From Comamonadaceae bacterium (GTDB taxonomy: Bacteria > Pseudomonadota > Gammaproteobacteria > Burkholderiales > Burkholderiaceae_C): 64,000 nucleotides of DNA. Below are positions 1 to 64,000 of the stretch, one piece after another. Made by a program: the position numbers and the translations under genes. The notes under the pieces were generated by a model, which saw only the letters and a list, made by a program, of their open reading frames with translations, had not been told where the DNA came from and searched no databases. The stretch is taken from the NCBI GenBank assembly GCA_947450645.1, contig CANFWH010000003.1, positions 1 through 64,000 of the forward strand, given 5' to 3'. Within the stretch, counting starts at the first letter, position 1. Each line of letters opens with the position of its first letter.

Positions 1-131
1 CGGCAACCGAATGGGCTTATGCCTACAATCACGACAGGCCGAGCATGGCATTGAATGGGCGTACGCCCATTCAATGCCTGCAAGCCTATTTAGTCAGCAA
101 TCATCAACCCTCTACTTTGACGTGTCGTTAA
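1..131 (+). mobile_element. 3' end of an IS3-type transposase, cut by window edge
   Basis: The frame starting at base 3 reads without a stop to TAA at 129-131. It encodes about 42 residues containing EWAYNHDRPSMALNGRTP, the typical C-terminal signature of the DDE integrase-core (rve) transposases of the IS3 family and relatives: a Y-N-x-x-R-P-x-x-x-L-x-x-x-T-P pattern. Only the extreme C-terminus is present, so I cannot tell whether the element is intact to the left. The G-rich stretch just after the stop (about 135-141) is where a right terminal inverted repeat could lie, but its partner is outside the window. Confidence 0.7.
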
Positions 132-164
132 CAAAGGGGGGATTACCGTGTGCGTGTGGGGCAT

Positions 165-512
165 TTAAGCCGTAGTTAAAGCTCGATACCAACCACCCGA
201 CAATACATAGCGTGGAAAATTAATCCACTGCTCAATAAAGATGCGTCCAAACGCATTGGCGGGGCTGCTAAACGGAATCGATGGATTGGCCTCTTTGCCA
301 TGCCCCACAGCTTGCGCGACGAAGGACAGCGCCATCACAAGCACGGCCAGCAAAGCCTTTATCCATAAGCCTTGCAGCAGTGCGAGCACGAGCGCGATGT
401 TGGCGATGAGGAACAGTGGCACAGCCACAATGTGCAGCAGCAAATTAGCACGCGATTGATGGAAGCTGCGATAGTCGGTCCATTGCCATGTGATGAGTTC
501 TGAGGGATTCAT
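165..512 (-). CDS. Small membrane protein, DUF962/Mpo1-like
   Basis: A 115-residue protein with two hydrophobic segments (about residues 22-45 and 46-66), then a polar part with H-G-K-E-x-N-P and a C-terminal EQWINFPRYVLSGGW motif. This resembles the small bacterial DUF962 (YGL010w/Mpo1-like) membrane proteins; in yeast the family oxidises 2-hydroxy fatty acids, but the bacterial role is not established. I chose the ATG at 510-512 because it has a good AGAGGAAG ribosome site about 7 bases upstream. A longer reading from a TTG overlapping the rsgA stop has no such support. It lies directly downstream of rsgA on the same strand, probably co-transcribed. Confidence 0.6.
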   Translation of the reverse strand: MNPSELITWQWTDYRSFHQSRANLLLHIVAVPLFLIANIALVLALLQGLWIKALLAVLVMALSFVAQAVGHGKEANPSIPFSSPANAFGRIFIEQWINFPRYVLSGGWYRALTTA

Positions 513-532
513 ATCTATCTTCCTCTTAAAAA

Positions 533-1477
533 TCAAAATTTCGATTGACTGAGTTCTTCAAACACCCGCGCATAAAACGCATGGCGTGAGGGACTGATGG
601 CGGTGTCCACTTCTTCGTCTGACACGTTCGCCAGCACCGCGCACTGCGGCTCTTGAAGATGTTTGCAGTTGTAAAAGCGACACTGCCCGTCGTACTGCGC
701 GAAGTCGGGCATCAGCTTGGCTAGTAACATTTTGTCCACATGATGTAGTCCGAATTCTTGAAAGCCTGGCGAGTCGATGATGGCGGATTTTTTGCTCTCA
801 TCTAACCAAAACCAGCTCGTGGTGGTGGTGGTGTGTTTGCCTGAATTGAGCGCCGTGGAAATCTCACGCGTGGCTAAATCTGCCTCGGGTAGCAAGAGGT
901 TGATCAGCGAGCTTTTGCCCACACCCGATGCACCCATGACGAAGGTAGTTTTGCCTGTCAATAACTGCATCAATGCCTCGCGAGCCATGTCCTGCTTGGC
1001 TTGTACGAGTGCCGAATCCACTTCTGCTTTAGGTTTAATGGCTAATCCCATCACTTCGTAACCCATGCGTTTGTAGGGCGCAAGGCGCTCCATCGCTTCG
1101 TTAAATGGAATAGTTAAATCAGCTTTATTCAGCACGATGATGGGTTTGATTTTGACGGCTTCGCAAGAGATCAAAGCCCGCGCGAGTTGGCTCTCAGAGA
1201 ACACAGGCTCAGCGGCGAGAACGAAGAGCACTTGATCGAGATTGGCAGCAAACTGTTTGCTGCGAATGTCGTCTTGACGGTAAAGCAAATTGCGTCGTGG
1301 CTCTAATTTTTCGATCGTGCCTTCGTCTTTGCTGGCTTGCCACTGCACACGGTCGCCGACCACGCACTGACTTTTTTTGCCACGTGCGTGACAAATCACG
1401 CGCTCGCCACTTGGCGTTTCAACGACGACATGGTGGCCGTGCAAGCCAACAACTATGCCGCTGCTCACACGATGCAC
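533..1477 (-). CDS. rsgA: Ribosome small subunit-dependent GTPase A
   Basis: RsgA (YjeQ) is a circularly permuted GTPase that assists late 30S subunit maturation. The 314-residue product shows the family order: an N-terminal OB-fold (about 1-70), then G4 NKAD at 117-120 ahead of the P-loop GASGVGKS at 182-189, a TTTTT switch region near 216-220, and G3 DSPGF at 235-239. The C-terminal zinc-binding knuckle has Cys266, Cys271, His273 and Cys279. Length is normal. The start is GTG at 1475-1477, overlapping the stop of the upstream M48 protease gene, so the two are probably translated from one mRNA. No key residue is missing. Confidence 0.95.
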   Translation of the reverse strand: MHRVSSGIVVGLHGHHVVVETPSGERVICHARGKKSQCVVGDRVQWQASKDEGTIEKLEPRRNLLYRQDDIRSKQFAANLDQVLFVLAAEPVFSESQLARALISCEAVKIKPIIVLNKADLTIPFNEAMERLAPYKRMGYEVMGLAIKPKAEVDSALVQAKQDMAREALMQLLTGKTTFVMGASGVGKSSLINLLLPEADLATREISTALNSGKHTTTTTSWFWLDESKKSAIIDSPGFQEFGLHHVDKMLLAKLMPDFAQYDGQCRFYNCKHLQEPQCAVLANVSDEEVDTAISPSRHAFYARVFEELSQSKF

Positions 1478-1478
1478 C

Positions 1479-2735
1479 TCATGCAGTCAACCTTGCGAGG
1501 CGCTCAGTCGCAGGGGGGTGCGACGCATAGAAACTCATGTAGAGCGGGTCGGGTGTCAACGTGGATGCGTTGTCTTCGTACAGCGTGAGCAATGCTGAAG
1601 CAAGTGCAGCGCCGTTGCTGTGTTTGACTGCGTAAGCGTCCGCCTCAAACTCGTCTTTGCGCGAAAAAAATGAAAACACGGGCGTGACGAAAAACATAAA
1701 CACGGGAACAGCAATCATAAAGAGCAAAAGCGCCAGCGCGTCATTACTGCCCGTGAGTGAGGGCTGAACGCCCAGCCCCGTATAGAACCACGTTTGCCGC
1801 GCCAGCCAGCCCAGCAAGGCAAAGCCCGCGAACGAGACGACAAACTGCATCACCATCCTCTTCACGATGTGCTTGTGATGCGCGTGACCGAGTTCGTGCG
1901 CGAGCACGGCTTCCATCTCGTCAATGTTGATTTGCTTGAGAAGCGTGTCGTAAAACACCACGCGCTTAGTGGAGCCAAAACCCACAAAAAAGGCATTGGA
2001 ATGTGCCGAGCGTTTGCTGCCATCCATGACAAAAAATCCGCTGGCGTTAAAGCCGCAGCGCTGCATGAGTGCCGTGACACGCGCCTTCAAAGCCTCGTCT
2101 TCTAGCGGTGTAAATTTATTGAAGAGCGGCATGATGACGGTAGGCGCAATCCACATCATGAAGAGACTAAACAAGGTGAGCGCCCCCCAAGCCCAGAGCC
2201 ACCAGTTTTGCCCCGCAGCGCCCATCAGGTATAACACCAGCGCGATGAGCGGCAAGCCAATCACAGTGCCCAGCAGCAAGCCCTTGACCAAATCGATCGC
2301 CCAAGTTTTCCACGTCGTTTTGTTAAAACCAAAACGCTCTTCCATTATGAAAGTTTGATACAGCGATAGCGGCAAGTCGATGATCGAACCAATCACTGTA
2401 AAGGCCACAAGCAACACGATTTGCTGCCAGAAGTTTGAACCCATCCAGTCAAGCACGACTGCGTTCAGCAGCGCGAGTCCGCCCAATAGCGTCCAACCAA
2501 TAAGCACGATGCAGCCGAGCACGTCTTCCCAAAAGCCGAGGCGCGATTTCGCCAGTGTGTAGTCGGCAGCTTTTTCGTGATTAGTCTGCGATACCTTATC
2601 GGCAAAGGCTTTCGGCACTTCGCCTCTATGCGTGACAACGTGTTTAGCTTGGCGGAGCAGGAGGTATGAGCGAACTAAAAAGCCGCCCAAAAGAGCAATA
2701 GAAAAACAAAACGTAAAAATGTAAGAAGTAGTCAT
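1479..2735 (-). CDS. M48 family (Ste24/CAAX prenyl protease-like) membrane zinc protease
   Basis: A 418-residue membrane metalloprotease. Hydrophobic segments occur near residues 5-25, 70-92, 103-125, 150-170 and 178-200. The zinc motif HELGH is at 280-284 and the third-ligand motif EFEAD at 362-366, both typical of M48A Ste24-type peptidases, as is the region MEERFGFNKTT before the catalytic part. In eukaryotes this family trims CAAX prenylated proteins. In bacteria the substrate is usually unknown, with membrane protein quality control suggested. It precedes rsgA with a stop/start overlap. The upstream liv genes end 49 bp away on the same strand, and I see no sigma-32-like promoter in that gap. 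Confidence 0.88.
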   Translation of the reverse strand: MTTSYIFTFCFSIALLGGFLVRSYLLLRQAKHVVTHRGEVPKAFADKVSQTNHEKAADYTLAKSRLGFWEDVLGCIVLIGWTLLGGLALLNAVVLDWMGSNFWQQIVLLVAFTVIGSIIDLPLSLYQTFIMEERFGFNKTTWKTWAIDLVKGLLLGTVIGLPLIALVLYLMGAAGQNWWLWAWGALTLFSLFMMWIAPTVIMPLFNKFTPLEDEALKARVTALMQRCGFNASGFFVMDGSKRSAHSNAFFVGFGSTKRVVFYDTLLKQINIDEMEAVLAHELGHAHHKHIVKRMVMQFVVSFAGFALLGWLARQTWFYTGLGVQPSLTGSNDALALLLFMIAVPVFMFFVTPVFSFFSRKDEFEADAYAVKHSNGAALASALLTLYEDNASTLTPDPLYMSFYASHPPATERLARLTA

Positions 2736-2784
2736 AGGCTAGATTATCCGCGCCGATTACTTGCGCTAGAAATCAAAGCTTGAC

Positions 2785-3489
2785 TTACCGCGCCACACCC
2801 AGCAAGCTATCGAGCAGCGCTGGATTTGCCAGCAACTCATCCGCCTTGCCAGAGTACACGACTTCCCCATGATCGAGCACCACTGCCGTATGCGAGATTT
2901 TTAAAATCGCTTGCGGATGCTGCTCGACGATGATGGCACTCATGCCCTCATTGCGTGTGATGCGAGCGATGGCGGCGAGTAACTCTTCCACAATGATGGG
3001 CGCAAGACCTTCAAGCGGCTCATCGAGAAGCAGCAATTTTGGGTTGAGTACCAAGGCTCGACCCATCGCCAACATTTGCTGCTCGCCGCCCGAGAGTTGC
3101 GTGCCCATATTGGATTTTCGCTCAGCGAGGCGTGGGAACATCTCAAACACACGCTCGGGTGTCCAATGCCCCGCACGTGCGACAGCGCTTAGGTTTTCAA
3201 GCACTGTGAGCGATTTAAAAATGTTGCGCTCTTGCGGCACCCAGCCAATGCCCGCTGCGGCTCGCTCGTGCGCTTTGAGTGCGTGCAAAGCCACGCCAGA
3301 CAAGGCGATGCGGCCTGCGTGTTGGCGCGTTGCACCCGCCAGCGTGTTGATGAGCGTGGTCTTACCCGTGCCGTTGCGACCGAGCAACGCCAAAGTTTCG
3401 CCAGCGTTAATGGATAAGCTAATGTCGTTCAAAACCACGGCTTCGCCGTAACCTGCGCGGACGTGGTCTAAGCGTAGAAGTTCGCTCAT
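2785..3489 (-). CDS. livF: HAAT ABC transporter ATP-binding protein, LivF-type (system 1)
   Basis: One of two ATPases energising a branched-chain-amino-acid-type ABC importer. The 234-residue protein has Walker A GRNGTGKTT, the LivF-typical GWVPQERNIFKSLTVLENL segment, signature LSGGEQQML, and Walker B LLLLDEPLEGLAP. It is the last gene of a five-gene minus-strand unit (binding protein, livH, livM, livG, livF), and its ATG overlaps the livG stop by four bases. HAAT systems also carry aromatic acids in several Proteobacteria. The adjoining O-demethylase and pobA genes make an aromatic acid at least as plausible a substrate as an amino acid, which is inference. Confidence 0.9.
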   Translation of the reverse strand: MSELLRLDHVRAGYGEAVVLNDISLSINAGETLALLGRNGTGKTTLINTLAGATRQHAGRIALSGVALHALKAHERAAAGIGWVPQERNIFKSLTVLENLSAVARAGHWTPERVFEMFPRLAERKSNMGTQLSGGEQQMLAMGRALVLNPKLLLLDEPLEGLAPIIVEELLAAIARITRNEGMSAIIVEQHPQAILKISHTAVVLDHGEVVYSGKADELLANPALLDSLLGVAR

Positions 3490-4295
3490 GAATGTGCTCC
3501 TTCTGCGGCATCCAACGAATGCCCAAGGTACACGGCTTTGACTTGCGCGTCGTTCGCAATCACGTCTGGCGTGCCTTCCGTGAGTACCGTGCCGTTGACC
3601 AGCACCGTGATGCGTGTGGCAAATTCAAACACCAAATCCATATCGTGCTCAATCAATAAAACTGATACATCGGCAGGTAGCGCCGCCACAGTTTGCAAAA
3701 GCTCTTCGCGCTCGCCTGCGGGCACACCTGCCACGGGTTCGTCTAGCAATAGCACTTTTGGGTTGCAAGCCAGCGCAATGGCGATTTCAAGCAAGCGGCG
3801 TTTGCCATAAGCAAGTAAGCGGACTTCTCTATCCATCACCTCAAGCAGATGAAATTGCGTGAGCAACTCTAAGCAGCGCTCCTGCACATTGGCACTCGTG
3901 GAAGCCTTGACAGATATGGCCTGCAGGCCGATTGGCTGCCACCATTTGCCACCCAATCCCTGCGCTTGCGACACGACCATGGCCAGCGTTTGTAGCGGTG
4001 TGAAGGTATCAAACAATTGATTGATTTGGAAGGTGCGCACCATACCGCGCCGCACACGCTTGTAGCTAGCAAGGCGACTGATGTCTTCGCCCAGTAGTTT
4101 GATGCTGCCGCTGGTCGGCTCTAGCACGCCCGTGAGCAAATTGATGAGCGTGGTTTTGCCTGCACCATTAGGGCCAATCAGCGCATGGCGTGCGCCTTGC
4201 TTTAAATCAAACGTTACATCGTTGGTGGCCGTGATGCCGCCAAAGCGCTTGATGAGATTGGTGCAACTCAGAACGGTATCAGTTGTGCTACTCAT
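3486..4295 (-). CDS. livG: HAAT ABC transporter ATP-binding protein, LivG-type (system 1)
   Basis: The second ATPase of transporter system 1, 269 residues. It has Walker A GPNGAGKTT, the LivG signature RTFQINQLFDTFT after the first half, a degenerate signature region LAYGKRRLLEIA in place of LSYGQQR, Walker B VLLLDEPVAGVP, and the switch LIEHDMDLV with its conserved His. I placed the start at ATG 4293-4295 (MSSTTDT), which follows an AAAGGAG site and overlaps the livM stop as ATGA. The longer in-frame reading inside livM is unlikely. The C-terminus AVYLGH is the usual LivG ending. Confidence 0.9.
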   Translation of the reverse strand: MSSTTDTVLSCTNLIKRFGGITATNDVTFDLKQGARHALIGPNGAGKTTLINLLTGVLEPTSGSIKLLGEDISRLASYKRVRRGMVRTFQINQLFDTFTPLQTLAMVVSQAQGLGGKWWQPIGLQAISVKASTSANVQERCLELLTQFHLLEVMDREVRLLAYGKRRLLEIAIALACNPKVLLLDEPVAGVPAGEREELLQTVAALPADVSVLLIEHDMDLVFEFATRITVLVNGTVLTEGTPDVIANDAQVKAVYLGHSLDAAEGAHS

Positions 4296-5275
4296 GCTGC
4301 ACTCCTTTCCCCTAAGCTCGCAAACCAGGTCCACGGTTTAAAGAGTCGCTCACGTCCCACGAGAACAAGTACCACCAAAAAAAGACCAATCCAAAACGTC
4401 CAGTATTGCGGGGTGATGTCCGAGATCACCGACTGCATGATCTTAAAAATAATCGCGCCCGTAATGCCACCCCACAGCCAGCCCGTGCCACCAATCACCA
4501 GTATCAGCATGAGATCGGCGGAGCGATCAAAGGCAAATAAATCAAGCGATGCAAAGCCTGTCGTCTGTGCGGCCAATGCACCCGCAGCGCCCGCCACGCC
4601 TGCCGCCAGCGTATAGACCACGCCTAGGCGCAGGCTGACATTCACGCCAATGCTAGATGCGCGCAAGCGGTTATCGCGGATGGCTTTGAGGCCTGCGCCA
4701 AAAGGCGAATGCACCCAGCGACGCAGCAAGATGAAGAACACAAGCACGACTGCCAACGAATACCAAGCCGCTGTTTTTCCCGTGAGATCAAACTCAAACA
4801 ATCCCAGCACAGGTGCCATCACCACGCCTTGCAAACCATCTGCGCCGCCCGTGAGCCAATCCAGCTTATTCGCCAACTCATACATGATGAGCCCCACGCC
4901 CAGCGTCACCATCAGCCTCGTGAGATCGGAGCCACGCTGAATGGTAAGGCTGCAAGCCACGCCCAGCAAGGCTGTCAGCAGGGTCGCCACTAGCAAACCC
5001 ACCAGCGGGTCGGGCATTACCAGCTTGGCAAACAGCGCAGCGCTATACGCACCCATGCCAAAAAATGCGGCGTGACCCAGCGACACAATGCCCGTGTAAC
5101 CCAAGATCAAATCGAGTGACATCGCAAACAGCGCCGTGATGGCGATTTCGCTAATCAAGAGGGAATGATTGGGCAATAAGAACGGCGAAGTAAAAGCAAG
5201 TAACCACGCAATCGGTTCCCATGCGCGAATGCGGGCGTCGCGTTTCAAACTGTTTTGAAGCGTCGCAAGATTCAT
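4292..5275 (-). CDS. livM: HAAT ABC transporter permease, LivM-type (system 1)
   Basis: A 327-residue inner-membrane permease with about eight to ten hydrophobic segments. It carries the LivM landmark LGYTGIVSLGHAAFFGMGAY in the first third and the C-terminal GGTGWLWGGITGA region that corresponds to the permease EAA-type loop. It pairs with LivH to form the translocation channel. It overlaps livH upstream and livG downstream by four bases each, so the unit is almost certainly one transcript with coupled translation. Confidence 0.9.
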   Translation of the reverse strand: MNLATLQNSLKRDARIRAWEPIAWLLAFTSPFLLPNHSLLISEIAITALFAMSLDLILGYTGIVSLGHAAFFGMGAYSAALFAKLVMPDPLVGLLVATLLTALLGVACSLTIQRGSDLTRLMVTLGVGLIMYELANKLDWLTGGADGLQGVVMAPVLGLFEFDLTGKTAAWYSLAVVLVFFILLRRWVHSPFGAGLKAIRDNRLRASSIGVNVSLRLGVVYTLAAGVAGAAGALAAQTTGFASLDLFAFDRSADLMLILVIGGTGWLWGGITGAIIFKIMQSVISDITPQYWTFWIGLFLVVLVLVGRERLFKPWTWFASLGERSAA

Positions 5276-6144
5276 TTGTTGCCTCTAGAAAACAGGCCTT
5301 GAGGACGCCAAATCAAAATTGCAATCATCAGTACGTACACGGTAAACGCGCCCATTTTGGGGATGTAGTATTTGCCTGCTACATCAGCAATACCCAGCAA
5401 CAATGCGGCCAAGAGTGGGCCTGTAATGGACGTTGTACCGCCCACTGCCACGACGATTAAGAAGTACACCATGAACTTGAGAGGAAAAGTTGGATCTAGC
5501 CCCAGCACTTCTGCACCCAGCGCCCCGCCAAGCCCCGCGAGGCCAGAGCCCACGGCGAACGTGGCAAGGAAGACGATGTTCACATTGATGCCCAGTCCCG
5601 CCGCCACGCGCTGGTCGTCCACGGCTGCACGAAGTCGACTACCAAAGCGAGTTTTAGACAGCACGGTCTGCAAGAGCGCAGTCAGCAAGGCACAGACGAT
5701 GACGATGAACAACCGATAGTGCCCCATGCCTAAGCTGAAGGGCGTGTCAGCCCAGAGCTCGGTGCGTCCTTTGAGCCACTCTGGCAACTGCATAATTTGC
5801 AGCGTCGAGCCAATAAAGTAGTCGGTTGCTGCGACCGCCATAAACACAAGGCCAATCGAAAACAACACTTGATCGAGATGCGGTTTGCCGTAAAGCCTGC
5901 GATAGAGCGTGACCTCCAACAGCCCGCCCAGCAAGGCTGCGCCTAAGAACGACAACGGTAAACACCACAAAAATGGCACACCCATTTTTTGCATCAAGAG
6001 CACCGTGATGTAGCCGCCCACCATCGCAAACGCACCGTGCGCGAGGTTGATGAAATTCATCAACCCCATCGTCACGGCAAGCCCTACCGCCAGAATAAAT
6101 AACAGCATTCCATAGGCGACGCCATCAAACAGAATGGTCAACAT
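5272..6144 (-). CDS. livH: HAAT ABC transporter permease, LivH-type (system 1)
   Basis: A 290-residue permease with the LivH N-terminus (GLAVTMGLMNFINLAHGAFA), a central DYFIGST segment, the loop KTRFGSRLRAAVDDQRVAAGLGIN, and the C-terminal VVAVGGTTSITGPLLAALLLG. It partners LivM of the same system. It begins 16 bp after the stop of the upstream binding-protein gene. Nothing in the sequence is unusual for the family. Confidence 0.9.
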   Translation of the reverse strand: MLTILFDGVAYGMLLFILAVGLAVTMGLMNFINLAHGAFAMVGGYITVLLMQKMGVPFLWCLPLSFLGAALLGGLLEVTLYRRLYGKPHLDQVLFSIGLVFMAVAATDYFIGSTLQIMQLPEWLKGRTELWADTPFSLGMGHYRLFIVIVCALLTALLQTVLSKTRFGSRLRAAVDDQRVAAGLGINVNIVFLATFAVGSGLAGLGGALGAEVLGLDPTFPLKFMVYFLIVVAVGGTTSITGPLLAALLLGIADVAGKYYIPKMGAFTVYVLMIAILIWRPQGLFSRGNK

Positions 6145-6160
6145 GTTTGTTGGCCTTTAT

Positions 6161-7330
6161 TTACTTGGCTTTGCCTGGGTCTTTGACATCTTTGAGCACA
6201 TCAAATTCCACGTTATAGAGTTGTCCATTAACTTTTTGCACTCTGCGGATGTAGATGTTTTGCACCACGTCGCGGGTCTGCGCGTCGATGAACATGGGGC
6301 CGCGTGGACTTTCAAAAATTTGACCTTTCATCGCCGCCAAAAGTGCATCGCCGCCGCCATTGCCTTTAGTGGCTTTGAGTGCTTCGTAAATCACGCGCAT
6401 ACCGTCGTAACCCGCAACCGCCATGAAGTTGGGACGCATACCCTTGTTAGCTTTTTCAAATGCCTCAACAAATTTTTTGTTCGCGGCAGATGGATGCGCT
6501 GCCGAGTAGTGATGCGATGTCACCACGCCGATTGCGCCATCGCCCATGTCGTTGAGTTGATCGTCGTCGGTCACGTCGCCCGTCCCAATCAGCTTGATGC
6601 CGGCTTTATCCATGCCGCGCTCTAAGAACTGTTTCATTACCGCTGCGCCTGCGCCAGACGGCACAAATACAAAGAGCGCATCGGGTTTGATGTCGCGCAC
6701 TTTTTGTAAGAACGGTGCAAAATCGGGGCTGCGCAGCGGCACACGTAGCGCTTCAACGACTTGCCCGCCGTTAAAAGTGAGACGCTCTTTGAAGTATTTT
6801 TCAGCATCCAATCCTGGGCCGTAATCGCTGACCAATGTCACGGCTTTTTTGATGCCGTTTTTAGCCGCCCAGTCGCCCATGGCGACCGCTGCTTGGGGTA
6901 GCGTAAAGCTGGTGCGCACGATGTACGGTGAGGCTTGCGTAATGATGGACGTGGCGGCAGCCATCACCACCATCGGGGTTTTAGATTGCGTCGCAATCGG
7001 CGCAGCCGCAAATGCCGCAGGCGTGACACCGAAACCACCGAGCACATTCACTTTGTCGTTGACAACCAATTCTTGCGCCAAGCGCTTGGTGACATCAGGT
7101 GTCGCGGCATCGTCTTTGATGATGAGCTCAATTTTTTTGCCCGCAACGGTGCTACCGTTTTGCGCCATATACAGCTGCGCCGCAGCGGCGATTTGTTTGC
7201 CCGTCGAGGCTTGTTGCCCCGTCATAGGCAAAATCAAACCGATTTTAAAAGTGTCGTCAGCAGCGAAGCCGAGGGATGACGCGGCAAGTAGCGTAGCTGC
7301 AATGGTTGAGAGCGCGAGGCGTTTTTTCAT
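6161..7330 (-). CDS. HAAT ABC transporter periplasmic substrate-binding protein (system 1)
   Basis: A 389-residue type I periplasmic binding protein (Peripla_BP_6). The start at ATG 7328-7330 (MKKRLALST) follows a CGGAG site and opens a Sec signal peptide cleaved near AAD, then the typical IGLILPMTGQQASTGKQI mature start. The ligand-binding hinge motifs VTLVSDYGPGLDA and VAGYDGMRVIYEALK are present. An upstream extension in frame adds a hydrophobic leader with no ribosome site and was dropped. The gene heads the system 1 operon and diverges, 104 bp away, from the Rieske demethylase gene, which suggests shared regulation with aromatic catabolism. Confidence 0.88.
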   Translation of the reverse strand: MKKRLALSTIAATLLAASSLGFAADDTFKIGLILPMTGQQASTGKQIAAAAQLYMAQNGSTVAGKKIELIIKDDAATPDVTKRLAQELVVNDKVNVLGGFGVTPAAFAAAPIATQSKTPMVVMAAATSIITQASPYIVRTSFTLPQAAVAMGDWAAKNGIKKAVTLVSDYGPGLDAEKYFKERLTFNGGQVVEALRVPLRSPDFAPFLQKVRDIKPDALFVFVPSGAGAAVMKQFLERGMDKAGIKLIGTGDVTDDDQLNDMGDGAIGVVTSHHYSAAHPSAANKKFVEAFEKANKGMRPNFMAVAGYDGMRVIYEALKATKGNGGGDALLAAMKGQIFESPRGPMFIDAQTRDVVQNIYIRRVQKVNGQLYNVEFDVLKDVKDPGKAK

Positions 7331-7434
7331 GATGACTCCGAAATAAAAAAAGCGATAAAAATAAGACAAGCCTAACTGTACCAGCACGGAATCTAGGGAT
7401 ACTACGGATTGTCCGCAAAAAAAAGGAAGTTTTC

Positions 7435-8469
7435 ATGTATATCAAAAACGCTTGGTACGTTGCCTGCACACCCAATGAGATAGACGATAAGCCGCTAGGG
7501 CGAAAAATATGTGGTGAATCCGTCGTGCTGTATCGAGGCATGGAAGGACGTGTTGCTGCTGTCGAAGACTATTGCCCGCATCGCGGTGCACCGCTCTCTT
7601 TGGGGCAGGTGATTGAGGGGCAGTTAGTGTGCGGCTACCACGGTCTTGAGATGGGCTGCGACGGCAAAGCGGTCTCTATGCCAGGCCAGAGAGTACGGGG
7701 CTTCCCATCCATTCGCAGTTTTGCAGTTGTCGAGCGCTATGGCTTTATTTGGATTTGGATGGGAGCAGCGGAAGCAGCAGATCCATCCACCATTCACAAT
7801 CTTCACTGGGCGGATAGCCCTGATTGGGCTTACGGCGGAGGCCTCTTTCACATCAATTGCGACTATCGCTTGATGATTGATAACCTGATGGATTTGACGC
7901 ATGAAACTTATGTCCACGCCACCAGTATTGGTCAAAAAGAAATTGACGAAACCCCCAGCAGCACACGCGTGGAAGGCGACAGAGTGATTACGAGCCGTTT
8001 TATGAATGGCATTGAAGCACCACCGTTTTGGAAGATGGCGCTGCGCGGCAACAACCTACCAGACAGTCAACCCGTTGATCGGTGGCAAATTTGCAATTTT
8101 TCACCGCCCAGCCATGTGATGATTGAAGTGGGCGTGGCGCTAGCAGGTCAGGGCGGCTATGACGCACCCGCAGACAAAAAAGCATCCAGCATCGTGGTCG
8201 ATTTCATCACGCCCGAATCAGAAACATCTATTTGGTATTTTTGGGGCATGGCACGCAATTTCAACGCGAAAGATAAAGCGCTCACTGCTGCCATTCGAGA
8301 AGGCCAAGGCAAAATCTTTGCCGAGGACTTGGCCATGTTAGAGCAGCAACAGCAAAACTTGCTGCGCCTGCCCACGCGTAAGGTGCTGAATCTCAATATC
8401 GATGAAGGCGGTGTGAAATCGCGCCGCGTGGTTGATCGGTTAATTGCGGCGGAGCAACTCATCGCATAG
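7435..8469 (+). CDS. Rieske non-haem iron O-demethylase oxygenase subunit, VanA-type
   Basis: A 344-residue oxygenase component of the vanillate O-demethylase (VanA)/toluenesulfonate monooxygenase/dicamba demethylase group. The Rieske [2Fe-2S] ligands are Cys47-His49 and Cys66-His69 (CPHRG, CGYHG). The mononuclear iron site is in NLMDLTHETYVH with His156 and His161. The start ATG follows an AAGGAAG site. No VanB-type reductase is encoded beside it, so electrons must come from an enzyme elsewhere. It abuts pobA tail to tail. Vanillate giving protocatechuate, or 4-methoxybenzoate giving 4-hydroxybenzoate for PobA, are the best guesses; the precise substrate cannot be read from the sequence. Confidence 0.85.
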   Translation: MYIKNAWYVACTPNEIDDKPLGRKICGESVVLYRGMEGRVAAVEDYCPHRGAPLSLGQVIEGQLVCGYHGLEMGCDGKAVSMPGQRVRGFPSIRSFAVVERYGFIWIWMGAAEAADPSTIHNLHWADSPDWAYGGGLFHINCDYRLMIDNLMDLTHETYVHATSIGQKEIDETPSSTRVEGDRVITSRFMNGIEAPPFWKMALRGNNLPDSQPVDRWQICNFSPPSHVMIEVGVALAGQGGYDAPADKKASSIVVDFITPESETSIWYFWGMARNFNAKDKALTAAIREGQGKIFAEDLAMLEQQQQNLLRLPTRKVLNLNIDEGGVKSRRVVDRLIAAEQLIA

Positions 8470-9654
8470 CTAGTGCGCAAGCCCCACATAGTTTTCGGTG
8501 ATGGATTGCAGTGCCGCTTCGGAATGGACAAGATAGTCCAGCTCTGCTTCTTGAATCTTTTGACCAAAGCCCTCTGTGTCGGGAAATTTATGCATCAGGC
8601 TGGTGAACCACCACGAAAAGCGTTCGGCATTCCACACGCGACGCAGACATCTAGCGGAGTAGTTATCAATACCCGCTTTCGATTTTTCTTGAAAATACTC
8701 GGAGATGGCTTGAGACAATACGTTCACATCACCCGCCGCTAAATTCAGTCCTTTTGCCCCTGTGGGCGGCACGATGTGCGCAGCATCACCCGCCAAGAAC
8801 ATCGAACCAAAGCGCATGGGGTCCGCCACAAAACTGCGCAGCGGTGCGATGCTTTTTTCTAGCGAAGGTCCTGTCACCAAACGCTTGGCGGCCTCGGGAT
8901 CGATGCGAGTTTTGAATTCAGCCCAAAAACGCTCGTCGCTCCAACTCTCTACTTTTTCATCAATGCCGCATTGGATGTAGTAACGGCTACGCGTCATTGA
9001 GCGCATCGAGGACAGCGCAAAACCTCGCTCGGTATTGGAGTAGGTGACTTCGTGATACACGGGCGGCGTATCCGACAGCACACCTAACCAGCCGAAGGGA
9101 TACACCTTCTCAAAGTTTTGGATAGCGCCTGTGGGCACGCTTGCGCGGCACACGCCGTGATAACCATCGCAGCCTGCAATGAAACGAGCTTTGATTTCCA
9201 TCGCCTCGCCGCCCTTGTTGAACGTGACACGCGGATGGTCGGTGTCGAAATCATGCACGGCCACGCTATCACCAGCTTCGTAAATCGTCTGTAGCCCAAG
9301 CCCTGCGCGGTGATCCATCAAGTCTTTGGTCACTTCTGTCTGTCCATAGATCGTCATGTGTTTGCCGCCTTGCCGATCGGCGATATTGATGCGGTGAAAC
9401 GCGTCTTTAAAAATCAACGCGAATGCGTTATGACGCAAACCCTCGCGCTGCATCCGCGCGCCCACGCCCGCGTAGTCCAGCAAATCGGTCGTACCTTGCT
9501 CCAGCACGCCTGCGCGAATGCGCGAGAGCACATAGTCGCCACTTTGGCGCTCAATGATGATGTGCTCGATGCCTGCTTTGTGTAAGAGCGCACCGAGTAA
9601 AAGACCTGATGGGCCTGCGCCAACAATGACGACTTGGGTAGAGAGTGTTTTCAT
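8470..9654 (-). CDS. pobA: 4-hydroxybenzoate 3-monooxygenase
   Basis: PobA is the FAD- and NAD(P)H-dependent cytoplasmic hydroxylase that turns 4-hydroxybenzoate into protocatechuate. The product is 394 residues, the standard length, with the FAD dinucleotide fold GAGPSGLLLG near the N-terminus, the DG-type motif GCDGYHGVCR, and the second FAD motif GDAAHIVPPTGAKGLNLA in the C-terminal half. I chose ATG 9652-9654 (MKTLSTQ) because it directly precedes the beta strand of the FAD fold. It diverges from an AraC-type regulator gene, the usual pobA-pobR/pobC arrangement. Its 3' end touches that of the VanA-like gene with no gap. Confidence 0.95.
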   Translation of the reverse strand: MKTLSTQVVIVGAGPSGLLLGALLHKAGIEHIIIERQSGDYVLSRIRAGVLEQGTTDLLDYAGVGARMQREGLRHNAFALIFKDAFHRINIADRQGGKHMTIYGQTEVTKDLMDHRAGLGLQTIYEAGDSVAVHDFDTDHPRVTFNKGGEAMEIKARFIAGCDGYHGVCRASVPTGAIQNFEKVYPFGWLGVLSDTPPVYHEVTYSNTERGFALSSMRSMTRSRYYIQCGIDEKVESWSDERFWAEFKTRIDPEAAKRLVTGPSLEKSIAPLRSFVADPMRFGSMFLAGDAAHIVPPTGAKGLNLAAGDVNVLSQAISEYFQEKSKAGIDNYSARCLRRVWNAERFSWWFTSLMHKFPDTEGFGQKIQEAELDYLVHSEAALQSITENYVGLAH

Positions 9655-9750
9655 AGCGCTTGATTGTGTACAGAACGTGCCGCGCAGCTTTGACGAATCA
9701 AACCAAACATAGGACAATTCCAGCAAAATGAAAACAAACAGGTATTACAT

Positions 9751-10704
9751 ATGAAAACCTCAAGGGTTAACCCTAGCCTCAATATCAGAGGCGTTCAACA
9801 CTACGAGTTGTATGGTGAATCAAGCTCATCTGCGCGTTCTAAAACTTGGACAAATTCGTTTCATTTTGAGCGCATCCCCGATCGCTCGAGTCACTTTAAT
9901 TGGGAGATCGAACCGCATGTGCACGACTCGTTTGTGCAAATCTTTTTGTTAACAAACGGCAGTGGCGAAATCACTCTGAATGGCGTCACTTCGCAGCTAA
10001 CCAGCCCTATGCTCATCGTCATTCCTGCACAAAACGTGCATAGTTTCCGTTTTGCTAAAAACACCGATGGGCCCGTCATGACGGCGGCACAACAACCACT
10101 GGAATCACTTGCGCAAAACGTGATGCCTGAACTTGCTGAGGTGCTCGCCAGGCCATATCTGGTAAGGCTTGGACAAGACCCAAGTGCCGATGCAGCGCTG
10201 CACAATTTACTAACGAGTATTGAACACGAATGGCGCGCTCACAGCTTTGGACACGCCGCCGCTGGGTTATGCTTGCTTGCGACTTTGCTGCTTCACGCGC
10301 ATCGCGGACTAGGAGTCAATGGCCCCGCAGGCCAGATCCAGAAAGGGCTGCAGGAGTATCGCCTCACACGCGCTCACGTTGTCGTGGATAAATTTAAGCG
10401 CCTTGTGAACGAGCAATTTAAGTCGTCAGAAGCCGTCGCCAGCTATGCCAATCGGATCGGCGTCAGTCCTGGGCAACTCACGCGCCTCACCAAGCAAGTG
10501 CTAGGACTAACAGCACTGGGGGTGATCAACGCACGACTTGTATTTGAAGCCGAGCGCGAACTCACTTATACGGCGGACAGCATCAAGCAAATTGCCGCCA
10601 AACTCGGATTTGAAGACGAAGCCTATTTCAGTCGTTTCTTAAAAAAAGAAACAGGGCAATCACCCAAAGCTTTTAGACTACGTAGCACCTCAAAAATCAA
10701 CTAA
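9751..10704 (+). CDS. AraC/XylS-family regulator, probable activator of pobA
   Basis: A 317-residue protein with an N-terminal cupin-type effector domain ([23 protein letters not shown], about residues 50-100) and a C-terminal AraC helix-turn-helix pair (about 215-310) ending in the typical [23 protein letters not shown]. It is divergently placed 96 bp from pobA, as for the AraC-type PobC/PobR regulators that respond to 4-hydroxybenzoate, so control of pobA is the natural inference. Its last 8 bp overlap the 3' end of the convergent gcdH gene. Confidence 0.85.
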
Positions 10705-11893
10705 ACGCCTGAATCCCCGTTTGCGCACGCCCCAAAATCAGCGCATGAATATCGTGCGTGCCTTCGTAGGTGTTGACGACTTCTAGATTGACCAAATGCC
10801 GCGCCACACCAAACTCGTCGCTGATGCCGTTGCCGCCCATCATGTCGCGTGCAAGGCGTGCCACGTCTAGCGCTTTACCGCACGAATTGCGCTTCATGAT
10901 GCTGGTAATCTCCACGCTCGCCGTGCCCTCGTCCTTCATGCGCCCCAAACGCAAACAGCCTTGCAGGCCAAGCGTGATCTCGGTTTGCATATCGGCCAGC
11001 TTTTTTTGGATGAGTTGATTAGCAGCCAATGGACGACCAAATTGTTTGCGATCCAGCACGTACTGACGCGCTCTAAACCAGCAGTCCTCTGCTGCACCAA
11101 GGGCGCCCCAAGCAATACCAAAGCGGGCGGAGTCAAGGCAGGTAAACGGCCCTTTGAGGCCCGCCACGGTTGGCAGCATTTGAGCTTCGGATATCTCCAC
11201 GCCATCCATCACAATCTCGCCAGTGATGGATGCACGCAAACCCACCTTGCCGTGAATGGCGGGGGCACTCAAGCCCTTCATGCCTTTTTCTAGGATGAAG
11301 CCTTTAATACGGCCGTCGTGATCGCCACCCACGCATTTCGCCCACACCACAAACACGTCCGCAATCGGGGCGTTAGAAATCCACATCTTGTTACCTTTGA
11401 GGACGTAACCGCCATCCACCGCTTTGGCGCGAGTTGCCATGGATGCAGGATCAGAGCCATGATCGGGCTCGGTGAGTCCAAAGCAACCAATCCATTCGCC
11501 CGTAGCGAGTTTGGGCAGATATTTTTTCTTTTGCGTCTCCGTGCCAAACTCGTTAATCGGCACCATCACGAGCGAGCTTTGTACGCTCATCATGGAGCGA
11601 TAACCCGAGTCCACTCGCTCCACTTCGCGTGCGATGAGGCCGTACGCCACATAGCCTAGCGCAGAGCCGCCGTAGGCTTCGGGGATGGTTGCACCAAGCA
11701 GTCCGAGCTCGCCCATCTCGGTAAAGATGGCAGGGTCGGTGTACTCGTTGCGGAATGCTAGCGTGGCGCGGGGCAAGAGCTTGTCTTGGCAATACGCCCT
11801 CGCCGCATCGCGAATCATGCGTTCGTCATCTGTGAGTTGAGAATCAAGGAGTAGTGGATCGTCCCACTGAAATTGCGATTTTTGTGTTGCCAT
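10697..11893 (-). CDS. gcdH: Glutaryl-CoA dehydrogenase
   Basis: A flavoprotein of the acyl-CoA dehydrogenase family that oxidises and decarboxylates glutaryl-CoA to crotonyl-CoA. The 398-residue product shows the GCDH-like N-terminus ([20 protein letters not shown]), the FAD-binding [14 protein letters not shown] and [16 protein letters not shown], and the catalytic Glu region [17 protein letters not shown]. The start is ATG 11891-11893 (MATQKSQ); the upstream reading is leader-like, and no clear Shine-Dalgarno sequence precedes the ATG. No glutarate CoA-transferase lies beside it. It diverges from HAAT system 2, whose substrate might feed this pathway (inference). Confidence 0.92.
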
Positions 11894-11975
11894 GATAAGG
11901 AGATTAAATAAATAGCCAACCCGCATTGTGCACAAAGCGTTCCCACTGCGCACGATAATGCATATTCTTTAGGCC

Positions 11976-11994
11976 GTGCGATTAAGATTCGCAC
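11976..11994. promoter_or_regulatory. Inverted repeat in the gcdH / transporter 2 divergent region
   Basis: GTGCGA and TCGCAC form perfect 6-bp arms around a 7-bp A/T-rich spacer (TTAAGAT), 24 bp before the ATG of the first binding-protein gene. The size and spacing suit a dimeric regulator such as a LysR- or GntR-type protein. No regulator gene is adjacent, so the binding protein is unknown. Confidence 0.4.
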
Positions 11995-12018
11995 TTTTAA
12001 CTATACGGAGAAATCGTC

Positions 12019-13206
12019 ATGACATCCACTCGTCGTCAAGTTTTGTCTCAGGGCGCAGCCATAGCTGGCGTGGCTTCCGCAGGATTTTTAGCCTCAAACG
12101 CATCTGCACAAACCAGCAAGCTGCGCGTCGGTTTGATGTTGCCCTACACGGGCACCTTTGCGCAACTGGGCGTTGCGATTGAAAACGGCTTCCGCATGGC
12201 GCTCAATGAACAAGGCGACAAATTAGGTGGGCGCGAGGTCGAGTTCTTCAAGGTGGACGACGAATCCGAACCAGCCAAGGGCATTGAAAACGCCAACAAA
12301 TTGGTGCAGCGCGACAAGGTCGATGTCATCATTGGTACGGTGCATTCTGGTGTGCAAATGGGCATCCAAAAAGTGGCGCGTGACTCGGGCGTTTTGAGCA
12401 TCATCCCTAACGCAGGTTTGCATGCAGCGACCCGCTCGCTGTGCGCGCCCAACGTGTTTCGCACCTCGTTTACCAACGGCCAGCCCACGCAGGCGCTGGG
12501 CCCTGTGCTGTTGGCCAAAGGACAAAAGAAGGTGGTGTGGATCTCGTGGAAATATGCGGCGGGTGACGAATCTTTAGAGGGCTTTAAAGCAGGTTTTGTC
12601 TCTGGCGGCGGAACGATTGTCAAAGAACTGGGCTTGCCATTCCCTAACGTTGAATTCCAAGCTCTTTTGACCGAAATCGCATCACTCAAACCCGATGCAG
12701 TCGTTTGCTTCTTCTCTGGCGGTGGAGCAGTGAAGTTCTTAAAAGACTATGCCGCGGCAGGACTCAAAGGCAAGATTCCACTCTATGGCTCAGGCTTTCT
12801 CACCGAAGGCGTTTTAGATGCAACAGGCACTGCGGCTGAAGGTGTCATGACGACACTGCACTATGCTGACTCGCTGAATACACCGCGCAATAAAGCCTTC
12901 CGCTTGGCCTATGTCAAAACCTACAAGCTGCAACCCGATGTGTTTGCCGTCCAGGGCTATGACGCAGGGCTGTTGCTTATCAAAGGCGCCAACGCAGTCA
13001 AGGGCGATTTCACCAAAAAAGTAGATTTATACAAAGCCATGGAAGGCGCTGTCATTGACAGCCCACGCGGCAAATGGACGATGAGCAAAGCGCACAACCC
13101 GATTCAAGATATTTACTTGCGCGTAGTTGAAGGCAAAGAAAATAAAGTGCTCAGCATTGCCGCCAAAGCGCTGGCTGATTCGGGCGCAGGTTGCAAGATG
13201 GGCTAA
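12019..13206 (+). CDS. HAAT ABC transporter substrate-binding protein, first tandem copy (system 2)
   Basis: A 395-residue Peripla_BP_6 protein with a twin-arginine-like leader (STRRQVLSQGAAIAGVASAG, cut near SAQ) and mature start LRVGLMLPYTGTFAQLG. The start has a CGGAG site 11 bp upstream. It heads a six-gene transporter unit and is followed after 10 bp by a close paralogue. The C-terminus ends GAGCKMG, shared with the copy. The VHSGVQMGIQKV segment matches the family's ligand-pocket region. The ligand is unknown; divergence from gcdH hints at a carboxylic or aromatic acid. Confidence 0.88.
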   Translation: MTSTRRQVLSQGAAIAGVASAGFLASNASAQTSKLRVGLMLPYTGTFAQLGVAIENGFRMALNEQGDKLGGREVEFFKVDDESEPAKGIENANKLVQRDKVDVIIGTVHSGVQMGIQKVARDSGVLSIIPNAGLHAATRSLCAPNVFRTSFTNGQPTQALGPVLLAKGQKKVVWISWKYAAGDESLEGFKAGFVSGGGTIVKELGLPFPNVEFQALLTEIASLKPDAVVCFFSGGGAVKFLKDYAAAGLKGKIPLYGSGFLTEGVLDATGTAAEGVMTTLHYADSLNTPRNKAFRLAYVKTYKLQPDVFAVQGYDAGLLLIKGANAVKGDFTKKVDLYKAMEGAVIDSPRGKWTMSKAHNPIQDIYLRVVEGKENKVLSIAAKALADSGAGCKMG

Positions 13207-13216
13207 CTAGGAACTT

Positions 13217-14422
13217 ATGAATACGACTCGCCGCCAACTTTTATCGTCAAGCCTCATCGCAGCAGGTGCGGCCACCTCGGGCTTTTTACCTATTCAATCT
13301 AAGGCGCAAACCGCAAGCCTGATGCCAAAGCTTCGTGTGGGATTGATGCTGCCTTTTACAGGCACGTTTGCGCAACTCGGCGTCGCCATTGAAAACGGTT
13401 TTCGCCTTGGACTGTCTGAACTTGGTGGAAAAATTGGCGGGCGCGAAGTCGAGTTTTTTAAAGTAGACGACGAGTCTGATCCATCCAAAGCGATAGAAAA
13501 CGCCAACAAACTGGTGCAGCGCGACAAGGTCGATGTGCTGGTGGGTTCGGTGCATTCGGGCGTGCAACTTGGCATTCAAAAAGTAGTGCGCGAAAGCGGT
13601 GTGCTGAACATCATTCCAACTGCTGCGCTGCACGCTGCCACACGCTCGCTGTGCGCACCCAATGTGTTTCGCACGTCGTACACCAGCTACCAGCAAACCT
13701 ACGCCTTGGGTAGCGCCTTGCTGGCTAAGGGTTTGAAAAAGGTCGTCTGGATTTCTTGGAAGTACACCGCTGGCGAAGAAATGCTGGAAGGCTTTCGCGA
13801 GGGCTTTGTACCAAAGGGCGGCGTGATTACCAAGGAACTTTGGGCGCCCTTCCCGAGCGTAGAGTTTCAAGCACTGCTCACCGAAATTGCCGCACTCAAG
13901 CCCGATGCCGTAGCTTGCTTTTTTGCCGGTGCGGGTGCTGCCAAATTTATGAAAGACTACGCCGCATCAGGTCTCAAAAATAAGATTCCACTCTACGGTG
14001 CAGGCACGCTAACGGAGGGCACGCTAGAAGCCGCAGGCGCAGCAGCCGAGGGTGTGGTCACCACCATGCATTACAGCGATGCTCTGGATACGCCAAAGAA
14101 CAAGGCTTTCCGCTTGGCCTATGCCAAAGCGTTCAAACTACAGCCCGACGTGTATGCCGTGCAAGGCTATGACACGGCGTATTTGTTAGCTAAAGGCGCG
14201 TCAGCCGTGGGCGGCGACTTCACGAAAAAAGCGACGCTTTATAAAGCGATGGAGACAGCCGTGATTGACAGTCCACGCGGCAAATGGAAGATGAGTCCTT
14301 CACACAACGTGGTGCAAGACATTTACCTGCGCCAAGTCAAAAATGGCGAAAACAAAGTGCTAGGGCTTGCTATTAAAGGGCTTGCTGATCCTGGTACGGG
14401 TTGCAAGATGGCGGCGGTCTAA
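13217..14422 (+). CDS. HAAT ABC transporter substrate-binding protein, second tandem copy (system 2)
   Basis: A 401-residue paralogue of the preceding gene, again with a twin-arginine-like leader (TTRRQLLSSSLIAAGAAT). Alignment by eye shows long identical blocks, such as ENANKLVQRDKVDV and AVIDSPRGKW, and conserved length, so this is a tandem gene duplication. Differences cluster in places that face the ligand cleft in this fold: TSFTNGQPTQ versus TSYTSYQQTY, and YGSGFLTEGVLD versus YGAGTLTEGTLE. The two copies may therefore bind different ligands while sharing one LivHMGF channel, which is inference. Confidence 0.88.
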   Translation: MNTTRRQLLSSSLIAAGAATSGFLPIQSKAQTASLMPKLRVGLMLPFTGTFAQLGVAIENGFRLGLSELGGKIGGREVEFFKVDDESDPSKAIENANKLVQRDKVDVLVGSVHSGVQLGIQKVVRESGVLNIIPTAALHAATRSLCAPNVFRTSYTSYQQTYALGSALLAKGLKKVVWISWKYTAGEEMLEGFREGFVPKGGVITKELWAPFPSVEFQALLTEIAALKPDAVACFFAGAGAAKFMKDYAASGLKNKIPLYGAGTLTEGTLEAAGAAAEGVVTTMHYSDALDTPKNKAFRLAYAKAFKLQPDVYAVQGYDTAYLLAKGASAVGGDFTKKATLYKAMETAVIDSPRGKWKMSPSHNVVQDIYLRQVKNGENKVLGLAIKGLADPGTGCKMAAV

Positions 14423-14437
14423 ACGAAAAGTCTTCGC

Positions 14438-15301
14438 GTGGATTTACCAACCTTCCTCATCCAGCTACTCAATAGCGTTCAATACGGCTTGCTGCTCTTC
14501 ATGCTGGCAGCGGGCTTGACGCTGATCTTTGGCATCATGGGCGTGGTCAATTTAGCGCATGGCAGCTTTTATATGCTGGGTGCTTATCTGGCGTATGCCT
14601 TGAGTGGGCTGTTAGGTAGTCTCACATTGGCGATTTTGGTAGGCATACTGCTCTCGATCATTTTTGGTCTGGGGTTGGAGTGGCTTTTATTTCGCCACTT
14701 TTATGAGCGCGATCACCTAGATCAAGTGCTGCTGACGTTCGGCCTGATCTACATTTTGGAAGAGCTGCGCTCCATCCTGTGGGGCGACGATGTACACGGC
14801 GTGGCGATTCCTGATGTACTCTCCGCGTCGATTCCGCTAACCGATACGCTGTCGTATCCCGTCTATCGTCTCGCCATGTCGGGCGTGTGCGTGGCGCTTG
14901 CATTCGGACTCTACTGGTTGATTAGCAAAACAAAACTCGGCATGAAGATTCGTGCAGGTGCGTTCAACAGCACCATGGCCGAGGCGCTTGGCATCAACAT
15001 CAAGCTGATTCACGCCGTGGTGTTTGCGCTGGGCGTGGCGCTTGCATCTATTGCTGGCATGATTGCCGCGCCGATTTCTAGCGTCTATCCGAACATGGGC
15101 TCTAGCGTGCTCATCATGTGCTTTGTAGTGGTAGTCATTGGCGGCATTGGCTCTGTGCGCGGCGCGCTAATTGCGTCGCTCTTGGTGGGTTTTGTTGATA
15201 CCTTTGGAAAGGTGCTCTTGCCGTCTATCTCAGGGATGCTGGTTTATGTGCTGATGGCGGCTGTGTTGCTATGGAAACCCGAAGGCTTGTTCAAAGCGTG
15301 A
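14438..15301 (+). CDS. livH: HAAT ABC transporter permease, LivH-type (system 2)
   Basis: A 287-residue inner-membrane permease. It starts with GTG at 14438, 15 bp after the binding-protein stop, with only a weak ribosome site. The LivH landmarks are present: GLTLIFGIMGVVNLAHGSFYM, the cytoplasmic loop KTKLGMKIRAGAFNSTMAEALGIN and the C-terminal VVIGGIGSVRGALIASLLVG. It forms the channel with the LivM-type product that starts 8 bp downstream. Confidence 0.9.
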   Translation: MDLPTFLIQLLNSVQYGLLLFMLAAGLTLIFGIMGVVNLAHGSFYMLGAYLAYALSGLLGSLTLAILVGILLSIIFGLGLEWLLFRHFYERDHLDQVLLTFGLIYILEELRSILWGDDVHGVAIPDVLSASIPLTDTLSYPVYRLAMSGVCVALAFGLYWLISKTKLGMKIRAGAFNSTMAEALGINIKLIHAVVFALGVALASIAGMIAAPISSVYPNMGSSVLIMCFVVVVIGGIGSVRGALIASLLVGFVDTFGKVLLPSISGMLVYVLMAAVLLWKPEGLFKA

Positions 15302-15308
15302 GCGCCCT

Positions 15309-16337
15309 ATGAGTATCATCAAAGCCAATTTAGAAATCCTACCAAAAGGCCTGCAAGCCACGCTGGTATTGGCTTTATTGTGCCTTGTCGCTTTTCCATT
15401 CGTAGGTTCAGACTTCTACAAAGAGATGGTCACGCGCATGATGATCCTCTCCATCTTTGCCATGAGTTTGGATTTATTACAAGGCGTGACAGGGCTTGTC
15501 TCGCTGGGTCATGCGGCTTACTTTGGTCTGGCAGGTTATGCCCTCGCGTTCCTCACGCCCGAGGGTGCAGCGGTCAGCCTGTGGTGGACACTGCCTTTAG
15601 CAGTGCTCGCATCTAGCCTTGCCGCGCTGGTGATTGGATTTTTTGTCGTGCGCACACATGGCATTTACTTCATCATGGTGACGATGGCGTTTGCGCAGAT
15701 GGTGTACTTCTTATTTTTTGATAACAAAGGCTTAGGCGGCTCGGATGGTCTGTACATCAACTTCAAACCGAGCACGTCCATTTTTGGCGTTCAAACATTT
15801 GATTTAGACAACAAAAATCACTTCTACTATTTCACGCTGGTGATGATGCTCGTCGTTTATGCGCTCTTACGCAAATTGCTCTGGAGCCCCATGGGACGTG
15901 CCCTATCGGGTATCCGCATCAACGAGCACCGCATGCGGGCAATGGGCTACGGTACATTTAAATACAAACTTTCCGCCTTCACCATCGCGGGTGGGGTAGC
16001 AGGTTTGGCAGGGTATTTGCAAGGCGCACAAAGCGGCTTCGTCAACCCCGAGCTGATGGGCTTTCACATGAGTGCTCACGCCATCATGATGCTTGTTTTA
16101 GGCGGCATGGGTAACTTTGCAGGCGCCATCGTCGGCGCGTTTAGTTTTGAGATATTGCTCTCTGTCTTTAAAGATCTGCCCAATGATCTTGGCAAACATT
16201 GGCAACTGTGGATGGGCACTTTTATCGTCCTCATCATCATCTTTGCGCCGCGTGGTTTGATGGGGTTGGCAGAAAAATTGGCTCTCGTGAAAGCCAAGCT
16301 GGGTAAGGCTTCCCAGCCAGTTTTAGATCATGAGTGA
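15309..16337 (+). CDS. livM: HAAT ABC transporter permease, LivM-type (system 2)
   Basis: A 342-residue permease with LQGVTGLVSLGHAAYFGLAGY, the family's signature near the first membrane segments, and the conserved C-terminal LGGMGNFAGAIVGAFSFE coupling region. The last 8 bp overlap the start of the LivG-type gene. The lysine-rich C-terminal tail (KLALVKAKLGKASQ) is slightly longer than in systems 1 and 3. Confidence 0.9.
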   Translation: MSIIKANLEILPKGLQATLVLALLCLVAFPFVGSDFYKEMVTRMMILSIFAMSLDLLQGVTGLVSLGHAAYFGLAGYALAFLTPEGAAVSLWWTLPLAVLASSLAALVIGFFVVRTHGIYFIMVTMAFAQMVYFLFFDNKGLGGSDGLYINFKPSTSIFGVQTFDLDNKNHFYYFTLVMMLVVYALLRKLLWSPMGRALSGIRINEHRMRAMGYGTFKYKLSAFTIAGGVAGLAGYLQGAQSGFVNPELMGFHMSAHAIMMLVLGGMGNFAGAIVGAFSFEILLSVFKDLPNDLGKHWQLWMGTFIVLIIIFAPRGLMGLAEKLALVKAKLGKASQPVLDHE

Positions 16338-17031
16338 AGTCATACTCAGCGCCAAAAACCTCACTAAACGCTTTGGCGGTTTGGCGGCGGTGAATGATGT
16401 CTCGATCAATCTCGTGCGAGGTCAAATCCACGCCGTCATTGGCCCCAACGGAGCGGGCAAATCGACGCTGACCCATTTGCTGTCGGGCGATCTGTCGCTC
16501 ACGTCTGGACAAATTCATCTGGATGGTATCGACATCACGGGGTGGCGTATGGAACGCATTTCGCGCCAAGGACTAGGGCGCAGTTTCCAAAAAACGAATT
16601 TATTTTTACCATTGACGGTTTTTGAGAACGTCCGCTTAGCAGCCCACTTCAATTTGGATTTGACAAAAAAAGCCATTCGCTTGGCCAAACTAGAGCATCA
16701 AACTCATGCGGTTGCGTCCAACATGAGCCACGGTGAACAGCGTCAACTAGAAATTGCCATGTGCTTGGCAGCCGACCCTAAAGTTTTGGTGCTGGATGAG
16801 CCCTTAGCAGGTATGGGCGTGACGGAGGCCGAGCGCATGATTGACTTACTGCATAGCCTAAAAGCCGAGCATGCGATTTTGTTGGTTGAGCACGACATGG
16901 ATGCGGTCTTCGCTCTTGCAGATGTGCTGACCGTGATGGTGGATGGGCAAGTGATTGCGACGGGCACACCTGCTGCAATCCGTATGGATACTGGCGTGCA
17001 GGCCGCCTACCTTGGAGAAGCCCATGAATAA
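16330..17031 (+). CDS. livG: HAAT ABC transporter ATP-binding protein, LivG-type (system 2)
   Basis: A 233-residue ATPase with Walker A GPNGAGKST, GRSFQKTNLFLPLTVFENV, signature MSHGEQRQLEIA, Walker B VLVLDEPLAGMG and LLVEHDMDAVF. It is shorter than the usual LivG (about 250-270) because the segment between the Q-loop and the signature is compact. It starts inside livM and ends inside the livF start, so all three are translationally coupled. Confidence 0.9.
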   Translation: MSEVILSAKNLTKRFGGLAAVNDVSINLVRGQIHAVIGPNGAGKSTLTHLLSGDLSLTSGQIHLDGIDITGWRMERISRQGLGRSFQKTNLFLPLTVFENVRLAAHFNLDLTKKAIRLAKLEHQTHAVASNMSHGEQRQLEIAMCLAADPKVLVLDEPLAGMGVTEAERMIDLLHSLKAEHAILLVEHDMDAVFALADVLTVMVDGQVIATGTPAAIRMDTGVQAAYLGEAHE

Positions 17032-17779
17032 AGGGCTACAGCTTATCGATGTTCAAAATTTGAACAGTTACTACGGCGCAAGCCACATCTTGCGAAACGT
17101 CAACTTCTCTGTCGGCTGCGGCGAAACGATTGGCCTGATGGGGCGCAACGGCATGGGCAAAAGCACCTTGCTCAAATCCATTATGGGGCTCGTTAGGCCA
17201 CCCTCAGGACGCGTGACGGGCAAGGTTCTCGTCATGGGTGCGGACATGACAAACGCTGCGCCTTACAAGCTCGCGCAAATGGGCATTGCCTACGTCCCTG
17301 AAGGACGCGGTATCTTTGGCAATTTAAGCGTGATGGAAAATTTAATCATGGCGGCTCGCGCTGGATCTAGCGATGCCGCAAAGGCAAGGGTCGTAGCAGG
17401 ACACGATTGGGACTTAACAAAAGTGCTGGAGACATTCCCGCGCCTAAAAGAACGACTCAGCCATGGCGGGCAACAGCTCTCTGGTGGCGAACAACAAATG
17501 CTCACCATTGGACGGGCGCTGATGACCAACCCCGATGTGCTGATCTTGGATGAGGCCACCGAGGGACTCGCGCCGCTGATTGCCAAGGAGATTTGGCGTA
17601 TCTGCGGTTTGATACGCGAAACAGGCATTAGCAGCGTGATCGTCGATAAAAATTGGAAACACGTGACGCAAATCACCGACCGCAACGTCATCCTCGTCAA
17701 AGGCCAAGTGGTGTTTGACGGCAGCACGGCAAGCTTGCTCGCACAGCCTGAACTACTCGCAGAGCATCTTGGGGTGTAA
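17024..17779 (+). CDS. livF: HAAT ABC transporter ATP-binding protein, LivF-type (system 2)
   Basis: A 251-residue ATPase with Walker [10 protein letters not shown], the LivF segment [21 protein letters not shown], signature LSGGEQQML and Walker [14 protein letters not shown]. The switch region reads [10 protein letters not shown] rather than the usual VEQNxxxA, so the H-loop His is displaced, as in some aromatic-transporter LivF proteins. The start is ATG 17024 (MNKGLQL), eight bases before the livG stop. The longer reading runs inside livG and lacks support. The oligoribonuclease gene follows after 7 bp. Confidence 0.88.
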
Positions 17780-17786
17780 TAGGCGG

Positions 17787-18389
17787 ATGACTTCCACACG
17801 TAATACACACTTGTCACGACCGCCAAGCGAAGAGGCGATCCTCCTCAAAAAAGCCGATCAAAACCTTGTCTGGCTAGACTGCGAAATGACAGGGCTCGAC
17901 GCGGATAAAGAGCGACTCATTGAAATTGCTGTGATCGTCACCAGCCCTGATTTGAGTATCCGTATCGAAGGACCAGTATTCGTGATCCACCAATCTGACG
18001 AATTGCTTAGCAAGATGGACAAATGGAACCAAGGCACACACAAAAAGAGCGGTCTCATCGACAAAGTAAAAGCCAGTACAACCACGGAAGAGGAAGCGCA
18101 AACGGCACTGCTCAAATTTATCGGCAAATACGTGGGTAAAAGCCTATCGCCATGCTGCGGCAACACGATTAGCCAAGATCGCAAATTTTTGGCCAAATAC
18201 ATGCCCAAGTTGGATGCGTACTTCCACTACCGCAACATCGACGTGAGTACACTCAAAGAACTCGCCGCGCGCTGGGCTCCTGCTGTCAAAGATGCGTTTA
18301 AAAAAGCGCAAAAACACACGGCACTGGCGGATGTACACGAGTCGATTGATGAGTTGATGCACTACCGCACTCATTTTTTGAAGCTGTGA
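17787..18389 (+). CDS. orn: Oligoribonuclease
   Basis: Orn is a DEDDh 3'-5' exoribonuclease that degrades the shortest RNAs, including pGpG from cyclic-di-GMP turnover. The 200-residue protein shows motif [11 protein letters not shown], motif II with [10 protein letters not shown], and the C-terminal motif [17 protein letters not shown]. The N-terminus carries about 28 extra residues before the domain compared with the roughly 180-residue family norm. I chose ATG 17787; no other ATG precedes motif I, but the extra leader suggests a later non-ATG start is possible. It follows livF by 7 bp, so it is probably read from the transporter promoter. Confidence 0.92.
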
Positions 18390-18461
18390 AGTACAATCTA
18401 TCTTTAGCTGTTAACCGCTAGCCAAGTGCGGATCAACTAAAAATCCACTACCAGCAGATTT

Positions 18462-18483
18462 CCCGAGAAACACGATTTTCGGG
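18462..18483 (+). promoter_or_regulatory. Small hairpin in the carA leader
   Basis: CCCGA at 18462-18466 pairs with TCGGG at 18479-18483, with A/T pairs possible inside. It lies 43 bp before the carA ATG in a 136-bp intergenic region that must hold the carAB promoter. No T-run follows, so it is not an ordinary terminator. A role in pyrimidine or arginine control is only a possibility. Confidence 0.25.
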
Positions 18484-18525
18484 CGTTTCCCACAAGGCCA
18501 GCCGCACTCTTTTTGGAGTTCACTG

Positions 18526-19734
18526 ATGCCTTCTATTTCCTCGCAAAGTTCCCTCTCTGCGCTCCTCGCGCCCAAGTTCCCTCCCGCTATTCTTGCCCTT
18601 GCCGATGGCACTGTTTTTATCGGCCAATCTATTGGATTTACAGGTCACACAGTCGGCGAAGTCGTCTTCAACACCTCCATGACGGGTTATCAAGAAATCT
18701 TGACCGACCCCAGCTATTGCCAACAGATCGTCACCCTCACCTACCCGCACATTGGCAACTACGGCATCAATACGCAAGATGTGGAGTCCAGCAAAGTCTA
18801 TGCGGCAGGTCTCATCATCAAAGATTTGCCCCTCATTGCATCCAACTTTAGAAGCACGCAAAGTTTGAGCGATTACTTGGTTGAGTCTAAAACCGTAGCA
18901 ATCAGCAATATCGACACACGTCAACTTACGCGGCACCTGCGAACGCACGGCGCGCAAAACGGCTGCATCATGGGCTTGGCTGTTGGCACAGCTGTCACGC
19001 AAGAACATATCGACCAAGCCATTGGCTTAGCAAAAGCAGCGCCCAGTATGTCAGGGCTCGATTTGGCCAAGGTCGTCAGCACCAAAACCACATTTGAATG
19101 GACGCAAACGGAATGGGCTTTGTTTGGTGCGGATAACAAACCAGACTTTGGTACGCAGTCAGCGCCGCAGTTTCATGTCGTCGCCTACGACTTTGGCGTT
19201 AAGCACAATATCCTCAGAATGCTCGCTAGCAGAGGCTGCCGCGTCACCGTGGTGCCCGCGCAAACGCCAGCCGCCGAAGTTTTAGCGTTGAAGCCAAACG
19301 GCGTTTTTCTCTCCAACGGCCCTGGCGACCCAGAACCATGCGATTACGCGGTGAATGCAGCTGCAGCCCTTATGCAGAGCGGCCTGCCGCTGTTCGGCAT
19401 TTGCCTAGGCCACCAAATCATGGCGCTTGCCAGCGGCGCAAAAACTTTCAAAATGAAGTTTGGTCACCACGGTGCGAATCACCCCGTGAAAGACTTGGCC
19501 ACAGGCCACGTCGCCATTACCAGCCAAAACCACGGTTTTGCGGTGGACGAAAAAAACCTGCCTGCCAATCTGAAACCCACGCACATCAGCCTATTCGACG
19601 GCACGCTACAAGGTATCGAACGCACAGACTGCCCCGCATTTAGCTTCCAAGGGCATCCCGAGGCAAGCCCAGGGCCGCAAGACATCGGCACGCTATTCGA
19701 CAAATTCATCGCCATGATGGCTAGAAAAAACTAA
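18526..19734 (+). CDS. carA: Carbamoyl-phosphate synthase small (glutaminase) subunit
   Basis: CarA hydrolyses glutamine and channels ammonia to CarB for carbamoyl phosphate, the precursor of pyrimidines and arginine. The 402-residue product has the CarA N-terminal domain ([17 protein letters not shown]) and a class I amidotransferase domain with the nucleophile in GICLGHQ and the His/Glu pair in GHPEASPGP. Length is slightly above the family norm (about 380) because of an N-terminal extension of about 20 residues. A TTTTTGGAG ribosome site precedes the ATG. carB follows after 15 bp. Confidence 0.97.
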
Positions 19735-19749
19735 AAGAAGAGCAAAAAA

Positions 19750-22700
19750 ATGAAAAGAACAGATCTTCAAACCATCCTCATCATCGGCGCGGGCCCCATC
19801 ATCATTGGGCAGGCTTGCGAGTTCGACTACTCGGGCGTGCAAGCTTGCAAGGCCTTGCGCGAAGAGGGTTACCGCGTGGTGCTGATTAACAGCAATCCAG
19901 CGACCATCATGACCGACCCTGCTACGGCGGACGTGACTTACATCGAGCCGATCACGTGGCAAACGGTTGAAAAAATTATTGCGATTGAAAAACCCGATGC
20001 GATTTTGCCAACTATGGGCGGACAAACAGCGCTGAACTGTGCGTTAGATTTGTGGCACAACGGCGTGCTGGAAAAGTACATGGGCGCGGCAACTGGCAAG
20101 CCTGTCGAGCTGATTGGCGCAACGCCTGAAGCGATAGACAAAGCCGAGGACCGCCTCAAGTTCAAAGACGCGATGACCAAGATTGGTCTTGGTTCGGCAC
20201 GCTCTGGTATTGCCCACACGATGGATGAGGCTTGGGGTGTTCAAAAAACGCTGGGCTTCCCCACGGTGATTCGCCCCAGCTTTACGCTAGGCGGCACGGG
20301 CGGCGGCATTGCCTACAACGCCGAAGAGTTTGAAACGATTTGCAAACGCGGCTTGGAAGCCTCACCCACCAACGAGCTTTTGATTGAAGAATCGCTCTTG
20401 GGTTGGAAAGAGTACGAAATGGAAGTCGTGCGCGATAAGGCGGACAACTGCATCATCGTCTGCTCGATTGAAAACTTAGACCCGATGGGCGTGCACACGG
20501 GCGACTCGATCACCGTTGCACCTGCGCAAACGTTGACGGATAAAGAATATCAAATCCTACGTAACGCATCGCTTGCCGTGCTGCGCGAAATCGGCGTGGA
20601 TACGGGCGGATCGAACGTGCAGTTCTCCATCAACCCCAAAGACGGACGCATGGTGGTGATTGAAATGAATCCACGCGTGAGCCGATCCTCGGCACTCGCA
20701 TCCAAAGCCACAGGATTCCCCATTGCCAAGGTCGCGGCCAAGCTGGCTGTGGGCTACACGCTCGACGAGCTCAAAAACGACATCACGGGCGGCTCAACGC
20801 CTGCCTCGTTTGAGCCGTCTATCGACTACGTCGTCACAAAAATCCCGCGCTTTGCGTTTGAAAAGTTCCCAACTGCCGACAGCCGCCTCACCACACAAAT
20901 GAAGAGCGTGGGCGAAGTGATGGCGATGGGACGCACCTTCCAAGAATCGTTCCAAAAAGCACTACGCGCTCTAGAAGTTGGCGTGGACGGCATGAACGAA
21001 AAGACGCAGGATTTGGAATTGCTAGAACAAGAACTGGGGCACCCAGGCCCCGAGCGCATTTGGTATGTGGGCGATGCCTTCGCCAAAGGTTACACCGTGG
21101 ACGAAGTGTTTGCACTCACCAAAATCGATCCGTGGTTCTTGGTGCAAATCGAAGAGATTGTGAAGATCGAGTTGGCGCTAGAAAAGTCCACGCTTGGCGA
21201 TATTGATGCCGCGCAAATGCGTACGCTAAAGATGAAAGGCTTTTCCGATCGCCGCATGGCAAAACTCTTGCAAGCCACACCAACAAAGGTTCGCGAGTAT
21301 CGCCATGCCTTGAAGGTGCGCCCCGTCTACAAGCGAGTGGACACTTGCGCCGCAGAGTTTTCTACGCAAACAGCGTATCTGTATTCAACGTATGAAGTCA
21401 GCGAAACGCTGGGCGTGCAGGCCGAATGCGAAGCGAAACCTACGCATAAGAAAAAGATCATGGTGCTGGGCGGTGGTCCTAACCGCATTGGACAAGGCAT
21501 TGAGTTCGATTACTGCTGCGTTCACGCCGCGCTTGCCATGCGCGAAGACGGCTACGAGACCATCATGGTCAACTGCAACCCCGAGACTGTATCGACCGAT
21601 TACGACACCAGCGACCGCCTCTACTTTGAGCCTGTGACCTTGGAAGACGTGTTGGAAATCGTGGCGATTGAAAAACCGATTGGCGTGATCGTGCAATACG
21701 GCGGTCAAACACCGCTCAAACTCGCACTGGATTTAGAAGCCAATGGCGTGCCGATTATTGGCACAACACCCGACATGATTGACGCTGCCGAAGACCGCGA
21801 GCGCTTTCAAAAGCTCTTACACAAACTAGGCCTGCTCCAGCCGCCAAACGCCACGGCGCGTACCGAGCCGCAGGCCTTGGAAGCCGCTTCCAGCTTGGGC
21901 TACCCACTGGTCGTGCGCCCAAGCTATGTGCTAGGTGGCCGTGCGATGGAGATCGTCCACGAGCAGCGCGACCTTGAGCGCTACATGAAAGAAGCAGTCA
22001 AAGTCAGCCACGATTCACCCGTGCTGTTAGACCGTTTTTTGAATGATGCGATTGAGTGCGATGTGGACTGCATCCGCGACGCATCGGGCGCTACGCTCAT
22101 TGGCGGCGTAATGGAGCACATTGAGCAAGCAGGCGTGCATAGCGGCGACTCGGCGTGCTCGTTGCCACCGTATTCCTTGTCCACTGAGACGATCCTTGAG
22201 ATCAAACGCCAAACCGTTGCTATGGCTGGCGCTTTGAACGTGGTGGGCTTGATGAATGTGCAGTTTGCGATTCAACACCGTGAGGGCAAAGATGTCATCT
22301 ACGTGCTGGAAGTCAATCCACGCGCTAGTCGCACCGTGCCGTTTGTGAGCAAGGCTACCGGTATTCAATTGGCCAAGGTCGCGGCGCGTTGCATGGCTGG
22401 CCGCACACTGGCTGAGCAAGGCATTACCCGTGAGGTGACCCCGCCCTACTTCAGCGTCAAAGAAGCGGTATTCCCCTTCGTTAAGTTCCCAGGCGTGGAC
22501 ACCATTCTTGGCCCCGAGATGAAATCGACAGGCGAAGTGATGGGGGTGGGCGATACGTTTGGTGAAGCTTTTATTAAAAGTCAAATCGGCGCGGGGACTC
22601 GTATCCCGCGTGCCTCGGACACCGTGAAGACCGTCTTTATGACGGTTAAAAACAACGACAAACCTCGTGCAGTTAAAGTCGCCAAAGCCTTGCTGGATAT

Positions 22701-23028
22701 GGGCTTCGACCTTGTTGCCACGGGCGGCACGCAAGCAGCCATTAGCGCAGCAGGCTTACCATGCGCTGTGGTGAACAAGGTGGCGCAAGGTCGTCCACAT
22801 ATCGTGGATGCGATCAAAAACAATGAAATCGCTTTAGTGATTAATACGGTCGAAGAAAAACGCAATGCAATTAGTGACTCGCGTGCAATCCGCGTAAGCA
22901 GCTTGCTAGGTCGTGTGACGACCTTTACAACGATTGCAGCCGCTGAAGCCGCTGTCGATGGCATGAAGTATCTGAACAACCTAGGTGTGATCTCGGTACA
23001 AGAAATGCACAGGCGGCTGGTGAAATAG
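19750..23028 (+). CDS. carB: Carbamoyl-phosphate synthase large subunit
   Basis: A 1092-residue protein with the internal duplication of CarB. Two ATP-grasp halves, each beginning GxGPxxIGQ-like ([16 protein letters not shown] at the start; [16 protein letters not shown] near 575), make carboxyphosphate and then carbamoyl phosphate. A C-terminal MGS-like allosteric domain ([18 protein letters not shown]) follows. It forms the heterodimer with CarA and sits between carA and greA in one operon. A string of AAAPTHKKK-like residues joins the two halves. I see no disruption. Confidence 0.97.
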
Positions 23029-23040
23029 AATCAGCCCCCT

Positions 23041-23523
23041 ATGACAAACAGCACTTACCCCATTACAAAAAACGGCGCAGAGAAACTCAAAGCCGAGCTC
23101 ATCAACCTCAAGACCAAAGAGCGTCCTGCGGTGATTAACGCAATTAGCGAAGCACGCGCTCAAGGCGACCTCTCTGAGAACGCGGACTACGACGCAGCCA
23201 AAGAGCGTCAAGGCTTTATCGAGGGGCGCATCAAAGACATCGAAGGCAAGCTGGGCGCGGCCTCTGTGATTAATCCTGCCGAGCTTGATGCAGGCGGACG
23301 CGTGGTGTTTGGTGCGACAGTCGAGCTGGAAGACGAAGACAGCGGCGCGAGCGTCAAGTACCAAATCGTGGGCGAAGACGAAGCCGACATCAAACTGGGA
23401 TTCATCAATTTTTCATCCCCCATCGCGCGCGCACTGATCGGCAAAAACGAAGGCGATAGCGTGGCGGTTGTTACGCCTAGCGGCACCAAGCATTACGAAA
23501 TTGTGGCGGTACGCTACCTCTAA
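23041..23523 (+). CDS. greA: Transcription elongation factor GreA
   Basis: GreA rescues backtracked RNA polymerase by stimulating transcript cleavage. The 160-residue protein has the N-terminal coiled-coil finger with the acidic tip (SENADYDAAKERQG) and the C-terminal FKBP-like domain (SPIARALIGKNEGD). It starts 12 bp after carB, so it is likely co-transcribed with carAB, an arrangement common in Betaproteobacteria. Its TAA overlaps the stop codon of the convergent MmgE/PrpD gene. Confidence 0.96.
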   Translation: MTNSTYPITKNGAEKLKAELINLKTKERPAVINAISEARAQGDLSENADYDAAKERQGFIEGRIKDIEGKLGAASVINPAELDAGGRVVFGATVELEDEDSGASVKYQIVGEDEADIKLGFINFSSPIARALIGKNEGDSVAVVTPSGTKHYEIVAVRYL

Positions 23524-24905
23524 ATTTCACCAACGGCCAGCTTCGTAAGTTCATTCACATTGGCGATGCTCGTCATGTGCCAAGCCATATCCATCAAGGT
23601 TTGCGCCTTGGTCGCACCTAGCACATCATCCGCTTGCGAATGGAATTTTGCTTCCAAATCTTTATCGCTCATCGGGCGCTCTAGCGAACCAATGGCATGC
23701 TCAATCACCACATGAATTTGTCTGCCGTCCTTTAAAACAGCAGTCACGTCTGCGCCCGCTTCTTCAATGCCGTCTGTCACCACCACATTCACTTTGGCAC
23801 GCAGCGCGAGTACGTCAGGGCGGTTCACCACGTCGTCGCTATATTCGGGCTCGCCTGCTTGGCCAAAAATCAGCGCAACCGCGCAGCAGTGGTACACGCT
23901 GAATTTGCCCTCGAGGCCAATCGTGGGGGTCTTTTTACCCATCAACTCCAGCACCAGAGAATGCACTTTCAAATCTAAGCGTTCAATGTCTTCGGCCTTC
24001 ACGCCCATGGCTTTGAGCTGCACACACGCGTCCATGCTGGGCTGCGAGACGATGCCACAAGCGAAAGGTTTGTAGGTATTAAAGGAAATTTCAAAACGCT
24101 TGCCGAGCTCATCGGTAATTTCGTTCCAATTGAACGCAGGTGCGGCAACTTGAATCAAACCGCGCGGCGCTTCTAAAGCTCTAGGGCTAGCGGTAAATCC
24201 CTGCTGTGCCATCAGAGCCGCCATCAAGCCCGTGCGCGCTGCTGCGCCTGGGTGCAGGGGCTTGCTCATCGTGCCGAACTGCTCGCGCAAGCCCACAGGC
24301 TGCGAAGCCGCAATGCCAAGCGCCATCATGGTTTGCTGAACATCGAGCTTGAGCAGACGTGCGCACGCCGCAGCCGCACCCAGCATGCCCGTCGAGCCCG
24401 TGATGTGCCAGCCCTTGTCGTAATGCGTCGGGTACATACAGTTACCCACGCGGCAAGCCACATCAATACCAATAATGAGCGCGTCAATGACCGCTGCACC
24501 GCCTAAATTTTTCAATTCAGCCAGCGGCAATAACGCGGAAGCGACAGGGCCTGCGGGATGAATCACCGTCTTCAAATGCGTGTCATCAAAATCAAACGTG
24601 TGCGAGCTAATGCCGTTGATGAGTGCCGCATTGGCAATATCGACCCTTGTGGAACGCCCAAGCAGCGTGGCTTGCGGGGCAGGTTGTAGGATTTGTGCGG
24701 CTGCAAGTGCGGCGGTTGGCGCTTCGTGATGCGACGCGCCAACCGCACAGCCTAGCCAATTAAAAAAAGTTCGTTCGCCTTCGTGCTGCACTTTCGCATC
24801 CCAGCCGCCGTTGTCAAACGTGGGGTGATTCACGATGAACTCGGCGAGGATTTTGGTGACAGCTGGTGGGTTGTGGTCTGCAATGACCTTGGTATTGGTT
24901 GCCAT
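23520..24905 (-). CDS. MmgE/PrpD family protein
   Basis: A 461-residue member of the MmgE/PrpD family, whose known members include 2-methylcitrate dehydratase and cis-aconitate decarboxylase. It has the family's helical N-terminal domain (ALINGISSHTFDFDDTHLKT) and the conserved GWHITGSTGMLGAAAACARLL. No methylcitrate-cycle genes (prpB, prpC) are nearby, so 2-methylcitrate is not a safe substrate. It is followed upstream on the same strand by a Bug-type binding protein gene with a 26-bp gap, a pairing that in Burkholderiales usually marks uptake and breakdown of an unknown carboxylate. Confidence 0.82.
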   Translation of the reverse strand: MATNTKVIADHNPPAVTKILAEFIVNHPTFDNGGWDAKVQHEGERTFFNWLGCAVGASHHEAPTAALAAAQILQPAPQATLLGRSTRVDIANAALINGISSHTFDFDDTHLKTVIHPAGPVASALLPLAELKNLGGAAVIDALIIGIDVACRVGNCMYPTHYDKGWHITGSTGMLGAAAACARLLKLDVQQTMMALGIAASQPVGLREQFGTMSKPLHPGAAARTGLMAALMAQQGFTASPRALEAPRGLIQVAAPAFNWNEITDELGKRFEISFNTYKPFACGIVSQPSMDACVQLKAMGVKAEDIERLDLKVHSLVLELMGKKTPTIGLEGKFSVYHCCAVALIFGQAGEPEYSDDVVNRPDVLALRAKVNVVVTDGIEEAGADVTAVLKDGRQIHVVIEHAIGSLERPMSDKDLEAKFHSQADDVLGATKAQTLMDMAWHMTSIANVNELTKLAVGEI

Positions 24906-24931
24906 GTTTTGAGTAGTGATGAAAAGAATTT

Positions 24932-25948
24932 TTATTGATCGAGATGAATGCCGCGCTCTTTTGCAAGCCGCGTCCAGCGTGCCACGTCAGCCTTGATGAA
25001 AGCCCCGAAAGCCTCACTGGTCATGGCTTGCGGCTCGATGGCTTCAATCGATAGTTTCTCACGCAAGTCAGGGGATTTAAGCACTTGGTTCAAACTCTCA
25101 TTGAGTGTTTTGACGATGGCAGGCGGCATCCCCGCAGGTCCGACTACGCCATACCACTGCTGCGCATCAAAGCCTTTAAGGCCGAGTTCATCCAGCGTTG
25201 GAATGTCTTTAAGCTGCGGCGCACGCGTATGTCCCGTCACCGCAATCGCGCGAATGCGACCGCTGCGCAAATGCGGCAGCGCGGCGGCAAGGCCTGGGAA
25301 CATCGCCTGCGTTTGCCCGCCCATCAAATCATTCATGGCTGGCGCAATGCCGCGATACGGAATATGAACCATCACCGTCTTCGTCTCGCCTTTAAAGAGT
25401 TCCATCGAGAGGTGCGTGAGCGATCCTTCACCTGACGAACCGTAGCTCACTTTGCCTTTGTTCGCATTTAAATACGCGATGAACTCTTGGTAATTTTTAA
25501 TTGGTAAACCGCTATTGACAACGAGCACATTGGGCGTGCCACCAATCATGCCAATCGGCGTGAAATCGCGGATAGGGTCGTAAGGTACTTTGCGCGTGGC
25601 GGGCGCAGTGCCGTGCGTGGCCACGTAGCCTTGCATCAGCGTATAGCCATCGGGGGGCGCTTTGACGGTGTTGGTCGATGCAATAACACCGCCCCCGCCG
25701 CCTTGGTTGTCTACGATAAACGGCTGGCCCAAGAGCCGCCCCCATCGCTCGGTAATCGTACGTCCCACCATGTCCGAGCCGCCGCCAGCAGGTACAGAGA
25801 TGATGTAGCGGATGGGCTTGTTGGGATAAGCGCTTTGTGCAAGACTATTGCCTGCAAAGCCAAGTGGAATAAGGGCTGCAGCAGGTGCGATTTGCAAAAT
25901 GCGGCGACGCGAGGGCTGGGTGCTGAGATGAGTATTCATAGAATTCAT
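24932..25948 (-). CDS. Bug-type tripartite tricarboxylate transporter substrate-binding protein
   Basis: A 338-residue periplasmic binding protein of the Bug (TctC) family. It has a leader with three arginines before the hydrophobic stretch (PSRRRILQIAPAAALIPLG, cut near SLAQ), mature start YPNKPIRYIISVPAGGGSD, and the Bug motifs GYTLMQGY and YGSSGEGSLTHL. The TctA and TctB membrane partners are absent here, as for most of the many Bug proteins in this order. The ligand is probably a carboxylate handled by the adjoining MmgE/PrpD enzyme, by context only. It diverges from argG across 49 bp. Confidence 0.88.
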   Translation of the reverse strand: MNSMNTHLSTQPSRRRILQIAPAAALIPLGFAGNSLAQSAYPNKPIRYIISVPAGGGSDMVGRTITERWGRLLGQPFIVDNQGGGGGVIASTNTVKAPPDGYTLMQGYVATHGTAPATRKVPYDPIRDFTPIGMIGGTPNVLVVNSGLPIKNYQEFIAYLNANKGKVSYGSSGEGSLTHLSMELFKGETKTVMVHIPYRGIAPAMNDLMGGQTQAMFPGLAAALPHLRSGRIRAIAVTGHTRAPQLKDIPTLDELGLKGFDAQQWYGVVGPAGMPPAIVKTLNESLNQVLKSPDLREKLSIEAIEPQAMTSEAFGAFIKADVARWTRLAKERGIHLDQ

Positions 25949-25997
25949 CGTAGCCTAAAATCGCTGTTTCATTTTTCAATTTGTCTCTCATATTCCT

Positions 25998-27305
25998 ATG
26001 GCAACCCAAGCAAAACTCAAACCTAAAAAAGTCGTCCTCGCCTACTCTGGCGGACTCGATACTTCGATCATTCTCAAATGGCTACAAGACGAATACCAAT
26101 GCGAAGTGGTCACGTTTACCGCCGACATTGGCCAAGGCGAAGAGATTGAACCCGCGCGCGCCAAAGCGATCAAGATGGGCATCAAGCCTGAGAACATTTT
26201 TATTGAAGACCTGAAGGAAGAATTCGTGCGCGATTTCGTCTTCCCGATGTTCCGCGCCAATGCGCTGTACGAAGGCGAATACTTGCTCGGCACATCCATA
26301 GCGCGTCCACTGATTGCCAAGCGTTTGGTGGAGATCGCCAAAAAAACCAAGGGCGACGCAATTAGCCACGGCGCGACGGGCAAGGGCAACGACCAAGTGC
26401 GCTTCGAGTTGGGCGCGTATGCCCTGATGCCGAACGTGAAAGTGATTGCACCTTGGCGCGAGTGGGAGCTCTCTAGCCGCGAGTCGATGCTGGCGTATGC
26501 CGACAAGCACGGCATTCCTGTTGACTTTAAAAAGCGTAAGGGCGGCGCACCGTATTCGATGGACGCGAACTTGCTACACATCAGCTACGAAGGCGGTATT
26601 TTAGAAGACCCTAATTTCGCGCCCGAAGATAGCATGTGGCGCCTCACCAATTCGCCAGAAAAAGCGCCTGGCAAACCGCAAATCGTGGAACTGACTTACG
26701 CCAAAGGCGACATTGTTGCCGTTGACGGCGTCAAGATGTCGCCAGCGACTGTACTCACACATCTCAATACAGTTGCGGGCAAACACGGCATTGGCCGTTT
26801 AGACAAAGTCGAAAATCGCTTTGTCGGCATGAAATCACGCGGCTGTTACGAAACACCTGGCGGCACGGTGCTTTTGGCTGGTCACCGCGCCATTGAATCC
26901 ATTACGCTAGACCGCGAAGTATTGGCGCTGAAAGACGACTTGATGCCGCGCTATGCACGTTTGGTGTACAACGGCTTTTGGTTCTCGCCAGAGCGCGAAC
27001 TGCTGCAAGGTTTGATTGACGCATCGCAAGCGACCGTGAACGGCGTCGTGCGCCTCAAGCTCTACAAAGGCACGATCATGTGCGTGGGGCGTGAGAGCAA
27101 AACCGATAGCTTGTTCGACATGAAAATCTCCACATTTGATGACGATGGCGGCGCTTACAACCAAGCCGATGCGGGTGGATTTATTAAGCTCAATGCACTG
27201 CGACTCCGTATCGCTGGCAACTTGAAAGCGGAGCGTGCTGCTGCCAGCAAAGCCAAGTCGGCAAAGGCTTCCAAGCCAACGACTAAATCAAAGAAAGCCA
27301 AATAA
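25998..27305 (+). CDS. argG: Argininosuccinate synthase
   Basis: ArgG condenses citrulline and aspartate in arginine synthesis. The N-terminal ATP-pyrophosphatase loop is [16 protein letters not shown], followed by TADIGQGEE and the substrate-binding [15 protein letters not shown]. The 435-residue product ends with about 22 lysine- and alanine-rich residues ([16 protein letters not shown] and on), a low-complexity tail beyond the catalytic fold. No strong ribosome site precedes the ATG. ppnP follows after only 2 bp. Confidence 0.96.
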
Positions 27306-27307
27306 TC

Positions 27308-27625
27308 ATGACAACAGAAACCATTACCAACGTCAACATCACGACTAAAGCCAATGTTTACTTTGATGGCAAGTGCGTCAGCCACAGCTTCACGCAAGCG
27401 GATGGCACAAAGAAGTCTGTCGGTGTGGTGTTGCCTTCAACGCTGACCTTCAACACGGGCGCAGCGGAAATCATGGAATGCACGGGCGGCGCTTGCGAGT
27501 ACAAGCTCAAAGGCTCGGACAGCTGGATGGCATCCAGCGCTGGCGAGAAATTCTCTGTGTCCGCCAACTCCAGCTTTGACATCAAAGTAGCAGAGAGCTA
27601 TCACTACATCTGCCACTTTGGTTAA
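27308..27625 (+). CDS. ppnP: Pyrimidine/purine nucleoside phosphorylase PpnP
   Basis: A 105-residue cupin-like protein of the YaiE/PpnP (DUF1255) family, which phosphorolyses a broad set of nucleosides to base and ribose 1-phosphate. Family landmarks are VYFDGKCVSHSF near the start, GVVLPSTLTFNTGAAEIME, and the C-terminal SFDIKV-ESYHYICHFG. It is the standard length. It lies 2 bp after argG and 6 bp from the convergent dnaJ end. Confidence 0.9.
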   Translation: MTTETITNVNITTKANVYFDGKCVSHSFTQADGTKKSVGVVLPSTLTFNTGAAEIMECTGGACEYKLKGSDSWMASSAGEKFSVSANSSFDIKVAESYHYICHFG

Positions 27626-27631
27626 TCACGA

Positions 27632-28765
27632 TTAGGCAAAAAACTTCTTCAACTTATCGCCCCATGACTCCTCATTGGGCGAATGCTTGGCTCCACCTTT
27701 TTTGAGTGATTCGTCCAGCTCCTTCAGTAGCTTGCGCTGATGCTCAGTGAGCTTGACGGGCGTCTCCACTTGCACGTGGCAATACAAATCGCCAGGATAA
27801 GAACCGCGCAAGCCCTTGACCCCTTTGCCCTTCAAGCGGAATGTCTTGCCGTGCTGCGTACCATCTGGAATGTCAATGCTGGCTTGGCCTGCCAAGGTGG
27901 GTACTTGAATTTCACCGCCTAGCGCAGCCGTTGTCATTGACACGGGCACTTCGCAGTGGAGGTCGTCACCTTCGCGTTCAAAGATTTCGTGCTTTTTGAC
28001 GCGAATCTCGATGTACAAATCACCAGCAGGACCGCCGTTGGTGCCGGGCTCGCCGTTACCTGTGGAGCGAATCCGCATACCGTCGTCAATGCCCGCTGGC
28101 ACTTTGACTTCTAGCGTTTTGTTATTTTTGATTTTGCCAATACCGTGACATGCCACACACGGCTCGGGAATGATTTTTCCTGTGCCACGGCACTGAGGGC
28201 AAGTTTGCTGCACGCTAAAAAAGCCTTGGCGCATTTGCACTTGACCTTGGCCATGGCAAGTGGTGCACTGTATGGGCTTGGTGCCAGGCTTCGCACCTGA
28301 GCCGTGGCAGGTGGAGCACTCATCCCAGCTTGGAATGCGAATCTGTGCATCCTTACCAGCAGCCGCTTCTTCTAGCGTGATCTCCATCGCGTAGCTGAGA
28401 TCGTTGCCTCGGTACACCTGCTGGCCGCCGCCACGTCCGCCGCGCTGCTGGCCAAACACATCGCCAAAGATGTCACCAAAAGCTTCCGAGAAACCACCAA
28501 AGCCTTGCCCGCCACCACCACCCATGCCGCGATTGGGGTCAACACCTGCATGGCCGTATTGATCGTAAGCCGCGCGCTTGTCAGGGTCAGACAGCATTTC
28601 GTAGGCTTCTTTGACCTCTTTGAATTTCCCCTCAGCCGTAGCATCGCCCTGATTGCGGTCAGGGTGATACTTCATCGCTAATTTGCGATAAGATTTTTTG
28701 ATGTCCTCGTCAGATGCATTTTTAGGAACATCGAGGATTTGGTAGAAGTCGCGCTTGGTCGCCAT
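27632..28765 (-). CDS. dnaJ: Chaperone protein DnaJ
   Basis: The DnaK co-chaperone, 377 residues. It has an N-terminal J domain with YHPDRN, a Gly/Phe linker ([11 protein letters not shown]), four CxxCxGxG zinc repeats ([32 protein letters not shown]), then the C-terminal substrate-binding domains. It is intact and of normal length. It is the fourth gene of a grpE-dnaK-channel-dnaJ unit; the TMEM175-like gene ends 14 bp upstream. No Shine-Dalgarno sequence is obvious before its ATG. Confidence 0.97.
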
Positions 28766-28779
28766 AGAAGAATTTATTT

Positions 28780-29367
28780 TTATTTTGAGGAGGATTGGCT
28801 AACAACTTTTTCAACGCGCCTATCTGGAATAAACCACATCACGGATACTCCGGCAAATAATGCAAATGAAACCGTCGTGTTCCAAAAAGCGGCGGCGATA
28901 GCCAAAGCGTACATGAGCAGGGATAGCGGTCCTTTGTGCGTATTTTTTACGCCATTGCCCAAAAGATTTTCAACCCCATGTGTGTAGCGAATAGTGCGCA
29001 ATAAGATGTCGTACGCAATACCGCACATCAAAGCGACCACACCATATGCAATCACAGGATTTTGCGCAAAATGGTTTTCACCCATCCAAGCGGTCACAAA
29101 AGGAACCAGTGATAGCCAAAACAGCAAATGCAAATTTGCCCAAAGTACTTTGCCATTCACGTGTTTAACCAAATGAATCATGTGGTGGTGGTTGACCCAG
29201 TAGATGCCAACGAAGACAAAGCTCAGCCCATAGCTCGCAAAGACTGGCCATAGCTTTTGCAAATCCGCCCAATCAGCGCCGTGCGGGACCTTCATCTCCA
29301 GCACCATAATGGTGATGATGATGGCGATGACACCGTCGCTGAAGGCTTCTAGGCGGGACTTGTTCAT
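28780..29367 (-). CDS. TMEM175-like (DUF1211) potassium channel-type membrane protein
   Basis: A 195-residue protein with six hydrophobic segments and the N-terminal [20 protein letters not shown], the FSDGV signature of bacterial TMEM175/DUF1211 proteins, which form tetrameric K+ channels. The second conserved patch, [25 protein letters not shown], is also typical. It lies between dnaK (12 bp upstream) and dnaJ (14 bp downstream) on the same strand, where most proteobacteria have nothing, so it is probably induced with the chaperones. Channel activity is known for the family, not shown for this copy. Confidence 0.85.
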
Positions 29368-29379
29368 GCGGACAAAGGA

Positions 29380-31332
29380 TCAACCCTTTTTGACTTCTTT
29401 CACTTCAGCATCGACCACGTTGTCGTCATGTGGCTTGGCGGCTTGCTCTGCGCCTGATGCTGCACCGCCCGCTGCGCCTTGCGCCGCGGCCTGCGCCGCT
29501 TGCTCAGCTTGCATGTCAGCGTACATTTTTTCACCTAGCTTTTGACTGGACAATTCAAGTGCAGCTTGCGCTTTTTCAATCGCGGCTTTGTCGTCGCTGG
29601 TCAGCACAGCTTCTAAGTCTTTCAAGCCAGCTTCGATTTTCTCTTTATCCGCCGCATCCAGTTTTTCACCGTACTCAGCCAAAGATTTTTTCGTGCTGTG
29701 AATGAGTGCATCTGCTTGGTTGCGCGCTTGAATGACTTCCAATTTTTTCTTGTCGTCTTCAGCGTTCAACTCCGCATCTTTCACCATTTTTTGAATCTCT
29801 TCTTCGGACAGACCCGAGTTCGCTTTGATAGTAATTTTGTTTTCTTTACCCGTACCTTTGTCTTTAGCGCCTACGTGCAAAATGCCGTTGGCGTCAATGT
29901 CGAAGCTCACTTCAATTTGCGGTGTGCCTCGTGCCGAGGGTGGAATGCCCTCAAGGTTGAACTCGCCCAAGAGTTTGTTGACTGAGGCCATTTCCCGCTC
30001 ACCTTGGTAGACCTTAATCGTCACCGCTGGCTGGTTGTCGTCTGCAGTAGAAAACGTCTGCGCATGCTTGGTGGGGATCGTCGTGTTCTTGGTAATCATC
30101 TTGGTCATCACACCACCGAGTGTCTCGATACCGAGTGACAACGGCGTCACGTCCAAGAGCAACACGTCTTTACGATCACCCGACAACACCTGACCTTGAA
30201 TCGCAGCGCCAACGGCCACCGCTTCGTCTGGATTCACGTCTTTGCGTGGATCTTTACCAAAGAAGGCTTTGACCGCATCTTGCACCTTGGGCATACGGGT
30301 CATGCCGCCCACCAATATGATGTCGTGGATATCGCCTACGGCAACACCAGCGTCTTTAATCGCCATACGGCAAGGCGCAATCGTGCGCTCGATCAAGTCT
30401 TCAACCAATTGCTCCAGCTTGGCGCGGTTGAGCTTCATGTTCAAGTGCTTAGGACCTGATGCGTCCACCGTGATGTACGGCAAATTGATTTCAGTTTGCG
30501 AGCTAGAAGAGAGTTCAATCTTTGCTTTTTCTGCCACGTCTTTGAGGCGTTGCAAAGCCAGCACGTCTTTGGATAGGTCAACGCCCGAATCCTTTTTGAA
30601 CTCGGCAATGATGAAATCAATGATGCGCTGATCAAAGTCTTCGCCACCGAGGAAGGTGTCGCCGTTGGTGGACAAAACTTCAAATTGTTTTTCACCATCC
30701 ACGTCGGCGATTTCGATGATGGACACGTCAAACGTGCCGCCGCCAAGGTCATAGACAGCAATCTTGCGATCGCCTTTTTCGTGCTTATCGAGACCGAAAG
30801 CGAGTGCCGCAGCAGTAGGCTCGTTGATGATGCGCTTGACATCTAAACCGGCAATACGGCCCGCATCTTTAGTGGCTTGGCGCTGTGCATCGTTGAAGTA
30901 CGCAGGCACAGTAATGACAGCCTCGGTGACTTCTTCGCCGAGGTAGTCCTCAGCGGTTTTTTTCATCTTGCGCAAAATGTCCGCGCTGACTTGTTGAGCC
31001 GACAACTTCTTGCCGCGCACTTCCACCCATGCGTCGCCGTTGTCGGCTGGCACGATGGTGTAAGGCATGAGACCGATGTCTTTTTGAACTTCTTTTTCGG
31101 TGAACTTGCGGCCAATCAAGCGTTTGATGGCGTAGAGCGTGTTCTTTGGATTGGTGACCGCTTGGTTTTTAGCCGGTGCGCCCACGCGGATTTCGCCGTC
31201 CTCCATATACGCCACGATAGACGGCGTGGTACGCGCGCCTTCTGCGTTTTCAATCACCTTGGTGGTGTTGCCCTCCATAACGGAGACGCAAGAGTTGGTG
31301 GTGCCAAGGTCAATGCCAATAATTCTTCCCAT
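29380..31332 (-). CDS. dnaK: Chaperone protein DnaK (Hsp70)
   Basis: The Hsp70 chaperone, 650 residues. It has an N-terminal ATPase domain starting [11 protein letters not shown], with [13 protein letters not shown] and the phosphate loops [11 protein letters not shown] and [11 protein letters not shown], then the substrate-binding domain and the helical lid. The C-terminus carries a Gly/Ala-rich stretch and the acidic [15 protein letters not shown] end typical of proteobacterial DnaK. An AAGGAAA site precedes the ATG. It lies 81 bp downstream of grpE and has its own sigma-32-like promoter in that gap. Confidence 0.98.
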
Positions 31333-31368
31333 GATGTTTTCCTTAATGATTTTTTAGAGATAAATGAA

Positions 31369-31396
31369 AGATGTGGATAAACCTACAAATTTCAAG
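31369..31396 (-). promoter_or_regulatory. Sigma-32 (RpoH) heat-shock promoter before dnaK
   Basis: On the minus strand, CTTGAAA (31390-31396), a 13-bp spacer and CCACATCT (31369-31376) match the sigma-32 consensus CTTGAAA-N11-16-CCCCATNT. The ATG of dnaK lies 37 bp downstream of the -10. It would give dnaK extra transcription independent of grpE. Confidence 0.75.
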
Positions 31397-31413
31397 GGTT
31401 TTAATAAAGCTAT

Positions 31414-31974
31414 TTATTTAGCCGCTGCGACAGTGACCAAGGCTGGTCGCATTACCCGATCAGCAATCGAGTAGCCCTTTTGCAGCACCGCGACGATGGT
31501 GTTGGCTTCTTGCTCCGAGGGCACCATGCTGATGCCTTGGTGTTTGGATGGCTCAAATTTTTCGCCTGTGGGTGGATCAATCGCTATGACTTTATTTTTC
31601 TCCAGCGCTGATTTCAGCTGGCGCAGGGTTGCCACTTTGCCTTCGCGCAATTGCTCCGATGTGGCATCTTTGAGAGCGAGACCCGCCTCTAGGCTGTCAA
31701 GCACGGGCAGCAGGCTCTCAGCAAAACTCTCAATGCCAAACTTGCGCGCCTTAGAGACATCCTCTTCGGCACGGCGGCGGGCGTTTTGCACATCGGCTGC
31801 AGCGCGGAGCAGCTGATCCTTCAAATCAGCGACTTGGGCTTTCAATATAACGATTTCGCCCAGCGCCTGAGAGAGTTCATCCACGGGGGAGTCTTGCTGC
31901 AAATCGGCGGCTAATTGCGCTTCTGGGCTTAGCTCAGTAGGCTTTTGATCTTCTGGTTTTTTGGATTCGGACAT
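31414..31974 (-). CDS. grpE: Nucleotide exchange factor GrpE
   Basis: GrpE releases ADP from DnaK. The 186-residue protein has a long acidic/polar N-terminus, a coiled-coil from about 50 to 100 ([27 protein letters not shown]) and the C-terminal beta domain with [34 protein letters not shown]. Order and length are normal. It is the first gene of the chaperone unit and has a sigma-32-type promoter upstream. The ATG is preceded by only a weak ribosome site. Confidence 0.96.
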   Translation of the reverse strand: [186 protein letters not shown]

Positions 31975-31998
31975 AGCGTGAGTAGGACAAAAATTGAT

Positions 31999-32018
31999 AA
32001 CCCTACCGAAGTAGGGTT
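31999..32018. repeat. Perfect 8-bp inverted repeat overlapping the grpE -10 element
   Basis: AACCCTAC at 31999-32006 and GTAGGGTT at 32011-32018 are exact complements around a 4-base loop that reads TTCG on the minus strand, inside a C-G closing pair. The right arm contains the -10 of the grpE promoter, so the whole hairpin would not be transcribed from that start. It could be an operator, or be an RNA hairpin for transcripts starting farther upstream. It does not resemble CIRCE. Confidence 0.6.
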
Positions 32019-32036
32019 AATCAAAGCAATTTCAAG
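32009..32036 (-). promoter_or_regulatory. Sigma-32 (RpoH) heat-shock promoter before grpE
   Basis: On the minus strand, CTTGAAA (32030-32036), a 13-bp spacer and CCCTACTT (32009-32016) fit the sigma-32 consensus closely, with a perfect -35. The -10 element is embedded in an inverted repeat at 31999-32018. The predicted start lies about 30 bp upstream of the grpE ATG. Confidence 0.75.
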
Positions 32037-32121
32037 GGCTGGTGTAACTACTTATTGTAGTCAGCCTATGCGAAGTTATGATTAAAAATTATGTTTTGAT
32101 AGTCTACTTAGGAGAGAAGCA

Positions 32122-32661
32122 ATGACTGGTTTACTCAAATATGCCAAATTCATGGACTGGCTTAGTGAACATTTTGGCAAGCTGGCGGCTTGGACTGTGT
32201 TGTTATCCGCTGGCATTTCTGCTGGAAACGCATTTGTCCGCTATGGCGTTGACTGGAGCTCCAATGCGCTTTTAGAAATCCAGTGGTATCTATTCGCTTG
32301 GATGGTCATGGTGGGGGCGCCCTTAGTGCTCAAACTGAATGAGCATGTCCGTGTCGACCTGATCTATGGCAAGCTCAAAGGTCATCGCCCTGTATATGTT
32401 GACCTGTTTGGTCTTGTGTTTTTCCTGTTACCCGTTATGGCTGTTATGACCTACATGTGTGCACCCTATTTTTGGAAAGTTTGGATGACAAACGAGATGA
32501 GTCAAAACGCTGGGGGACTTATTCGTTGGCCCGTGATTTTGGCTTTGCCTCTAGGGTTTGCGATGGTATTTATGCAAGGAGTAGCAGAAATTATCAAACG
32601 TATCGCTTACCTTCAAGGGAAGTATGAAATGGATACCCATTACGAAAAACCGCTTCAATAA
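32122..32661 (+). CDS. TRAP transporter small permease, DctQ-type
   Basis: A 179-residue inner-membrane protein with four hydrophobic segments, about residues 20-40, 60-78, 92-115 and 133-157. It contains the DctQ-typical EIQWYLFAWMVMVGAPLVLKLNEHVRVDL. DctQ is the small membrane partner of the DctM channel in solute- and Na+-driven TRAP uptake. A GGAGAG site precedes the ATG. The large permease gene follows after 48 bp. Confidence 0.9.
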   Translation: MTGLLKYAKFMDWLSEHFGKLAAWTVLLSAGISAGNAFVRYGVDWSSNALLEIQWYLFAWMVMVGAPLVLKLNEHVRVDLIYGKLKGHRPVYVDLFGLVFFLLPVMAVMTYMCAPYFWKVWMTNEMSQNAGGLIRWPVILALPLGFAMVFMQGVAEIIKRIAYLQGKYEMDTHYEKPLQ

Positions 32662-32709
32662 TAAGTGCGCCAACGCTCCATCTCAAAATAATTTGACCTT
32701 AGGATTTCT

Positions 32710-34263
32710 ATGTTGATTGAAAATTTTCCACCCATCATGTTCGCGGGCTTGATTGTCATTATGCTGATTGGCTTTCCTGTCGCCTTTTCACTTGCCGCAT
32801 TAGGCTTAGGCTGCGGATTTTTTGCTATTGAGATGGGCTGGTTTCCAGCGCAATACATGAGCAATTTACCGCTGGCTATGTTCTCCATTTTGAGCAATGA
32901 CTTACTCTTGGCGATTCCATTTTTCACCTTCATGGGAACGATTTTGGAGAAGTGCGGCTTAGCGGAAGACATGTTGGACTCGATGGGACAGCTCTTTGGC
33001 CCTGTGCGCGGCGGTCTTGGTTATTCGGTCATCATCGTTGGTTTTATTTTGGGTGCTATTACGGGTACGGTGGCAGGTCAAGTGATTGCGATGGCTCTGA
33101 TTTCGCTACCCGTGATGATTCGCTACGGCTACAACATGCGCTACGCTACGGGCGTGTTAGCAGCATCTGGCACGATCACACAACTAGTGCCGCCATCCTT
33201 GGTTTTGGTGGTGCTGGCCGACCAGCTCGGTACGCCTGTGGGCGATATGTACAAAGGCGCTTGGGGGCCTTCGATTCTGCAAATTTTGTTGTTTGCGCTT
33301 TATACCTATGGCCTTGGCTTAGTCAAGCCTCACTACATTCCAGGTGTACCCAAAGAAGCGCGAACCTTAAACGGTTGGGCGCTTTGGGGGAAATGCTTAA
33401 AGGGCATTATTCCTTCTGCCATTTTAATTTTTACTGTCCTTGGCTCCATGGGCGGCTTACCATTTCAAAATAGTGCTATTGCAACCCCAACAGAAGCAGG
33501 TGCCATGGGGGTTGTGGGCGCGTTAATTTTGGCCGCGATGCACAAACGGCTAACCAAAAACCTTCTCTGGGAGGCCATGCACAGCACAATGCGCCTTACC
33601 GCCATGGTGGTATTCATCTTGATTGGTTCGCGTGTTTTTAGCCAAGTCTTTCAAGGTGTAGACGGTTCTAAGTGGGTGGAGCATTTGCTGACTGGCTTGC
33701 CTGGCGGACAAGTGGGCTTTTTAGTGGTCGTGAATGTTTTTGTTTTTTTTCTAGCATTCTTTTTAGATTTCTTTGAAATCGCGTTCATCATCGTTCCGAT
33801 GCTGACGCCCGTTGCTGCCAAACTAGGTATCAATTTAGTATGGTTTGGTGTACTCCTTTGCGTGAACTTGCAAACTAGTTTTATGCATCCGCCATTTGGC
33901 TTTGCACTTTTCTATCTACGCGGCATAGCAGACACGCTATTCAAAGAAAAACGCATTCCAAAACCCGTGCTGTCGAATGATATTTACCTTGGCTCCATCC
34001 CTTGGGTCATTATGCAGATCATGCTAGTTGCGATTGTCATTTTTGTTCCGCAAAGCGTGACTATGTTCTTGGATAAAGAAGTGATCATTGATTTGGATAA
34101 AGTCAAAATAGAAATGCCAGTCGATGACACTAAAGTTGATCCTGCGTCACTTTTAACCAATGGGAAAATAGATACCGTCAAAGAGGAAGCTTCTGAGCAA
34201 GCGACTGAAAAAAAATCGGCTGATGATGACCAAAAAGCACTTGATGGATTGCTAAAAAAGTGA
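32710..34263 (+). CDS. TRAP transporter large permease, DctM-type, with charged C-terminal tail
   Basis: A 517-residue inner-membrane permease with about twelve hydrophobic segments and DctM landmarks such as GLIVIMLIGFPVAFSLAALG, the fold-defining GAITGTVAGQVIAMALISLPVM and AATPTEAGAMGVVGAL-like NSAIATPTEAGAMGVVGAL. The last 75 or so residues after the final membrane segment are a hydrophilic tail rich in Lys, Asp and Glu, longer than in the standard DctM of about 430 residues. Longer DctM proteins of this sort occur in the mannitol/chloroaromatic group. It overlaps the next gene by four bases. Confidence 0.9.
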   Translation: MLIENFPPIMFAGLIVIMLIGFPVAFSLAALGLGCGFFAIEMGWFPAQYMSNLPLAMFSILSNDLLLAIPFFTFMGTILEKCGLAEDMLDSMGQLFGPVRGGLGYSVIIVGFILGAITGTVAGQVIAMALISLPVMIRYGYNMRYATGVLAASGTITQLVPPSLVLVVLADQLGTPVGDMYKGAWGPSILQILLFALYTYGLGLVKPHYIPGVPKEARTLNGWALWGKCLKGIIPSAILIFTVLGSMGGLPFQNSAIATPTEAGAMGVVGALILAAMHKRLTKNLLWEAMHSTMRLTAMVVFILIGSRVFSQVFQGVDGSKWVEHLLTGLPGGQVGFLVVVNVFVFFLAFFLDFFEIAFIIVPMLTPVAAKLGINLVWFGVLLCVNLQTSFMHPPFGFALFYLRGIADTLFKEKRIPKPVLSNDIYLGSIPWVIMQIMLVAIVIFVPQSVTMFLDKEVIIDLDKVKIEMPVDDTKVDPASLLTNGKIDTVKEEASEQATEKKSADDDQKALDGLLKK

Positions 34264-34700
34264 CATTAATCGCACCTGCTTTTTCTCGCTCTTTTAAACT
34301 ATTGGCGTTACTGATTGTTGCAGCTAGTGCCAGTTGGATGTATCAACTGTGGTCAGCGGGGCGGTTAGCCTCTAACGGTTCAATTAGCCTATCGAATGGG
34401 CTTATCTGGCTGCTCTGCGGTTGGCTCCTAATGGCGTACACGCTTGCGTCCATTTATCGTAGCCAGACAACGCTCACCAACGACAAGCTCCTGCAAACAT
34501 GGATTTGGAATAAAGAAGTCATGCTCCCCCAAATCACTTACGCCAAGCTCATTCGGGTCAAAGGATTTGATTGGCTGATCGCGCCCCGTCTCTATGTACG
34601 GACCATGATGGGCAAGTTCATCGTTTTCTACACATCGGATAAGGCGATGATTGCTGAATTCCAAAAAATAATCACAAACACTCAGCAGCGCTCATTTTAA
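34260..34700 (+). CDS. Unknown small membrane protein linked to the TRAP genes
   Basis: A 146-residue protein I cannot assign to a named family. It has two hydrophobic segments (about residues 12-28 and 45-63), then a soluble part predicted to be beta-rich, where alternating segments (TTLTNDKLLQTWIWNKEVMLP, RLYVRTMMGKFIVFYT) recall bacterial PH-like domains (DUF304 type). The GTG start overlaps the DctM stop (GTGA), so it is translationally coupled to the permease. The mRNA ends at the terminator 10 bp downstream. A role as accessory protein of the transporter is inferred from position only. Confidence 0.7.
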   Translation: MTLIAPAFSRSFKLLALLIVAASASWMYQLWSAGRLASNGSISLSNGLIWLLCGWLLMAYTLASIYRSQTTLTNDKLLQTWIWNKEVMLPQITYAKLIRVKGFDWLIAPRLYVRTMMGKFIVFYTSDKAMIAEFQKIITNTQQRSF

Positions 34701-34709
34701 ATGAGACAT

Positions 34710-34742
34710 AAAAAAACCACCCGTTTTGCAGGTGGTTTTTTT
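34710..34742. terminator. Bidirectional intrinsic terminator
   Basis: Seven A's plus CCACC (34710-34721) and GGTGG plus seven T's (34731-34742) form a stem with a 9-base loop, with a T-run in both reading directions. It separates the DctQM unit from the convergent binding-protein gene and is the clearest terminator in the window. Confidence 0.9.
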
Positions 34743-34761
34743 GACTAAGGTGCAAGCTGGA

Positions 34762-35856
34762 TTACAATTTTTGCGCCTGCATAAAGCTATCGAATTTAGC
34801 TTCTGTAAAGCGGAACCAAAGATGTGAATCGGCGCGGAATTTAGAGAAGTCTGCGTAGATTTTTTTCCAATCTGGATTCGTATCATTCAACTCTTGATAA
34901 AGTGCCATCGCTTCTTTAAAAGCAGCCACCATCACATCATTCGGGAATGGACGCAGCTTAGTTCCCTTACCAACCAATTCTTTCAATGCAATCGGATTAC
35001 GAGCGTCATACTTGGCCTGCATATCGGTATGCGCATAAGCCGCCGCATTTTCGACAATGGCTTTATTTTCGGGCGACAACGCAGCATACGCTTTTTGATT
35101 CACGTACAAATCTAATTGCGGGCCACCTTCCCACCAACCAGGATAGTAATAATACGGCGCTACTTTATTGAAGCCTAATTTTTGGTCATCGTAAGGACCC
35201 ACCCATTCACAAGCATCAATCGTTCCTTTTTCTAGAGCTGTATAGATCTCGCCGCCTGGGATATTGGCAGGAATCACTCCCAAACGAGCAATCGCTTTAC
35301 CAGGAAATCCACCAGTACGGAATTTCAAACCTTTAAGGTCTTTGACCGACTTAATTTCTTTGCGAAACCAGCCACCCATTTGAGCGCCCGTATTCCCCAT
35401 AGGGAAATTGATCATGTTGTACTTGGCATAAAACTCCCGCATCAGTGTGAGGCCATTGCCTTGGTACATCCAAGCCGTCATTTGGCGACTATTTAGACCA
35501 AATGGAATTGCGCATCCTAAAGCAAAAACGTCGTTTTTGCCAAAGAAGTAATAAGGCGCGGTATGGGCGCACTCAACTGATCCTTGTTGCACCGCATCAA
35601 CCACACCAAACGGAGGGGTAATTTCCCCAGCCGCATGAGTTGAAATTTCAAACTTCCCACCCGACATAGCGTTGACATGTTTGGCGAATACTTCAGCAGC
35701 GCCATAGATAGTATCGAGTGCTTTAGGAAAACTTGACGATAAACGCCAACGCACAGCCGCTTGCGCGTGCACTGCAGGCGCAATACCTGCGGCCAAGATA
35801 CCAACTAAACCAGCGCCAGTCGTGCTTGCGCCAGCGATAAGAGAACGACGATCCAT
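34762..35856 (-). CDS. TRAP transporter substrate-binding protein, DctP-type
   Basis: A 364-residue periplasmic protein with a twin-arginine-like leader (DRRSLIAGASTTGAGLVG, cut near VHA) and the DctP-family core: WRLSSSFPKALDTIYGAAEVFA, the conserved LKGLKFRTGGFPGKAIARLG (carboxylate-binding Arg region) and ALEKGTIDACEWVGP. This subgroup is the one annotated as mannitol/chloroaromatic compound binding; the ligand here is unknown. It most likely serves the DctQM genes, though it is transcribed towards them from its own promoter instead of with them. Confidence 0.88.
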   Translation of the reverse strand: MDRRSLIAGASTTGAGLVGILAAGIAPAVHAQAAVRWRLSSSFPKALDTIYGAAEVFAKHVNAMSGGKFEISTHAAGEITPPFGVVDAVQQGSVECAHTAPYYFFGKNDVFALGCAIPFGLNSRQMTAWMYQGNGLTLMREFYAKYNMINFPMGNTGAQMGGWFRKEIKSVKDLKGLKFRTGGFPGKAIARLGVIPANIPGGEIYTALEKGTIDACEWVGPYDDQKLGFNKVAPYYYYPGWWEGGPQLDLYVNQKAYAALSPENKAIVENAAAYAHTDMQAKYDARNPIALKELVGKGTKLRPFPNDVMVAAFKEAMALYQELNDTNPDWKKIYADFSKFRADSHLWFRFTEAKFDSFMQAQKL

Positions 35857-35889
35857 GATTGAAACTCCAAATAAAAAGGAATCTCAATT

Positions 35890-36699
35890 CTAGAGATTTG
35901 CCGCAGTATTAACATGGGGGTTTTCCCCGTGTAAGAAAGCCAGCACCTGCGCGGCAAGCAACTCTCTATCATCATCTACGCAGATCATGTGGTAACTGTT
36001 TTCAAGCACCACAACGCGAGTTCTTGGTGCACCCATTCCTTTTTGTAGAGCATAGGCTGAGCGTAGACTTGAGAACTCGTCTTCGCGTGCATGCACAACG
36101 AGCGCATCAGCAGTCACGCGGGATAAACCCTTCAGGACACGACCCCGCAAACGATCCAGCTGCCAAATGCTTTGCAACGGCACCCAGCCGTAATGAAAAG
36201 CATCACCGCGTATAAACCGTTTTTTGACAATAGCACGTAACCGCACATTCTTGATGCCATAGGGTTCGTCTTCGGGAATACGGTAATTCCCACGCAGCAA
36301 AGGAATCACATAGTGCAGGTGCCTAAGCCAGTGATACCACGGCATGCCCCAGCCATCCAAAAACACGGTTGGCGCCAGCATCACTAACTTACCAAAATGA
36401 TTTTTGGATTGCGGTAATTTTTGCGCTTGTTCTTTCGCTAGTTCACACGCCAAAAGAGCGCCCATGCACATGCCAACCACGTGTACTGTTTGGTGTTTTT
36501 TTGCAACCTCTTGGTAAGCTGTTTGTACCGCTGACAGCCAGTCTTCCATCACCACGGTAGATAAGTGCTCAGCTCGCGTACCGTGACCTGGCAAGGTCAT
36601 CGCATAAGTTTTAAAACCTGCTTGTTCTAACTGCTTTGGGAGTCCGCCCAGCTCTAGAGGCGTACCACCAAGGCCATGAATGAGAAGCACGCCATCCAT
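35890..36699 (-). CDS. Alpha/beta hydrolase with cysteine nucleophile
   Basis: A 269-residue hydrolase of the carboxylesterase/monoglyceride-lipase type. The oxyanion motif HGLGGTP is near the start and the His motif NSYHMI has His237. The acid is probably Asp207 in REDEFS. The nucleophile elbow reads GMCMG, so Cys78 replaces the usual Ser (TGC codon at 36466-36468). Cys in this position is known in dienelactone hydrolases and PHA synthases and suits thioester chemistry. I placed the start at ATG 36697-36699, one codon after an in-frame TTG, with AAAGG upstream. It follows a ketosynthase and an ACP gene, so release or transfer of an ACP-bound acyl chain is a reasonable guess. Confidence 0.85.
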   Translation of the reverse strand: MDGVLLIHGLGGTPLELGGLPKQLEQAGFKTYAMTLPGHGTRAEHLSTVVMEDWLSAVQTAYQEVAKKHQTVHVVGMCMGALLACELAKEQAQKLPQSKNHFGKLVMLAPTVFLDGWGMPWYHWLRHLHYVIPLLRGNYRIPEDEPYGIKNVRLRAIVKKRFIRGDAFHYGWVPLQSIWQLDRLRGRVLKGLSRVTADALVVHAREDEFSSLRSAYALQKGMGAPRTRVVVLENSYHMICVDDDRELLAAQVLAFLHGENPHVNTAANL

Positions 36700-36703
36700 C
36701 AAT

Positions 36704-37939
36704 CTAAACCTTTACTGATTTAAAAATCAAAGACGCATTTGAGCCACCAAATGCAAACGAGTTCGATAAAACTGCCTCCATCTTAGATGCACGCGGCTTC
36801 GCACTTGCATTGATATTTGAACAGCGCACGTCAAGTGGGTCGCATCCAACTGTCGCTGGCGTCGTTTGGGACTGCAAGCTTGCCACGCAAACGGCTGCTT
36901 CGACCGCCCCCGCAGCGCCCAGCAAATGCCCGTGCATCGACTTCGTTGCCGTCACAGGCGGCATGCCTTGGATACCAAACACATCAGCAATCGCTTCAGT
37001 TTCCACCACATCTCCCGTATCGGTCCCTGTCGCATGTGCATTCAAGCTATCAATATTAGATGGCTGCAAAGCCGCGTCAGATAAGGCTTCGCGCATGGCG
37101 CGTACTTGGCCATGCCGTGCGGGTTGGACCAAGGATGTCGCGTCACAAGTACTAGCATAACCCGCAATTTCTGCAAGTGGCACGGCGCCGCGCCGTTGTG
37201 CATGTGCTTTGCTCTCCAATACAAAAGCTGCCGCGCCCTCGCCAATCACAAGACCAGAGCGCTCACTTGAAAACGGCCTGCATGGCATCCTATGATCCAC
37301 TGTATTGCTGCGCGTGGCCATCACTTTAAGTGCACCCCACGCCGTCATCACGCCAGGCACAAGCATCGCTTCTGCGCCGCCCACAACCGCGACGTCGAGT
37401 CGTCCTGCGCGAATCGCCCACATCGCCTCGCCTAGAGCAATAGCTGATGATGCACAGGCCACGCTATAAGTTTGATTGGTACCCTGCAAACCATACTTCA
37501 AGGCAATCGATGCGGCTGCGGCATTGGCCATGATACGCACCACCGTCATCGGCCGCAGCGCAGCACGATCCAGCAAAAGGCGCTGATACGTGGACTCCGC
37601 CGTATCCAACCCACCCATCCCCGTCCCCCAATAAACACCCGCACGCTCGGGCTTTGCCAAAGACTGTAGCCCTGCTTGCAGCCACGCTTGATGCGCCGCA
37701 GCTAGCGCCATCGCGGTTGCACGGTCGGTTGAAATGGTCTCAAATTTTTTAAGCTCTAGCTCCGCCGCGCCATCAAGGCGCGCCATAAAAGCATCAGGAG
37801 CCCCCTTATAAGCGGGCCACGAGACTGGCGCCGTCATAAACACAGAGCGGGGCTGCCGCACGGCTTGCAAGATGGAGTCGAATCCTGAACCCATATTTGT
37901 CAGGCTACCAACGCCCGTGATCCACACCTCGTTAGACAT
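36704..37939 (-). CDS. Beta-ketoacyl-ACP synthase (FabF/KAS II-like)
   Basis: A 411-residue thiolase-fold condensing enzyme. The catalytic Cys162 lies in SVACASSAIALG, His302 in NAHATGTDTGD and His338 in KSMHGHLLGA, so the Cys-His-His triad of elongating ketosynthases is complete. It resembles FabF but is more divergent than a housekeeping copy (e.g. VWGALKVMATRSN region). It sits between an ACP gene (10 bp upstream) and the Cys-hydrolase gene (4 bp downstream), forming a small dedicated acyl-chain module behind dxs. Confidence 0.88.
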   Translation of the reverse strand: MSNEVWITGVGSLTNMGSGFDSILQAVRQPRSVFMTAPVSWPAYKGAPDAFMARLDGAAELELKKFETISTDRATAMALAAAHQAWLQAGLQSLAKPERAGVYWGTGMGGLDTAESTYQRLLLDRAALRPMTVVRIMANAAAASIALKYGLQGTNQTYSVACASSAIALGEAMWAIRAGRLDVAVVGGAEAMLVPGVMTAWGALKVMATRSNTVDHRMPCRPFSSERSGLVIGEGAAAFVLESKAHAQRRGAVPLAEIAGYASTCDATSLVQPARHGQVRAMREALSDAALQPSNIDSLNAHATGTDTGDVVETEAIADVFGIQGMPPVTATKSMHGHLLGAAGAVEAAVCVASLQSQTTPATVGCDPLDVRCSNINASAKPRASKMEAVLSNSFAFGGSNASLIFKSVKV

Positions 37940-37949
37940 ATTCGTTAGG

Positions 37950-38195
37950 TTACTTTTGATGCGATTCGATGAGGGTCATTAACTCGCCAAAGCTTGAGGG
38001 CACCGCATCAGACGCCACATCGCCTAAATTGATTTTGAATTCATCTTCAATCGAAAACAAAAGTTCAGCAGTCGCCAAAGAATCAAGCCCCGCATCGGCC
38101 AAGCTAGTCGAGAGCGTAACCTTAGACACATCAAGGTGGTATTGCTGGGCAATGATGGCAAGCAGCTTATCGAAGGTGGCGTTTGGCAATGTCAT
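37950..38195 (-). CDS. Acyl carrier protein
   Basis: An 81-residue four-helix carrier with the phosphopantetheine site DSL (Ser39) in DAGLDSLATAELLFSIEDEF. It is clearly different from a housekeeping AcpP, which has the invariant DSLDxVEL. It would be modified by a 4'-phosphopantetheinyl transferase encoded elsewhere. It follows dxs by 7 bp and precedes the ketosynthase by 10 bp, so the carrier and synthase probably work as a pair. Confidence 0.9.
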   Translation of the reverse strand: MTLPNATFDKLLAIIAQQYHLDVSKVTLSTSLADAGLDSLATAELLFSIEDEFKINLGDVASDAVPSSFGELMTLIESHQK

Positions 38196-38202
38196 ACTTT
38201 GA

Positions 38203-40125
38203 TTATCGCTTGCAGATTGTTTCTATGAAGAAGTGTAAAGATGCGGAAATACCCTTAGCATCCAAGCCCTGCATCGCCATCAAAACTGCGGGATCGCCGT
38301 GCTCAATAAATGAATCTGACAAACCCAATACCAGCGTGGGTTTTCGGACATCTTTCCTAGATAGACATTCTAAAACAGCACTGCCTGCCCCGCCCTCTTT
38401 TGCACCGTCTTCCACGGTCACGATAGCGTCGTGCGTAGTCGCAATCTCTAGCAAGAGCGTCTCATCTAACGGCTTGGCCCAACGCATATTCACGACCGTA
38501 GCATCTACAATTTCGGCGGCTTCAAGAGCGGGATAAAGCAGCGTACCAAACGCAAGAATGGCGATGCGTTTGCCCGAGCCTTGCTCGTGATTCGATTTCC
38601 GCCGCACCTCGCCCTTGCCATACGGGAGCGCCTCTAAATGCTTAGGGATCACCACGCCTACGCCCGCGCCGCGTGGATAACGCACCGCCACAGGATGCGA
38701 TTGCTCAAAAGCCGTGCTGAGCAGGGCTCGGCATTCAGCCTCATCTGCAGGGCATGCAATGCCGACGTTAGGAATGCAGCGCAAAAATGCAATGTCATAA
38801 GCGCCGCAGTGCGTTGCACCATCCGCGCCCACGACCCCCGCACGGTCTAGCGCAAATACCACGGGCAAATTTTGAATCGCCACATCGTGAATCAGCTGGT
38901 CGTACGCACGCTGTAAAAACGTGGAATAAATGGCAACGACGGGCTTGAGACCTTCGCACGCAAGACCCGCAGCAAACGTCACCGCGTGCTGCTCAGCAAT
39001 GCCCACATCAAAATATCGATCAGGAAAGCGGTGCTCAAACGGCGCGAGCCCTGAGCCCTCGCGCATGGCGGGTGTGATGCCGATCAAACGCGCGTCTTTC
39101 TCGGCCATATCGCACAGCCACTGCCCAAAGACGCTTGTAAACGTTGGCTTAGGCGGCGATGTGGATTTTTTAAGTCCCTCTACAGGATCAAATTTTCCTG
39201 GTCCGTGATACGCCACAGGGTCGGCCTCGGCCAGCTTATAGCCTTGACCTTTTTTAGTGACCACATGCAAAAACTGAGGACCCGCGCCATCGCTTGATAG
39301 TTGCTTGATATTTTCTAAAGTTGGAATGAGCGAATCAAGATCGTGACCATCAATAGGGCCGATGTAATTGAGTCCAAAATTTTCAAACAAATTAGCAGGA
39401 ACGACCATGCCCTTCATTTGTTTTTCAAAGCGCTTGGCCGCCGCAAACAGTGGCGGTGCAACTTGTAACACCGCCTTGCCCACGTGCTTGGCGCCCGCGT
39501 AAAACTTGCCACTCATGAGTTGCGCCAAATAGCGATTCAGAGCGCCAACGGCAGGGCTAATACTCATGTCGTTGTCATTCAAAATCACAATCAAACGGCA
39601 CATCTCAACACCCGCGTTATTGAGCGCTTCAAACGCCATGCCTGCCGAGAGTGCGCCATCACCAATCACGGCAATTGAAAATGGCTCATCGTGCGGTAAG
39701 CCTTGTGCGGCGGCACTTTTCGCTTGTAGCTTCGCGGCAACGGCCATCCCCAGCGCAGCCGAAATCGACGTACTGGAATGTGCCGTCCCAAACGCGTCGT
39801 ACTCGCTCTCTGCTCGCTGCGGAAAACCCGACAAACCGCCCAACTGACGCAGTGTGTCCATGCGATCTCTGCGTCCCGTCAAAATTTTATGCGGATAGGT
39901 TTGATGCCCCACGTCCCACACAATGCGATCTTTAGGCGTATTGAACACTTTGTGCAGTGCCACCGTTAGCTCGACCGTACCTAAGTTTGAACTTAAATGC
40001 CCCCCCGTTTTAGAGACGCTTTGCAGCACAAACTCGCGTAGCTCGTTCGCCAAAGTTTTTAGCTCGGCACGCTCTAATTTGCGCAGATCAACGGGGTCGT
40101 TAATTGTTTTTAGTAAATCACTCAT
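38203..40125 (-). CDS. dxs: 1-deoxy-D-xylulose-5-phosphate synthase
   Basis: Dxs joins pyruvate and glyceraldehyde 3-phosphate, with thiamine diphosphate, in the first step of the MEP isoprenoid pathway. The 640-residue protein has the TPP site [20 protein letters not shown] with NDNDMS, the transketolase pyrimidine domain starting [11 protein letters not shown], the glutamate in [17 protein letters not shown], and the C-terminal domain. It is intact and 21 bp downstream of ispA, in a xseB-ispA-dxs order common in proteobacteria. Confidence 0.97.
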
Positions 40126-40146
40126 GACATCTATTTATTCTTTTGA

Positions 40147-41058
40147 CTACGATTGTCGCCGCACCAACCGAATTGCCAATTCGCGCAGCGCGGCATCAGC
40201 CTCTAAACCGCACGCATCAAGGGCGACCAGCGCTTTTTCAAGTAGCTCATTGGCGTATGTTTCAGCCGCCTCCAGCCCCATCAGCGCCACATAGGTTGGC
40301 TTGTTTTGCGCCGCATCTTTTCCCGCAGTTTTGCCAAGTGTGGCTTCGTCCGCAGTGACATCCAAAATGTCGTCCACCACTTGGAAAGCCAAACCCACAG
40401 CGGCGCCGTACGCTGCCAAACTGGCCTGTAGGCCATATGGCATATGGCTTGCACGAGTGCCGTTTTGCACATGGCAGGCAGCACCCATTTCTACAGATGC
40501 TTTAAGTAATGCGCCCGTTTTAAGCTCATGCATACGTCTAAGTTCAGATTCAGTCAGACTTTTACCCACACTCGCCAAATCAATCGCTTGCCCGCCTGCC
40601 ATGCCCTCGGAGCCCGAAGCACGCGCAAGCAATCGGCACAACTTGGCTTGCACAGCGCTAGGAATTTCGTCCTTATCTGGCGTCAAAATTTCAAACGCTA
40701 GCGCTTGCAGCGCATCACCTGCGAGCAGCGCTTGAGCCTCACCATATGCCACATGGACAGTAGGTTTGCCACGTCTCAAGACATCGTTATCCATGCACGG
40801 CATGTCGTCGTGGATCAGCGAATACGCATGGATCATCTCGACGGCGCAAGCAGCCCGAAGGGCGGCATCGAAATTGCCACTCACGGCCTCGCTCGCGGCC
40901 AATACCAGCAAGGCTCGCAGCCGCTTACCTCCTCCCAAAGCCCCGTAGCGCATGGCCTCGCCAAGGTTAGCGGGCGAGTGTGCATCAATCAATCGATCCA
41001 GCGTTTGCTCTACTTGGACGAGACTCGCCGCTCGCCACACTTCAAAATCAAAGGTCAT
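40147..41058 (-). CDS. ispA: Farnesyl diphosphate synthase (polyprenyl synthetase)
   Basis: A 303-residue trans-prenyltransferase making farnesyl diphosphate from IPP and DMAPP. The first Asp-rich motif is [10 protein letters not shown] and the second VVDDILD. The FARM region upstream (EMIHAYSLI) has Tyr/Ser typical of C15-producing enzymes. The start is ATG 41056-41058 (MTFDFEVW), overlapping the xseB stop as ATGA; a longer reading into xseB is not supported. Confidence 0.94.
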
Positions 41059-41294
41059 TGAACGCCCTGCCAAGGTTTGAGTTGTCCGTTATCAATCACG
41101 CTGATCTGTTGCTCGAGTGCTTGTAATTTGCTTTGACAAAAATGCAGCAAAAACGCACCGCGCCGATAACTGGTGAGTAATTGGTCGAGTGGCAACTGCG
41201 CGGACTCCATTTGACGCACAAGTGCATCCAGCTCGGTAGCAGCGGCTTCGTAGCTGACAGGCGTGATTGCAGTCTCATCATTTTTTTTAGGCAT
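41055..41294 (-). CDS. xseB: Exodeoxyribonuclease VII small subunit
   Basis: The 79-residue small subunit of ExoVII, with the family core [31 protein letters not shown]. It forms a helical complex with several XseA-bound copies. xseA is elsewhere. It is the first gene of the isoprenoid unit and diverges from a Rieske oxygenase gene across 51 bp. Confidence 0.93.
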
Positions 41295-41301
41295 AGCACC
41301 A

Positions 41302-41321
41302 TTTTAGGGGGCAGGCTAAAA
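41302..41321. promoter_or_regulatory. Inverted repeat in xseB / oxygenase divergent promoter
   Basis: TTTTAG and CTAAAA are perfect 6-bp arms around 8 bases (GGGGCAGG-like core) in the 51-bp region shared by two divergent genes. It may be an operator or chance; A/T-rich arms lower its weight. Confidence 0.25.
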
Positions 41322-41345
41322 TCGAATTCTCGACACGCCTACCCG

Positions 41346-42470
41346 ATGCCCTTTCCTCCAGCCCTCTCTCAACTCCCCGTTACCGCTTACTTTGACTCTG
41401 CGCTTTTTGCGCAGGAGCAAGCGCTGTTGTTTGCGCAAAATCCGCGCTACATTGGGCACAGCTTGTCAGTTCCCGAGGTTGGCGACTTCTATACGCTGCC
41501 GCAAGAAAACGGCGGACGCGCGCTTATCAATACGCAAAGCGGCATTGAATTGATCTCCAACGTTTGTCGTCATCGTCAAGCGATCTTGCTTCAATCCAAA
41601 ACTGGACAAGGGCACACAGGTGAGAGCATCGTCTGCCCGCTGCACCGCTGGACTTACAGCGCGCACGGTGAGCTTTTGGCTGCGCCGCATTTCGAAGCCG
41701 ACCCTTGCTTAAACCTCAATCGCTATGGCCTGCACAACTGGAATGGCCTCTTGTTTGAAGACGGCGTGAGTCAAAAAAATAAGCCCGCAAGGCACGCCCA
41801 CACTGACCTTGACGACCTTGGCTGTTTGTCAGATCTCGATTTTTCTGGCTACGTTTTTCACAAAGCCCATGTCCACGAATGCGCCTACAACTGGAAAAGC
41901 TTTATCGAGGTCTACCTCGAGGACTACCACGTTGAGCCCTTTCATCCAGGCCTCGGCCAGTTCGTCACGTGCGACGATTTGCGCTGGGAATTTAAAGAGC
42001 GCTACTCCGTGCAAACCGTTGGCGTGAATAGTCATTTGGGTAGCGCCGGCTCGCCCGTGTATCAGCGCTGGCACGAAGCGGTGATGAAGTACACAGGCGG
42101 CAAAACGCCCAAGCACGGCGCGATTTGGCTGACCTATTACCCCAACGTCATGGTCGAGTGGTATCCGCATGTTCTGGTCGTGAGTACGCTCTACCCCAAA
42201 AGCCCCGAACACACCACCAACATCGTCGAGTTTTTCTATCCCGAAGAAATTGCCGCATTCGAGCCCGAGTTCATTGCGGCGCAACAAGCCGCGTACTTGG
42301 AGACCTGCGTGGAAGACGACGAAATCGCGCTGCGCATGGATGCCGGTCGCAAGGCGCTGATGCTGCGCGGCGACAACGAAGTCGGCCCTTACCAAAGCCC
42401 CATGGAAGACGGCATGCAGCACTTTCACGAGTGGTATCGGCGCGAAATGGTTGGCGCACTTCAAGCATAA
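41346..42470 (+). CDS. Rieske [2Fe-2S] ring-hydroxylating oxygenase alpha subunit
   Basis: A 374-residue oxygenase. The Rieske ligands are Cys74-His76 and Cys97-His100 (CRHR, CPLH) with a slightly long 20-residue spacing. The mononuclear iron site is in EVYLEDYHVEPFH. It resembles the choline-monooxygenase/phenylpropionate-dioxygenase-like group that many Betaproteobacteria keep beside xseB. The substrate is unknown. I chose ATG 41346 because the track upstream runs through xseB antisense. A reductase gene is not nearby. A sulfurtransferase gene follows after 10 bp. Confidence 0.85.
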   Translation: MPFPPALSQLPVTAYFDSALFAQEQALLFAQNPRYIGHSLSVPEVGDFYTLPQENGGRALINTQSGIELISNVCRHRQAILLQSKTGQGHTGESIVCPLHRWTYSAHGELLAAPHFEADPCLNLNRYGLHNWNGLLFEDGVSQKNKPARHAHTDLDDLGCLSDLDFSGYVFHKAHVHECAYNWKSFIEVYLEDYHVEPFHPGLGQFVTCDDLRWEFKERYSVQTVGVNSHLGSAGSPVYQRWHEAVMKYTGGKTPKHGAIWLTYYPNVMVEWYPHVLVVSTLYPKSPEHTTNIVEFFYPEEIAAFEPEFIAAQQAAYLETCVEDDEIALRMDAGRKALMLRGDNEVGPYQSPMEDGMQHFHEWYRREMVGALQA

Positions 42471-42480
42471 AAATTCAAAT

Positions 42481-43344
42481 ATGAAAAACTACACGACTCT
42501 CATTTCTGTGCCTGAGTTGCTCGCGCTGCAAGCGTCCCACGATCCCTTAATGATTTTTGATTGCAGCTTCGATTTATCCAAACCCGAGGCGGGCTATGCA
42601 GCTTATTTGGAGTCCCACATCACAGGCGCGGTATATGCCAACTTGGATACTGACTTAAGCGCTAAAGGTGACCCCACTTCCATGAGCGGCGGCAGGCATC
42701 CCTTGCCTTCGCGCGAAAAATTTGCCGCTTGGCTCTCCAGTATTGGCTTTGAAAGCGGCATGCAAGCTGTCGTCTATGACAGCAACAACACCATGACCGC
42801 AGGTCGCTTGTGGTGGATGCTCAAATGGTTAGGGCACGAACGTGTGGCTGTGCTAGACGGTGGTTTTAAAACATACCATGCCTCGCAGGGCGCACTGGCT
42901 AAGGGCTTGGAAGCCAAGCGGCCCGCAAGTCAATTTCAGCTTGGCCTGCCAAAGGTCGCCTTGGTGGACGCGGCCCTCGTTGCGCCACTCATCGGCTCTG
43001 TGCAAACCGCCATCGTAGACGCCCGCGCCACACCGCGCTACAAGGGCGAAGTCGAACCACTCGATCCCGTTGCAGGCCATATTCCATCAGCCTTGAACCG
43101 CCCTTTTACACAAAATTTTGATGCGGACGGACGGTTTAAAACACAAGCGCAATTGCGCGCAGAATTCGATCAACTATTGGCAGGACGCAATGCCACGCAA
43201 ACCGTGCACCACTGCGGATCTGGCGTGAGTGCTATTCCCAACATCCTCGCAATGGCGGTAGCAGGCTTTGGTTTGACTACGCTCTATGCAGGCAGCTGGA
43301 GCGATTGGTGCTCGGACGCATCGCGTCCTGTGGCGCAGGGCTAG
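42481..43344 (+). CDS. Rhodanese-type sulfurtransferase (SseA-like)
   Basis: A 287-residue tandem-rhodanese enzyme. The N-terminal inactive domain has the FDCSFDLSKPEAG motif and the C-terminal domain has the active Cys in VHHCGSGVSAIPN. The CGSGV loop is the mercaptopyruvate sulfurtransferase type (3-mercaptopyruvate to pyruvate with persulfide). Start ATG 42481 gives a normal N-terminus. It overlaps no neighbour; serB follows after 20 bp. Confidence 0.9.
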   Translation: MKNYTTLISVPELLALQASHDPLMIFDCSFDLSKPEAGYAAYLESHITGAVYANLDTDLSAKGDPTSMSGGRHPLPSREKFAAWLSSIGFESGMQAVVYDSNNTMTAGRLWWMLKWLGHERVAVLDGGFKTYHASQGALAKGLEAKRPASQFQLGLPKVALVDAALVAPLIGSVQTAIVDARATPRYKGEVEPLDPVAGHIPSALNRPFTQNFDADGRFKTQAQLRAEFDQLLAGRNATQTVHHCGSGVSAIPNILAMAVAGFGLTTLYAGSWSDWCSDASRPVAQG

Positions 43345-43364
43345 AGCGCTCAAGGACGACAAGC

Positions 43365-44018
43365 ATGAAGCTGACTGACTTCAAGCTCGCGGCGTTCGAT
43401 ATGGACTCGACGCTCATCAACATTGAGTGCATTGACGAGGTTGCGGACGCGGCTGGCAAAAAAGCCGAAGTTGCCGCCATTACCGAGGCCGCCATGCGCG
43501 GCGAAATCACGGACTTCAAAGACAGCTTGCGCCGCCGCTTGGCGCTGCTAAAAGGCGTTCCCGAAGCAGCGCTAGAAGAGGTCTATGTCAAGCGCTTGCA
43601 AATCAATCCTGGCGTAGAAAAAACAGCGGCGGCACTCAAAGCCGCTGGCATCAAACTGCTCTTGGTATCGGGTGGTTTTACATTTTTTAGCGACCGCGTT
43701 GCCAAACGACTTGGTTTTGACTTTGCTCGCGCCAACGTCTTAGAAATCGAAAATGGGATGCTTACAGGGCGCGTGGTTCAGCAGACGTGGGGCGACATCG
43801 TGGACGGCGAAGAGAAAAAGAAGATGCTGCTGCAAACCGCCGCCCAGCTTGGCCTACAGCCAAATCAAACCATCGCGGTAGGCGACGGCGCTAACGACTT
43901 GCCGATGATGTCGGTCGCAGGGCTATCGGTGGCGTATCACGCCAAACCCAAGGTGCGCGAACAAGCCATGATTCAAATTAACGAGGGCGGGATGGATGAG
44001 TTGCTCACTCACTTCTGA
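43365..44018 (+). CDS. serB: Phosphoserine phosphatase
   Basis: SerB dephosphorylates O-phosphoserine in the last step of serine synthesis. The 217-residue HAD enzyme has motif I DMDST, motif II SGGF, Lys within the AKRLGF region and motif [14 protein letters not shown]. It lacks the N-terminal ACT-like extension of the E. coli enzyme. ATG 43365 follows AAGGA. Its 3' end overlaps that of the convergent rppH by 10 bp. Confidence 0.93.
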
Positions 44019-44527
44019 TCATTCACCACGCCGCGCAAATAATGCCCCCGCGGCTGCCTCGGCAAATAGCGATGCAGCTCGGTCAGCGCCATTTCATACA
44101 CGCCGCGTTTGAACTCCACTACGTCTTCTAGTGGCACCCAATAGTCGTTCCAGCGCCAAGCATCAAACTCAGGGTGATCGGTCGCACGTAAATTAACAGC
44201 GTTGTCCGACGCAACCAGCTGTAGCAAAAACCAAATCTGCTTTTGCCCTTGGTAAAAACCGCGCGACTCGCGGCGAATAAAGTGATCTGGCACTACATAG
44301 CGCAACCAATCGCGGGTTCGGGCGAGTATCTGCACGTGCTCTGGCAATAAGCCAACTTCCTCGTGCAGCTCCCGATACATGGCTTGCTCTGGGGTTTCTC
44401 CCCTGTCAATGCCGCCTTGCGGAAACTGCCAGCTGTGTGTGCGTATGCGCTTGCCCCAAAAAACCTGATGCTTCTGGTTGACCAAAATAATGCCGACGTT
44501 GGGGCGAAAGCCCTCTCTGTCTAGCAT
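44009..44527 (-). CDS. rppH: RNA pyrophosphohydrolase
   Basis: A Nudix hydrolase that removes pyrophosphate from 5' ends of mRNA to start decay. The 172-residue product has the Nudix box ([13 protein letters not shown] then REL-EEVG) and RppH hallmarks [14 protein letters not shown] at the start and HPEFDAWRW. The start at ATG 44525-44527 is 44 bp from the divergent proS gene. The C-terminal [13 protein letters not shown] is as expected. Confidence 0.93.
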
Positions 44528-44571
44528 AATCAAAACCTCAAAAATTGTTACAAAGTTAAACTGATTATCCA

Positions 44572-46383
44572 ATGAAAGCATCTCAATTTCTCATCACCAC
44601 CTTAAAAGAAGCGCCTGCTGACGCCGAAGTCGCAAGCCATCAATTGATGATGCGTGCGGGCTTGATTAAAAAGGTCGGCAGCGGCATCTACAACTACATG
44701 CCCATGGGGCTACGTGTGATCCGTAAGGTCGAGCAAATCGTGCGCGAAGAGATGAATGCCGCTGGCGCTGTCGAGCTCTCCATGCCCGTGATTCAACCCG
44801 CCGAGCTGTGGCAAGAAACGGGACGGTTCGAGGCGATGGGGCCTGAACTGCTGCGTATCAAAGACCGCCATGATCGCGACTTCGTGGTGCAGCCTACATC
44901 GGAAGAAGTGGTGACCGACATTGCAAGGCAAGAGCTCAAGAGCTACAAGCAGTTGCCAAAAAATCTATATCAAATTCAAACCAAATTCCGCGACGAGCGC
45001 CGCCCGCGCTTTGGCCTGATGCGTGGACGCGAATTCATCATGAAGGATGCATACTCGTTTGACCGAACAATGGAAGACGCGAAAGCGAGCTATCAAAAAA
45101 TGACGGTCGCGTATCGCAAAATCTTTGACCGCTTTGGACTCTCGTACCGCGCGGTGGCTGCTGACAGCGGCGCGATTGGTGGTGATCTCTCCGAAGAGTT
45201 CCAAGTAATTGCGGCCACAGGCGAAGACGCGATTGTGTACTCGACAGGCAGCGATTACGCCGCGAACATGGAGAAGGCAGAAGCTCTGCAGCCCTTATCC
45301 CGTAAGGCTTCCACGAGTGCCGAATTGATGGAGAAGATCGCCACGCCAGGCAATAGCACTTGCGAAGCTGTTGCCGCGCAATTGGGATTACCGCTTGCGC
45401 GTACCGTTAAATCCTTGGTACTAGCAACGGACGAATTAGCGAAAGATGGCTCGGTTGTGAAGTCGCAAGTCTGGCTATTACTCGTTCGCGGCGATCACTC
45501 GATGAACGAGGTAAAGGTTGCCAAGGTTGAAGGTTTAAACAACGCATTCCGTTTTGCGACTGAGGAAGAAATTAAGACCTGTTTCGGTTGCCGAGCAGGC
45601 TATTTAGGGCCTATTGGAAAACCACAAGAACTTTTTTATGATGAACCGCCACCTGCCGATGACTCTGTTCTTTCAGTACCGCCTCCTAGAAAGCGGGTGC
45701 GCCTCGTTGTAGATCGCGAAGTAGCCTCAATGACCGATTGGATCTGCGGCGCAAACGAAGCGGGCTACCACCTTCGCGGCGTGAACTGGGGACGCGACTT
45801 GCCCGAACCTGATGTAGTTGCCGACATCCGTAACGTCGTTGCGGGCGACGCCTCGCCCGATGGCAAAGGTGTGCTGGCCATTGAACGCGGCATCGAAGTC
45901 GGTCATGTGTTCTACCTTGGCACGAAGTACTCCAAAGCCATGGATGCAAAGTTTTTGGACATCGACGGCAAGCCAAAGCTGTTTGAGATGGGTTGCTACG
46001 GCATTGGCATCACGCGCTTACCTGCTGCTGCGATTGAGCAAAACCATGACGAGCGCGGCATCATTTGGCCTGACGCGATTGCGCCGTTTACGCTTGTCAT
46101 TTGTACGATTGATTACGCCAAGGACGCTGCCGTGAAAGCCACAGCGGACGGGCTCTACGAGGCACTCAAGGCTCGGGGAGTTGATGTGATTTTGGATGAC
46201 CGTGGCGAGCGCCCAGGCATCATGTTTGCGGAGTGGGAACTCATCGGTGTGCCGCACCGCGCGGTGATCTCTAGCCGTGGACTCAAAGAAGGTACGGTGG
46301 AGTATCAGCATCGCAAGGAGACAGCGGCTACCAAAATAGCAGTGGGTGAATTAGATGCGTTTTTGGCTGAGCGAGTGAAGTAA
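44572..46383 (+). CDS. proS: Prolyl-tRNA synthetase, bacterial type with editing domain and an insertion
   Basis: ProS charges tRNA-Pro. The N-terminal class II core has motif 1 and [17 protein letters not shown]. The INS editing domain (about 230-385) contains [11 protein letters not shown]. The catalytic core ends with [10 protein letters not shown], then the anticodon-binding domain. At 603 residues it exceeds the usual 570-580. Most of the excess is a proline-rich acidic stretch at about residues 353-375 ([20 protein letters not shown]) inserted at the edge of the INS domain, between YLGPIGKP and [10 protein letters not shown]. This appears in frame and does not remove any catalytic motif. 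Confidence 0.94.
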
Positions 46384-46976
46384 TGTTTAGACGCAGCGTG
46401 CTTGCCCTTGGCCTCGCGCCATTGTTTGCACACGCTGGCAACCAAGCCGAAGAACCCCTGGCCGATTCGGTTCGCACGGCTTTGTCGTCTGCGGTAGCCA
46501 ACAGCGCGCCGCCTGAGCCTGAGTTTGCCGACACAGCTTCGCGCATCGCCTACGTGCGCTGGCTGGGCGAGATGAGCTCGCGCTTAGGGCAGCTCACGAA
46601 ACAACGGCTTGATCTGACAACGCGACAGGAGTTTTTACAAACAGTTTGGTACGAAGCTCGCCGCGCAGGGCTGGAAGCCTCGCTGGTATTGGGTTTGATA
46701 CAAGTGGAGAGTGCGTTTAGAAAGCATGCCGTCTCTAGCGTGGGCGCTCGTGGCTATATGCAAGTGATGCCGTTTTGGTCACGATTGATTGGCGACGGCG
46801 ACGCGGGAAAACTCTTTCACATGCAAACCAATTTACGCTTTGGTTGCCTCATCTTGCGCCACTACTTAGACCGCGAAGGCGGCGATCTATTTATGGCGCT
46901 CGGTCGCTATAACGGCAGTCGTGGACGGGGCGAATATCCAAATAGTGTGCTGGCTGCTAAGAAAAATTGGAGCTAG
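46383..46976 (+). CDS. Lytic transglycosylase (SLT family)
   Basis: A 197-residue lipoprotein-sized muramidase with an N-terminal hydrophobic segment ([13 protein letters not shown]) that looks like a signal peptide. The transglycosylase core has [27 protein letters not shown], where the catalytic Glu is in QVESAF, and [16 protein letters not shown]. It cuts peptidoglycan in the periplasm. Its ATG overlaps the proS stop (TAATG). It converges with ruvC, overlapping by 4 bp. Confidence 0.9.
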
Positions 46977-47488
46977 GCCTTAGCCAACATGGCCTTCAGG
47001 GCATTGGCCTTGCTGGAATGTGCATGCGTGATGGCTATGCCCAACGCATCGGCAGCATCGGGGCCTGGCAAGCTGGGCAACTTGAGTAGCCGCATCACCA
47101 TCTCTTGCACTTGGCTTTTGGCAGCTTTGCCGTAGCCCACAACCGCTTGTTTGAGTTGCAGCGCGGTGTACTCGGCTACCGCCACATCGCACGACACCAA
47201 GCCCGTGATGCACGCGCCACGTGCTTGACCGAGCAAGAGCGTGGACTGCGGATTGACGTTAACAAACACAATCTCAACTGATGCCACATCGGGTTGATAA
47301 GTGCGGCAAATCTCCTGCACGCCATCAAATAAAATTTTGAGTCGCTCAGGCAGGTTTTTAGTGTTCGCTGATTTTGTGCTAATCGTCCCGGAAGCCACAT
47401 AGGATAAGGCTTGTCCCTGTGCCGAATTGACATCAATAACGCCGTAACCCGTGGTTTGCAAACCAGGATCAATGCCCAAAATTCTCAT
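46973..47488 (-). CDS. ruvC: Holliday junction resolvase
   Basis: RuvC nicks Holliday junctions bound by RuvAB. The 171-residue protein has the N-terminal [14 protein letters not shown] (catalytic Asp), the Glu in [24 protein letters not shown], and the Asp pair in [16 protein letters not shown]. The start ATG 47486-47488 gives MRILGIDPG; the longer reading into cdsA is not supported. The ruvA and ruvB genes are not adjacent. Confidence 0.95.
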
Positions 47489-47498
47489 GGCAATGGAC

Positions 47499-48527
47499 TC
47501 ATAAATCGAAGTACCAGCGCACAGTATGAAAGAACACGGGCGCGGCAAAACACAGCGCATCAATGCGGTCTAGCAAGCCCGCTGCGCCCGTCACCGAGCG
47601 CGTACCGCCTGCCCAGTGGGTCACACCTCGGTCGCGCTTTAAAGCCTTCATCACAAAATGACCGAACGATCCTGCTACGCAAGCCACAAACGACAAGGCC
47701 AATGCCTGCGCTGGATATTGAAACGGCGTAATACCCGCCAGCAAGCCGCCAGCAAAGCTTGCCACACCAACGCCAATACCCCACGACAACCAGTTGAAAC
47801 TGGCGCTGACATTGGGAGCAATGGCCTTAACGCGATCACGCGCTTTCAGCCAACGCCAAGATAAATGCTGCACGATCATGCAAAGCTGCACCACAAAGAC
47901 CAAGTGAAAAAGCAAGAACATGTTCTTGCCATCAAAACTGTTTTCACCACGCACAGGGAAGTCAAGCAACAAGATGGCGGGCACATGACTCAGGCCAAAA
48001 AGGCACACCATGATGCCCCACTGCATCTTGGCGTTGCGTTCTAAAAATCGCTCAGGGTCGTTCGACAAGGCACTGACGACAGGGATGGCCAAGAAGACAT
48101 AAACAGGAATAAAAACGGTGAACAAATTGAATGACTCGGTCATCACCAAGCCATACTGGATCGGCAAGACAACGAAAAATGCCAATAACAAACTACGGTG
48201 ATCGCCGCGCTTGGTGGGCGAGAGCGTCATGAATTCGCGCAGTGCAAAAAATGACAAAAAACCAAATAAAACCGTGGCGACACGGTCGCCCATCGACCAG
48301 CTCAGCCAAAAAATAATCACAATCAACCACGAGGTTTTGAGCAGCGATTGATAGGGATGTGACTGCACCATGTCATCCATGTGTGGTGAATTTTTATCAA
48401 GCTGCGTGAGGCGAACCGTTTGCATCACGGTGATGACCGTTGCGATTGCCAACAGACCAAACACAATCACAAACAAGAGACCTACTTGCTGATGCGGGCT
48501 GAGGTTTTTAATAAAGTCGTTTATCAC
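47499..48527 (-). CDS. CdsA/YnbB-like phosphatidate cytidylyltransferase
   Basis: A 342-residue membrane protein with eight or so hydrophobic segments. The C-terminal CTP_transf_1 signature is altered: the usual KR-x4-KD is KRDRGVTH, and the usual PGHGG is TGAAG, while the final DRIDAL is retained. The divergence suggests a YnbB-type enzyme rather than the housekeeping CdsA. It is probably coupled to the PlsC-like gene ending 8 bp upstream. CDP-diacylglycerol synthesis is the family function; activity of this copy is uncertain. Confidence 0.78.
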
Positions 48528-48535
48528 GGTGGGGC

Positions 48536-49156
48536 CTATACATCTCTCAGCGCAATGACGGCATCACGTGCGCGCGCTAAAAATACCCTGCGGTCTTCGC
48601 CCGCTTCCAAACTAATCGGCGCACCAAACGTCACAGAGCACAAAATCGGCACAGGAATCACTTCGCCTTTAGGCATGACGCGCTGCACGTTGTTGATCCA
48701 AGCGGGGATCAACCTGACGTTGGGAAACTTTTCTGCCAAGTTATAAAGACCCGCTTTAAAAGCGGCAGGTTCAGCTTCAAAGCCGCGCGTGCCTTCGGGG
48801 AAGATGATGACCGAGTCGCCGCTTTGCAAAGCCTCAATCAAGGGCGCCAGCGGGTCGTCGTCACCTGCGGTGCGTGCCCGTTCCACATAGATCACGTTAA
48901 ACACCGCTGTCGTAATCCACTGCTTGAATTTGGATTTCGTCCAATAGTCTTTGGCGGCAATCGCCCGCGTGCTATGGCGTAGCTCGGTCGGCATGGCCGC
49001 CCACATCAATACCAAATCGATGTGGCTTTGATGGTTGGCAAAATAAATACGCTGCTCGGCTTTGGGCGGGCAACCGTACCACCGCGCCTGTGTGCCCGTG
49101 AGAAAACGCACGAGCCCGAGCAGAAACCAACTCATCAATTGCGCAGAGAAAGACAT
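48536..49156 (-). CDS. PlsC-like 1-acylglycerol-3-phosphate acyltransferase
   Basis: A 206-residue acyltransferase with motif HQSHID (the HX4D catalytic pair), FPEGTRGFE (motif III) and a single hydrophobic N-terminal segment (LMSWFLLGLVRFLTG). It adds an acyl chain to lysophosphatidate, making the substrate for a CdsA-type enzyme encoded next. The start ATG 49154-49156 (MSFSAQL) avoids a long upstream reading inside the thiolase gene. Confidence 0.87.
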   Translation of the reverse strand: MSFSAQLMSWFLLGLVRFLTGTQARWYGCPPKAEQRIYFANHQSHIDLVLMWAAMPTELRHSTRAIAAKDYWTKSKFKQWITTAVFNVIYVERARTAGDDDPLAPLIEALQSGDSVIIFPEGTRGFEAEPAAFKAGLYNLAEKFPNVRLIPAWINNVQRVMPKGEVIPVPILCSVTFGAPISLEAGEDRRVFLARARDAVIALRDV

Positions 49157-49179
49157 GCGGCTAAACCTTGCAATGTGTT

Positions 49180-50394
49180 CTAGACTTTTTCCAAAATCAC
49201 AGCAATACCCTGCCCCACGCCAATACACATGGTGCACAGCGCATAGCGGCCACCCATGGTGTGCAAGCGGTTGACCGCTGTGGTGGCCAGCCGCGCACCT
49301 GATGCACCCAGCGGATGCCCCAGTGCAATCGCACCACCCCATGCGTTGACGCGCGGGTCTGCGTCCGCGATACCCAGTTCGCGCAGCACCGCCAGCCCTT
49401 GCGCAGCAAAGGCTTCGTTCAGTTCAATCACATCCATTTGCGCAAGCGTGAGACCTGTAAGTGCCAGCACTTTTTGCACCGCAGGCGCAGGGCCTATGCC
49501 CATGATGCGCGGCGGCACGCCAGCCACAGCCATGCCCACCACACGGGCACGTGGCGTCAGACCTTGCTTGGCAGCAGTTGCCTCATCGGCCAGCAAAATC
49601 GCACACGCGCCATCATTCACGCCGCTGGCGTTGCCCGCCGTGACGGTGCCGCCTTCGCGCACCACAGGTTTGAGCTTGGTCAGCGACTCAATCGAAGTCG
49701 CGCGTGGATGCTCATCTTGGCTCACCACAATCGCATCGCCCTTCTTTTGCGGAATCGTTACGGGCGTAATTTCTTTTGCAAAGTAGCCAGCTTGCTGCGC
49801 CGCTACGGCATTCAATTGGCTGCGAAGAGCCATCTGGTCTTGATCGGCACGATTGATCTTGTAATCGTCCGCGACGTTTTCTGCGGTCTCAGGCATTGAG
49901 TCCACACCGTATTTCGCCTTCATCAATTTGTTGACAAAGCGCCAGCCAATGGTTGTATCAAAGACCTGATTGGCGCGGCTAAATGCGCTCTCCGCTTTGG
50001 GCATCACAAACGGCGCACGGCTCATACTCTCCACACCGCCTGCAATCACAAAACTCAGCTCACCCGCTTTGATGGCGCGCGCCGCTGTGCCCAGTGCATC
50101 CAGCCCCGAGCCACAGAGGCGGTTAATCGTAGTGCCAGCCACCGTGTGCGGCAACCCCGCCAGCAAGGACGCCATGTGCGCCACGTTGCGGTTGTCTTCG
50201 CCCGCTTGATTCACACAGCCGTAGATCACGTCGTCCAGCATTGCCCAGTCCACGCTTGGGTTGCGAGCCATTAAGGCAACAAGTGGAATCGCACCGAGGT
50301 CGTCTGTACGCACACTAGATAACGCTCCGCCATAGCGGCCAATGGGTGTGCGAATGGCATCGCAAATGAATGCTTGATTTTGGGCTTGCTTCAT
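49180..50394 (-). CDS. pcaF: Thiolase, 3-oxoadipyl-CoA thiolase-like
   Basis: A 404-residue acetyl-CoA acyltransferase. The active-site Cys is in NRLCGSGLDAL, with GHPLGASGARL and CMCIGVGQG at the C-terminal active site. The string AFICDAIRTPIGRYGGALSSVRTDDLGA and the overall pattern are closest to PcaF/PaaJ thiolases, which cleave 3-oxoadipyl-CoA to succinyl-CoA and acetyl-CoA. That fits the window's protocatechuate chemistry, but the gene is 39 kb from pobA and beside phospholipid genes, so a fatty-acid thiolase cannot be excluded. The start is ATG 50392-50394; a longer reading into gntK is spurious. Confidence 0.8.
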   Translation of the reverse strand: MKQAQNQAFICDAIRTPIGRYGGALSSVRTDDLGAIPLVALMARNPSVDWAMLDDVIYGCVNQAGEDNRNVAHMASLLAGLPHTVAGTTINRLCGSGLDALGTAARAIKAGELSFVIAGGVESMSRAPFVMPKAESAFSRANQVFDTTIGWRFVNKLMKAKYGVDSMPETAENVADDYKINRADQDQMALRSQLNAVAAQQAGYFAKEITPVTIPQKKGDAIVVSQDEHPRATSIESLTKLKPVVREGGTVTAGNASGVNDGACAILLADEATAAKQGLTPRARVVGMAVAGVPPRIMGIGPAPAVQKVLALTGLTLAQMDVIELNEAFAAQGLAVLRELGIADADPRVNAWGGAIALGHPLGASGARLATTAVNRLHTMGGRYALCTMCIGVGQGIAVILEKV

Positions 50395-50428
50395 ACGTAG
50401 TTTCTTTCTAGAAGATAAGATCAGAGCC

Positions 50429-50947
50429 ATGAGTCTAACGAAATCGATACCTAAGACATGCACTGTGACGCACCTTGTTGTCATGGGCGTTTCAGGCTGC
50501 GGCAAAACGACACTGGGCGAAGGCTTAGCCAAAGCGCTTGACTGGCCATTTTTTGATGCCGATGATTTCCATCCACCCGAAAACGTCGCCAAGATGAAGG
50601 CTGGCGAGCCGCTCAATGATGCAGACCGCGCCCCGTGGCTCTTGCACTTAAGCGCCCTCTTGCAAGCCAATCCTCATGCGGTCTTGGCGTGTTCGGCCTT
50701 GAAAGAGCGATACCGCGAAGTTCTCAAAACCAATCTACCCAACTTACGCTTCGTCCATCCGCACGGTGCATTTGAAGTCATCGCGGCACGCATTGAAGCC
50801 AGATCAAAAGAAACCGGGCACTACATGCCTGCCAGTCTGCTGCAAAGTCAGTTTGAGGCGTTAGAGATGTGCAAGGACGCGCTGATGGTAGATATAGAAA
50901 TGGCGCGCCAAGAGCGCGTGGCATTTGTGCTTGAGCAAGTTTGTTGA
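50429..50947 (+). CDS. gntK: Gluconokinase
   Basis: A 172-residue kinase phosphorylating gluconate to 6-phosphogluconate. It has Walker A GVSGCGKTT, FDADDFHPPENVAKM and the ACSALKERYREVL motif typical of GntK. No gluconate transporter or dehydratase genes are beside it. It diverges from the thiolase gene across 34 bp and faces a NERD protein gene. Confidence 0.92.
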   Translation: MSLTKSIPKTCTVTHLVVMGVSGCGKTTLGEGLAKALDWPFFDADDFHPPENVAKMKAGEPLNDADRAPWLLHLSALLQANPHAVLACSALKERYREVLKTNLPNLRFVHPHGAFEVIAARIEARSKETGHYMPASLLQSQFEALEMCKDALMVDIEMARQERVAFVLEQVC

Positions 50948-50957
50948 ATCGAAGGTA

Positions 50958-50972
50958 GTCGCAAATTGCGAC
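50958..50972. repeat. 15-bp inverted repeat between gntK and the NERD gene
   Basis: GTCGCAA and TTGCGAC are perfect 7-bp arms around a single A, 10 bp after the gntK stop. The flanking GGTA and TACC can extend the pairing beyond a few mismatched bases. There is no T-run. It may act as an mRNA-end hairpin for gntK. Confidence 0.4.
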
Positions 50973-51037
50973 CGCTTACCGAATTGGACTCTATCGATTG
51001 AAATCATTGAGCACCGTAAACCCAGTGAAGTAAAGAA

Positions 51038-51730
51038 TTAGATCGCGTGGTCAAATCGATGTCGAAGATATTGAACATGCTCAATATCTGTTTCTCCGCT
51101 GACTGCGAGGCGTGCTGACTCGAGCCGACCCACGCAAAATTGCATGCGATTGACCGACATGACTTCGACCTTTTGCTCACGAAGATGCGTCATGAACTCT
51201 GAGATGCGAAAGACGCCTTGAGGAATAGGGGTCTTGAACTCGGCATCGCCAGTAAATACAACCGCTGACTTTATCGTTTCAGGAGGAAGAAAGTCGAGAA
51301 GCGCTCGTACCGCCATGATGTGGCGAAAATTTTGATGAATAGGATTTTGGAATTTAAACTTACCATTGAAGAGCACCTGCGTCCAATTGGATTGTTTCTC
51401 ATCCCCCAATATCCATCCTTTGTAGTGCTTGGATTCGATCACGAAAACTCCGAAGCGCGAGACTAGGACATGATCGATCTGCGTGGTTCCGTCCTCGGCA
51501 CATAGTGTGAGGTGATTCATCAAATGGTAATCGGGCGGCAGAAAGTTGGTTTTCAAAATGTGTGACAGAGCGGCTTCTCCCTGATTTTGGAAATCACTCA
51601 AGCGTTTGTTTTCGCGGAAATGGCCAAGTACGAAGCCAACTACCAGTGCCATCGTGATGTAGAGAAGCGTCGTTGAGCTCAAGGTTTGACCTAGCGCGGA
51701 GTGAGCAAAAAATTTATGGCGCCCCTGCAA
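51038..51730 (-). CDS. NERD domain membrane protein
   Basis: A 230-residue protein with one hydrophobic segment (about residues 20-37) followed by a NERD (nuclease-related) domain: NQGEAALSHIL, then TQIDHVLVSRFGVFVIESKHYKGWI. The conserved D-H-V...E-x-K pattern corresponds to the catalytic D-ExK of the restriction-endonuclease-like fold. The biological role of NERD proteins is poorly known. The start is uncertain: the listed TTG at 51728-51730 is the first codon after an in-frame stop, and no ribosome site fits any start well. Confidence 0.75.
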   Translation of the reverse strand: MQGRHKFFAHSALGQTLSSTTLLYITMALVVGFVLGHFRENKRLSDFQNQGEAALSHILKTNFLPPDYHLMNHLTLCAEDGTTQIDHVLVSRFGVFVIESKHYKGWILGDEKQSNWTQVLFNGKFKFQNPIHQNFRHIMAVRALLDFLPPETIKSAVVFTGDAEFKTPIPQGVFRISEFMTHLREQKVEVMSVNRMQFCVGRLESARLAVSGETDIEHVQYLRHRFDHAI

Positions 51731-51773
51731 TCAAACCATCGCATAAAACTATCCCCTTTCTAAATAATGATTA

Positions 51774-51789
51774 GAACTCATCCGAGTTC
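51774..51789. repeat. Small hairpin between livF3 and the NERD gene
   Basis: GAACTC (51774-51779) and GAGTTC (51784-51789) pair perfectly around a 4-base loop, 14 bp after the end of the system 3 livF gene. No T-run follows, so its role as a terminator of the liv transcript is weakly supported. Confidence 0.3.
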
Positions 51790-51802
51790 CAGATCAAATA
51801 GA

Positions 51803-52558
51803 TCAAGTCTTTACATGCCCACCCAAAAACAAACGTTCGATATTCGGATCAGCGAGCAACTCATCCGCACGCTTGTGCAGCACCAAGCGACCCGACTCTA
51901 GCGCAATCGCTTCGTCAGCCATCTTCAGGGCGCTCTTCACGTTTTGCTCAACCATCAAGACCGTTGTGCCCTCTTCGTCCGCCAAGCGACGCAAGAGTTT
52001 GAACACGTCTTGAACGACCATGGGCGAGAGACCAATGGATGGCTCGTCAATCAGTAAAACTTTAGGGCGCAGGAGCAAGGCACGCGCAATTTCAAGTTGC
52101 TTTTGCTCGCCACCCGAGAGACTACTGGCTTGACTGTTGATGCGCTGCACGACACGCGGAAAAAACTTGAGCACTTCTGGGATGCGTTCGTTGGTGACTT
52201 TTTGTCCGAGCGTAATGCCGCCAAGCTCTAAATTTTCTTTCACGGTGAGCTGTGGAAACAAGTTACGACCTTGCGGCACAAAGGCGACGCCCTTAGCCAG
52301 CAAGGCTTTGGGGCTAATGCCGCCAATGTCTTCGCCGTCCATCAGCACCTTGCCTTGGCGCGGTTTGAGCAGGCCAAATAGCGTTTTAAGCACGGTCGAT
52401 TTACCCGCACCGTTGGGACCAAGCAGCAGCGTAATCTTGCCGCGTTTGGCTTTGAGACTCAGGTTATTCAGGATCATGAAATCCTTGTAGCCTGCGAGCA
52501 CATTGTCAAATTCGATGCAGTGCTCGGACATGTTGTTAGCTGTGTTGTTTGTGCTCAT
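51803..52558 (-). CDS. livF: HAAT ABC transporter ATP-binding protein, LivF-type (system 3)
   Basis: A 251-residue ATPase with Walker A GPNGAGKST, GVAFVPQGRNLFPQLTVKENL, signature LSGGEQKQLEIA and Walker B VLLIDEPSIGLSP, then VEQNVKSALKMADE. It closes the system 3 unit after livG (gap of 2 bp). Compared with systems 1 and 2 it has a longer N-terminus and an H-loop of the usual VEQN form. Confidence 0.9.
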   Translation of the reverse strand: MSTNNTANNMSEHCIEFDNVLAGYKDFMILNNLSLKAKRGKITLLLGPNGAGKSTVLKTLFGLLKPRQGKVLMDGEDIGGISPKALLAKGVAFVPQGRNLFPQLTVKENLELGGITLGQKVTNERIPEVLKFFPRVVQRINSQASSLSGGEQKQLEIARALLLRPKVLLIDEPSIGLSPMVVQDVFKLLRRLADEEGTTVLMVEQNVKSALKMADEAIALESGRLVLHKRADELLADPNIERLFLGGHVKT

Positions 52559-52560
52559 CT

Positions 52561-53319
52561 TTAAGCTCCCAAATAAGCATCAAGCACGGCTTTGTTGCCG
52601 CGAATTTCAGCAGGTGTGCCAATCGCCAGCACTTGCCCTTCCACCATCACCATGATGCGATGGCACAGATCCATGACGAAATCCATGTTGTGCTCGATCA
52701 CCACGAACGAACTCTTTTTGCCCGATTGTGGGTTTTGATTCAGGTCTTTAAGCAAAGTAGAGATGCCACCCACTAAAGATGGATTCACACCTGCACAAGG
52801 CTCGTCTAACAAGACCAAATCAGGCTCAGACATAAACGCCATGGCAATGTCCACCAGCTTTTGCTGACCATAAGACAGCGTGCCTGCATAAAGATGTGCA
52901 ACATGCTCAATGCGAAAGCGTTTGATAAGGGCATCAGCTTTATCACCCAAACCAGAATCGGATGGCGCAAACATGCGAGAGAGCATCGTCCCTTTATGCT
53001 CTTGCGCCGCCACGATCAAGTTATCGCGCACGGTCATCTTGCTAAAGACTTGCAGCGTTTGGAACGTACGCCCCACGCCGCGTCTGTTCAGCTCTAGCGG
53101 CCCGCATTTGCTGACGTCTTTGCCGTTCAATTCAATCGTGCCAGCATCAGGCGTAATCTGCCCCAGCATGGAATTGAACAACGTCGTTTTGCCTGAACCG
53201 TTGGGGCCAATCACGCCAAAAATTTCGCCTGGCATGACTTCAAAACTCACGCCGCCTACGGCTTGAATCGCACCATACGCTTTTTTAAGTCCATTGACTT
53301 TTAAGATTGGCGCGCTCAT
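52561..53319 (-). CDS. livG: HAAT ABC transporter ATP-binding protein, LivG-type (system 3)
   Basis: A 252-residue ATPase with Walker A GPNGSGKTT, GRTFQTLQVFSKMTVRDNL, signature LSYGQQKLVDIA and Walker B VLLDEPCAGVNP, and the switch VIEHNMDFVMDL. It overlaps livM upstream by four bases. The signature matches the consensus more closely than that of system 1. Confidence 0.9.
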   Translation of the reverse strand: MSAPILKVNGLKKAYGAIQAVGGVSFEVMPGEIFGVIGPNGSGKTTLFNSMLGQITPDAGTIELNGKDVSKCGPLELNRRGVGRTFQTLQVFSKMTVRDNLIVAAQEHKGTMLSRMFAPSDSGLGDKADALIKRFRIEHVAHLYAGTLSYGQQKLVDIAMAFMSEPDLVLLDEPCAGVNPSLVGGISTLLKDLNQNPQSGKKSSFVVIEHNMDFVMDLCHRIMVMVEGQVLAIGTPAEIRGNKAVLDAYLGA

Positions 53320-54326
53320 TTGGACTCTCCCATCACGGCAGCCATTTCGCTCTTCGCTCCAGCGCGCTTGGCGCTAGCCAATTTGGAATCTCGCTTGGCT
53401 CGTATGCGATCAGGGATGCTCATGAGACCATCTGGCAACCACACCATCATCAAGATCACGGTCATACCAAATATCGGCAAGTACCAATTGGATAGCACAG
53501 GGAAGGCATCGCGAATCCATTCGGGTACAACCATGCCGACTAACGCGCCAACCAAAGGGCCTAAAAAATAACCAGGGCCGCCCACCACGACCATCAAATA
53601 CATCATGATGGATGCGCCCACCGCAAACGGGGCGGGCTCAATAAAGTCTACTAGTGATGCAAACAGTACGCCAGCAATACCCGCATACACCGCACCAATG
53701 GCAAATGAAAGTAGCGTGTAGTTGCGTGTGTCTATACCCAAGCTTTCAGCTCGAATGGGATTGTCGCGCAGAGCTTGGAAAGCCTTGCCCCACGGGGATT
53801 TGAGAAGTCCCCACATCAAGAGTGTGACGATAGCCGCAATGGCGAGCACAAAGTAGTAATACGCCAAACCACCCTTTAAATCTAAGCCAAAAATCTCTGG
53901 TCTTGGAATGCCGTTCAGGCCAAACGTACCGCCCGTCAGCCACTCTTCATTCTTCATCACCAACCAAATGGCGGTGTTGAAGCCGAGTGTCGCAAAGGCC
54001 AAATAAATGGCCTGCACACGCAGTGCAGGAAAGCCCAAAATAATACCGAGCACAAAGCATAGACTAATCGCGGCGGGTAAACCCACCCACCAGCTGATGC
54101 CCGCCTTCATGAGGATCGCAACCGCATACGCGCCAATGCCAAAGAAGGCGGCGTGTCCGAGTGATTTTTGCCCCGCATAGCCCACGGTCAAATTCAATCC
54201 CATGGTGGCAATCACATAAATCAGCCACGTGGTAAACATATACACACCGTAATTTTTTAGGAAAGGCGGTAAGCCCAGGAGGGTGGCGGCAAATACCAAC
54301 GCAAAAATGATATTTTTCTTACTCAT
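53316..54326 (-). CDS. livM: HAAT ABC transporter permease, LivM-type (system 3)
   Basis: A 336-residue permease with the YAGQKSLGHAAFFGIGAYAV landmark and the C-terminal VVGGPGYFLGPLVGALVG coupling segment. It carries a lysine-rich C-terminal tail after DGLMSIPDRIRAKRD. It overlaps livH by four bases and livG by four. Confidence 0.9.
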   Translation of the reverse strand: MSKKNIIFALVFAATLLGLPPFLKNYGVYMFTTWLIYVIATMGLNLTVGYAGQKSLGHAAFFGIGAYAVAILMKAGISWWVGLPAAISLCFVLGIILGFPALRVQAIYLAFATLGFNTAIWLVMKNEEWLTGGTFGLNGIPRPEIFGLDLKGGLAYYYFVLAIAAIVTLLMWGLLKSPWGKAFQALRDNPIRAESLGIDTRNYTLLSFAIGAVYAGIAGVLFASLVDFIEPAPFAVGASIMMYLMVVVGGPGYFLGPLVGALVGMVVPEWIRDAFPVLSNWYLPIFGMTVILMMVWLPDGLMSIPDRIRAKRDSKLASAKRAGAKSEMAAVMGESK

Positions 54327-55198
54327 ACTTTTCTCTCCTCTTTTTTGCCGAGGAGTCCTTGCGGCCTAAACAAAATCACGATCATAAAAACGACCAATGC
54401 CACAGCATCTTTATAAGCTGGCGAGATATAGGCGGCAGCCAAGTTTTCGCTCACACCCACAATCAAACCACCCAAGAGCGCCCCACGCGAATTGTTAAAT
54501 CCACCAATGATGGCGGCGAAGAATGCTTTGGTGCCCAGCGAATCGCCCATATCAAATTTAGCGAGGTACACAGGGGTCACCAAAATCGCTGCAACACACG
54601 CCAATACGGCATTGATGGCGAAGGTATAAAAAATCATTTTGGGCACATTGATACCCAGCACCGTCGCACTCTCGGTGTTTTGTGCTACTGCTTGCATGGC
54701 GCGGCCAGTCACAGTTTTGGCAAGGAATGCTTGCGTGGCAAACACAACCACCAAGGCACACACCAGCGTGCCAACATCGCCTGTGGAAATGTTCACGCCA
54801 GCCACCGTAAATAGCATATCGGCAAATAGACTTGGAAACGGGTGCGCTTCGGCGCTATAACCCGCTCGCATGGCGTTTTTAACCACGATGGAGAGACCAA
54901 TAGATGCCACCACAATTTGCATCATGCCGTACTTGAACAGCGGGTCAACAATCGCTCGTTTGAACGCCCAGCCTAATACCAAGGTGGAGAGCAATGCAGT
55001 GAGCACAAAGGCCAAGGGGAGTGGCGCACCGTAAGAGATGAACGCCAGCATCATGAACGCGGGGAGCATCACGAACTCGCCCTGCGCAAAATTAATCGTG
55101 CCAGCGGCTTGCCACAAAAGCGTAAAGCCCAGAGCAGCCAAAGCGTAAATCGAGCCAGTAGCAAAACCACTGAAGACGAGTTGAAGAAAATCAATCAT
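54323..55198 (-). CDS. livH: HAAT ABC transporter permease, LivH-type (system 3)
   Basis: A 291-residue permease with LGFTLLWQAAGTINFAQGEFVM near the start, KTVTGRAMQAVAQNTESATVLGIN in the cytoplasmic loop and IIGGFNNSRGALLGGLIVG at the C-terminus. It starts 56 bp after the binding-protein gene, with an intrinsic terminator hairpin in the gap, so its expression depends on read-through. Confidence 0.9.
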   Translation of the reverse strand: MIDFLQLVFSGFATGSIYALAALGFTLLWQAAGTINFAQGEFVMLPAFMMLAFISYGAPLPLAFVLTALLSTLVLGWAFKRAIVDPLFKYGMMQIVVASIGLSIVVKNAMRAGYSAEAHPFPSLFADMLFTVAGVNISTGDVGTLVCALVVVFATQAFLAKTVTGRAMQAVAQNTESATVLGINVPKMIFYTFAINAVLACVAAILVTPVYLAKFDMGDSLGTKAFFAAIIGGFNNSRGALLGGLIVGVSENLAAAYISPAYKDAVALVVFMIVILFRPQGLLGKKEERKV

Positions 55199-55201
55199 AT
55201 T

Positions 55202-55236
55202 AAAAAAAGCCTCTCCCTTTTTTAGAGGAAGAGGCT
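55202..55236 (-). terminator. Intrinsic terminator-like hairpin between the binding-protein and permease genes
   Basis: On the minus strand AGCCTCT at 55230-55236 pairs with AGAGGCT (55208-55214) and, past one mismatch, CC with GG; seven T's follow (55202-55208). It sits just before livH of the same operon, so it would partly stop transcription and raise the ratio of binding protein to membrane components. Confidence 0.75.
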
Positions 55237-55254
55237 AGTAGAGAACTCTCGAAC

Positions 55255-56448
55255 TTACTTCTTAACAGGTGCGGACTTTTGACCCATTTTGACATTCACA
55301 TTGGCAGCATTTAGCGGTGGCAACACAGCCACAACCACTTGCTTTCCGTTTTTCACTTCAACCAAGAAGCTCTCGCGGTCAAGGTCACCGTTGTTATCAA
55401 AACCCACGTTCATCAATACGCCAGGATTTTTTGCCGCATCAATCTTGATGCCGTGCAGTGCAGCAGCCACAGCCTTGCGATCTAGCTTGCCTACTTTTTC
55501 AATTGCAGCCTTCAAAATATACACGCCTGTGTAGCCTTTGATGCCGTTGTGATCGGTCTCTGCGCCATAAGCGCGTGCGTATTTGACTTTGTAGTTCAAG
55601 AGCGCAGGGATAGGCGCATCAGCGGTGAGGCCCACGTGACCGACCGCACCATTGGCAGCGTCGCCCGCAAGGTCAATAACTTTTTGGCCTGTGAGTGTGG
55701 TCTCGCCAATGATGGGTTTCGTCCAACCTTGTTTGCGCATTTCTTTAAGTGCACGAGCCGACTCATCTTCATTCACGTACATAAACATCGCATCTGCGTT
55801 AGATTGTTTGGCTTTGATGACGGGAGCAGAGAAGTCCACTTGACCGCTATCGGTTGAAATTTCGCCGACCACCTTAACAGCGCTACCTGCTAACGCTTTT
55901 TTCATCATCTCGAGGCCGCCCTTACCAAAATCATTATTCACGTACATGATGACAACGGATTTGATTTTGGTTGATTTAATATAGTTGGCGGCTTTTGGCA
56001 TTGCCGTGGCTTGCGTGAAGCTAGTACGGAAAATATAAGGGTTCCCTTGCATCGTGATGTTCGCTGCTTCGCCGCCTGTGAAGTTAGGGATCTCCGCTTT
56101 TTGCGATTCTTTCATCGACACATTGATCGAGCCCGAAAACACAGGGCCAAAAATGGCGAACACATCTTGGTCAATCGCTTTTTTGGTCAATGCCAATGCC
56201 ACGCCAGGCTGGGTCGTGGTGTCGTTCGTTGTCACTTCAATTTGCTTGCCCAAGATGCCACCAGCGGCATTGATTTCTTTGACCGCCATTTGGAAGCCGT
56301 TGTTGAACTGCGTACCCGAGCTAGCACCTGCACCAGACAACTCGACGATTGAGGCCAGCTTAATTTTGTCCTGTGCCAAGGCTGGAGATAACGCTGTAGC
56401 GGCAAAGGCCACGGCGGCAACGAGTTTGAGAGCGAAACGCTTTTGCAT
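55255..56448 (-). CDS. HAAT ABC transporter substrate-binding protein (system 3)
   Basis: A 397-residue Peripla_BP_6 protein with a Sec signal peptide (MQKRFALKLVAAVAFAATALSP cut near ALAQ), mature start DKIKLASIVELSGAGASSG and the family core MYVNNDFGKGGLEMMKKALAG. The start is ATG 56446-56448, preceded by CGGAG. It heads the system 3 unit and diverges, across 186 bp, from the PcaR-like regulator gene, which may control it. The ligand may be an aromatic acid, by context. Confidence 0.88.
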   Translation of the reverse strand: MQKRFALKLVAAVAFAATALSPALAQDKIKLASIVELSGAGASSGTQFNNGFQMAVKEINAAGGILGKQIEVTTNDTTTQPGVALALTKKAIDQDVFAIFGPVFSGSINVSMKESQKAEIPNFTGGEAANITMQGNPYIFRTSFTQATAMPKAANYIKSTKIKSVVIMYVNNDFGKGGLEMMKKALAGSAVKVVGEISTDSGQVDFSAPVIKAKQSNADAMFMYVNEDESARALKEMRKQGWTKPIIGETTLTGQKVIDLAGDAANGAVGHVGLTADAPIPALLNYKVKYARAYGAETDHNGIKGYTGVYILKAAIEKVGKLDRKAVAAALHGIKIDAAKNPGVLMNVGFDNNGDLDRESFLVEVKNGKQVVVAVLPPLNAANVNVKMGQKSAPVKK

Positions 56449-56579
56449 GAAAGACTCCGTAAAAATAAAAAATGAAATGCACATAAGACCGACCAAAACG
56501 ACTAGCTAACTCGCTCTTAGAAGGTTGGCGCAGATTATCCGTGCGCATACTCATTTACCTATTTTTTTTACAATAGTCA

Positions 56580-56594
56580 GTACGATAATCGCAC
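56580..56594 (+). promoter_or_regulatory. PcaR-type operator
   Basis: GTACGATAATCGCAC matches at 14 of 15 positions the PcaR operator GTTCGATAATCGCAC that I recall from the Pseudomonas putida pcaR and pcaIJ promoters. It lies 40 bp before the ATG of the IclR-family gene and about 130 bp from the divergent binding-protein gene, so autoregulation and control of the transporter are both possible. Confidence 0.7.
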
Positions 56595-56604
56595 AAAACA
56601 ATAT

Positions 56605-56615
56605 GACTATCGAAC
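56605..56615 (-). promoter_or_regulatory. Second, inverted PcaR-type half-operator
   Basis: On the minus strand GTTCGATAGTC matches the first 11 bases of the operator with one difference, facing the site at 56580-56594. The pair, about 11 bp apart, spans the likely core promoter of the IclR gene, a layout suited to autorepression by a tetramer. Confidence 0.55.
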
Positions 56616-56634
56616 GGAAAAGGGGTAAGCACCT

Positions 56635-57387
56635 ATGAACCCAAAAGACAAAATTGAAGGCCTTTCACGCGGCCTTTGCGTGCTAGAGGCCTTTAGTGAA
56701 GCGCGTCCGCGCATGACGGCGCAGCAAACCGCCGACTGCACTGGGCTATCCCGCACGGCAGCGCGCAGGCAACTGCTCACGCTCGCGCATCTGGGCTACC
56801 TTGCCACCGACGGAAAGTTGTATTGGCTCAGTTCGCGCGTCTTGCGTTTGGCGCAGGCCTTTTTGGATTCGTCCAGATTGGCGCGGATTGTGCAGCCCTA
56901 CCTGCAACGTATCGCGCAAGGCCTACAAGAAACCGCCTACATGAGCGTATTGGATGGCAGCGACGTGATCTACCTTGCTAGGCAAGGCCCCTCTCGCGCC
57001 ACCAGCACAGGTTATGGGATTGGAGAGCGATTAGCCGCGCCGCTCACTGCTGCTGGTTTGATGATGCTTTCACACCTCACCGACGAAGAGCAAGCACGTT
57101 TGATTGAAAAATATGAAATTAAAAACTTCACATCACAAACCATTTCCGACAAAGTGCAACTGGCTATTGAAATGAAACACCCAAGAACACAAGGCTGGGC
57201 GCTGTCAGAGCGCCAAGTCGATATGAACTACCGAGGCATTGCCGTCGCACTCTTAGACCACAAAGGTACGCTGCACGGCGCACTCAGCGTGACCATTTCT
57301 CTGGTTCACGAAGACCGCGAAGCAGCTATCAAACGCGTGCTGCCCATCTTGCGCGACACGGCTAACAGCTTACGCAATCTCATTTGA
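56635..57387 (+). CDS. IclR-family regulator, PcaR/PobR-like
   Basis: A 250-residue regulator with an N-terminal winged helix-turn-helix (KIEGLSRGLCVLEAFSEA, TGLSRTAARRQLLTLAHLGYL) and a C-terminal effector domain with DVIYLARQGPSRATSTGYGIGERL and GIAVALLDHKGTLHGALSV. The pattern is that of the PcaR/PcaU/PobR subgroup, which senses beta-ketoadipate or hydroxybenzoates. A PcaR-type operator lies just upstream. A GGGG ribosome site precedes the ATG. Its last 18 bp overlap the 3' end of the convergent flavoprotein gene. Confidence 0.88.
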   Translation: MNPKDKIEGLSRGLCVLEAFSEARPRMTAQQTADCTGLSRTAARRQLLTLAHLGYLATDGKLYWLSSRVLRLAQAFLDSSRLARIVQPYLQRIAQGLQETAYMSVLDGSDVIYLARQGPSRATSTGYGIGERLAAPLTAAGLMMLSHLTDEEQARLIEKYEIKNFTSQTISDKVQLAIEMKHPRTQGWALSERQVDMNYRGIAVALLDHKGTLHGALSVTISLVHEDREAAIKRVLPILRDTANSLRNLI

Positions 57388-59124
57388 AGTCATTGCGTGC
57401 TTGGCAGCCACAGATCCAAACACAATCCCAGGCCCAATCGTGATGCCGGGCGCGGTATAGACGCCGCCCATGATGCTGTGCATGTCGTTACCCACGGCAT
57501 ACAGACCTTGAATCGGTAAGCCATCCGTACCCAGCACACGAGCATTCGTGTCGGTCGCGAGGCCCGTCGATGCGCCAATGTCGCCAGGGTACAAACGCAC
57601 GACGTAAAACGGCGCTTGGGTCAATGCACCAAGATTCGGGTTATTACCCGTCCATGCAGCATCGCCAATGTTTTGCTGATACGCCGTTGTGCCGCGCTGA
57701 AAGTCGAGATCAATACCGCTGGCGGCAAAGCCGTTGAAGCGCGTCACCGTTGCTTGCAGAGCATCCACATCTATGCCTAGCTTTTGCGCTAGCTCTTCCA
57801 AGCTTCCGCCTTGCGTTAAATAGCCATCATCCAAAAATGATTGGAGCGCTCGGTCGCCTGCTTTTGTGTTTGGCCTCACCATGCCAAGACCATATCTAGC
57901 AAGGGCTGCGGCATCGCAAATTAAAAACGCCGGCACGGCATTCGCTTGTTGCATTGCCAGTGCAAACAGGTGATACGAGGTACTCTCATTCACAAAGCGC
58001 TGGCCTGCGCTATTGACCGTCAGCATCCCTGGCTTGGCTCTGTCCATCACAAAGTGCGGGAACGCAGCTGTACTGCCATCCGCTCGCTTGCGTAGCGACA
58101 CGGGTGCCCAAAAAGCGTTCGTTGCATTGGCAGATGGCTGCACAGTGCCAAAGTGCGCACCGAGCCCGCGTGCCAGATCCTGCGCGGCTCCCGTATGCCC
58201 TAATGCGGCCGGACACCAAGCTGGGTCTGCCTTCCCGAGCATCTCTCCCAGCATCTCACTACGCACGGCGGGATGGCGATTGAAGCCGCCGCTGGCAAGA
58301 ATGACACCTTTACGAGCAATGATTTTTTGTTCAATCGAACCTTGCTTGATGGTGACCGCGCTGCCACTCAAAGCTTCTACGGATGTATTCAAAGCCAACG
58401 TGACTTTGGCTTGCTTAGTGAGCGAGTACAAGAGCCGCGCGACCAAAGCGTTGCCCATTACGAGGCGCGTGCCGCGTGGATAACGTAATCGATCAAATAA
58501 ATGTCGAGTCAAAATTTTCAACGAATGCTTAAATGAAGCAACTGACTTCGTCATCGCCAGCAAGTGATTGATATCCGTTCTGTCCACCATCATGCCGCCC
58601 AGCACGGTGAACTCGGGGATGGGCGGGCGGATGAGTTTGAAGTGCTCGCCGAGCAATCTGCCATCAAACGGTAGTGGTTCTAGCGCTCGTCCGCAAAGCG
58701 TTGATCCTGCTAAATCTGAAATGTAGTCGGGATGCTTGGGATAGGGGCGAAACTTGGCATCGGTCTTCGACTCCAACGTTGCAATCGCCTCAGAGCCCTT
58801 ATCCAGAAAGGCTTGGCGCAGGGCGGATGGGCTACGCGTGCCAATTGCATTGTCCAAATAGCGTGCAGCATCCTCCAAGGTGTCGGATGGATTAACGCTT
58901 GCGGCGTGATGTGTGCCAGGTATCCATGTGGTGCCAGCCGATAGCGCCGTCGTGCCGCCCACGTATTCGGTGTGCTCAACTAACAGTACGCTTGGACCAT
59001 CGAGAGCGGCAAACAATGCGGCGGCCATACCTGCGCCGCCTGCGCCTATGACGACGATGTCGAAGGCGTCTGGCAAGCTTTGGATTCCCGTCTTCGCGGG
59101 AATGACAGAAGAGAAGATTTGCAT
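57370..59124 (-). CDS. KstD-like FAD-dependent desaturase/dehydrogenase, copy 1
   Basis: A 584-residue flavoprotein of the 3-ketosteroid-1-dehydrogenase/flavocytochrome c group. It has the FAD fold GAGGAGMAAALFAALDG near residues 28-44, VGGTTALSAGTTWIPG, and the C-terminal SIMGGVYTAPGITIGPG with Tyr556 and Gly560 in the places of KstD Tyr487 and Gly491; the NESTSYHLFA segment supplies a second Tyr. Such enzymes desaturate next to a ring ketone. The N-terminus is odd: residues 7-15 (VIPAKTGIQ) are encoded by a REP-like palindrome, and TTG at codon 17 is a possible alternative start. It follows the AroE-like gene by one base. Confidence 0.82.
   Translation of the reverse strand: MQIFSSVIPAKTGIQSLPDAFDIVVIGAGGAGMAAALFAALDGPSVLLVEHTEYVGGTTALSAGTTWIPGTHHAASVNPSDTLEDAARYLDNAIGTRSPSALRQAFLDKGSEAIATLESKTDAKFRPYPKHPDYISDLAGSTLCGRALEPLPFDGRLLGEHFKLIRPPIPEFTVLGGMMVDRTDINHLLAMTKSVASFKHSLKILTRHLFDRLRYPRGTRLVMGNALVARLLYSLTKQAKVTLALNTSVEALSGSAVTIKQGSIEQKIIARKGVILASGGFNRHPAVRSEMLGEMLGKADPAWCPAALGHTGAAQDLARGLGAHFGTVQPSANATNAFWAPVSLRKRADGSTAAFPHFVMDRAKPGMLTVNSAGQRFVNESTSYHLFALAMQQANAVPAFLICDAAALARYGLGMVRPNTKAGDRALQSFLDDGYLTQGGSLEELAQKLGIDVDALQATVTRFNGFAASGIDLDFQRGTTAYQQNIGDAAWTGNNPNLGALTQAPFYVVRLYPGDIGASTGLATDTNARVLGTDGLPIQGLYAVGNDMHSIMGGVYTAPGITIGPGIVFGSVAAKHAMTSNEIA
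59084..59103. repeat. REP-like palindrome within a coding N-terminus
   Basis: ATTCCCG (59084-59090) and CGGGAAT (59097-59103) are perfect arms around a 6-base loop, flanked by GG and GAC. This is the dispersed 'VIPAKAGIQ-type' repeat found in many Beta- and Gammaproteobacteria, named for its translation. Here it lies in frame at codons 7-15 of the flavoprotein gene. Confidence 0.65.
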
Positions 59125-59125
59125 A

Positions 59126-59920
59126 TTAGTTTTTGAGTAAAAATTCCACCATCAAATCACGCACACGGCCAAACATATCAGCGCCCGTCATCGTGCTGCA
59201 GCCCTTATCCCGTGCGGCTTGCACGAGGGGCGAAATCGCTGGCGCGGTGATAACGCAGCCGACAAACATGTTGCTTGTGATCTTGGATACGTCCAGTGGA
59301 TACGGATCACTCACCTTCATGCCCATGGGCGTGGCATTAAGGGCAATATCAAAACCTGTGGGGTTTGCCATGCCTTGCGTCACCTTGCAGCGATTCAAAC
59401 TGCCCAAGCGATCCACCAAGGTTGTGCGGCGCACGGCATCTTCGTCATGAATCGCCAGCTCGCTCACGCCTCCCATCACCAGCGAGTAAGCGATCGCTGA
59501 ACCTGCGCCGCCTGCGCCAATCAAGAGCACACGTTTGCCCTCTAGCTTGCAGCCGTTGTCCTGCATCGCGGCGCAAAACCCCATGCCGTCAAACATATCG
59601 CCATGCCACGTCCCGTCTGGGTTACGGCGCATGGTGTTGACGGTTTTTAAGAAGGTGGCTCGGTCGGATGCGGTGGCGCATAAATCGAAACAAGCAAATT
59701 TGTGCGGCACGGTCACGATGATGCCGTCGACATTTTTGGCAAGCGATACGCCGCTCAGCCAAGCAGCAAGATCCGCTGGCGCTACGTGCGCTGGCATAAC
59801 CATGGCGTTCTGTCCGTGTTCTTGGAATGCAAGGCTGACGCCTGCAGGTGACTTCACTTGAGCAATGGGGTCGCCCACAATAAAGTGGACACGGGTGGCA
59901 CCGTCGAGTAGCTTGAACAT
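59126..59920 (-). CDS. Shikimate/quinate dehydrogenase-family protein (AroE-like), probably catabolic
   Basis: A 264-residue AroE homologue. The catalytic Lys74 is in VTVPHK, Asn95 in TVNTM and Asp111 in GDMFDG. The dinucleotide fold is GAGGAG (135-140), and after the second strand comes HDED (Asp159) rather than the NRT/R of NADP-specific AroE, which suggests NAD. The substrate carboxylate loop reads PIAQVKSP: the first Ser of the usual S-x-S is Val22, and N-T-D-G is M-F-D-G. So the substrate may be a shikimate or quinate relative. It forms an operon with the flavoprotein gene and diverges from an IclR gene, consistent with a breakdown role. Confidence 0.82.
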   Translation of the reverse strand: MFKLLDGATRVHFIVGDPIAQVKSPAGVSLAFQEHGQNAMVMPAHVAPADLAAWLSGVSLAKNVDGIIVTVPHKFACFDLCATASDRATFLKTVNTMRRNPDGTWHGDMFDGMGFCAAMQDNGCKLEGKRVLLIGAGGAGSAIAYSLVMGGVSELAIHDEDAVRRTTLVDRLGSLNRCKVTQGMANPTGFDIALNATPMGMKVSDPYPLDVSKITSNMFVGCVITAPAISPLVQAARDKGCSTMTGADMFGRVRDLMVEFLLKN

Positions 59921-59947
59921 GATGATTTTTATTGAAAATGAAATAGT

Positions 59948-59962
59948 ATTCCAATTTGGAAT
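59948..59962. promoter_or_regulatory. Perfect inverted repeat, probable IclR-type operator
   Basis: ATTCCAA and TTGGAAT are perfect 7-bp arms around a single T, in the 84-bp region between the AroE-like gene and the divergent IclR gene. Larger, looser complementarity (CCAATTT with AAATTGG farther on) overlaps it. IclR-family proteins typically bind such palindromes with GGAA/TTCC cores. Confidence 0.6.
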
Positions 59963-60004
59963 TGTATTTCAAAATTGGTAGAATCAACGCATGGAATCAG
60001 ACAT

Positions 60005-60784
60005 ATGAATGGCGTTTTAGAGCGCACCCTTGGTATCTTGGAGCTACTCGCCCGTCACGGCGAGGGTTTGGATTTAGCTGTCATCGCAGACGACCTCGCG
60101 ATTCCGCGCAGCGCTGCACATCGCTTGCTTGCCGATCTCACGCGCGTGGGCTATGTCAGGCAAGTGCAGGGGCGCGGCTCGTATGTGCTCACGACTAAAT
60201 TGATGGCGATGGGGCTGTCCTATCTCAGCAGCGCAGGCATTGTCGATGTGGCGCAGCCCTTGCTGGATCGGCTTGCCGAGCATTCGGGCGAGCTGGTGCG
60301 GCTCTCCGTGATTGATGGCAAACGGCTGACATGGGTCGCCAAAGCACAGGGCTCAAAGCAAGGTTTGCGCTACGACCCTGACATGGGCAGTGATGCCAGA
60401 TTGAGCTGCTCGGCATCAGGTTTGGCATGGATGATGACGCTAGCTGATGATGCGGCGCTAGCGGCGGTATCCGAGCAAGGTCTTGGGTTGCCTGCCGACT
60501 ATGGCCCTAACGCGCCGCGTAGTTTGAAGGCGCTATTAGATGAGATTCACCTCACGCGCGAACGCGGCTATAGCTTGACCTGCGAGACGTTTACCGCTGG
60601 ACTGAATGCGATGGGTGCGCCTGTGCAGATCAAGGGCTCGGCGGCCATCGGTGTGATTACCATCGCAGGCCCGACGGTACGCCTCACAGAGGAAAAAATG
60701 CACGAGCTACGCATTCCGCTTTTATCCACGGCAGACCAACTGGCGGCGGCTAGCGGCGCATCGCCCTTTTTTAATTCGCTATGA
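60005..60784 (+). CDS. IclR-family transcriptional regulator
   Basis: A 259-residue regulator with an N-terminal winged helix-turn-helix (RTLGILELLARHGEGLDLAVIADDLAIPRSAAHRLLADL) and a C-terminal effector domain (DARLSCSASGLAWM, RGYSLTCETFTAGLNAMGAPV). I chose ATG 60005 (MNGVLERTLG), which starts just before the helix-turn-helix; an in-frame TTG at 59975 would add ten residues without a ribosome site. It diverges from the AroE-like gene, overlaps the next gene by four bases (ATGA), and probably controls both units. Confidence 0.87.
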   Translation: MNGVLERTLGILELLARHGEGLDLAVIADDLAIPRSAAHRLLADLTRVGYVRQVQGRGSYVLTTKLMAMGLSYLSSAGIVDVAQPLLDRLAEHSGELVRLSVIDGKRLTWVAKAQGSKQGLRYDPDMGSDARLSCSASGLAWMMTLADDAALAAVSEQGLGLPADYGPNAPRSLKALLDEIHLTRERGYSLTCETFTAGLNAMGAPVQIKGSAAIGVITIAGPTVRLTEEKMHELRIPLLSTADQLAAASGASPFFNSL

Positions 60785-62616
60785 CTGAACAGGCCGATCT
60801 ATTAGTTGATGTGCTCGTTGTAGGCTCGGGCGCAGGCGGCTTATCTACGGCGGTTGCTGCTGCGCACCTCGGTCTCAAAGTGCTGGTTGTCGAGAAAGAC
60901 CCGCACTACGGCGGCACTACGGCATGGTCGGGTGGCTGGCTGTGGATTCCGCGCAATCCGCTCGCGGTGGCTGCAGGCATTCACGAGACCCTCACCGCAC
61001 CGCTGCTGTATTTAAAACAAGCGCTAGGCGAGCGTTTTGACGAGACCAAAGCAAGGGCGTTTTTAGAGCACGGTCCGCGCATGGTGGAGTTTTTTAAATC
61101 TAGGACGGCTTTGCAATTTTCGGATGGCAATGCCGTGCCCGATTTTCATGGCAATGCCTTGTATGCCGCGCTGGGCGGGCGTTCGCTCTGCGCCGCACCG
61201 TTTGATGCGTGGCGCTTAGAACAATTCCCAGGGAAATTTAAAGCGCTTAAAGCGCCGCTGCCCGAGACCACGCTGTGGGGCATGGGCATTGCATCGGGCG
61301 CTGACCTTAGACATTTTTTAAGTAGCACGCGCAAGTTGGAATCGTTTTGGTATGTCACCAAGCGAGTGCTGGCGCTATGGCGTGACCTCGTATTATTTGG
61401 CCGCAGCACACGCTTAGTCAATGGCAATGCATTGGTCGCAGGCCTTGCTGCGTCAGCGTTTGAGGCGGGCGTAGAACTTCGCGTGAATAGTCCCGTGACG
61501 CGATTACTGATGGATGAGGGTGGCAAAAAAGTTCTCGGCGCTGTGATCAAAACATCAAGTGGTGAGCAAACCACCGAGCAAACACGCGAGTTCACAGTTC
61601 GTGCGCGTTTTGGCGTGGTACTCGCATGCGGCGGCTTCCCGCATGACACGCTTCGTAAAAAAGAATTACTGCCTCACGCACCGACAGGGCATGAACATTG
61701 GTCGGCGGCATCAAAGGGCAATACGGGTGATGGTCTTCGCCTAGGCGAAGGGGCTGGAGGTCATATCCAGCAAGGCTTCCAAGAGGGCGCCGCGCTTGCG
61801 CCTGTGTCGCTCGTTCCGCAAAAAGATGGCTCATTCGTTCATTTTCCGCATTTGCTAGAGCGCGGCAAGCCAGGCTTGATTGCCGTTACCAAACGCGGCT
61901 TGCGCTTTACTAACGAAGCGAACTCGTACTACGATTTCATGCGTGGCTTGTTTGCCGCCACACCTGAGGGAGAGTTACCCGAAGCGTGGCTCATCGTCGA
62001 TCAGCGCTTTATTCGTCGTTATGGTTTAGGTGCTGTGAAGCCGTTTCCCATGCCATTTGCCAATTTTTTACGCAATGGTTATTTGAAGCGCGGACGCACC
62101 TTGGCAGAACTTGCTAAGGTGTGCGGCATTGATGCAAACGCTTTAGAAGAAACCGTCGCAAGCCATAACTGGCAAGCCTTGCAGGGCAGGGATACATTAT
62201 TTGGACGCGGCGACACACCTTACAACCGCGTACAAGGTGACAACACGCAGGTCAAAATTAAAAGCAAAGTTGAGATCGAAGTGAAGGGCAAGCGCGTGGA
62301 TAGCTTTGTGCCCGAATTTGCGAATCCCTGCATGGCTGCGATTGAGCACGCGCCGTTCTACGCTGTGCGTGTTGTGGCGGGAAGTCTCGGCACATTTGCA
62401 GGGTTAGAAACCAACGAACACGCGCAAGTGCTGGATGAGAACCAGTCGCCTATCGAAGGACTCTACGCCGCAGGCAACGACATGGCCAGTGTGATGGGCG
62501 GACACTATCCCAGCGGCGGCATTACGCTCGGGCCCGCCATGACCTTTGGTTACATTGCCGCCCACCATATGGCCTCGCAGGCCATATCCAGTATGGCTTC
62601 CACAAGACCCATTTAA
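60781..62616 (+). CDS. KstD-like FAD-dependent desaturase/dehydrogenase, copy 2
   Basis: A 611-residue flavoprotein related to the gene at 57370-59124 but in a different operon. It has the FAD fold GSGAGGLSTAVAAAHLG, YGGTTAWSGGWLWIPRNP, NEANSYYDF and SVMGGHYPSGGITLGPA with Tyr576 and Gly580 in the KstD catalytic positions. A Lys-rich insertion of about 30 residues (near TQVKIKSKVEIEVKGKRVD) lies before the last FAD-binding part. Two copies with divergent sequences suggest two successive desaturations or two substrates. It is coupled to the IclR gene upstream. Confidence 0.82.
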   Translation: MTEQADLLVDVLVVGSGAGGLSTAVAAAHLGLKVLVVEKDPHYGGTTAWSGGWLWIPRNPLAVAAGIHETLTAPLLYLKQALGERFDETKARAFLEHGPRMVEFFKSRTALQFSDGNAVPDFHGNALYAALGGRSLCAAPFDAWRLEQFPGKFKALKAPLPETTLWGMGIASGADLRHFLSSTRKLESFWYVTKRVLALWRDLVLFGRSTRLVNGNALVAGLAASAFEAGVELRVNSPVTRLLMDEGGKKVLGAVIKTSSGEQTTEQTREFTVRARFGVVLACGGFPHDTLRKKELLPHAPTGHEHWSAASKGNTGDGLRLGEGAGGHIQQGFQEGAALAPVSLVPQKDGSFVHFPHLLERGKPGLIAVTKRGLRFTNEANSYYDFMRGLFAATPEGELPEAWLIVDQRFIRRYGLGAVKPFPMPFANFLRNGYLKRGRTLAELAKVCGIDANALEETVASHNWQALQGRDTLFGRGDTPYNRVQGDNTQVKIKSKVEIEVKGKRVDSFVPEFANPCMAAIEHAPFYAVRVVAGSLGTFAGLETNEHAQVLDENQSPIEGLYAAGNDMASVMGGHYPSGGITLGPAMTFGYIAAHHMASQAISSMASTRPI

Positions 62617-62627
62617 TAAGGAATCTC

Positions 62628-63254
62628 ATGTTTTACGAACTCGCCACTATGACCCTGCCGTTTGGCACAGCAGGCCAAGCCGCTACCAACGTGCAAACTT
62701 TTTCAAACGCAGCGGATGCCAAGGGCGAGCTGCTCGGTTGTTGGTTTACCGACATCGGTGTGCTCAATCAAATGATCGTGCTGCGCGGCTTTGAAACGCT
62801 TGCTGATTTGCACTTTGAGCGCGAACGCACGCAAAAAAGCTTTAGCCCTTTTGGTTGCGCTGAGTTTTATCAATCGCTGGAACAGCACAGCTACCGTGGC
62901 TTCCCATGGATGAAGCCCGTGCGCCCAAGCTCGGAGACAGGCGCAGTTGGCCCTGTGTACGAGATTCGCACCTACGGCATCAAACCTGGCGGCGTGCAAC
63001 CCACGATTGATTTGTGGCAAGAATTTGTGCCGCCGCGTGACAAAATTTCGCCTTGCTTAGTGGCCATGGTGGCGCTGGATGGCCCACTGCGCTTTACCAA
63101 CATCTGGGCGTATCCAAGTTTGAATGCGAGAAGCCTCGCACGCGCCGACGCGGTCGCACAAGGCATTTGGCCACCGAAAGGCGGGCCTGCTTTTCTAACC
63201 ACAAACATGGTCTCTACCATCGCCATGCCAACTGCCACCTCACCATTGAAGTAA
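62628..63254 (+). CDS. NIPSNAP family protein
   Basis: A 208-residue protein made of two ferredoxin-like halves: MFYELATMTLPFG at the start and VYEIRTYGIKPGG from about residue 108, each the first strand and turn of a NIPSNAP (dimeric alpha/beta barrel) domain. Family members have no firmly assigned reaction in bacteria, but they recur in catabolic operons. It starts 11 bp after the flavoprotein gene and ends 3 bp before the TIM-barrel gene, so it is part of the same pathway unit. Confidence 0.8.
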   Translation: MFYELATMTLPFGTAGQAATNVQTFSNAADAKGELLGCWFTDIGVLNQMIVLRGFETLADLHFERERTQKSFSPFGCAEFYQSLEQHSYRGFPWMKPVRPSSETGAVGPVYEIRTYGIKPGGVQPTIDLWQEFVPPRDKISPCLVAMVALDGPLRFTNIWAYPSLNARSLARADAVAQGIWPPKGGPAFLTTNMVSTIAMPTATSPLK

Positions 63255-63257
63255 TCC

Positions 63258-64000
63258 ATGTCTCGCCTTCATTCCCTCGCCTATTTGACGGCCTACACCT
63301 GCACGCCACCCGAAATGATTCGCGTGGCAGCCCTTGCTGGTTATGACTTTGTAGGAATGCGCTTGTGGCCCAATGCCCCTGGTGCGCCGCAACAATTCCT
63401 CATCGACAAACCTGATGTATTGCGCGAAACGCTGGCCGCACAAAAGGAGACGGGCGTGGGTGTGTTCGATATTGAAATCATCCGCATTGGCGAAAATTTT
63501 GATCCAAGCTTCTATCGACCATTGCTCGATGCGGGTGCGGCACTGGGCGCACGCGCGGCGCTCGTCGCAGCAGACGATACGAACGAGACGCGCTTAGTGA
63601 ATAGTTACGCGCGGTTGTGCGAATTCATGCGACCTTATGGCATCACGGCCGATTTAGAGTTCATGCCGTGGACAGCAGTCAAGACCGCGAATGATGCGGT
63701 GCGTATCGTGCAATCGGCTGGCAGCCCAAGTAATGCGGGCATCTTGGTGGATGCGCTGCATTTTGGTCGTTCGCACACCACGCTTGCCGACATCCAAGCG
63801 ATTCCGCGCCAGCTCTTACACTACGCGCAAATTTGCGATGCCGAGGCGGGCATACATTTCACAACTGAAGAGCTGATTCACACCGCGCGCGAAGAGCGCT
63901 TACTGCCTGGCGAGGGGACGATTGACGTGCGCGGCATGTTTGACGCACTACCCCGCGATTTACCGATCAGCGTGGAGATCATTCACAAACCGCGTATGGC
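63258..64000 (+). CDS. Sugar phosphate isomerase/epimerase-type TIM barrel, partial
   Basis: The first 247 codons of an AP-endonuclease-2/xylose-isomerase-like TIM barrel; the 3' end is outside the window. The likely metal ligands are Glu134 (DLEFMPW), Asp165 and His168 (VDALHFG), and Glu240 (VEIIHK). Proteins of this fold include 3-dehydroshikimate dehydratases, inosose dehydratases and hydroxypyruvate isomerases. With an AroE-like dehydrogenase close by, a dehydratase acting on a 3-dehydroshikimate-like ketone is attractive but unproven. Confidence 0.8.
   Translation, partial: MSRLHSLAYLTAYTCTPPEMIRVAALAGYDFVGMRLWPNAPGAPQQFLIDKPDVLRETLAAQKETGVGVFDIEIIRIGENFDPSFYRPLLDAGAALGARAALVAADDTNETRLVNSYARLCEFMRPYGITADLEFMPWTAVKTANDAVRIVQSAGSPSNAGILVDALHFGRSHTTLADIQAIPRQLLHYAQICDAEAGIHFTTEELIHTAREERLLPGEGTIDVRGMFDALPRDLPISVEIIHKPRM

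Follow-up and report, generated by a model that had tools for sequence, protein, structure and literature searches.

Three adjacent genes of the window (the whole 64-kb stretch of DNA analysed here) appear to form a dedicated module that builds acyl chains on an ACP and whose off-loading enzyme is exchangeable, being in the window a putative Cys thioesterase of monoacylglycerol-lipase fold; on the sequence evidence set out below, we consider this reading reasonably probable. The ORFs for the ACP, the beta-ketoacyl-ACP synthase (KS) and the hydrolase all lie on the minus strand directly after dxs; an earlier note on this DNA had pointed out the three genes and their attachment to the dxs operon. 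The module and its neighbours are as follows:

37950..38195, minus strand: dedicated ACP of 81 aa, with a DSL motif containing Ser39 (PF00550, 38.5 bits, cut-off 20.8)
36704..37939, minus strand: FabF-like KS of 411 aa, with Cys162, His302 and His338 (PF00109/PF02801), in a clade apart from FabF
35890..36699, minus strand: alpha/beta hydrolase of 269 aa from the ATG, monoacylglycerol-lipase fold, GMCMG elbow, Cys78-Asp207-His237 (PF12146/PF12697)
38203..40125, minus strand: dxs, upstream neighbour of the ACP gene (TIGR00204, above cut-off)
34762..35856, minus strand: TRAP solute-binding protein (PF03480), bounding the slot downstream and conserved in congeners
40147..41073, minus strand: ispA, farnesyl diphosphate synthase, given for context (NF045485, above cut-off)

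The order on the minus strand is thus xseB, ispA, dxs, ACP, KS, hydrolase and the TRAP gene. The hydrolase ORF read from a TTG spans 35890-36702, its likely start being the ATG at 36699, which is separated from the KS stop by 4 bases; residues Cys78, Asp207 and His237 are given in ATG numbering and are one higher in TTG numbering. A script check confirmed the residues described earlier, namely the GMCMG nucleophile elbow with Cys78 and the retained Asp207 and His237 of the triad, Ser39 in the DSL of the ACP, and Cys162, His302 and His338 of the KS, which also has Lys333. The genome (2.47 Mb, 94% complete) contains one match to its own hydrolase at E<=0.001 and one other FabF-like KS, the remaining ketoacyl-synthase matches being short and weak; we read these as thiolases. 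No Rfam family reached its gathering score anywhere in the 64-kb window.

Its recurrence in other genera and families makes the trio more than a chance association, which bears out the three-gene acyl module of the earlier note as real. In the family sample, the hydrolase was found in 42 of the 200 genomes searched (E<=1e-20). Forty wide loci were read besides that of the window (G148 was left out), and in 21 of them, as in the window, no more than 3 kb separated KS and hydrolase; all 21 also had an ACP match, in varied surroundings. A MASE1 gene was found in two of the 40, and 17 had neither a KS nor MASE1 nearby. In an order-wide sample of 250 genomes, for which HMMs were built from the sequences already collected, the hydrolase occurred in 51 genomes at 59 places (E<=1e-30), 55 of which were read, leaving out the window, G020 and G088 (both already collected) and G699 (a contig-end fragment). 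Hydrolase, ACP and KS lay on one strand within 600 bp in 28 of these 55 loci (28 genomes, 14 families); the count was also run on 57 loci, two of which came from the class sample and lack a KS. Gene calls were crude in GC-rich loci. Only the three genes of the trio were common to all 28 loci (antisense frames left out), the next most shared neighbours being histidine-kinase-like and response-regulator-like proteins, which are generic protein families (6 of 28 loci, in 6 families); other neighbours were shared mostly within one family. The kinase- and regulator-like pair lies near the trio, in varying orientation, in L237, L245, L252, L256, L266 and L285. Across the class the hydrolase is rare, occurring in 3 of 274 genomes, the window's own included. 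Five genomes of family f208 (L261, L262, L269, L271 and L272) carry, besides the trio hydrolase, a second Cys copy without ACP-KS in the DNA examined.

The KS of the trio is set apart from that of housekeeping fatty acid synthesis. When 68 KSs were placed in one tree, the 60 from modules were separated from the 8 FabF as a single clade (100/100). A second tree, of 43 KSs, was built with a hand-picked subset of the first (25 of its 60 module KSs and 3 of its 8 FabF); here too the 25 fall in one clade (100/100), apart from 18 other KSs, among which are the FabF of the window genome and further KSs of the same order genomes. In all eight order genomes checked, the trio KS was the best match (40-46%), with other FabF-like KSs (28-38%) elsewhere in the genome. 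Although the window KS carries the Cys-His-His catalytic set of FabF (KAS II), it does not group with housekeeping FabF and falls below the cut-off of the fabF equivalog model (TIGR03150, 326.5 bits vs 493.75); the ACP likewise falls below that of the acyl_carrier equivalog, for FAS AcpP (TIGR00517, 39.4 bits vs 70.45). The FabF subfamily model PRK07314 does accept two trio KSs from elsewhere, those of L238 and L265. Judging from these trees and matches, the trio KS is a dedicated paralogue of its own, distinct from housekeeping FabF. Pairwise distances of KS and hydrolase agree closely across 50 trios (Mantel r 0.853, with none of 2000 permutations as high), so that the two proteins co-evolve, in support of the acyl module put forward earlier.

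A comparable arrangement is that of NodF and NodE, a dedicated ACP and KS pair for a special acyl chain. The window module too has a separate ACP and a FabF-like KS beside the housekeeping FAS, but differs from NodF/NodE in having a third gene, either hydrolase or reductase (the NodF/NodE pair is treated in a part of PMC4618531).

It is this third gene that varies among the closest relatives. Of 399 family genomes, 8 contain a close relative of the window KS (E<=1e-105), accompanied in every case by a matching ACP, and the third gene was a hydrolase in three of them, with Cys in the window and in G155 and with Ser in G019 (L040). The other five (G132, G047, G012, G164 and G237) have instead a reductase-like gene of the NAD_binding_4 type for a protein of ca. 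367 aa. Three of these proteins were scanned, all matching NAD_binding_4; GxxGxxG and YxxxK motifs are present in the two that were checked, and the proteins are 65-86% identical to that of L161. The third gene of the window's congener scored 90.5 bits with PF07993 (cut-off 20.1) and far below the cut-off of TIGR01746 (65.7 bits vs 213.35), and the best PDB kin of this protein from G237 are reductive-release domains such as MxaA. The proteins thus resemble thioester reductase R domains, such as that of MxaA (PDB 4u7w), in their NAD_binding_4 and structure matches; in contrast with R domains, the congener's protein is stand-alone, of ca. 367 aa and below the TIGR01746 cut-off, and lies beside a discrete ACP and KS.

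Within the genus of the window, the exchange occurs at a single slot, dxs-ACP-KS-X-TRAP, where the window and G155 have the Cys hydrolase as X, and G237 has the reductase-like gene, between the KS and the TRAP gene. In a further congener, G029, there is no module and 78 bases separate dxs from the TRAP gene that comes next (L170, 4827-7913); the contig of G305 ends just past dxs, so that the slot falls outside its sequence. Four of the five close KS relatives outside the genus have the reductase-like third gene, and reductase and KS show similar divergence (65-68% vs 57-60%, L159 to L160-L163), so they were probably inherited together. By these relatives the reductase looks ancestral in this KS clade. 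Within the genus, the KS trees pair the window with the reductase-bearing congener G237 (92/49; 99/71 in the tree of 68 KSs; 99/90 in that of 43), whereas the FabF of the window groups with that of G155 (100/91), and because of this disagreement the swap may have gone either way. If the reading given here is true, hydrolase, reductase and nothing at one chromosomal slot are a natural series differing only in the last step, and release chemistry would be testable by simple gene exchange; the different third genes of close relatives hint at a modular making of different small lipids. A second recurrent slot was observed beside glnE, which is on one side of the module in six of six loci (L160-L163, L040 and L060, the last a more distant trio); in L160-L163 and L060 the opposite flank holds an outer-membrane efflux protein.

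The ACP of such a module would carry its pantetheine arm on Ser39 and receive malonyl through housekeeping enzymes, and the KS, with its intact Cys-His-His set, would take an acyl primer onto Cys162 and condense it with malonyl-ACP. Release of the chain would come next, whether or not housekeeping FabG/FabZ/FabI had processed it. In the window, Cys78 of the hydrolase would attack the acyl-S-ACP thioester and transfer the chain to water, giving a free acid; in the congener, the thioester-reductase-like enzyme of the same slot would yield an aldehyde or alcohol. Off-loading to water by Cys78 is the simplest function to propose, because the ACP and the KS adjoin and because a reductase of the thioester-release type replaces the hydrolase in a congener, a swap that argues for the predicted action of the hydrolase on acyl-ACP. 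Like discrete off-loading and type II thioesterases, the window hydrolase is an alpha/beta hydrolase that stands on its own next to an ACP and a KS, but it belongs to a lipase-like branch of the fold and no other PKS parts were seen in its module.

The hydrolase might alternatively have an editing role, only clearing stalled or wrong acyl groups from the ACP in the manner of a type II thioesterase, with an unlinked enzyme taking the product. An acyltransferase-like FemAB/GNAT gene does follow the set in some relatives, as in L040 (ACP-KS-Hyd-GNAT) and L284 (HAD-AT-Hyd-ACP-KS-FemAB), so release may lie elsewhere. We nevertheless judge this role unlikely: the reductase that occupies this slot in a congener fits product release better, and no FemAB/GNAT homologue was found in the window genome at E<=1e-6, while 5 of 20 genomes have one. 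Genes of this kind belong to a wider set of neighbours. Among the 17 Ser-type or unclear loci with neither KS nor MASE1, an MtnX-like HAD phosphatase was present in 15 and a class-III aminotransferase in 11 within the DNA examined, and some of them also have EamA/SMR and FemAB-like genes. Ser hydrolases in such company were seen in L284 (2629-8321), L285 (2603-8272, from a genome of 1.3 Mb) and L034-L055, some of them with ACP and KS, and the combination of Ser form, phosphatase, aminotransferase, EamA/SMR and FemAB-like genes hints at N-acyl products in these relatives. A search at E<=1e-60 likewise gave no class-III aminotransferase for the window genome, and one for 1 of 18 genomes. With aminotransferase and FemAB/GNAT homologues both absent from the window genome at these thresholds, the aminotransferase cluster does not explain the window and was rejected as its explanation.

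The earlier note had taken the nucleophilic Cys as a mark of dienelactone hydrolases and PHA synthases that suits acyl transfer from thioesters, a reading that by its own account Ser homologues in the same context would overturn. Trio hydrolases have Cys in 38 and Ser in 12 of 50 cases, in the same ACP-KS context, and a pair of sisters differ in this residue (L052 Cys, L057 Ser), which is the refuting case that the note had named. With Ser forms sitting in the same trio, Cys as a rule-like marker of thioester chemistry was rejected. Even so, trio hydrolases have Cys more often than do the hydrolases of the remaining loci (Fisher p 0.004 for the family sample and 0.0003 for the order sample, only a guide since the rows are related). 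At least five changes between Cys and Ser are needed on a tree of 113 hydrolases, for which every fifth of loci L072-L150 was taken, plus L071, and from which L031 and L032 were left out as identical in sequence to L071 and L085; L068, with neither residue at the aligned nucleophile column, does not enter the Cys and Ser counts. If the reading holds, a lipase-fold group with Cys/Ser interchange joins the few alpha/beta hydrolases with a known Cys nucleophile.

From the position of the module downstream of isoprenoid genes, the note had suggested a specialised acyl chain, perhaps that of an isoprenoid ester or a membrane lipid. Among the loci examined, however, dxs lies beside the module only in the window's genus, glnE takes that place in each of the five close KS relatives from outside the genus, and the congener G029 has dxs without the module; the isoprenoid idea was rejected, the adjacency being confined to one genus among these loci. 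The Cys enzyme could also be an acyltransferase, passing the chain to an alcohol or amine, for example an isoprenoid alcohol. PHA synthase is indeed named among Cys-triad enzymes in a section of PMC11878206, and the module forms one gene run with dxs and ispA in the window's genus; but the dxs linkage goes no further than this genus among the loci examined and Ser variants occupy the same context, and we regard acyl transfer as improbable. A route to pimelate and biotin, with ACP, KS and a BioH-like esterase, is very improbable and was rejected, the match to the BioH model being weak (23.3 bits vs a cut-off of 206.95) and without a tie to the module: BioC-like matches, all below cut-off, are alike in four congeners, including the module-less G029, and a reductase would be of no use for making pimelate.

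The predicted structure of the hydrolase has high confidence (pLDDT 92.3) and its top fold matches are lipases (VIA Z 30.1-31.1, rmsd 1.7-2.2 over 221-232 residues, best 13 matches), some of them solved with C12-C18 (lauroyl to stearoyl) glycerol analogues. The monoacylglycerol lipase of Bacillus sp. H257 matches over most of the length (VIA Z 31), with the Asp and His of the triad aligned; the window hydrolase differs from it in having Cys instead of Ser in the elbow, and in its ACP and KS context. The monoacylglycerol lipase fold is thus present and the serine of GXSXG is absent. A kinship to dienelactone hydrolases or PHA synthases, which the Cys might suggest, was not supported, since the nearest kin by both sequence and fold are monoacylglycerol lipases. 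The dienelactone hydrolase model PF01738 gave 21.2 bits (cut-off 21) over residues 51-95 only, and no PHA synthase model of Pfam or NCBIfam matched at E<=0.001. Dienelactone hydrolase, PhaZ and PHA synthase are the alpha/beta hydrolases with Cys triads named in section 2.7 of PMC11878206; the window hydrolase shares with them a Cys-Asp-His triad, but by Pfam and NCBIfam does not appear to belong to their families, and Cys and Ser interchange in its own.

The closest relatives of the window hydrolase are mostly found in another context. In the 113-hydrolase tree, the hydrolases of the window and L071 (G155) are sisters (100/99) within a clade of 27 rows (100/100), the rest of which are MASE1-linked or lone Cys hydrolases, and the hydrolases of other trios fall elsewhere. 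Another hydrolase tree, without L071, L085, L031 and L032, places the window beside, not inside, the MASE1-linked clade. Among the best 80 of at least 591 matches, the nearest relative is that of a Comamonadaceae MAG (L071). All 80 have Cys, which describes that subclade only; 76 have a MASE1-type protein directly upstream, three have neither partner and one is the congener, and in 79 there is no ACP or KS within up to 8 kb on each side. The window's subclade, usually MASE1-linked and without ACP-KS, may thus have another substrate elsewhere. Lipase-fold enzymes often act on esters. This distribution, together with the sequence and fold kinship to monoacylglycerol lipases, would suit an ester hydrolase unrelated to the ACP, that is, a monoacylglycerol or lysophospholipid lipase co-transcribed by chance. 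This is in our view rather unlikely, since adjacency of the trio extends over 14 families, hydrolase and KS co-evolve, and a thioester-reductase-like gene occupies the same slot.

Returning to the off-loading reading, the component kinds are already known: dedicated ACP-KS pairs (NodF/NodE), thioester reductases and discrete thioesterases. A literature search of open-licence papers found no description of the trio or of the exchange of its third gene. A wider and more tentative view, which we put forward with somewhat less than even confidence, is that exchanged off-loading enzymes (Cys hydrolase, Ser hydrolase or thioester reductase) on a dedicated ACP and KS clade constitute an undescribed system of the order. 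Cys thioesterases of lipase fold would be its common form, kept even in a genome of 1.3 Mb; the products would be acid, aldehyde or alcohol, perhaps N-acyl where aminotransferase, phosphatase and FemAB-like genes join, and the window hydrolase would have been recruited from the MASE1-linked family. If true, this points to a lipid product yet to be found in an abundant bacterial order.

The MASE1-linked loci are of interest in their own right. The 76 loci in which a MASE1-type membrane protein immediately precedes a Cys hydrolase with GMC[ML]G elbow lie among L072-L150 and come mostly from Burkholderiales, some from Neisseriales; an example is L072 (6644-7933, with the hydrolase at 8001-8738). 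The upstream gene was confirmed by Pfam as MASE1 in four loci, and in some loci its protein also has a PAS match. The two proteins are possibly a sensor-hydrolase pair, for which our literature search found no paper. No MASE1 match was found in the window genome, and PADLOC found no anti-phage defence match for the window hydrolase or for one MASE1 partner. Jeongeupia naejangsanensis (L124 and L126) has two Cys hydrolases of the window's subclade, one of them without a MASE1 match; in L126 the hydrolase stands alone, with no ACP or KS, and dxs-ispA-xseB lies ca. 3 kb away on the opposite strand.
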